DNA from: a virus
IMG/VR virus record: IMGVR_UViG_3300031673_000472
Location: 1-24,273 of that record
Direction: 5' to 3' (one strand)
DNA length: 24,273 bases
Below, piece after piece: positions 1-24,273 of the stretch. The notes under the pieces were generated by a model. The model ran no database searches, was not told the origin of the DNA, and worked only from the letters and a program-made list of their open reading frames with translations. Position 1 is the first letter of the stretch; every line of letters begins with the position of its first letter. A program made the translations under genes and the position numbers.

Positions 1-133
1 TGATACATACTAAATCAAACACCCCAAAAATATCTGTCTCTTTTTTATACCTGACTTTTGGAGGATACCAGCACACAAATTCTTTGCTTGCCAAGATTTC
101 AAGTGCCTTTTTTCTGATAGTTATTTCTTTCAT
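1..133 (-). CDS. Partial PD-(D/E)XK-like protein (N-terminal 44 residues)
   Basis: The ATG at 133 opens a frame that runs off the left edge. The visible part starts MKEITIRKKALEILA and continues through FVCWYPPKVRYKKETDIFGVFDLV. The pattern basic strand - DIFGVFDL resembles the first catalytic-core strand of short Holliday-resolvase/VRR-NUC-like PD-(D/E)XK nucleases, where the Asp of the DxFGxFD segment binds metal. That is recognition of a pattern from a fragment; the E-x-K motif would lie beyond the edge. The start overlaps the stop of the zinc-ribbon gene at 130 (ATGA-type overlap), so the two are translationally coupled in the leftward operon. Confidence 0.5.
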   Translation of the reverse strand, partial: MKEITIRKKALEILASKEFVCWYPPKVRYKKETDIFGVFDLVCI

Positions 134-309
134 AGTTTTGCCGGTTTTTGATAATCACAATGGGAACAATGATAGCCAATGACCTTTTCCGTAGAGAAAA
201 CTTCTTTTCTTTTGTTAGTCATTATCCCTTTTACTACAACTTCTAAATCATTCTGTCTTTGACAGCGAGGACAATTTCGTGTTCTAACTTTTAGGTATTC
301 TTGGCTCAT
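130..309 (-). CDS. Small zinc-ribbon protein, 59 aa
   Basis: A 59-residue ORF with two cysteine knuckles: C13-P-R-C16 and C48-S-H-C51, the classic zinc-ribbon layout, separated by a basic, beta-rich stretch. It starts MSQEYLKVRT. Such proteins often bind nucleic acid or act as adaptors, but nothing shows a specific partner. The start codon lies only 8 nt downstream (leftward) of the closing helix of the structured element at 317-470, so its translation could be controlled by that element. There is no Shine-Dalgarno; the leader is AAAAAAT. Its 3' end overlaps the next ORF by 4 nt. Confidence 0.7.
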   Translation of the reverse strand: MSQEYLKVRTRNCPRCQRQNDLEVVVKGIMTNKRKEVFSTEKVIGYHCSHCDYQKPAKL

Positions 310-316
310 ATTTTTT

Positions 317-470
317 AAAGCTGGGCAGGTGAGGTATCCGTTTGCCCCTTTACCCTACCTACATAGTATTTATCTCACCCGATTTGTGCGGAGAGATAAG
401 GCATTGCGGGGTAGCCATCCTCGGTTTGGACAAACTCCCATTCTCCTTTTTTCTTTCCTTACCCAGCTTT
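317..470 (-). ncRNA. Structured RNA element R1 (member 1 of a two-copy family)
   Basis: This element fills almost the whole gap between two leftward genes. The ends form a perfect 9-bp helix, AAAGCTGGG 317-325 with CCCAGCTTT 462-470. Just inside, GGTGAG 328-333 pairs with CTCACC 374-379. Further pairings are GTTTG 340-344 with CAAAC 431-435, TACCC 351-355 with GGGTA 409-413, and a hairpin CCG 379-381/CGG 389-391; an alternative is TTATCTC 370-376 with GAGATAA 393-399. The motif AAGCTGGG-N3-GTGAGGT-N-TC recurs in the element at 5834. Strand is inferred from the flanking genes: it starts 9 nt after the stop at 480 and ends 8 nt before the ATG at 309. It could instead be read rightward. It may be a cis-regulatory leader or a processed RNA; function unknown. 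Confidence 0.55.
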
Positions 471-479
471 CAACTTTGG

Positions 480-1493
480 TTATTTAAGATTAGCTTTAAA
501 CTTCTCTTTCAATTCTTCGTTCTTATCCCCCAACTCTTTGGCAATAGAGTTTTTCCACTTGCCGACCACTTCTGCTTGGGTCTTTCCCTGAATGCCGGTA
601 ATATGAGAGATATAGTTAGACCACGCAATCTCCCAGTTCTCAACAAAACAGCCCTCAAGCACTCTCTTTTCTTTCAAATACTGAAATCTTAAATTCTTTT
701 GAGGGTCAAAAACTACGCTCTCTGGCTTCGCTGGTTCAATACCTTTCTTGATATACTCGGTCATTTTGGCAACATCCTCCTCATACCTTTCATTAAGAGA
801 AAGGTTGTTTAATTTTAAAGGAAATTCAGCCACAGTCAAATCGTCTTTTGAAATATAAAGTATTCTGCCCTCTGGAAGTCCAGTAGCTTTCATCTCGGCA
901 AAACATTGAAGCTGGTGGTGGGGATATGCTTGTGAAAGATAATCCTTTTTAGCCCAAAACACAGTAGAGTTCACGCTTTTGATTTCATACACTAAATCTT
1001 TCAAGCCATCAGGATATTTTTCAGATAAAGTTTCCACCATTCTTCTTGAAATTCTGGCTAAATTAGGCATTAAATCAAAAAGTAGATTGGTTTGAATGTC
1101 ATTTTTAACTTTATCCCAATCCGGTTTTCCGCCGGCAATAAAATCAGGTTTGACTGATACAGCCAAGTGGCTGTCGTCTGCTGGAATTTGATGCCATTTA
1201 TTATCAAATTTTAACAGACCGGAGGACATCAGCACAAAGCCGATTAACCTTTCAAAGAAGTTTCCGGCTTCAAATTTCCTTAAAACTCGTTCCTCGTAAT
1301 CAAAATCTGGAGCAATGGCATTCATCTTGAGATACCTCTCATAATGCCCTTTCCCTAATTCCGAAGCCCAGATATGATCTCTTTGCTTTAAAACTTTATC
1401 TTTTCTGCCTAATGTTAGCTCCTCGTTCCATATTTCCTGAACGCTCCAAGGGTTGTTATTTTTTTGATTTTCCATTGTTTTTAAGTTAATCAT
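480..1493 (-). CDS. RecB/Cas4-like PD-(D/E)XK nuclease
   Basis: 337 residues. The core motifs of RecB-family (Cas4/exonuclease-like) PD-(D/E)XK nucleases are visible in order: an N-terminal W-ASELGKGHYERYL segment (about 42-55), D117 in SVKPDF, E170-I-K172 in LVYEIKS, and the following PHHQLQ helix motif (191-196) typical of RecB-like enzymes. The cluster of cysteines used by Fe-S Cas4 proteins is absent. In phages such proteins process DNA ends during recombination or replication; the neighbouring OB-like protein and AAA+ ATPase fit that. Translation may start at the first ATG (1493) or at the second (Met7, MENQKNNN). The C-terminal third is alpha-helical and charged and not recognised. Confidence 0.75.
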   Translation of the reverse strand: MINLKTMENQKNNNPWSVQEIWNEELTLGRKDKVLKQRDHIWASELGKGHYERYLKMNAIAPDFDYEERVLRKFEAGNFFERLIGFVLMSSGLLKFDNKWHQIPADDSHLAVSVKPDFIAGGKPDWDKVKNDIQTNLLFDLMPNLARISRRMVETLSEKYPDGLKDLVYEIKSVNSTVFWAKKDYLSQAYPHHQLQCFAEMKATGLPEGRILYISKDDLTVAEFPLKLNNLSLNERYEEDVAKMTEYIKKGIEPAKPESVVFDPQKNLRFQYLKEKRVLEGCFVENWEIAWSNYISHITGIQGKTQAEVVGKWKNSIAKELGDKNEELKEKFKANLK

Positions 1494-1718
1494 TTATTTT
1501 TTCCCGACCTTTTTAATTGATTTCCCCAACAGATAATACAAATCATCTAACTTTAAACCCCTTAATGTTTCCACCGCCCATTTTTGCTTTTCTTGGGAGA
1601 ATAATTCTAAAATATCTTTATAAAAAATTCCCGTTTCTTCGCAATCTTTTTCCCTGTTATATCTTGATGTCCAGTTTTTAAACCAAATTATTTTATCTTT
1701 TATTTCTTTTTTGGGCAT
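1494..1718 (-). CDS. Small hypothetical protein, 74 aa
   Basis: Not recognised. A basic, helical protein (MPKKEIKDKIIWFKNW...) rich in Lys and aromatic residues, with no cysteine pair or membrane segment. It abuts the nuclease gene (stop at 1494, nuclease start at 1493) and lies 4 bp from the preceding ORF, so it belongs to the same leftward transcript. The composition would suit a nucleic-acid- or protein-binding accessory factor, but that is only inference. Confidence 0.6.
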   Translation of the reverse strand: MPKKEIKDKIIWFKNWTSRYNREKDCEETGIFYKDILELFSQEKQKWAVETLRGLKLDDLYYLLGKSIKKVGKK

Positions 1719-1722
1719 TATT

Positions 1723-2010
1723 TTAGAAAGGGTTGGGGGGAACGCCGGCTCTTTCTTTGATTACTGATGTTGCCGGATTGATATGCCAACGAATAATCTC
1801 TGTCAAACGATTGACTTCATTACAATTTTGTTCAGCTAAAATCCTTCTTACAAAACTTTCTGACCTCTCATAAGCTCCAATTTTAGCATTAGCTTCGTCT
1901 AACTCATTACATTTGGAATAATAATCACTTTTCCACCGATCCTTATCTTTCATTGCCTCCTTTAGCTCCTCTTTTAACCTTGATTGGTTTGAGTGTTTTT
2001 TCTGGCTCAT
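1723..2010 (-). CDS. Small coiled-coil protein, 95 aa
   Basis: Not recognised. Read from the ATG at 2010 (MSQKKHSNQSRLKEEL), the first 50 residues form a charged coiled coil, followed by a short C-terminal region ending PPNPF. This start gives a 68-bp overlap with the SWIM gene upstream. A later ATG at 1953 (MKDKDRW) would cut the overlap to 11 bp and give 76 residues. I prefer the longer form because the coiled-coil heptads begin before the later ATG. Extending upstream to 2100 would add an unlikely hydrophobic leader that is antisense-like noise from the overlapping frame. Confidence 0.5.
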   Translation of the reverse strand: MSQKKHSNQSRLKEELKEAMKDKDRWKSDYYSKCNELDEANAKIGAYERSESFVRRILAEQNCNEVNRLTEIIRWHINPATSVIKERAGVPPNPF

Positions 2011-2206
2011 TTTTTTGAATGGATTTACGAACTTTAGCTTTATGCCGGCACTCCCGACTAAAAGAGCCGGCAGGACAATTACAATGTAAAGAACCATCAC
2101 TCTCTAATTCAACTTCCCAGCGACACAACACCTCTCCGGTGTCAGGATGTCTCCTACTGCTTTTTACCCAATAAATTTTAATTGGGAATGGTTCTTTAAG
2201 TTTCAT
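1943..2206 (-). CDS. SWIM-type zinc-binding protein, 87 aa
   Basis: 87 residues containing a compact C-x-C-x(n)-C-x-H signature: C42-N-C44-P, then C53-R-H55. This is the SWIM zinc-finger pattern, preceded by a strand-rich segment (WEVELESDGSLH) as in the family. SWIM domains bind DNA or proteins and occur in recombination and transposition factors. The tail (about 56-87) is very basic, consistent with nucleic-acid contact. It follows the OB-like gene with a 1-bp gap, in one leftward operon with DNA-processing genes. Function beyond zinc binding is unproven. Confidence 0.7.
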   Translation of the reverse strand: MKLKEPFPIKIYWVKSSRRHPDTGEVLCRWEVELESDGSLHCNCPAGSFSRECRHKAKVRKSIQKNEPEKTLKPIKVKRGAKGGNER

Positions 2207-2207
2207 T

Positions 2208-2771
2208 TTAAGAAACTTCTTCTTCTGGGAGTGAAGGACTGCCTCCTTCCGGAGAGAGATAAATCACATCCTTGAACTCCTTAAATACTTTCTGGTTGAC
2301 AATTTTTACTTTTGCTTTCTTGCCTATCCATTCAGAGCTTTCATCTGTCCACGCTTTTTCTAATTCAAGCTGGCTGGTTTTGTTGATAGAAATAGATCGT
2401 TCTTCGCCAGAAGGAATTTTTACCTTGAAAGTTAATACCTCTCGGTCAGGGTCTTGAGGGAGAGTATTGTATTTTCCTTCGTCAAGAAAAGTGATAAAAT
2501 CACCGGTTTTTACATCTTTATTGGCGACAACGAAGTCTGAAGCTGGTTTTAATTTCATTGTATTTTCTTGAGGAATGACATTTAATTCCTGATTGATGAG
2601 GTCTGTCTCATCAGGTTCAGGGAATTCAATGTCATCTTCTAAATTAGGTTGATAATTTGAAGGATGTAGGTTTTTGTGCCAGATTTTTCTGCCATCATCA
2701 TAAATTTCCCAATAACCATTTTTAGCTTCTTCAATTACCGGAATATCCTTCCATTGAACTTGGTTGTTCAT
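2208..2771 (-). CDS. Putative OB-fold-like DNA-binding protein, 187 aa
   Basis: Two regions are visible. Residues 1-70 are acidic and probably flexible (YWEIYDDGRKIWHKN, then a run of Glu/Asp/Pro). Residues about 78-175 form a beta-rich domain starting GDFITFLDEG, with a central ISINKTSQLELEKAW segment and a closing WIGKKAKVKIVNQ...VIYLSP. That arrangement (GD-strand, NKTS helix, WxGKKAKV strand) is common in small phage proteins suspected to be OB-fold ssDNA-binding or replication accessory factors; I assign it by resemblance only. The leader has AAAAGGTCGG ending 4 nt before the ATG, one of the few Shine-Dalgarno-like sequences here. Confidence 0.5.
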   Translation of the reverse strand: MNNQVQWKDIPVIEEAKNGYWEIYDDGRKIWHKNLHPSNYQPNLEDDIEFPEPDETDLINQELNVIPQENTMKLKPASDFVVANKDVKTGDFITFLDEGKYNTLPQDPDREVLTFKVKIPSGEERSISINKTSQLELEKAWTDESSEWIGKKAKVKIVNQKVFKEFKDVIYLSPEGGSPSLPEEEVS

Positions 2772-2787
2772 TTTGCCGACCTTTTAA

Positions 2788-3039
2788 TTATTTACAATAC
2801 CAAGCTTTTAATTGTTTTAAGGCGTGAAAAATAGCCCTAATCTCTGTTTTGCTGGGCTTACGGGGAGGATATTTTCCAATCGGCTTACAAGCGTCATAGA
2901 CTAAAACAATCACAGCATCTTCATTCAAGCCATTTTTAGCGAGTGCCTCCATTGCGTTTGAGATTTTAATGATTGCTTCTGCTAAAACTGGTGTTGGCTC
3001 TGGCTTTTCTTCGTTTTTTATTACTTTGACTTTAGCCAT
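2788..3039 (-). CDS. Small hypothetical protein, 83 aa
   Basis: Not recognised. It starts MAKVKVIKNEEKPEPTP: a charged, proline-containing N-terminus, then helices with a GLNEDAVIVLVYDAC core and a basic C-terminus ending KAWYCK. No membrane segment or metal-binding pair. It lies 1 bp from the following gene upstream (3041) and 16 bp from the next downstream, so it is operonic. The mixed alpha/beta core with a Lys/Arg-rich end suggests a small soluble accessory protein. Confidence 0.6.
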   Translation of the reverse strand: MAKVKVIKNEEKPEPTPVLAEAIIKISNAMEALAKNGLNEDAVIVLVYDACKPIGKYPPRKPSKTEIRAIFHALKQLKAWYCK

Positions 3040-3040
3040 T

Positions 3041-3259
3041 TTATTGATTATTTTTAATGCGATACATAAAGACCTTTGTTGGGTTGCCGATTTTACCAGT
3101 AGCGTAATCGTGTTTTACTTCTGATAAAACCTGCCTGATTTTGTTCTCTCCAAATCTTTTAATCAATCCCATATACATTCCAAAAACTTTAGGTTTCTTG
3201 TCGTCTAATTCCTCAATCAGTTCCTGTGCGAGGGCTTGCTGGCGGTTTGTTATTGCCAT
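3041..3259 (-). CDS. Small helical protein, 72 aa
   Basis: Short helical protein (MAITNRQQALAQELIEELDD...) with a middle segment FGMYMGLIKRFGENKIRQVLSEVKHDY and a C-terminal KVFMYRIKN. This layout (paired helices ending in a short F-x-Y-R segment) is often seen in small phage proteins beside replication genes; I do not assign a function. It overlaps the 3' end of the HTH gene upstream by 47 bp, so a shorter form is possible, though the overlapping N-terminus looks genuinely protein-like. Confidence 0.55.
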   Translation of the reverse strand: MAITNRQQALAQELIEELDDKKPKVFGMYMGLIKRFGENKIRQVLSEVKHDYATGKIGNPTKVFMYRIKNNQ

Positions 3260-3404
3260 ATTTGTCTTTGTCTCTATGCCAAGTTCTATAAAAGTTCCTT
3301 TTATCTGTCTCTCCGAATGCCCTAACTATCTCTTTCATCGGCATTCCGGCTTTCTTTAACAAAACTATCGCCTTGTTTTTCTCTGTGTTAGCAGGGTAGC
3401 TCAT
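3213..3404 (-). CDS. Small helix-turn-helix protein, 63 aa
   Basis: First gene after the leftward promoter at 3413-3441. Residues about 11-45 read KAIVLLKKAG-MPMKEIVRAFG-ETDKRNFYRTWHRD, a plausible trihelical HTH: second helix MKEIVRAFG, recognition helix KRNFYRTWH. The rest is a basic, disordered tail. As promoter-proximal gene next to paired GGTGTCAAG repeats, it is a good candidate for an autoregulator that binds those sites; that is inference. The predicted transcription start lies within about 2 nt of the ATG, so the mRNA is probably leaderless. Confidence 0.6.
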   Translation of the reverse strand: MSYPANTEKNKAIVLLKKAGMPMKEIVRAFGETDKRNFYRTWHRDKDKYGNNKPPASPRTGTD

Positions 3405-3412
3405 ATTCTTTC

Positions 3413-3441
3413 ATTTTACAGGTGTCAAGAAAGGGTGTCAA
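3413..3441 (-). promoter_or_regulatory. Leftward sigma-70 promoter P3
   Basis: Read leftward: TTGACA (complement of 3436-3441), 17-bp spacer, TAAAAT (complement of 3413-3418). Both hexamers are at or near consensus with an ideal spacer. The predicted start falls around 3406, against the ATG of the HTH gene at 3404, implying a leaderless transcript. Confidence 0.7.
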
Positions 3442-3442
3442 G
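3421..3442. promoter_or_regulatory. Direct-repeat operator candidate GGTGTCAAG x2
   Basis: GGTGTCAAG occurs at 3421-3429 and again at 3434-3442, 13 bp start to start. The copies cover the -35 box and spacer of promoter P3. The same GGTGTCA core occurs at the promoters near 7.87 and 9.61 kb, so a common repressor or activator is likely. Confidence 0.5.
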
Positions 3443-3454
3443 GGGAAAAAGATA

Positions 3455-3643
3455 TTAACTTTTTATACCAAGACAATCTAAAAGCTCAAACCGATCAAAG
3501 TTTTCTTTCAGTTTGGGGTGTTCTATCAAAATCTTCTCAAGAGCTTGTGTCTGGTTTTTAGCTTTCACCTTTGTCTCAAAATCATCATTTCCTTCACTCC
3601 CTTTGATAAAAAGAATGTAAGTTTTAAGGTTTAAGTTTTCCAT
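3455..3643 (-). CDS. Small acidic protein, 62 aa
   Basis: Not recognised. MENLNLKTYILFIKGSEG followed by FETKVKAKNQTQALEKIL. The shape (strand, strand with KVKAKN, helix with xALEKIL) resembles the tiny beta-alpha DUF-type proteins common in phages, and closely parallels the next gene upstream (3652-3825), which has SYSEIVHYLTQEIEAKDEDEAREKF. They could be diverged paralogues. Last gene of its operon, ending just before promoter P3, with no terminator hairpin between. Confidence 0.55.
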   Translation of the reverse strand: MENLNLKTYILFIKGSEGNDDFETKVKAKNQTQALEKILIEHPKLKENFDRFELLDCLGIKS

Positions 3644-3651
3644 TTTCTTTC

Positions 3652-3825
3652 TTAATCTTTAGCTTCTTCAACCTTTAAATAATAGGTCTCGCTATCATTG
3701 ATAGGCAGGTCATCTTCATTCAGAAGCTCTGTGAACTTTTCTCGGGCTTCATCTTCATCTTTCGCCTCAATCTCTTGGGTTAGATAGTGGACTATTTCGC
3801 TGTAAGACACATTAAATTTTGGCAT
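3652..3825 (-). CDS. Small acidic protein, 57 aa
   Basis: Runs from the ATG at 3825 to the TAA at 3652: MPKFNVSYSEIVHYL, then EIEAKDEDEAREKFTELL and a Tyr/Leu-rich end (ETYYLKVEEAKD). The predicted beta - acidic helix - beta layout mirrors the 62-residue neighbour at 3455, and the AKxxxEA helix start is shared. Function unknown. It is 8 bp from the gene downstream and 3 bp from the gene upstream, in the same leftward operon. Confidence 0.6.
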   Translation of the reverse strand: MPKFNVSYSEIVHYLTQEIEAKDEDEAREKFTELLNEDDLPINDSETYYLKVEEAKD

Positions 3826-3828
3826 AGT

Positions 3829-3981
3829 TTATTCTTCTTCTATGATTTTTACTATTTCAAAACTATCTTCAATATACTCTTTCGGTAATTCATAGTTTTG
3901 AGCAAATAATTCTGCTTCTTCATCGGTTTTACACCCGAGACAAGGTATTTCTATGTTTATATTGACAATTGCTTTTTTCAT
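3829..3981 (-). CDS. Small acidic protein, 50 aa
   Basis: Begins at an ATG (3981) that overlaps the TGA of the AAA+ ATPase gene as ATGA, so it is coupled to it. MKKAIVNINIEIPCLGCKTDEEAELFAQ ends IVKIIEEE. It has one CLGC pair (Cys14, Cys17) and otherwise looks like a strand - helix - strand mini-domain related in style to the two small genes downstream. Too short for a functional call. Confidence 0.55.
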   Translation of the reverse strand: MKKAIVNINIEIPCLGCKTDEEAELFAQNYELPKEYIEDSFEIVKIIEEE

Positions 3982-4655
3982 AACTCTTTCATCATCAAGC
4001 TCTGCCAATGGTTCGGGCTTACCATATACATCTGGTATGCCTTTGGCAAGAGCCGGAGAGATAACCTTTTACTCCCATTTCCGACCTTTTGAATGAATTG
4101 AGCTATATTTGCTCGCTGTTGGAGAGGGATTTTCTCGTAAGGGATTTTACTCCTCTCTAACATCAGCTCGCATAGCTCCTCATTATTTAAACTGATTTCG
4201 TAATATAAAGCTCTGTCTTTAAGGGCATTCATTATTGAACTCTTATGATTAAAATGGTTGAGCAGAAAGATTATTTTACCGGTAAAATTAAACTCTTTGC
4301 TTTCCTTGCTGGTAATCCAGCTAACCCTCCGCCTCCCGTCTGGAGTAGCCCACAAAGCCCCTTTTAACGCTCCTACGCTCTGAATGTCCTTCAAGGTGTC
4401 CTCTACATCATCTAAAACAAGGACTTTAGGGCTTTCCAGCGTATTTACGATCTCCAGCTCCTCTACCAGAGCTTTTGGGGTGATATAGTTAGGCAAGTAT
4501 TTAAAATGTTTGCCTTCAGTCAAGCCCAGTTCATTCAGATACTCCAGCGTGGTTTCAGTTTTGCCATAGCCGGCTGGACTGACTGCCATAAAGGAATGAG
4601 TATTGCCTTTTACCAAAACCAATATAAATCTTTTTAAAATTTCGTGTTGTTTCAT
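3978..4655 (-). CDS. AAA+ ATPase (helicase/loader or recombination type)
   Basis: 225 residues with a complete P-loop ATPase core: Walker A A28-G-Y-G-K32-T33, Walker B KVLVLDD with D82/D83, sensor-1 asparagine N133 in IIFLLNHF, and a C-terminal lid with GSKRLSLRLLPKA (about 194-206) giving a sensor-2-type arginine. Length and the lid motif suit a compact RuvB/DnaC-like phage ATPase. The substrate is probably DNA or a DNA-bound partner: neighbours include zinc ribbons and, in the next operon, an OB-like protein and a nuclease. Replicative helicase loader and recombination ATPase are both possible. Coupled by ATGA overlaps at both ends. Confidence 0.75.
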   Translation of the reverse strand: MKQHEILKRFILVLVKGNTHSFMAVSPAGYGKTETTLEYLNELGLTEGKHFKYLPNYITPKALVEELEIVNTLESPKVLVLDDVEDTLKDIQSVGALKGALWATPDGRRRVSWITSKESKEFNFTGKIIFLLNHFNHKSSIMNALKDRALYYEISLNNEELCELMLERSKIPYEKIPLQQRANIAQFIQKVGNGSKRLSLRLLPKAYQMYMVSPNHWQSLMMKEL

Positions 4656-4855
4656 TTTTGTTGAGCTACTTCTTCTACAATATCCCAGCCAATAACATCA
4701 AGCCAATCGCAATGCTGGCAGTAATACCAAACTCCGGAAGCGTTCTTTTTCTCCTCTCGGAAATCAATCTTGTTTTCTCCTTCACACTTGGGACAAACTA
4801 AATCCTCAAACAATCCGTTTTCCTCTGCTTTTTTTAGTAATTGAGTGTGTTTCAT
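4652..4855 (-). CDS. Zinc-ribbon protein, 67 aa
   Basis: Zinc ribbon with C21-P-K-C24 and C46-Q-H-C49 in a 67-residue protein (MKHTQLLKKAEENG...). I start it at the ATG at 4855 because it overlaps the upstream stop as ATGA, the pattern seen at the other junctions of this operon; the frame extends 8 residues further upstream without better support. It precedes the AAA+ ATPase with a 4-bp overlap and may be its partner or a DNA-contact factor, but this is inference from position. Confidence 0.65.
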   Translation of the reverse strand: MKHTQLLKKAEENGLFEDLVCPKCEGENKIDFREEKKNASGVWYYCQHCDWLDVIGWDIVEEVAQQK

Positions 4856-5043
4856 ATTATTTGTTCTTCTTCGGCACATTTTCTACACCACATTTCTTGT
4901 ATGTCTCCCTCCCACACTTTTTCACTTTCAAATTCTCCCTCTGGCGTGATCTCCCATCTATGAAACATTGTCTGAAGATTTACCTCGGCAGGTTTACCGC
5001 AACCTTGACACTTATAATCGTGTTTTATTTTTTCTTTTATCAT
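4852..5043 (-). CDS. Zinc-ribbon-like protein, 63 aa
   Basis: 63 residues with C12-Q-G-C15 near the N-terminus and C53-R-K-C56 near the C-terminus, the two knuckles of a zinc ribbon, separated by about 37 residues containing FHRWEITPEGEF. The wide spacing suggests a beta-hairpin insertion between knuckles. ATGA overlaps at both ends place it in the same tightly coupled operon. Specific role unknown. Confidence 0.6.
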   Translation of the reverse strand: MIKEKIKHDYKCQGCGKPAEVNLQTMFHRWEITPEGEFESEKVWEGDIQEMWCRKCAEEEQII

Positions 5044-5261
5044 AACTTTTTAAATCCTTTTTCCTCCATTATATTTTCTAACATACAATCCAAAGCAATC
5101 CAGAAACAGCAATCACAATAAGCGTTAGCCATTTTACTGGCAATCCAATTCATATCTCCGTCAGATAAACTGGCAATAAATTTTTCGGGATATTTTTTAG
5201 GATCTATGTCTCCACGACAGACCGAAGTTATTTTAAATTCTGTTGCTAAATCTAATGGCAT
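5040..5261 (-). CDS. Small cysteine-containing protein, 73 aa
   Basis: Started at the ATG at 5261 (MPLDLATEFKITSVCRG). An upstream extension to 5342 would read into the inverted-repeat RNA region and looks non-coding. The C-terminal half carries YCDCCFWIALDC, a run of four cysteines that could hold a metal or a disulfide, followed by an acidic helix. Not recognised. It is the first gene after the large non-coding region 5262-6018, with an AT-rich leader AAAATTAAAATT and no Shine-Dalgarno. Overlaps the next gene as ATGA. Confidence 0.5.
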   Translation of the reverse strand: MPLDLATEFKITSVCRGDIDPKKYPEKFIASLSDGDMNWIASKMANAYCDCCFWIALDCMLENIMEEKGFKKL

Positions 5262-5280
5262 AATTTTAATTTTAATTTTT

Positions 5281-6010
5281 AATATCCTTCCTGCCTGTCT
5301 CCAATTCAGGCAGTCCCAACGCTTAATATCGGAATGTAGCAAGGGATATTAAGCCTCCACGCCACTTGTCCAGCCCTAAAGAATTTTCGGTAGAGCAAAA
5401 ATGGAGACGGACAGAAAAGATACAAAATTGGCAAACAGAAGCGAGCAAAACTACCAAACTCTGCTTCCTTTGCCGGTTGAGCCACTTGCTTTCTAAAGAA
5501 AACAAACGAAGGCGATACAATAAACTAACTATTTTAAGGCGAGGAGCTTTCTCCTCTGTCATCAAGGTCTGTTGTAGTGAGTGAGTTAAAGCCGGTTCAA
5601 ACATCAGACAGGGCTTTAGTTAAGTGATTGAGCAAGGTTTGAGGTAGTTTTAACTATTCCTAACTTGCCAATCCTTATTAAAGTTTAATCTGCCAGCGTC
5701 TTACCTAAACTATAACTATCAACTACGATCAGTCCCTGATAGCCAGAGACAAGAGAAATGCTCCTCATCTATTATATTCTCATTAGTCCGGACTGGTAGC
5801 ATTGTCTCCGGCTATCAAAAACCAATCAGTTTCCGGAAGCTGGGTGCGTGAGGTGTCGCAATTGACTATTCACGCTTTGAACCGGTTGCTGTCCATTAAA
5901 ACTGGCGTGTTTTATTCGTATTTAGTGCGTGGGCTTTTAATCCCCCGCTACGACACGGAATACTTTAAAGCGTTCCGCTTTGTGCTACCAGTTTTACGAC
6001 CCAGCTTCCG
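5281..6010 (-). ncRNA. Large ornate structured RNA region R2, about 730 nt
   Basis: A 757-bp gap between leftward genes with no convincing ORF but many helices. CTGCCTG 5291-5297/CAGGCAG 5307-5313. GCTTAATATC 5321-5330/GATATTAAGC 5345-5354, 10 bp perfect. GAGGAG 5541-5546/CTCCTC 5551-5556. TAAAGCC 5587-5593/GGCTTTA 5612-5618. GCAAG 5632-5636/CTTGC 5664-5668, enclosing TAGTT 5645-5649/AACTA 5652-5656. A long stem: GATAGCC 5738-5744/GGCTATC 5810-5816, continuing GAGACA 5746-5751/TGTCTC 5803-5808, then ATGCT 5758-5762/AGCAT 5798-5802. Last comes the domain at 5834-6010. The one mismatch in the long stem (5745/5809) becomes G-U only on the minus strand, favouring leftward transcription. Size and density recall GOLLD or ROOL RNAs; no homology is claimed. 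Confidence 0.55.
5834..6010 (-). ncRNA. R2 core domain, second copy of the R1-type fold
   Basis: P1 is a perfect 12-bp helix, CGGAAGCTGGGT 5834-5845 with ACCCAGCTTCCG 5999-6010. P2 follows without a gap: GCGTGA 5846-5851/TCACGC 5870-5875. P3 is TAAAACTGG 5897-5905/CCAGTTTTA 5988-5996 and encloses P4 (5927-5933/5942-5948, 6 of 7) and P5 AAAGCG-TTC-CGCTTT 5967-5981. GTGTCG 5853-5858 in the P2 loop is complementary to CGACAC 5951-5956, crossing P3: a predicted pseudoknot. The junction motif AAGCTGGG-N3-GTGAGGT-N-TC matches R1. In R1 the aligned pair is G328-C379, here C5847-G5874: a compensatory change. As in R1, the closing helix begins 8-9 nt after the stop of the upstream gene. Confidence 0.6.
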
Positions 6011-6038
6011 AGAACCGATTACTTAATCGGTATCTCGG
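6008..6038 (-). other. 13-bp hairpin spanning a stop codon
   Basis: CCGAGA 6008-6013 plus ACCGATT 6014-6020, loop ACTT, AATCGGT 6025-6031, one bulged A, TCTCGG 6033-6038. It contains the stop codon of the 6019-6294 gene and shares three bases with the outer end of the R2 closing helix. No T-tract follows on either strand, so it is more likely an mRNA 3'-end or processing structure than a terminator. Confidence 0.45.
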
Positions 6039-6294
6039 TTAAAAGATCCTTGTCCCTCCACTTACTAAACCAGTCAGTCAGTTTCTGGTTAGTTCCTTCA
6101 AGCACTCCCAACCTGTGCCTCTGATTGAACTCATAATTAGCAAACGCTTCTTTATGAATTACGCCGGAAGCACAATGGTTTCTCCATTTCAGACCTTCCG
6201 GAAAAATAGTAAATTCACAATTATTCTGGAGGAAAAATCTAAACAACCCTTGAAATTGTTTTTTGTCTGATTGTCGGATATAAAGCTTTACCAT
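6019..6294 (-). CDS. Hypothetical protein, 91 aa
   Basis: Not recognised. MVKLYIRQSDKKQFQGLFRFFLQNN is followed by EFTIFPEGLKWRN and a charged C-terminus with WFSKWRDKDLL. A beta - helix - beta start with an aromatic-rich core suggests a compact soluble protein. No metal ligands or membrane segments. It lies 3 bp from the 6298 gene and is the last gene before R2; its final codons form part of the hairpin at 6008-6038. Confidence 0.6.
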   Translation of the reverse strand: MVKLYIRQSDKKQFQGLFRFFLQNNCEFTIFPEGLKWRNHCASGVIHKEAFANYEFNQRHRLGVLEGTNQKLTDWFSKWRDKDLLTEIPIK

Positions 6295-6297
6295 AGT

Positions 6298-6513
6298 TTA
6301 TTCTTTTTCTAATTTTTCTATTCTGTCTTTTATCTCTTTGTCCTCTCCAATCTTTTTTTCAAGAGCTAATCTGTCTCTGATCACCTGACCTAACAGATCA
6401 GCATTCTCACCATTTATAATAACAAGCTCGTCAAGATGTCCGCATTTCAGGTCAATCAATTGACCCCAAAAACTATGTAGTTTTGATTTTTGCTCTGGTG
6501 ATAAGATTTTCAT
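6298..6513 (-). CDS. Small helical protein, 71 aa
   Basis: Not recognised. Almost entirely helical (MKILSPEQKSKLHSFWGQLIDL..., ending with a charged coiled-coil stretch RLALEKKIGEDKEIKDRIEKLEKE). The C-terminal half could dimerise. It sits 1 bp from the next gene upstream in a run of 70-residue genes (6298, 6515, 6742) of similar length, a typical phage accessory cluster. Confidence 0.6.
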   Translation of the reverse strand: MKILSPEQKSKLHSFWGQLIDLKCGHLDELVIINGENADLLGQVIRDRLALEKKIGEDKEIKDRIEKLEKE

Positions 6514-6514
6514 T

Positions 6515-6727
6515 TTATTTATTTACCTCGCACTCTCCGGTCTTTGGATTGAACTTATAATCCGGATAATAAGCACACTCCTCACAACGCCGGCTGTCTC
6601 CGCCCAACGAACAGAGATTGTGCTTTGGTATCTTTTTATTTTTTAGAATATCCCTCGGAGACAAACTGAAATGAGGATTTTTCTTTTTGTCTGCGAGGTC
6701 TTTGAAATTGACTATAAAAGATTTCAT
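6515..6727 (-). CDS. Small four-cysteine protein, 70 aa
   Basis: 70 residues with Cys39, C48-E-E-C51 and Cys66 in its C-terminal half (HNLCSLGGDSRRCEECAYY...GECEV), enough ligands for one zinc or a small Fe-S site. The N-terminus (MKSFIVNFKDLADKKKNP) is basic, and LSPRDILKNKKIP looks like a short helix. Similar small Cys-rich proteins are frequent in phage early regions. Function not assignable. Confidence 0.6.
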   Translation of the reverse strand: MKSFIVNFKDLADKKKNPHFSLSPRDILKNKKIPKHNLCSLGGDSRRCEECAYYPDYKFNPKTGECEVNK

Positions 6728-6741
6728 TGTTTTATTTTTAG

Positions 6742-6954
6742 TTAAACTTTTTCAAGCTCCCATTCAAAATAAGATAGTTCATTCCAGCATTTCTCAATTT
6801 CATTCTTATCAAGAAGCTTCTGCTCCACGCTCATATCACAATCAATTGAATGAAAGCTAATCAATTGATCGCAAGCTTCTCTCTTGCTATCAAATATCTC
6901 TCCGTCAGCGAAATACCGGCAATCAAATTGTAAGTCTTTTATTCTGTATTTCAT
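6742..6954 (-). CDS. Small acidic protein, 70 aa
   Basis: Not recognised. MKYRIKDLQFDCRYFADGEIFDSKREACDQLISFH resembles the short phage proteins with a beta-hairpin followed by a helix that handles 'Y-x-x-D-G-E-x-F' sequences; the C-terminal half is an acidic helix (NEIEKCWNELSYFEWELEKV). Four bases separate it from the 6959 gene. The leader is AAAACA-type without Shine-Dalgarno. Confidence 0.6.
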   Translation of the reverse strand: MKYRIKDLQFDCRYFADGEIFDSKREACDQLISFHSIDCDMSVEQKLLDKNEIEKCWNELSYFEWELEKV

Positions 6955-6958
6955 TGTT

Positions 6959-7516
6959 TTACCAGCTTGAGCTGTAAGAAAAATCTCCTCCTTTTTCCTT
7001 CAGCACTTTTGTAAGCATTTCTTTGGTGTCTTTAATATCTTTAAGATAGTATTGGTCATAATCAGTCCCACCGAAAAAGAAACCACTCGTTGCTGGCAAA
7101 AGCTCCATTGCTACCTTTGGATTTTCAATAACTAATCCATTTTTAATAATATCCTTCCAACCTTCTTTAGTGCCGGTTGCTCCGTTCTTTACCTTCCCCT
7201 TAATAAGCTTTGAAGCTTTCAAAACTTTATTACATAGGTCAAGAAGCTCTCTCAACTGCTCTCTTGAAACATCATAATCGCCACAATCATCATCTCCCTC
7301 CTGAACATTCTCAACAAACCAATTATGAATGGCGTTTGCTTTTCTCCAGTATCCTACCTCCTCTGTTATTCCAGAAATTCTTTTAGCAATAATTTTACCA
7401 GTAGGAAAAGAAGCATTCTTTTGATTTTTTGGCACAATCACTTTTACCAATTGTTTTGGTTCTCTGAACTTATTGCCAATATAATGTTTTTTGCTTAAAT
7501 ACATATCTAATCCCAT
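6959..7516 (-). CDS. Conserved phage protein, MGLDMYL family, 185 aa
   Basis: Recognised as a widespread phage/prophage family of unknown function: it opens MGLDMYLSKKHYIG, has YWRKANAIHNWFV, a DDDCGDYDVS segment, an LLDLCNKVLK helix, ELLPATSGFFFGGTDYDQYY, and ends FSYSSSW. All these blocks, in this order, are hallmarks of that family as I know it. Many copies occur in phages of very different hosts, next to small accessory genes. First gene downstream of promoter P2 (7852-7880); its leader of about 330 nt is highly structured. No enzymatic motif is evident. Confidence 0.75.
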   Translation of the reverse strand: MGLDMYLSKKHYIGNKFREPKQLVKVIVPKNQKNASFPTGKIIAKRISGITEEVGYWRKANAIHNWFVENVQEGDDDCGDYDVSREQLRELLDLCNKVLKASKLIKGKVKNGATGTKEGWKDIIKNGLVIENPKVAMELLPATSGFFFGGTDYDQYYLKDIKDTKEMLTKVLKEKGGDFSYSSSW

Positions 7517-7552
7517 AGTATTGTTTTGTTTTAGTTTAGTTAAAAACCCACT

Positions 7553-7845
7553 CCGGCTTTGCTATGCCCATTAGCAATATCCGTTGAAAGCCGGTAAGAC
7601 GGGGATTACTCCAATTTTATTAAAAATCCCCTTCCTACTATTACCTCTGTTTCACGGATTAAGACGCAATAGTAGGAAAGGGATTTTAATATAAGAGTTG
7701 TCCTGTGATAGTTTTTAACTTTTACAGGTTATCTCTGTATAAACTCCCTCTTTTTTGAAGCATTGCCTCTTGATCGTAAAACGCAATGGTAGGGTAAAAA
7801 GAGATTTTTTATTCAGTTTGAAAGGTTCATTTCTTTACCTTCCCT
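7553..7845 (-). promoter_or_regulatory. Structured leader R3 with mutually exclusive helices
   Basis: Leader of the 7516 gene, read leftward from promoter P2. In order: CTCTTTTT 7748-7755/AAAAAGAG 7796-7803 enclosing CATTGC 7761-7766/GCAATG 7783-7788; CCTGT 7702-7706/ACAGG 7724-7728; a 20-position stem 7623-7642/7668-7687 whose single mismatch (7631/7679) is a G-U pair on the minus strand; and CCGGCTTT 7553-7560/AAAGCCGG 7587-7594 enclosing GCTA/TAGC. The distal arm of the long stem can instead pair with GGGGATT 7601-7607 (AATCCCC 7625-7631), so two states exclude each other. On the minus strand the long stem runs into ATTTTT, so it could act as an attenuator. The trigger, if any, is unknown. 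Confidence 0.5.
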
Positions 7846-7851
7846 GCTTTA

Positions 7852-7880
7852 ATTTTATCATACCCTGACACCCTTGTCAA
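7852..7880 (-). promoter_or_regulatory. Leftward sigma-70 promoter P2
   Basis: Read leftward: TTGACA (complement of 7875-7880), 17-bp spacer, TAAAAT (complement of 7852-7857). An inverted repeat TGACA-CCCT-TGTCA (7866-7879) overlaps the -35 box and spacer. Another TGACACC lies upstream at 7901-7907, and a TGTGTATAA word (one mismatch from a DnaA box) at 7890-7898. Drives the 7516-3455 gene block. Confidence 0.7.
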
Positions 7881-7893
7881 TAGCCAACCTGTG

Positions 7894-7980
7894 TATAAAC
7901 TGACACCTCTCTGAAAGGTATAAAACATCAGCTCCGGCTTCTAAAACGCCCTAAAAGCCATTCTGGAGCGTTGTTTTTTT
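7894..7980 (+). ncRNA. Candidate short rightward RNA
   Basis: A TATAAA at 7894-7899 is followed rightward by about 80 nt without an ORF, ending in a nested hairpin and T-tract (7931-7980). I see no convincing -35 box (TTGTCA 7875-7880 is only 13 nt away), so the promoter is doubtful; the terminator is the main support. If real, it diverges from promoter P2. Confidence 0.3.
7931..7980 (+). terminator. Rightward intrinsic terminator
   Basis: GCTCC 7931-7935/GGAGC 7965-7969 enclosing GGCTT 7936-7940/AAGCC 7955-7959; alternatively AACGC 7945-7949/GCGTT 7968-7972. A run of seven T (7974-7980) follows. No rightward gene lies upstream, so it must end a non-coding transcript or block antisense read-through. 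Confidence 0.55.
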
Positions 7981-8024
7981 GAAAAAGTGTCCGACAAGCG
8001 ATATTTTCTTTTCTTTTCTCTCAA

Positions 8025-8081
8025 TTTAACGGCTTGCTATTCCCAGTTAAAACAAAAAACCGAATATAGCAAGCTGTTAAA
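8025..8081. other. 16-bp inverted repeat overlapping a terminator
   Basis: TTTAACGGCTTGCTAT 8025-8040 pairs with ATAGCAAGCTGTTAAA 8066-8081: 15 Watson-Crick pairs plus one G-U on the plus strand. It shares bases 8066-8067 and 8081 with the leftward terminator at 8054-8088, so only one can form. It could work as an antiterminator or protect the 3' end. Confidence 0.5.
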
Positions 8082-8088
8082 TATCCGG
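8054..8088 (-). terminator. Leftward intrinsic terminator of the 9548-8129 operon
   Basis: Read leftward: CCGGATAT (8088-8081), 13-nt loop, ATATTCGG (8067-8060), then TTTTTT (8059-8054). The one non-Watson-Crick pair is G-U on the minus strand. It lies about 40 nt after the stop at 8129. Confidence 0.65.
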
Positions 8089-8128
8089 CTTTTGTGCTTT
8101 AGCACTTAATTGACCAAGCTTTTGAAAC

Positions 8129-8422
8129 TTACTTGTTGATAAATTGAAACATTGTGTCCACCTTTTTGTTGAAGTCATCTTCTGTCAATCTGGCTTTTTT
8201 ATCCGGCTCTAACTCATTTAGAAGCTTCCCTGTTGTTGTTGACCAATAGTTTTGGATCGTAGCTCTGCCTCCCTCTCTCTGCTCTCCGGCTGACCAATTC
8301 CACCTAATACCGACTAATGTTAAATAAGAGAAACTCAAGCTGAACCTACCCTTATCCGTTTCAATTACAACCTCATTTTTGTTTGTTGTCCCAAGATTAT
8401 GGAGTTTTATTTTTTCAATCAT
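8129..8422 (-). CDS. Small phage protein, DUF8033-like pattern, 97 aa
   Basis: MIEKIKLHNLGTTNKNEVVIETDKGRFSLSFSYLTLVGIRW..., later NYWSTTTGKLLNEL and a helical C-terminus DDFNKKVDTMFQFINK. The 'SFSY-xx-V' strand followed by 'Y(W/Y)S-x-TTGK-x-LN' is the signature of a short phage family that I associate with DUF8033; the assignment rests on that pattern. Role unknown. It overlaps the preceding gene by 4 bp and ends the operon ahead of the terminator at 8054-8088. Confidence 0.55.
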   Translation of the reverse strand: MIEKIKLHNLGTTNKNEVVIETDKGRFSLSFSYLTLVGIRWNWSAGEQREGGRATIQNYWSTTTGKLLNELEPDKKARLTEDDFNKKVDTMFQFINK

Positions 8423-9060
8423 ATTATTGCCGGCTCTCTTTTCTCAAGAGGAGCTTTTCCTTCAATCTGACCTTTTAGCTTCCGGAGATGTTTTTTCAAT
8501 CTCTCGTCTGCTATGCTGTCCGCTTCTGACTTTGCTTCCTCAATAACCCCGCTTTCCTCAATGTCTCCATAGAAACCCCAGCAACTGCCTAATTGCTCGC
8601 TTTCCTTGTCTTCAATTGTGAACCCGTAAACATTCCCTGAAAGACAATCATTCCAACTCTTGATCAATTCTTCTGCTAACTTGAACGCCTTGCTTTTTGT
8701 CCTTGCTTCCTTTTTACTCACCAGCACGCAACCGCACCGGCTTGTGTCCCACCTGTCCGTGAAAGGATAGCTCCCACCTGCTCCGCTCTCTGCCAACGCC
8801 AAGCTCACGCCTGAATGAATATATGCCTTGACCAGAAAGATGTGAAACTTTTTTGTTGTTTCAATCTTCTCTCCGTTATACCACGCCACCATCTCGTCTT
8901 TGGAGACAATCTCATCTTTCCGGACTTCAAAATCTCTGTGATAATGGACAAGGAATAAATCATCATTGCCCCAGTCATCTGGGCTTTCGCTGTCCCAATC
9001 TTGAAAGATGTTGATCGTCAATCCTTTGTGATTGATTGTTTTTAATGCTTCATTTTCCAT
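8419..9060 (-). CDS. Conserved phage protein, 'DWDSESP' family, 213 aa
   Basis: Opens (from the ATG at 9060) MENEALKTINHKGLTINIFQDWDSESPDDWGNDD. It contains an HIFLVKAYIHSGVSLAL segment, YPFTDRWDTSRCGCVLVSKKEA, and later LGSCWGFYGDIEESGV. These blocks (DWDSESPxDW; L-Y-HSG; F-DRWDxxxxGxxxVSK; CWGFYGDIE) define a family found in many phages and plasmids, of unknown function. An in-frame ATG 11 codons upstream (9093) is possible, but the later one has the A-rich leader (AAAACAAAAAT) seen at other starts. Its 3' end overlaps the 8422 start as ATGA. Confidence 0.75.
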   Translation of the reverse strand: MENEALKTINHKGLTINIFQDWDSESPDDWGNDDLFLVHYHRDFEVRKDEIVSKDEMVAWYNGEKIETTKKFHIFLVKAYIHSGVSLALAESGAGGSYPFTDRWDTSRCGCVLVSKKEARTKSKAFKLAEELIKSWNDCLSGNVYGFTIEDKESEQLGSCWGFYGDIEESGVIEEAKSEADSIADERLKKHLRKLKGQIEGKAPLEKREPAII

Positions 9061-9108
9061 ATTTTTGTTTTTAAGGTGCTTACCACTTGCCATAATAAAC
9101 CCTTTCTC

Positions 9109-9141
9109 AAGCCGATCAGCTTTTTAAATTCTGACCGGCTT
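9109..9141 (-). other. Intercistronic hairpin
   Basis: AAGCCG 9109-9114/CGGCTT 9136-9141 and TCAG 9116-9119/CTGA 9131-9134, with 9115/9135 forming G-U only on the minus strand: an 11-pair stem with an 11-nt loop. There is no T-tract in the leftward direction, so an mRNA-processing or stability element is more likely than a terminator. Confidence 0.45.
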
Positions 9142-9150
9142 AAAAAGTTT

Positions 9151-9348
9151 TTATTCTAATACCACGCCGAAGATCAAGCACTGCTCAACCTGCCAATCCG
9201 TAGCATACCAGCCGACAAACTGCCTGCTGTCCTGCTCCCATTGCTTACACTCCACCCGCTCCTGTCTCTTTATCCCTTCATTGCCGATCAAGAGAATAAC
9301 CGCTAATAGACACCCAACCGCAAGGATTGAAAAGAATGTTTTAATCAT
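9151..9348 (-). CDS. Small membrane-anchored protein, 65 aa
   Basis: N-terminal hydrophobic stretch about residues 4-22 (TFFSILAVGCLLAVILLIG), preceded by a Lys, then a hydrophilic domain with two cysteines (ECKQWEQD, VEQCLIFG). Typical of a single-pass inner-membrane protein or a signal-anchored periplasmic peptide; the Cys13 in VGCLL is not in a clear lipobox. Host-takeover or superinfection-exclusion roles are conceivable but unsupported. ATGA overlap with the gene upstream. Confidence 0.6.
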   Translation of the reverse strand: MIKTFFSILAVGCLLAVILLIGNEGIKRQERVECKQWEQDSRQFVGWYATDWQVEQCLIFGVVLE

Positions 9349-9548
9349 ATGTTTTTATTCTCTTTGTTTCTGTGTCCGTATTCGTGATTTAGCAATTGAA
9401 GCACGCCGGACTTTTTCAATGCTTCTTCCTTCTTTACCTGCCATATTGCCTCGCACTTCAAACATTTCACTTCTAACATTGACCGCTTATTTAATGAGGG
9501 ATTGACGCTGAAATATTCCCTGTTTAATTCTGGATAGTATTTTTCCAT
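9345..9548 (-). CDS. Small CxxC/HxxxH zinc-binding candidate, 67 aa
   Basis: First gene after promoter P1 (9594-9622). It contains C29-L-K-C32 and H55-E-Y-G-H59, a plausible Cys2His2 zinc site, in a small basic protein (MEKYYPELNREYF...). The leader is AATTAAAACA without Shine-Dalgarno. As the promoter-proximal gene of an early operon it may be a regulator, but no helix-turn-helix is visible. Confidence 0.55.
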   Translation of the reverse strand: MEKYYPELNREYFSVNPSLNKRSMLEVKCLKCEAIWQVKKEEALKKSGVLQLLNHEYGHRNKENKNI

Positions 9549-9593
9549 TGTTTTAATTGCTTTTAGTTATCCACCGCCGACCTTTCTGTCTTT

Positions 9594-9622
9594 ATCTTAT
9601 CAATGAACTGACACCCTGTCAA
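9594..9622 (-). promoter_or_regulatory. Leftward sigma-70 promoter P1 with operator palindrome
   Basis: Read leftward: TTGACA (complement of 9617-9622), 17-bp spacer, TAAGAT (complement of 9594-9599). TGACACCCTGTCA (9609-9621), a 13-bp inverted repeat with a 3-bp centre, sits across the -35 box, matching the operator-like repeat at P2. Drives 9548-8129. Confidence 0.65.
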
Positions 9623-9665
9623 GGGCTTAACTGGGGATAACTCCGGATCCTCCGGCTGTGTTGCC

Positions 9666-9785
9666 TCCGTGCTGTGCTATGCTCCGGATCGGATCAAGAT
9701 ATTCTCTCATCAAGGGGAGAGACGCACACTCAAACATTCCCCTTCTCAAACAACTGGCAACCCGTGCCTGTGTCCGTGCTGTGCT
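9666..9785. repeat. Direct repeat TCCGTGCTGTGCT, two copies
   Basis: TCCGTGCTGTGCT at 9666-9678 and 9773-9785, extendable to 15 of 16 matching bases (…ATG against …GTG). The 107-bp spacing and location among DnaA-box-like words suggest protein-binding iterons. The stretch between contains AAGGGGA/TCCCCTT and CTCTC/GAGAG inverted repeats. Confidence 0.45.
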
Positions 9786-9810
9786 GTGTCATCAATCGTT
9801 TGCTTTAGCA

Positions 9811-10023
9811 TTTCCGGTTTCCGCTTACGGGTAGTTTTCTTTTGAGAATTTAATTTTATTTATGCATTACCCCCACATACCGAGACCCCCAGATATGTCT
9901 CCAGAGCAAACGGGAGTGGTATGGTAGCGGTGTGGCAGACGCACCGTTCCGCAACGGAGACGAGCGTCAGGGAATACCGGAAAGGGTGAGCCACAGGAAA
10001 GGGCACCTCCACTTTCTTTTTTT
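9811..10023 (+). ncRNA. Candidate structured RNA R5 ending in a terminator
   Basis: TTTCCGGT 9811-9818 pairs with ACCGGAAA 9976-9983. Between them lie CATACC 9876-9881/GGTATG 9918-9923 with GAGAC 9882-9886/GTCTC 9897-9901 stacked on top, and GACGC 9938-9942/GCGTC 9964-9968 enclosing CCGTT 9944-9948/AACGG 9953-9957. The 3' end forms GAAAG 9980-9984/CTTTC 10012-10016 plus GGTG/CACC and runs into seven T (10017-10023), so the plus strand is favoured. I find no convincing promoter upstream; the closing helix and terminator share bases and would alternate. Confidence 0.4.
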
Positions 10024-10053
10024 AATTTAGAGAGGTTTTACACAGAGAGGGGC

Positions 10054-10083
10054 TTGACAAGCTTGCTTGCTTGGTTGTATTAT
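10054..10083 (+). promoter_or_regulatory. Rightward sigma-70 promoter for R6
   Basis: TTGACA 10054-10059, 18-bp spacer, TATTAT 10078-10083. The predicted start is near 10090. It shares TTGACAAGC and a downstream TTGGTT with the terminase promoter at 10483, hinting at co-regulation. Confidence 0.7.
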
Positions 10084-10089
10084 AGAGAA

Positions 10090-10285
10090 AACTGGAATTT
10101 TCAGTTTTTAAGGAACTTATAACATCCGAGTTAATACCGTATAAGGGTTTCGCCTCCGGATGAGGTTCCTGACATTTGACCAAAGAAAAAAAGTGCGAAA
10201 TCGCTGTCAGGATTTAACACCTGCACGATTTCTTATTTCTTGTGGAAATAACCAAAGAGCCGGCTAATTAAAAAAGCCGGCTTTT
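10090..10285 (+). ncRNA. Structured RNA R6 with own promoter and terminator
   Basis: About 195 nt between promoter 10054-10083 and terminator 10258-10285, with no ORF. Helices: AAAACTG 10088-10094/CAGTTTT 10102-10108; GGAAC 10112-10116/GTTCC 10165-10169 enclosing CATCCG 10123-10128/CGGATG 10157-10162; TGACA 10170-10174/TGTCA 10205-10209; TTATTTC 10233-10239/GAAATAA 10245-10251. Two loop pairings cross these stems: TTATA 10117-10121 with TATAA 10140-10144, and GAAATCG 10197-10203 with CGATTTC 10226-10232. Both are H-type pseudoknots. It does not match tmRNA, 6S or RNase P landmarks I know. Its position, beside the packaging genes and a possible origin, leaves regulator and packaging roles open. 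Confidence 0.65.
10258..10285. terminator. Intrinsic terminator, probably bidirectional
   Basis: AGCCGGCT 10258-10265, 9-nt loop AATTAAAAA, AGCCGGCT 10275-10282, then TTT. Read rightward it ends R6. Read leftward the same stem, with TTTTTT inside its loop, can end the transcript from the promoter at 10409-10437. Confidence 0.65.
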
Positions 10286-10402
10286 GGATTTTGGGTTTAT
10301 TATGTGCTTCCAATTTTTCAGAATTAAGTATGTCATACCAATTGGGGGGATGAGGGACCCTACTTTTGGAAACTTTCATTTCCGCAGCTTCCCCTCATCC
10401 TC
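10265..10402 (-). ncRNA. Candidate leftward RNA R8 converging on R6
   Basis: A consensus-perfect promoter (10409-10437) predicts a start near 10402. The first transcribed bases form GGATGAGGG/CCCTCATCC (10348-10356 with 10392-10400), a perfect 9-bp helix enclosing GGAAA 10368-10372/TTTCC 10379-10383. About 60 nt further on it meets the terminator shared with R6. There is no leftward ORF until 9548, so it is either a short RNA of about 130 nt or the attenuated leader of the leftward operon. Confidence 0.45.
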
Positions 10403-10408
10403 GTTTCC

Positions 10409-10437
10409 ATTATATCTTTTTGATCCTCCTCTGTCAA
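10409..10437 (-). promoter_or_regulatory. Consensus-perfect leftward promoter
   Basis: Read leftward: TTGACA (complement of 10432-10437), exactly 17 bp, TATAAT (complement of 10409-10414). The strongest sigma-70 match in the window. It points at R8 and, beyond the terminator, at the early genes. Confidence 0.75.
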
Positions 10438-10469
10438 GCAGTCATCTTTTAAGCAAAAACTGGATAACC

Positions 10470-10478
10470 TGTGGATAA
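10470..10478 (-). promoter_or_regulatory. Perfect DnaA box
   Basis: TGTGGATAA, the exact complement of TTATCCACA, five bases upstream of the -35 of the terminase promoter. DnaA could act here in initiation or as a transcription regulator. Confidence 0.5.
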
Positions 10479-10482
10479 AGGG

Positions 10483-10512
10483 TTGACAAGCATCGTTTGG
10501 TTAAGGTAAAAT
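10483..10512 (+). promoter_or_regulatory. Rightward (late) promoter, leaderless
   Basis: TTGACA 10483-10488, 18-bp spacer, TAAAAT 10507-10512. Only six bases separate the -10 box from the ATG at 10519, so transcription should begin at or within a base of the start codon. It drives the packaging and capsid genes. Confidence 0.7.
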
Positions 10513-10518
10513 TTTATA

Positions 10519-11109
10519 ATGATACCAGATGTCAAAACAAAGGAGGAAGAAGTCAAGAAAATCTGGCTGGAGAAAAGGGGCGAAATGAAAACAGGCGAGA
10601 TTTATAAAACATTCTTGGGCGATTATTTTGATACCGCCAACTGGAGCATCAATAATAAGGATTGGCTCTTTTTTTTAAGTTGGATTAGGGACTGGCAGAA
10701 AAAAATAAAAAAAGAGGAGCAGGAAAACAGGGCGGAAGAAGCAGCCAAAGGCCTGACGGATGAGGAGGCGGAGGAGCTTCAGGATAAGAACAGGAAAAAA
10801 ATGATTTTCATCTTGAACGAATTGATTATGGAGTATGGAGAAACCGATAGCCCTATTAAAAAAGCTTTCGGCATTGGGGAAATCAGGCGGATGTATAATT
10901 CTATCCAGTCGCTTGAGGAAAAAATGAAGATGACGGAAATTTCCAGAGGAAAATTAAAACTGGAAGCTGTCAAAACTCTTTTGCCATACCAGCGAATGTC
11001 GCTTCCGCAAATTTTAGAATTAAAAGAAAAATTGAATGAAAGCTTTGACCGCATTGTCAAACTTAAAAGCGGAGAACCCGTTGGACCAGACGCTCCTGCT
11101 AACGGGTGA
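10519..11109 (+). CDS. terS: Putative terminase small subunit, 196 aa
   Basis: Called mainly by position: first gene of the rightward block, overlapping the large terminase. The sequence is highly charged and helical (MIPDVKTKEEEVKKIWLEKRGEMKTGEIYKT...), with an acidic coiled-coil middle (about 70-95) and a basic C-terminal part (QRMSLPQILELKEKLNESF) ending in a flexible GEPVGPDAPANG tail. TerS proteins have an N-terminal DNA-binding helical domain, a central oligomerisation helix and a C-terminal TerL contact, which this fits, but no family motif is diagnostic. Predicted leaderless mRNA. Confidence 0.5.
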   Translation: MIPDVKTKEEEVKKIWLEKRGEMKTGEIYKTFLGDYFDTANWSINNKDWLFFLSWIRDWQKKIKKEEQENRAEEAAKGLTDEEAEELQDKNRKKMIFILNELIMEYGETDSPIKKAFGIGEIRRMYNSIQSLEEKMKMTEISRGKLKLEAVKTLLPYQRMSLPQILELKEKLNESFDRIVKLKSGEPVGPDAPANG

Positions 11110-12559
11110 GGAGGACCCGATATTTTTTGCCGAATACTTTTTGGGAGTTCACTTGAATCCTTTTCAAAAAAGGGGATTGCTTTCCTTGTGCAAAAGGAAA
11201 CCGGATTTTTTAGACAGATTTATAAAACAAATTTTATGGGTTACTGCAAACCAAGCCGGAAAAACTGTGGCTTTGGCAATTTCCCACATCTGGTTTAATT
11301 TTTATAAAAAAGGAATTTCCGGAGACGCTGATTTGATTGAGCAGGCAAGATACGAAACATTAAACATTTCTCCGATTTCCCGTCAGGCGACAGAAGCGTT
11401 CCGGTATGTTGAAGAAATTTTGCACTCCCAATTTTCTTGGGAGCTTGATGGAGGGCGTGAAATCAATCAATGCAAAATCGGATGGTTCTGGGCTGGAAAA
11501 AATGAAAATCTTGGCATAATAGATTTTGCTAACAATTCTTCTTTCTGGTGTTTATCAACCGGAGCGGATCAAGCTTCAGGTTTGGCAGGAAAACAATTCG
11601 GCTACATCAGTTATGATGAATGCGTGCAGTCCCATCATCTTGAAGATGAATTAGGGGCGAGGATTTTTTCCAGAACTGCAAAGTATTCCGGTTGGATTGT
11701 TTTAGTTGCTACTCCTGACGAATTGGGTAAGTCCCAGCAATACTGGTATCATCTTTACACCACAGCCAAGAAGGAACAGAAGGAAGAAATTTTTGGCGAG
11801 TGGTTCTTGATTGAAGGTTTGTATGACGAAAACATTTTCATTCCTGAAGAAAAGAGAGTAGAGTATAAAGAAAGATTGAAAAAGAGTTTTCCCCAGAAAT
11901 TTTTGCAGGTTATCAAGGGAATGTTTCTTGATTCGGCGGATAGAATGTTCTCCCTGAGAGTTGTTGAAGGGTTATGGAATGGCAAGCAAGCTCCGGGCGA
12001 TGCGGTAATCGGGAGAGAATACGCGGTGATTGTTGATTGGGGAGTGGCTGATTCCGGAGACGAAACTGTTATCGGCGTTGGCGATATTACTGATGCGGAA
12101 AATGTTGAGGTGGTTCACGCTTGGGCCAAACAGGGAGGAGACCCGGTGGAACTTATGGCAATGGCAAGTTATCTGGTTATGACTTTTAATGACGCACCTC
12201 TGGTGATGGATGCGACAGAGATGGGCGGAACTATTTTTAAAAAGATGATGAGGCAGTTCAAACCGATTTCTTTCGGTCAGGGGAACAAACCGGATGCGTT
12301 AGTTTTTCTGCAAATGATGTTGAGAAATAACCTCAGGGGGAAAAACGACTTGACTTCTTCTGACAAATCTGCTATTGGTGGAATAAAGAGTTACTATCTT
12401 CCAAAACTTGAAAGACAGTTATCGTCTTACAAGCTTGATGATAGGAAAATAAAACAGGATTGGGTGATGATGCTTGCAATGTTTGCGTGGTATGTGGCAA
12501 AATATAGAAAAGCCAACAAAACAAAAATTTTTAATCTTAATAAATTTTATAATCGTTAA
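11036..12559 (+). CDS. terL: Terminase large subunit
   Basis: 507 residues with the two-domain TerL layout. ATPase: WVTANQAGKT, with Walker A A71-N-Q-A-G-K-T77; Walker B YISYDE (D194-E195); LVATP coupling motif about 223-227. RNase-H-like nuclease: D334 in VIVDWG, D392 in LVMDATEMGG, D475 in KQDWVMML, three of the expected metal ligands. It translocates DNA into the prohead and cuts concatemers. The first ATG gives a 74-bp overlap with TerS. The conserved region begins near residue 24 (GEEDPIFFAEYFLG), so a TTG start close to 11079 is possible. Confidence 0.93.
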   Translation: MKALTALSNLKAENPLDQTLLLTGEEDPIFFAEYFLGVHLNPFQKRGLLSLCKRKPDFLDRFIKQILWVTANQAGKTVALAISHIWFNFYKKGISGDADLIEQARYETLNISPISRQATEAFRYVEEILHSQFSWELDGGREINQCKIGWFWAGKNENLGIIDFANNSSFWCLSTGADQASGLAGKQFGYISYDECVQSHHLEDELGARIFSRTAKYSGWIVLVATPDELGKSQQYWYHLYTTAKKEQKEEIFGEWFLIEGLYDENIFIPEEKRVEYKERLKKSFPQKFLQVIKGMFLDSADRMFSLRVVEGLWNGKQAPGDAVIGREYAVIVDWGVADSGDETVIGVGDITDAENVEVVHAWAKQGGDPVELMAMASYLVMTFNDAPLVMDATEMGGTIFKKMMRQFKPISFGQGNKPDALVFLQMMLRNNLRGKNDLTSSDKSAIGGIKSYYLPKLERQLSSYKLDDRKIKQDWVMMLAMFAWYVAKYRKANKTKIFNLNKFYNR

Positions 12560-12575
12560 TTTACCTCCAAAATAA

Positions 12576-14282
12576 ATGGCAACGAATCCATTAGTTGAAA
12601 AAAATTTGACGGAGGAGCAATTACAGAATTATGTAATTGGCAAGGATACAGAATTAGAACAGGATTATTCAGAAAGAATAGGCGGTGTCGCCAATACCAT
12701 TGGGACAGGAAAGAAAATTGCTGGTTATACTAATTTGCGTAATTTTTTTGAAGGAGACCACTGGAGTTATTTCAAAGATGATGGAACTCCAGTCCGAGTT
12801 TATAATTATTGCCGGACCACAGTTTCAAACTACACTTCATTCCTTGCAAGCGAACCGCCCGAGGATGATGTTCCGCCAAGAGATAATACTGACGAAATTG
12901 AAATCGCCAGAGCTGAAGAAGTTGAAAAACTTTTGGAGGCGATAAAAGAGGATAACGACTATCCGGTATTTTTTACTGAAGCAGTCCAAAACCAGAGTTT
13001 GCTGGGGGACTGTTTTATTTTTGGTCCGTATGTTGAATGGGTAAAAATCGGCGAAAGAAAAATCCCCAGAGTTAAATTCAAGAATATCAAAAGAATTGAA
13101 AATGTCAGGATTTTTTGGACTGATGAAGACTTTAACGAGATGGATGGTTTTGTTTTTAATTACAGGGTTTCAGTCAACAAAGCTGAAAAAATCTACGAGG
13201 AGCAGATGAGAGAAAGAGCAATTGTTTCCTTGGCTTCTTCAACCCCTCATAACTATTCCCAGCCAACCGGCTACCAAATGTGCACGGTAAAAATTTACTG
13301 GGATGACAGGTATATGCTGGCAATGGTGGAAGATAAGGTTGTTGATTTCGTAGTTCACGAATGGGGATTCATTCCCGGGCTTCTGATTAAGAATATGTCT
13401 CATCCCACAAGGGCTTGGGGAGTTTCAGATATTGAAGATATGTTGGATGCACAGGTGGAATATAACGAAGCAGCTTGTGCCACCAGAGGAAAAATAAATC
13501 AGGTTGCTATTCCTCATATTTTTTATTCGGGCGAGGGAGAACCGATTGAGTATAATGCCGGCCAAGCCCAGATGATAAAGCTTGGAGTTGAAGATAAAAT
13601 CTGGCCTGATCCAATGGGGCAATCAACCGCTCCTTTTGATATTTATTTGAATAATAGAAAAGCAGACATTCATCATCTTTCAATGATTTCAGAAATTTTC
13701 TACGGCGGTGCAATGACTGCAAAAGCAACCGGCAGAGCTTTGTCGGTTTTAATGCAGGGAGTAAATAACAAAGTGAAAGGAAAACAGCAATACTGGAAAG
13801 TGGCTATCAAGAAATTGAATGCCAACATTTTGCGATTGGTTGAAATTTATGTTCCTCCGGCCAAAAAACTGATTCAGGGATATTACAAGACAGATATTTT
13901 CTTCCCGGCAGTTTTAATCAGAAATGTTACTGAAGAAATAAATAAATTTAATATGAAGATTCAGTCCCTTTTCACTACTCAGAAGAATGTTGGTGTTCCT
14001 TCTCCAAAAGAGGAACAGAAGATTATGAAAAGGGAGTGGGAGGATATGAGTTTGGCAATTGAAATTTCAAGGAATCCGATGATGAGATTGCAGATTCAAG
14101 GAATGATTGCCGAGGAAATGAGAGCACAGGCAGCAGGAGGCGGTCCACAATTAACCGAAGGCGAAGGCGGAGCAGGAACTGAAAAAGAAGAATCGTTACC
14201 GGCATCAGCCCCTAATGTCCCTCAACAGGCACCGGCTTCTCCGGAAGGAGCAGTCGCCCAGAGAGGTTTTAGAGGCAGATAA
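12576..14282 (+). CDS. Portal protein
   Basis: 568 residues directly after TerL. An N-terminal [10 protein letters not shown], then [26 protein letters not shown] (about 76-101), matches the portal pattern of an amphipathic helix preceding 'I-Y-x-x-x-x-x-F-L' and the wing domain. The middle [18 protein letters not shown] is the typical beta stretch, and [31 protein letters not shown] lies where the stem and tunnel helices should be. The C-terminus (about 530-568) is low-complexity Ala/Pro/Gly. It forms the dodecameric ring for DNA entry. No fused MuF domain. Confidence 0.85.
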
Positions 14283-14287
14283 ATTTT

Positions 14288-16201
14288 ATGGCAGTAGAAA
14301 GAATAAAAGAATTTACAATAGACTTAGGAGATTTAATCAATGCACGACTTGATAGTTTTGTTTTGTCCAGACAGAGAATTCAAGCAAAACAAGAAGCTGA
14401 ATTTCAAAAGATTGTTTCCGGGCAAGGAATGAGTTATGCCGACCAATTAAAATACAAAAAGGATATTTTGTCAAGGGAAAAAGATAAAACATTTGTTGAT
14501 ATAAGTTATGTAGATTCTCTTGAAAGTGATATTTCTAATCTTCGTAAATTAGCTCGGTATGAAACGATAAGGAAAGAATACCTTGATAATTATACTGGTT
14601 ACAAAACAAGTGAAATTACAATAGATACTCTTGTTAATTCAATAGAGAGTCAATTAGCAATTGTTTCCGACCCAGACCTTCGTAAAGAATTACAGGATAA
14701 ACTTTCGGAGGCGAAAATAGAGAAAGTTAATTCGCAAAGGCAGATTCTTGAAAATAGGGTTATTCTTGCTAAGGGGGATAAAGGCGTTGAGCTTTTGGAT
14801 AAAGTTATTTCAGAAATTTTAATTGAATACAATAAAGCAATAACATCTGGGAATAAGGAATATTCAACTTCTTTAGATATTTATTTGCAGTCGCTTCGTT
14901 CCCAAAAACAGAAAGTTGTTGCTGAAACCAAACGGCACGATTTTGATTTGCAAGCTGTTTCTGGAAATGTTGATGCGGTTGGGAAATTAGATATGTTAAA
15001 TAGTGCAATGCAGTCAGCCGATACTACGAGTCAATTTGTGATTGATGGAAAAACATATAGTTCAGAGTTGGAATACTGGACATTCCAGCGGGATTCTTAT
15101 TTGGCCGGAGCCGGTAGCGGAGAATTCCAGAATTTCTTTAACGATTTTAATACTGGAGTAAAAGAGCGTGTTGATAAATTATCTTCAATGAATAAATTTG
15201 GTTCTGTTCCGGTATCTACAATTGCAGCGACTGACCAAGGGTATAAAGACTTGCTGTCAAGAAATGAGTTTGCATTATATCAAGGGAAAATAGAATCTCA
15301 AAGAATTTTTGCCTTAACTTATGCGGTGGATAAATCTGCCAAGGGGATTGTAGAGGAATCTGACTTGCACGGAGAATTTACGAGAGGTCAGACATCATTA
15401 CTTGCTTTACAAAATCAGTTTGGAATTGACCTTTCTACTTTTATAACTGATTTGAAATATAGGGAATTAGACCAGCCGACAAGGTTTAATGCTTTAATGA
15501 CAGCCGCTGAGTTTAAAGCTTCTCAAAAGTTAGGCATTTCAGCAGACGATCTTGACCCACTTGGTAATCCTGAGCATAAAAGGTTGATTGATGAAGAATT
15601 TACGAGAATAGCAGAAACTCCTTTACCCGAGCAGGGAAGTGTTCTTCAAAACATAGAGGAGGAAATTATTGTTCCACAAAAGATAGGGGAAGTTAAAGCT
15701 CCGGAGATACCAACCCCAACCCCAACCCCAACTCCGACTGACTATACGGGTTCAAGCATTGTTGATTATTTGAAATCTACTGGGCAAGATGGTAGCTTTT
15801 CAACACGAGCAAATCTTGCTCAACAATATGGAATATCTAATTATACAGGAACAGCAGGTCAGAATACTCAATTATTAAATATATTAAGAAGCGGACAGAA
15901 ACCTCCAACTCCAGCTCCTACTCCAGCTCCTACTCCAGCACCTACACCTACGCCTACGCCTACGCCTACGCCTACGCCTACGCCTACGCCTACGCCTACA
16001 CCTACGCCTACACCTACGCCTACGCCAGCACCTGCACCTTCTGGTTACACAGGAGTATCTGTTGTGGATTACTTAAAATCGGTAGGAAAGCCCAGCGATT
16101 TTTCTTCCAGAACACAATTTGCAACACAAAAAGGAATTACTAATTACACGGGAACAACAATGCAAAATACTCAATTACTTAAACTTTTAAGAGGATTTTA
16201 A
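14288..16201 (+). CDS. Large virion-associated protein with two VDYLKS modules
   Basis: 637 residues. Residues 1-460 are almost entirely helical/coiled-coil with many charged repeats. A short TPTPTPT stretch (about 474-482) leads to module 1 (about 484-535: [13 protein letters not shown]...[16 protein letters not shown]). A Pro-Thr linker of about 45 residues follows, then module 2 (585-637: [13 protein letters not shown]...[16 protein letters not shown]). The modules are near-identical in pattern and resemble a repeat found at the ends of some amidases and cell-wall-binding proteins. I infer a role in peptidoglycan or surface contact, but structural spacing is possible. Encoded between portal and ejection-type genes, so probably virion-bound. 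Confidence 0.55.
15902..16039 (+). repeat. Pro-Thr linker DNA repeat, including 14 CCTACR hexamers
   Basis: Codes for the PT/PA linker between the two modules. Within it, 14 contiguous copies of a CCTACG/CCTACA hexamer run from 15941 to 16024, flanked by related CCTACTCCAGCT units. Such a tract can change length by slippage without leaving frame, so linker length is likely variable between isolates. Confidence 0.85.
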
Positions 16202-16210
16202 TATAATAAT

Positions 16211-17593
16211 ATGGCAAAAACATTATTTGGATTTACAAAGCCAGTTTATACTAAAAGCAATACTGTTGTGACGATTAAGCGTTTGGCTGACAATTACATA
16301 AAGGTAAATACAGATGAAACTGGTGTTGTTTCTGATCCGAATGTTTATCAGGAAGCAATCAATTTACTTTTGCCGTATAGTGATGATTTGACTGTTGCCA
16401 ATAAGATTGCTGATTTAAAAAACTCAATAGAGAAACTTAATACAAGGATTGAAAAAGCGGAAAAAGATTTAACTCTTTTCCAAAGTGAATATCAAAAAGG
16501 AATTATGGATACGGTTCAGGAGAATTACGCAGACCCGATGAATTTATTTGAATCCCTTGCTTTGTATTATGGCGGAGCGTTGGATGTGTATGACGAAAAG
16601 ATTATAGGAGGTTCTTTGGAAGCATTGCCCCGGGGAACAGATATTCCTCAGAGTGTTCTTACTTTCAGGGATGAACTGGATAGAAAATCAAGAGAGCTTG
16701 TTAATCTTTCTAACTCATATTTTTTTGAAGACCCAGAAGCAGAGCTTGCCGGGCCAGCCGAGCCAGATGCTTACGGGGTGTTTATTCAGACTAATCCTCA
16801 AACTGGAGCAATTGTTGGCATTGATGTAGATGCGGTTGATAGTATCCTTGGTGTTCAGAAGGGTTTTAAAAAGACGGATTCACGATATGGCAGATTGCCA
16901 ATTTATTTGAATACTTTTTCTTCTGGAAAAGACCAAAAGGGAAGGATAGGTGCTGCGGAATATGAATGGGATAGTGGGGATGATATGTTGAAGATTAAAA
17001 AAGGATTGTTGGGAGGTTTTACATCTGGTCTTGAAAGAATTTTTGGGGCTATTGGAAAGGAAACGGCCGTAGGAATTGGGCAAGAGCAGCAAGAAATTCC
17101 CTTGGGCAGTGTTCCATTTGATTATTTCCAAATTCCTCCAGAAAGCGTGGTAAAAGATACAAGAGGAAATTATTATTGGTATGGTGTGGATAGTAATTTA
17201 TGGAAAGCAAAAGACGCAGATGTCTTGAAGCAGTATTTAACGGAAATCAATAAAGACGCTACACAGGTTGATAATCAGGCATTTATTGGGCATCCAAGTT
17301 TTATTTCCGTAAAATTTGTTCCTGATGAAGTCGGAAATCCAAGGATAATAGACGAAAACACTCTCGGGACATTTAAAACTCAAAGACAGGTTGCTACTAC
17401 TACTCCCGGCGTAGAAGCTGGAGAAGGTGTTAAAATATCAGGAGCTGGAACGACTACTCCGCCGGCTATTATTCTCCCGTCTCCAGAATTTGTATCTGGA
17501 GTTGGGCAGTATGATGTGGGAAAGGTTATAGAAAAGGGCAGAGAGTTATTTAAACCAGTCATTGATCCATTTAAAGATTTTTTTAAGAAATAA
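16211..17593 (+). CDS. Hypothetical virion-module protein, 460 aa
   Basis: Not recognised. Residues about 60-105 form a coiled coil (ADLKNSIEKLNTRIEKAEKDLT). A glycine-rich part with GGFTSGLERIFGAIG lies near 270-285, then FDYFQIPPESVVKDTRGNYYWYGVDSNLW. After residue about 390 it becomes Thr/Pro/Gly-rich and ends with a basic amphipathic helix (FKPVIDPFKDFFKK). It lies between the VDYLKS protein and the putative ejection protein, with gaps of 9 and 2 bp. A neck, ejection or internal head protein is the likeliest role by position. Confidence 0.5.
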   Translation: MAKTLFGFTKPVYTKSNTVVTIKRLADNYIKVNTDETGVVSDPNVYQEAINLLLPYSDDLTVANKIADLKNSIEKLNTRIEKAEKDLTLFQSEYQKGIMDTVQENYADPMNLFESLALYYGGALDVYDEKIIGGSLEALPRGTDIPQSVLTFRDELDRKSRELVNLSNSYFFEDPEAELAGPAEPDAYGVFIQTNPQTGAIVGIDVDAVDSILGVQKGFKKTDSRYGRLPIYLNTFSSGKDQKGRIGAAEYEWDSGDDMLKIKKGLLGGFTSGLERIFGAIGKETAVGIGQEQQEIPLGSVPFDYFQIPPESVVKDTRGNYYWYGVDSNLWKAKDADVLKQYLTEINKDATQVDNQAFIGHPSFISVKFVPDEVGNPRIIDENTLGTFKTQRQVATTTPGVEAGEGVKISGAGTTTPPAIILPSPEFVSGVGQYDVGKVIEKGRELFKPVIDPFKDFFKK

Positions 17594-17595
17594 TT

Positions 17596-20178
17596 ATGCC
17601 TAATCAAGACCCATTTGGATTACAAGATTTGCGGACTTCAATACAGGAAAGACCGCAAAGAACATACGGGAATGTGCAAACAGTTGCTCAGCAAATGGCT
17701 GGAGAACGGGAGGATACAGGTTTTTTAAAAGCTATCGTTAAACCAGCCGAGGAACTTGGTAAAGACATTGCTGAGCTTTTTCCCGAGGTGAAAGGTGCAA
17801 GAAGAAAAATTCAGGAACTTCGTGATACTGGTGATGCGGAAATGATTACCATTGCTGATGATTTGGAAAAACAACTCGGGAGAAAACCAACATTGTCAAA
17901 AGTAATTGGAGATGTGGCAGGAACGGCATTGCTCGCTATCCCGATTCCCGGCTTGAAATTTTTAAAAGTAGCTCCGGCATTAAGAACATTTGTTGCTGGT
18001 GGTTTGTGGTCAAGCGGTTTCGGTGCGGCAGAAGCTTTGTCTCAAGATAAAGACGCCTCGCAGGTTCTCAGTCAAGCTGTTGTCAGTGGTCTTATCGGTG
18101 CTCCGCTTGTCGCAGGCGGTGGTTTAGTTATGAAATATGGAGGAAGATTGGTTGGAAAGGGTGTTTCAAAAGTTGGTCTTAAAATTCCAGAGGCGTTAAA
18201 GCCAATTCACGCTCAATTATCCAATATGGGAAAAGCTGGACAAATTCTTTCTGAAAACTTTAGAAAAATTCAAATATCATCTAAGCAGAAAGCTGGTGTA
18301 TGGTTGGAAAAACTTTCTAATGTTGGTCTTTTTAAGGTTGCTCGTCTTACTCCTTTACAGAAAAAACCAGTTCCTTTGATTTCTAAAGAAGCAGCTTGGC
18401 TTGGGAAGAATAGTTTGCTTGATGTTCTGGAAGGAAGGGCAACTTTGAAAAATGCGACTGCGGAAGTGAAAGCGGCATATAAAGTCGCAAGTCAAATGAG
18501 GAATGAAATTGGCCAGAGCTTAAAAGAAGGAGTTGGGGGATTTACTTTGAGAAAAAACTTTTTTAGTAGAATAACTCCAGATGCAGCGAAAGTGCAATTA
18601 TCTTCTACGGAAAAGTTGGCATTAAGGGGTGCCAAAACGGCAGAGGAAAGAGTTGCTATTCATTTGCAGTCTGCCCAGAAGGAATCTTTAAGAAGAAGGG
18701 TTTTGTTAAATGCAGTTGAAAAAAGAAAAGCATTTAGTTCTGTTGAAAAAGCAGCAGAAACCCTTGACGGTTGGGCCGAGTGGGTTGTGGGTGCTGGAAG
18801 GATAGAAAAAAGGGGTGGAGTTGAGAGAATGGTTAATTATCTTGTTGCTTCTGGTCAAGTGAAAAGTAAGAGTGCTGCTTTAAGTAAAATGCGTAAGATG
18901 TTTATTGAGGGTAGGTCTTCTCTGCTTAAGGAAAGGACATTGGATTTTCCTTTCTATGACCCTGACCCAAGAATTGTTTTGCCGACATATGTTATTGACG
19001 CTACTCTAAAAATAGAGCAGAATAAATTTCTTTCAAAAAAAGTTCAACAGAGTCTTTTAAATCAAATACAGCGTGATAGCGGATTTGACGCATACCAAAA
19101 AACGACTGAATTGATAGACAATGTTACTGGAGCTGTTTCTCGTGCTCCGGCTGGGGAAAAGTTATCAATATTTATGCGAAGTTTGCAAGTTCCAAAATTA
19201 TCATTCGCCCAGATTTTAAACCTTGGTCAAAATATAAATACATATCTTGCAACTGATTTGGGTTCTATCGGCTACGGACTTGCTAAATCTTTTACAGATA
19301 AAGGGGTGAGAAGTGCCTTAAAGTCAGGTGCTACATTACAAACCTTAATCCGTCAGCAAACTACCTACATTGGTGGTGGGAGTGGTTTTGCTGATAAGTT
19401 TTTAAAATATAGCGGATTTACTTGGACAGAAATGTTTAACAGAACTGTCGCCTCAAACGCAGGACAGAAATACGCACAGCAGGTTGCCAATAGATTGGTG
19501 GCCAGTCCTACAAATCGTTATCTCCGATGGCAACTTAAAGAGCTTGGGATTCCAGATGAAAGAATAAGTCAAATAGTGAAAGGTGTTAATTTAACTAATG
19601 ATGAAATACTCCAAGCAGGAGCAATAATGTCAAGAGAAACCCAGTTTCTTTCAGACCCCTTGAATCTTCCCGGGTTTGCTTCTTCTCCTTGGGGAAAGGT
19701 CTTTACTCAATACAAAAACTTTTCTTACAATCAAACGAGATTTATTTATCGTCAACTTGCGACTAAACCTACTCTTACCCAAAAACTTAGAACAGTTTTA
19801 ATTTTAAGCACGCTTTTTCCAATGGTCGGTGAGGTAACATCAGATATTAGGTCTTTAATTACTGGAAGCAAAAGACCGACAAAAGCTTTTGATAGGTATA
19901 TGGAAAATATTACCAACGCCGGAACATTTGGACTTGCTTTGGATTTATGGGAATCAGCAGAATTTGGAGCAACTACAGAAGCATTGGTTGGTCCGACATT
20001 TACTTCAATTGGAAATCTTGCTGATTCTCATATGAGATCAATTACTACTGGAGAAATAGACCCAGCATTGAAATTCTGGCTTCGGCAAACTGGAGTTGGA
20101 AGGGTTATTACCAACAGAGTCTGGGAAAGTAAAGTTAAGGGTCGTGGTGGTGTCTTTGAATTTTGGGAAGAATTATGA
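17596..20178 (+). CDS. Putative internal virion / DNA-ejection protein, 860 aa
   Basis: Large and mostly helical. Residues about 100-190 are Gly/Ala-rich and hydrophobic (VIGDVAGTALLAIPIPGLKFLKV..., SGLIGAPLVAGGGLVMKYGG), as in proteins that enter membranes. RKNFFSRITPDAAKV (about 318-332) recalls the R-x-(N/D)(Y/F)(F/V)xxI segment common in phage internal and polyvalent proteins. The C-terminal third (PWGKVFTQYKNFSYNQTRFIYRQ..., LILSTLFPMVGEVTSD) has the helical pattern of ejection proteins packed inside podovirus heads. No lytic transglycosylase catalytic motif was seen. The call rests on composition, size and position ahead of scaffold and capsid. Confidence 0.55.
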   Translation: MPNQDPFGLQDLRTSIQERPQRTYGNVQTVAQQMAGEREDTGFLKAIVKPAEELGKDIAELFPEVKGARRKIQELRDTGDAEMITIADDLEKQLGRKPTLSKVIGDVAGTALLAIPIPGLKFLKVAPALRTFVAGGLWSSGFGAAEALSQDKDASQVLSQAVVSGLIGAPLVAGGGLVMKYGGRLVGKGVSKVGLKIPEALKPIHAQLSNMGKAGQILSENFRKIQISSKQKAGVWLEKLSNVGLFKVARLTPLQKKPVPLISKEAAWLGKNSLLDVLEGRATLKNATAEVKAAYKVASQMRNEIGQSLKEGVGGFTLRKNFFSRITPDAAKVQLSSTEKLALRGAKTAEERVAIHLQSAQKESLRRRVLLNAVEKRKAFSSVEKAAETLDGWAEWVVGAGRIEKRGGVERMVNYLVASGQVKSKSAALSKMRKMFIEGRSSLLKERTLDFPFYDPDPRIVLPTYVIDATLKIEQNKFLSKKVQQSLLNQIQRDSGFDAYQKTTELIDNVTGAVSRAPAGEKLSIFMRSLQVPKLSFAQILNLGQNINTYLATDLGSIGYGLAKSFTDKGVRSALKSGATLQTLIRQQTTYIGGGSGFADKFLKYSGFTWTEMFNRTVASNAGQKYAQQVANRLVASPTNRYLRWQLKELGIPDERISQIVKGVNLTNDEILQAGAIMSRETQFLSDPLNLPGFASSPWGKVFTQYKNFSYNQTRFIYRQLATKPTLTQKLRTVLILSTLFPMVGEVTSDIRSLITGSKRPTKAFDRYMENITNAGTFGLALDLWESAEFGATTEALVGPTFTSIGNLADSHMRSITTGEIDPALKFWLRQTGVGRVITNRVWESKVKGRGGVFEFWEEL

Positions 20179-20267
20179 TAGAAAAAATAGAGAAGACCAT
20201 AGGAATAGTATTTTTCTCATTATGGATGGCAGGATTTCTTTATTGTATTTTCTTTATTCAAAGATAG
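20175..20267 (+). CDS. 30-residue membrane peptide
   Basis: ATG at 20175 overlaps the TGA of the ejection-type gene as ATGA. The peptide MIEKIEKTIGIVFFSLWMAG continues FLYCIFFIQR: a charged N-terminus, one membrane-spanning stretch (about 9-28), and a basic end. Such coupled mini-proteins occur in phages as holin-like or ejection-channel helpers. Short length makes chance a real alternative, but the overlap, clean hydrophobic profile and stop just before a promoter support it. Confidence 0.5.
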   Translation: MIEKIEKTIGIVFFSLWMAGFLYCIFFIQR

Positions 20268-20268
20268 C

Positions 20269-20297
20269 TTGACAATCTTTTAAAATTCTGATACAGA
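20269..20297 (+). promoter_or_regulatory. Candidate promoter for scaffold and capsid genes
   Basis: TTGACA 20269-20274, 17-bp spacer, TACAGA 20292-20297 with a TG one base upstream (20289-20290), an extended -10 arrangement. The -10 matches consensus at only three positions. The gap between genes is the longest so far in the rightward block. Confidence 0.45.
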
Positions 20298-20313
20298 GAA
20301 ATAATAAGTAATC

Positions 20314-20343
20314 GGTAGTTCTTGAATAAATAAAAGAACTGCC
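20314..20343 (+). promoter_or_regulatory. 5'-UTR hairpin before the scaffold gene
   Basis: GGTAGTTCTT 20314-20323 pairs with AAGAACTGCC 20334-20343: nine Watson-Crick pairs plus one pair that is G-U on the plus strand. The 10-nt loop is GAATAAATAA. The stem ends six bases before the ATG at 20350 and no T-tract follows, so a translation or stability control element is more likely than a terminator. Confidence 0.55.
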
Positions 20344-20349
20344 AAAAAA

Positions 20350-21048
20350 ATGGCAAAAGCAGACACACCTGCTCCAAAGAAAGAGGAGAAAAAAGTTACC
20401 ACTCCTCCGGAAGCAGACACACCTGCGGAAATTTCAGAAGGAGACCCAACTCCTCCTACTCCGCAGGAGCAAAAGGTAACAGAGTTGGAAGCCGAGGTTG
20501 ACCGGCTTACAAACTTGCTTACAAAGCAAGAAACTATTGCCAAAACCTCTCAAAGAGACAAGGCGATAGCAGAACGGAAAAAGCAGGAATTGTTAGTAAC
20601 GATTGAAAAGGTTAAATCCGGAGAGATTGAAATTTCTGACATAAACTTGCCGGCAGAGCCAACTCCTACACAAGAGGAGGGTCTTAAGAAAGATATTCAG
20701 ATTGGGGTTCAGAATTTGGTGTTGGGTAATCCTGACTATCAAAATCTGTTATCTCAAGATGTTACTCTGAAGGAAGTTATTAAGAAAAGTCCTCTGGTTT
20801 TAATAGGAGATTTTTTCTCCGTAGAAGATGCAGTAGAACAGATTAGAGAGAAATTGGATGAACGGGTTTCTTTTTTGAAAAAAACTCAACCCAAAGAGGA
20901 AAAAAAGGAAGGAGAAGAAGGTCCGGAATTTGAGCCGGGTCCCATCCAACCAAAGGAAGGGCCTCCAGTTCCGCCTCCAAGTCCTACTCCGACAACTCCA
21001 GACGAGAAGTTGGAGGAATCTATCCAAAACAAGATTAGGATTACCTGA
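20350..21048 (+). CDS. Putative scaffold protein, 232 aa
   Basis: Acidic and helical, with a Pro/Thr/Glu-rich disordered start (about 1-40), a coiled coil (about 42-95: QKVTELEAEVDRLTNLLTKQE...), a short helical core (GVQNLVLGNPDYQNLL..., IREKLDERVSF), then a disordered Glu/Pro-rich stretch and a small helical end (DEKLEESIQNKI). Scaffolds commonly have this shape and precede the major capsid gene, as here, 64 bp upstream. The short C-terminal helix is where scaffold-coat contact usually lies. No protease motif. Confidence 0.7.
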   Translation: MAKADTPAPKKEEKKVTTPPEADTPAEISEGDPTPPTPQEQKVTELEAEVDRLTNLLTKQETIAKTSQRDKAIAERKKQELLVTIEKVKSGEIEISDINLPAEPTPTQEEGLKKDIQIGVQNLVLGNPDYQNLLSQDVTLKEVIKKSPLVLIGDFFSVEDAVEQIREKLDERVSFLKKTQPKEEKKEGEEGPEFEPGPIQPKEGPPVPPPSPTPTTPDEKLEESIQNKIRIT

Positions 21049-21112
21049 TAGGTCGTTCCTTCCTTCGCAAAATTTAATTTTAATTTAGCTATCCTCCATA
21101 GCTTAACTTTGT

Positions 21113-22312
21113 ATGGCTTTAAATGCTTATGCTATTGCTGCTGCTGTAAAGAAATTAGACCTGTCAGAAGAATTAGCTGAAGTCATCCGGACAGATAATA
21201 CTGCTCTTTTGAGCAGGGTAGGAGCCGGAGGTTTAGTTGCTACTCAGTTAAAGCACTCTTGGCCAGAAGATAAACTGAATCCAAATACTGCGACTGAATC
21301 AGGCGTTGGGATCAATAACGCAATTACTACTTTTTCTGTAGCAGCTGGACAAGGTCCAAGATTCAAAGTCGGGACATTGTTTAAGGACAATACCAAAGGA
21401 AAGTCAGAAATAATGCGACTTGATGCTATCACTGCTGGTAGTGATATATTCACAACTGTCAAGAGAGGATTGGGTGCTGGATTTACTCCGGACACTGGTG
21501 AAACTCACGCTGCTTCATTTCCGATAATGATTATTTCTCATAACAAGGATGAAAGTTGGATACCAACTCAAGAAGATTGGTCTCAAGAAAGAACTGGCCC
21601 TTATAACTTCAGGACTACAATGGGTTACGGAATTGCCATCAGTCGTGCAAGACAGGCAGTATCTCACGCTGGAATCGCAAGTGAATTTGCTCATCAATCT
21701 GCTTACAGGTTGAAAGAATTTATGCGTCAGTTAGATAGTATAGTTATTAACTCTCCTCGTTCAGCTTTTGAATCTGGTGATGCAACTGGTGCTGCTGGTA
21801 AATCTTCAGCGATGGGTTTGATTGATGCCGTTAGATACAGTATGGGTGCAACGGCAGTTAATACCGGTAATTATAACGAGACCTCTGAAGCTCTTACTCC
21901 AAGTGTTCTAAACGCTTTGATTAAGTTGATTTGGGATGATGGTGGCTTGGTTGCTGGTGGTAGATTGGCTTGTATCGTTGGTGGTGTTCAGAAAAGGAAG
22001 ATTTCCGCTTTTGACAACGCCTACCGCAGAATGGACTTTGATTCCAAAGCTGCTGGTTATGTGGTTGAGAGATTTCTTTCTGATTTAGGGTTTGAAGTAG
22101 AGGTAATTGTTGACCCTTGGATGCCTGATGATGCTTGTATTGTTGGTGATTTGAACAGATTGAAAGTTGGACCTCTTAGCAATGACGCTGTTGCCTTAGA
22201 AGATTTGGCAAAGCGTGGAAGAATGATTGAAGCAATGCTTTCTGGAACTTATACTCTTGAAGTCAGGAACGCTTTAGAAGCTTGGGCAATCCACACTAAT
22301 TTATCCAGTTAA
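21113..22312 (+). CDS. Major capsid protein, SU10-like (HK97 fold)
   Basis: 399 residues. MALNAYAIAAAVKKLDLSEELAEVIRTDNTALLSRVGAG, then LKHSWPEDKLNP, FKVGTLFKDNTKGKSEIMRL, a DSIVINSPRS segment, and a long final domain with YAVVERF-like beta strands and DPWMPDDACIVGDL. This order and the SWPEDKL and INSPRS blocks fit the SU10-type major capsid family of podoviruses. It builds the icosahedral head. No N-terminal delta domain is evident, consistent with a separate scaffold. A small hairpin AGCTA 21087-21091/TAGCT 21099-21103 lies just upstream of its ATG, and a T-rich hairpin follows its stop. Confidence 0.85.
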   Translation: MALNAYAIAAAVKKLDLSEELAEVIRTDNTALLSRVGAGGLVATQLKHSWPEDKLNPNTATESGVGINNAITTFSVAAGQGPRFKVGTLFKDNTKGKSEIMRLDAITAGSDIFTTVKRGLGAGFTPDTGETHAASFPIMIISHNKDESWIPTQEDWSQERTGPYNFRTTMGYGIAISRARQAVSHAGIASEFAHQSAYRLKEFMRQLDSIVINSPRSAFESGDATGAAGKSSAMGLIDAVRYSMGATAVNTGNYNETSEALTPSVLNALIKLIWDDGGLVAGGRLACIVGGVQKRKISAFDNAYRRMDFDSKAAGYVVERFLSDLGFEVEVIVDPWMPDDACIVGDLNRLKVGPLSNDAVALEDLAKRGRMIEAMLSGTYTLEVRNALEAWAIHTNLSS

Positions 22313-22333
22313 ATTTAATTTGGCTGGATTTTT
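22303..22333 (+). terminator. Weak intrinsic terminator after the capsid gene
   Basis: ATCCAG 22303-22308 pairs with CTGGAT 22324-22329, with five T ending at 22333. It includes the capsid stop codon. A second hairpin, GGGGTT 22376-22381/AACCCC 22406-22411, follows in the same gap without a T-tract. The first could lower read-through, favouring capsid over downstream mRNA. Confidence 0.45.
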
Positions 22334-22458
22334 AGTGGTCTCTCCTTGTGGACATTGAATTTTTCCGATAGGTTCGGGGTTCTCCTTGTTTGAAATACAA
22401 CTAAAAACCCCCAAAAGTAAAGGTCGCTTCTATTATTAACTTAATTAAATTTACTAAA

Positions 22459-23379
22459 ATGAGAGCACGAGATTATATGCCTTCTCTTTATGAAGGCCAT
22501 AAGATTCTTCCTTCAGATATAATTGGAGGTGATTTAGCTCATCCATACGGCAATACCTATTATGTGAAGAAATCAACAGATGCTGATTTTGATGCCTTCT
22601 TCAGTAACTTCAATTTCGTGAACAACAAGGGTAGAAACACTGTTTATACCACTGTTACTCTGGCATTGGCTGCTGCTGACGCCGGTGACACAATCTTTAT
22701 CTGCCCCGGATTTTACGCTGACGAGGGTGTGCTGGCCATTACCCAGCAAGGATTAAGACTCTTTGGTCCGGGTAAAGACCAACTGGCTATTACTGGGGTT
22801 AAGACCAATTCTGGTGCACATCACCTAATTACTGTCAACGCCACCGATGTTGAAATTGCTGGACTCGGCTTTTTCCAGAACACAAACGAATACGATGCGA
22901 TTAGAGTATCTCCTACTGCTGATTCTTTCAAGTGCCATATTCACGATTGCAAGTTTGACAATGGAGGTGTAGGCGAACACGGTATTTATACTGACCTAAC
23001 TAAAGACAGTCCAGACATATTGATTGAAAATAACTTATTCAGGAGTTGTGCGACAGCTTGTATTTCCGTTTCTGCTTCAAGAGCTATTGTCAGAAATAAT
23101 CTACTTATAGTGGCTACTGGTGCGAAAGGAATCATTTATGTTCCGACTACGGGGGACAGACCCGATGGGCAACTTTTGGACAACAAATTTCTGACAGCAG
23201 ATGGAGTGAATGCGATAGGGATTAGTTTCACCGGCACTCCGACCGCAGGTATGGTGTCAATGAGTGGAAACCAATTCTCTGGAAAGTTTGCTGATGAGGC
23301 ACATTGTGTAAGCAAGAAAGCAGGTTATATCGTGGGTGGAACGAATTACTGGGGTTCAACTGTAATAGCTTATTCCTAA
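22459..23379 (+). CDS. Right-handed beta-helix protein, 306 aa
   Basis: After a short N-terminal segment (MRARDYMPSLYEGHKILPSD) come repeating strand-turn units typical of right-handed beta-helix proteins: TIFICPGFYADEGVLAI, LRLFGPGKDQLAITG, VEIAGLGFFQNTN, CHIHDCKFDN, ILIENNLFRSCA, AIVRNNLLIVA, DGQLLDNKFLTA, SMSGNQFSG, where Asn ladder positions (NNLF, DNKF, GNQF) recur. Such folds occur in tailspikes and pectate-lyase-like enzymes. Its place directly after the capsid gene, and its modest length, argue for a head-decoration or capsid-fibre part rather than a main tailspike. No catalytic residues assigned. Confidence 0.75.
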   Translation: MRARDYMPSLYEGHKILPSDIIGGDLAHPYGNTYYVKKSTDADFDAFFSNFNFVNNKGRNTVYTTVTLALAAADAGDTIFICPGFYADEGVLAITQQGLRLFGPGKDQLAITGVKTNSGAHHLITVNATDVEIAGLGFFQNTNEYDAIRVSPTADSFKCHIHDCKFDNGGVGEHGIYTDLTKDSPDILIENNLFRSCATACISVSASRAIVRNNLLIVATGAKGIIYVPTTGDRPDGQLLDNKFLTADGVNAIGISFTGTPTAGMVSMSGNQFSGKFADEAHCVSKKAGYIVGGTNYWGSTVIAYS

Positions 23380-23398
23380 AGCTTTTCCTTGTGAAGCT

Positions 23399-23599
23399 AT
23401 GAACTCAAACCTATTAAAAGAATTAGAAGCTCGTAACAACTTTCTTGAGCAAGAATCTGATAAGTTCGTAGATGAGCGTATCAAATGCTCAAGGCGTGTT
23501 TCAGATATTCAGTTCATTTTAATAGGGATGAAAGGTGAAATAGAAGCGAACAAACAAATAATCGTAAAATTAAAGGCCGAAGAAAAAAAAGTTAATTAA
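23399..23599 (+). CDS. Small coiled-coil protein, 66 aa
   Basis: MNSNLLKELEARNNFLEQESDKF continues as a single amphipathic helix with a break near CSRRVSDIQF and ends KLKAEEKKVN. No globular core, so it is probably an oligomerisation or spacer protein. A small hairpin AGCTT/AAGCT lies directly before the ATG; its loop has the TCCTTGTG word also seen twice near 22343 and 22383 (the second with TCCTTGTT). Confidence 0.6.
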   Translation: MNSNLLKELEARNNFLEQESDKFVDERIKCSRRVSDIQFILIGMKGEIEANKQIIVKLKAEEKKVN

Positions 23600-23612
23600 G
23601 CGAAATACTATT

Positions 23613-23939
23613 ATGTATAAAAGAATTATAGCAAGCGGAGATTTGGTGATGCCGGAAGGGACAAGAATTTATGCTGTTCGCTTAGAAAGCACTTCAGATG
23701 ATTGTTATGCAATTATTTATGATGCTGTAACCGCAGCATTGGGTGCTACCAACAGCAACCAAATTTGCACTTTGTTTGTTACTAATATTGTGGGAGATGG
23801 AGATACCGGCATCGGAACTCAAGACATTCATCCTAATTCTGATAAACAAAGCTTTGGTCCTATCGGAATTACTATGGAAAGAGGAATTTCTGTTACTTTA
23901 AACGGAACAACTCCAAAACTTTATATTTATTACGCTTAA
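23613..23939 (+). CDS. Small beta-rich virion protein candidate, 108 aa
   Basis: MYKRIIASGDLVMPEGTRIYAVRLESTSDDCYAIIYDAV is followed by CTLFVTNIVGDGDTG and a GISVTLNGTTPKLYIYYA end. Repeated strands with a GT-x-IYAV turn and a final beta strand closing with YIYYA resemble small head-decoration, fibre-base or capsid-binding domains. I assign no precise family. Lies between the coiled-coil protein and the receptor-type ORF. Confidence 0.5.
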   Translation: MYKRIIASGDLVMPEGTRIYAVRLESTSDDCYAIIYDAVTAALGATNSNQICTLFVTNIVGDGDTGIGTQDIHPNSDKQSFGPIGITMERGISVTLNGTTPKLYIYYA

Positions 23940-23952
23940 TCGCTAAAAACTT

Positions 23953-24273
23953 ATGGCAATGTATGAGAAGAAAAATAACGCCATAGGAGCGGTTAATGAT
24001 GACCCTTTAGCTGCTGGGGTTCTTACTTTAAATTTACAAGCCGGTCAAGGTGCTAATTTTCCAGCCACCGGCGTTTTTCTTATTACTATTTGGGATTCAG
24101 CAACCTATCCTAACCCGGGAGATGATCCGAATATGGAGATTATTCGGGTTAGCTCTCGTGCTACGGATGCCCTTACTATTGTCAGGGCCCAAGAAGATAC
24201 TTCTGATGTAGAACACGCTCAAGGTTCAAGGGTGGAAATGTTAATTACCGCCGGTTTTTTTAATGATGCAACT
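23953..24273 (+). CDS. Partial fibre/baseplate-type protein (N-terminal 107 aa)
   Basis: Starts at the ATG at 23953 (MAMYEKKNNAIGAVNDDPL) and runs off the right edge. The visible domain includes NFPATGVFLITIWDS, MEIIRVSS, ALTIVRAQEDT and EHAQGSRVEMLITAG. The order 'FPATGxFxxTI - EIIRVxS - LTIVRAQEDT - HAxGxxVEMLxTAG' is the adaptor module found at the N-terminus of many phage tail-fibre or receptor-binding proteins. It suggests that the tail or neck-fibre region begins here. Everything past residue 107 is unseen. Confidence 0.7.
   Translation, partial: MAMYEKKNNAIGAVNDDPLAAGVLTLNLQAGQGANFPATGVFLITIWDSATYPNPGDDPNMEIIRVSSRATDALTIVRAQEDTSDVEHAQGSRVEMLITAGFFNDAT

Follow-up and report, generated by a model that had tools for sequence, protein, structure and literature searches.

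Two intercistronic stretches of a virus genome, ca. 5.5 kb apart and termed here E1 and E2, were described in an initial annotation as two copies of one structured-RNA fold. This raises the question of whether they belong to one RNA family and what such an RNA would do. The window analysed here corresponds to a whole virus record of 24,273 bases (IMGVR_UViG_3300031673_000472), with genes on the minus strand left of ca. 9.5 kb and on the plus strand right of ca. 10.5 kb, those for the terminase, the portal and the major head protein being located in the right part. A member of the Patescibacteria is the probable host, since the only relative of the terminase in the genome collection (70% identity) occurs on a contig, L011, of a Ca. 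Paceibacterota MAG; none of the INPHARED phage records has a related terminase. Little work exists on phages of Patescibacteria (CPR), and the open library searched contained no paper combining "Patescibacteria", "phage" and "structured RNA". The features considered below are located in Table 1.

Table 1. Location of the structured features within the window
Feature	Position	Strand	Remarks
E1 frame element	317..470	-	P1 arms 462-470/317-325; second stem CUCACC 328-333/GGUGAG 374-379
Whole structured non-coding region	5278..6020	-	743 nt; fold z-scores in text; no Pfam and no Rfam match
Possible E2 outer helix	6013-6020/5824-5831	-	
E2 frame	5835..6009	-	P1 arms 5999-6009/5835-5845; second stem 5870-5875/5846-5851
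E2 core, three-way junction	5897..5996	-	P2 5987-5996/5897-5906; Px 5955-5978; Py 5916-5953
Long hairpin II, ca. 25 bp	5728..5826	-	5802-5826/5728-5752; read from the sequence
HP1 hairpin	5627..5681	-	Loop motif GGCRAG..UUAAAACURCC..UCAAA 5638-5669; kissing arm A 5643-5651; kept in L010 and L011
HP2 hairpin	5430..5474	-	Loop UUUGGUAGUUUUG; kissing arm B 5447-5455
Last domain, predicted 20-bp closing helix	5282..5428	-	Minimum-energy fold only; no homologue

A frame common to E1 and E2

Within the window, 318-338 and 5837-5857 are the only sites of the motif AAGCTGGG-N3-GTGAGGT-N-TC, with an exact match at both and none elsewhere even when three mismatches are allowed (0.02 expected), and CCCAGCTT is found at the far end of both elements, about 140-160 nt beyond the motif. 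Identical 8-bp arms alone are not rare, with 0.7 place pairs per shuffled window. When 9 or more of the 13 bases next to an arm also had to match, such pairs were obtained in 7 of 4000 dinucleotide-shuffled windows; with the further requirement of at least 5 G/C per arm, as in E1 and E2, none of the 4000 contained one. The resemblance in closing helix (P1) and adjoining motif, noted in the initial annotation, is beyond chance. The second stem directly inside P1 was also recovered, as GGUGAG/CUCACC in E1 and GCGUGA/UCACGC in E2, together with its one compensatory change; an equally long stem arose in 6% (E1) and 15% (E2) of shuffled interiors, giving a joint chance of ca. 1%. Because the coding strand is the minus strand at both sites, the RNA of the frame reads 5'-AAGCUGGG...ACCUCAC-N3-CCCAGCUU. 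The elements had been annotated as starting shortly after a stop codon, which holds once their strand is corrected to minus, each RNA starting 9 nt past its stop codon (the stop codons being at 480 and 6019). A two-sequence MAFFT alignment of E1 and E2 placed P1 wrongly and was left out of the results.

What E1 and E2 have in common is the outer frame only, that is P1, the ACCUCAC motif and the short second stem. E1 (154 nt) folds only modestly (z -2.0) and does not contain the conserved core present in E2 (see below); no homologue of E1 was found, leaving its interior without comparative support. The nuclease relatives L003-L006 have ordinary sequence behind the nuclease and no E1, and a match of E1 to positions 5471-5502 of L005 (E = 1e-4) was rejected as an A-rich chance match within a coding gene. 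Since, in addition, the core occurs in L011 without the frame, the description of E1 and E2 as two copies of one fold is not borne out. E1 is better termed a second instance of the frame than a second copy of the RNA, and we propose that in E1 the outer frame alone is used again, in diverged form, between other genes of the same strand, the two frames possibly having a common origin.

Searches with the frame extended over several collections. In IMG/VR, the exact 17-nt frame motif had no match and its 14-nt form matched 73 stretches, including L050 and L063, which have a perfect or near-perfect 9-bp P1 complement and were discarded as chance occurrences inside protein genes. In 380 Patescibacteria genomes, matches with 2 mismatches were at chance level and about as numerous as with the reversed control. 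Distant blastn comparisons with phage records gave chance matches only, and a third copy of the frame was found in none of the searches.

The E2 core and a pair of kissing hairpins

E2 (175 nt) folds well (z -6.0) and forms the 5' domain of the structured non-coding region. The extent first given to the element was therefore too short, E2 continuing into this region down to 5278. The minus strand of 5270-6020 folds with -258.6 kcal/mol (z -9.3), the plus strand of 5278-6020 being less stable (-227.4, z -4.9), and the AT skew of the neighbouring coding DNA nearly vanishes within the region. A protein-coding reading was rejected, the ORFs within the region having no match to a Pfam family. In Rfam, the whole window had no match up to E = 1, including to known riboswitch, ribozyme and intron families, and 5270-6030 matched only chance eukaryotic families, all below gathering scores, a result that fits an undescribed family, as initially supposed. 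No strong promoter-like or terminator-like site was found at the edges of the region. A long hairpin similar to hairpin II occurs in the related virus L010 from 5398 (minus strand); in the minimum-energy fold of the window, other pairs are formed at this site.

A covariance model built from E2 alone matched L011 at 5523-5647 on the minus strand (17.6 bits, E = 0.012 over 173 kb). This match covers only the inner domain of E2, the P1 frame being absent in L011. Both sequences have P2, with AACUGGURGCACAAA on its 5' side and AUAAAACACGCCAGUU on its 3' side, as well as CUAAAU in a bulge, and the conserved unpaired motifs of the core are RGCACAAA, CUAAAU and AUAAAACAC. Px and Py, located between these, differ in sequence between the window and L011, yet their pairing is kept. 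In the model-guided alignment of these two sequences, which is biased towards structure but has sequence anchors on either side that are independent of structure, 97.6% of the cells were paired and seven pairs were changed on both sides, as compared to 0 or 1 when the partners were slid by 1-3 columns. These comparisons support the view that the inner domain of E2 is probably an undescribed structured RNA with a diverged, covarying homologue. That part of the initial annotation is supported for E2, for which the covariance-model search recovered covarying pairs in L011, and not for E1, which yielded no homologue. The pseudoknot predicted in E2 between 5951-5956 and 5853-5858 is probably wrong, since 5951-5956 lie in Px and Py, both of which covary with L011.

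In L011, a promoter-like site and two hairpins precede the core within a leader, and the core ends ca. 13 nt before an ATG. Two patterns of the core 3' motif were fitted in IMG/VR only by the window and L011, and a weak genome match to the core (G313, 19 bits) was rejected as many of its pairs are broken. An 8-codon reading frame (AUG GAC AGC AAC CGG UUC AAA GCG UGA; 5870-5896, minus strand) located between core and second stem of E2 may be a coincidence.

Weak blastn matches led to a motif common to the region behind E2 and to non-coding stretches of L010 and L011, of which the L011 stretch as a whole folds no better than shuffles (z -1.75). This motif, GGCRAG-N5..10-UUAAAACURCC-N0..2-UCAAA in all three, occupies the loop of HP1, and its AAAACURCC is exactly complementary over 9 bp to GGYAGUUUU in a second loop downstream. 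Arm B lies 196 nt downstream of arm A in the window, 199 in L010 and 249 in L011. The stems below both loops vary in sequence among the phages while their pairing is kept, and the kissing pair itself displays a compensatory A-U to G-C change in L011, the single such change across the three sequences compared. A 9-nt complement occurred in 0, 13 and 13 of 2000 shuffled downstream regions of the window, L010 and L011, respectively. This conserved long-range pairing is absent from the initial annotation.

In all three phages the kissing region is found just 5' of the ATPase operon, the end of HP2 being separated from the probable start codon of the next gene by ca. 9 nt in L011, ca. 20 nt in L010 and 172 nt in the window (ORFs read by eye). 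Just upstream of the kissing region, L010 (5409-6020, minus strand) and L011 (4705-5355, minus strand) have a gene of 203-216 aa without Pfam match; E2 occupies its place in the window, and the E2 core is located upstream of it in L011. L010 further contains a second AAAACUACC-UAUCAAA within the loop of its long hairpin II, which is a possible competitor for the same kissing partner. Among the IMG/VR matches listed for the kissing motif, the loop motif and its partner occur together only in the window, L010 and L011. Besides L011, a kissing pattern searched in 384 Patescibacteria genomes and a model searched in 247 gave partnerless matches only and were rejected; the pattern matches lie inside protein genes, as do the other look-alikes that were read closely.

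Other structured elements are found elsewhere in the window. On the plus strand, 10054-10300 comprises a promoter-like TTGACA-18-TATTAT (10054-10083), ca. 200 structured bases and a terminator-like hairpin before the late genes. It looks like an independent ncRNA gene, has no match in Rfam and is kept in L007 (2946-3166) with paired changes, for instance from UUAUUUC/GGAAAUAA to UUACUUC/GGAAGUAA. On the minus strand, a promoter-like TTGACA-17-TAAAAT (7880-7852) at 7560-7880 is followed by two long hairpins. One of the hairpins is kept in L010 (6800-6925), with an nhmmer match also to the L011 leader; together they are reminiscent of an early leader that works like put or nut. Finally, the gene at 14288-16201 (plus strand) encodes two related repeats of ca. 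31 residues with a long Thr-Pro repeat in between (15797-16192), and its product is possibly a structural or surface protein.

Possible roles in the early operon

We tentatively favour, with slightly less than even confidence, the reading of 5278-6020 as a cis-acting leader or intercistronic RNA of the early (minus-strand) phage operon, because the region lies in an operon without a strong promoter-like or terminator-like site at its edges and because, in the relatives, its pieces end closely before start codons. Such an RNA would be transcribed with the operon and would be built in modules, the outer frame (P1 and the ACCUCAC stem) surrounding the three-way-junction core and being followed by the long hairpin and the two kissing hairpins. 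It would regulate in cis the downstream genes, an operon that includes one for an AAA-like ATPase. Formation or loss of the kissing contact would alter the access of ribosomes, the processing of the RNA or the elongation of the transcript, and effects of the same kinds might come from a partner bound to the unpaired conserved bases of the core. Counted against this reading are the distance of 172 nt between the kissing hairpin and the next gene in the window, against 9-20 nt in the relatives, the z of -1.75 of the L011 region, the small number of sequences (two for the core, three for the kissing pair) and the lack of an E1 homologue.

The main rival is a large, ornate RNA that would be released from the operon transcript and act in trans, as a particle or scaffold as GOLLD and ROOL may be. 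The size of the region, its elaborate fold and its kissing loops are those of such RNAs, known from phages in the case of GOLLD and ROOL (PMC12286853), but neither a promoter nor a terminator of its own, a tRNA nearby or an Rfam match was found, and in L011 genes separate the pieces, so that we regard this role as unlikely. Quite unlikely is the broader proposal that Patescibacteria phages possess large ornate RNAs of a new class, with a modular core and kissing loops, which would act as an RNA-only particle or scaffold and not as a leader, E1 being a stand-alone module.

Two other explanations concern the elements themselves. If the likeness of E1 and E2 were due to chance or to a DNA-level repeat such as transposon ends or operator sites, only the E2 core and the kissing loops would be left as RNA. 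The 0.7 pairs of identical arms per shuffled window agree with this, as do the lack of a third copy in any search and the L011 core without frame. Arms with the adjoining motif, by contrast, appeared in only 7 of 4000 shuffles and G/C-rich ones in none, the motif is one-sided, unlike terminal inverted repeats, direct repeats are absent from the flanks, and both elements start 9 nt past a stop codon; we regard this explanation as quite unlikely. Still less likely is a role of the elements as antitermination or anti-pausing signals on RNA polymerase, in the manner of the put RNA of phage HK022, which works as RNA alone (PMC9378689). They are located in the early operon, and in L011 two hairpins and a promoter-like site precede the core in its leader. 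However, they are far larger than put (about 70 nt), the closest strong promoter-like site on the strand of E2 is ca. 1.9 kb away in the window, and the tandem hairpins at 7560-7850 suit such a role better.

If the favoured cis-acting reading is true, at least one undescribed RNA family with covarying pairs accompanies the early genes of Patescibacteria phages, in genomes for which 740 bases of non-coding sequence are expensive. Both the core and the kissing pair are testable in vitro without culture of the host.

Comparison with known systems

GOLLD and ROOL are large, elaborately folded non-coding phage RNAs with kissing loops (PMC12286853), and the window region resembles them in length (743 nt, z -9.3), phage origin and kissing loops. 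It has, however, no match to the Rfam covariance models of GOLLD, ROOL or OLE, is embedded in an operon, and does not have its core and kissing motif in common with them. GOLLD and ROOL are often found near phage tRNA genes, whereas no tRNA gene was found in the window, a record that may be incomplete. The put RNA of phage HK022 is about 70 nt long and consists of two stem-loops just behind early promoters (PMC9378689). The likeness here is that of a cis-acting structured RNA in a phage early operon, cis action being what we propose for the window region, which has ten times the size of put and lies at a distance from promoter-like sites. As in a MITE, inverted ends are present, yet no direct repeat was seen beside E1 or E2 and only one side has the conserved motif. 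Finally, while the region has no match to an Rfam family of riboswitches or structured leaders and in the window does not directly precede a gene, it has in common with them a junction and unpaired conserved bases inside covarying helices, located just before an ORF in L011.
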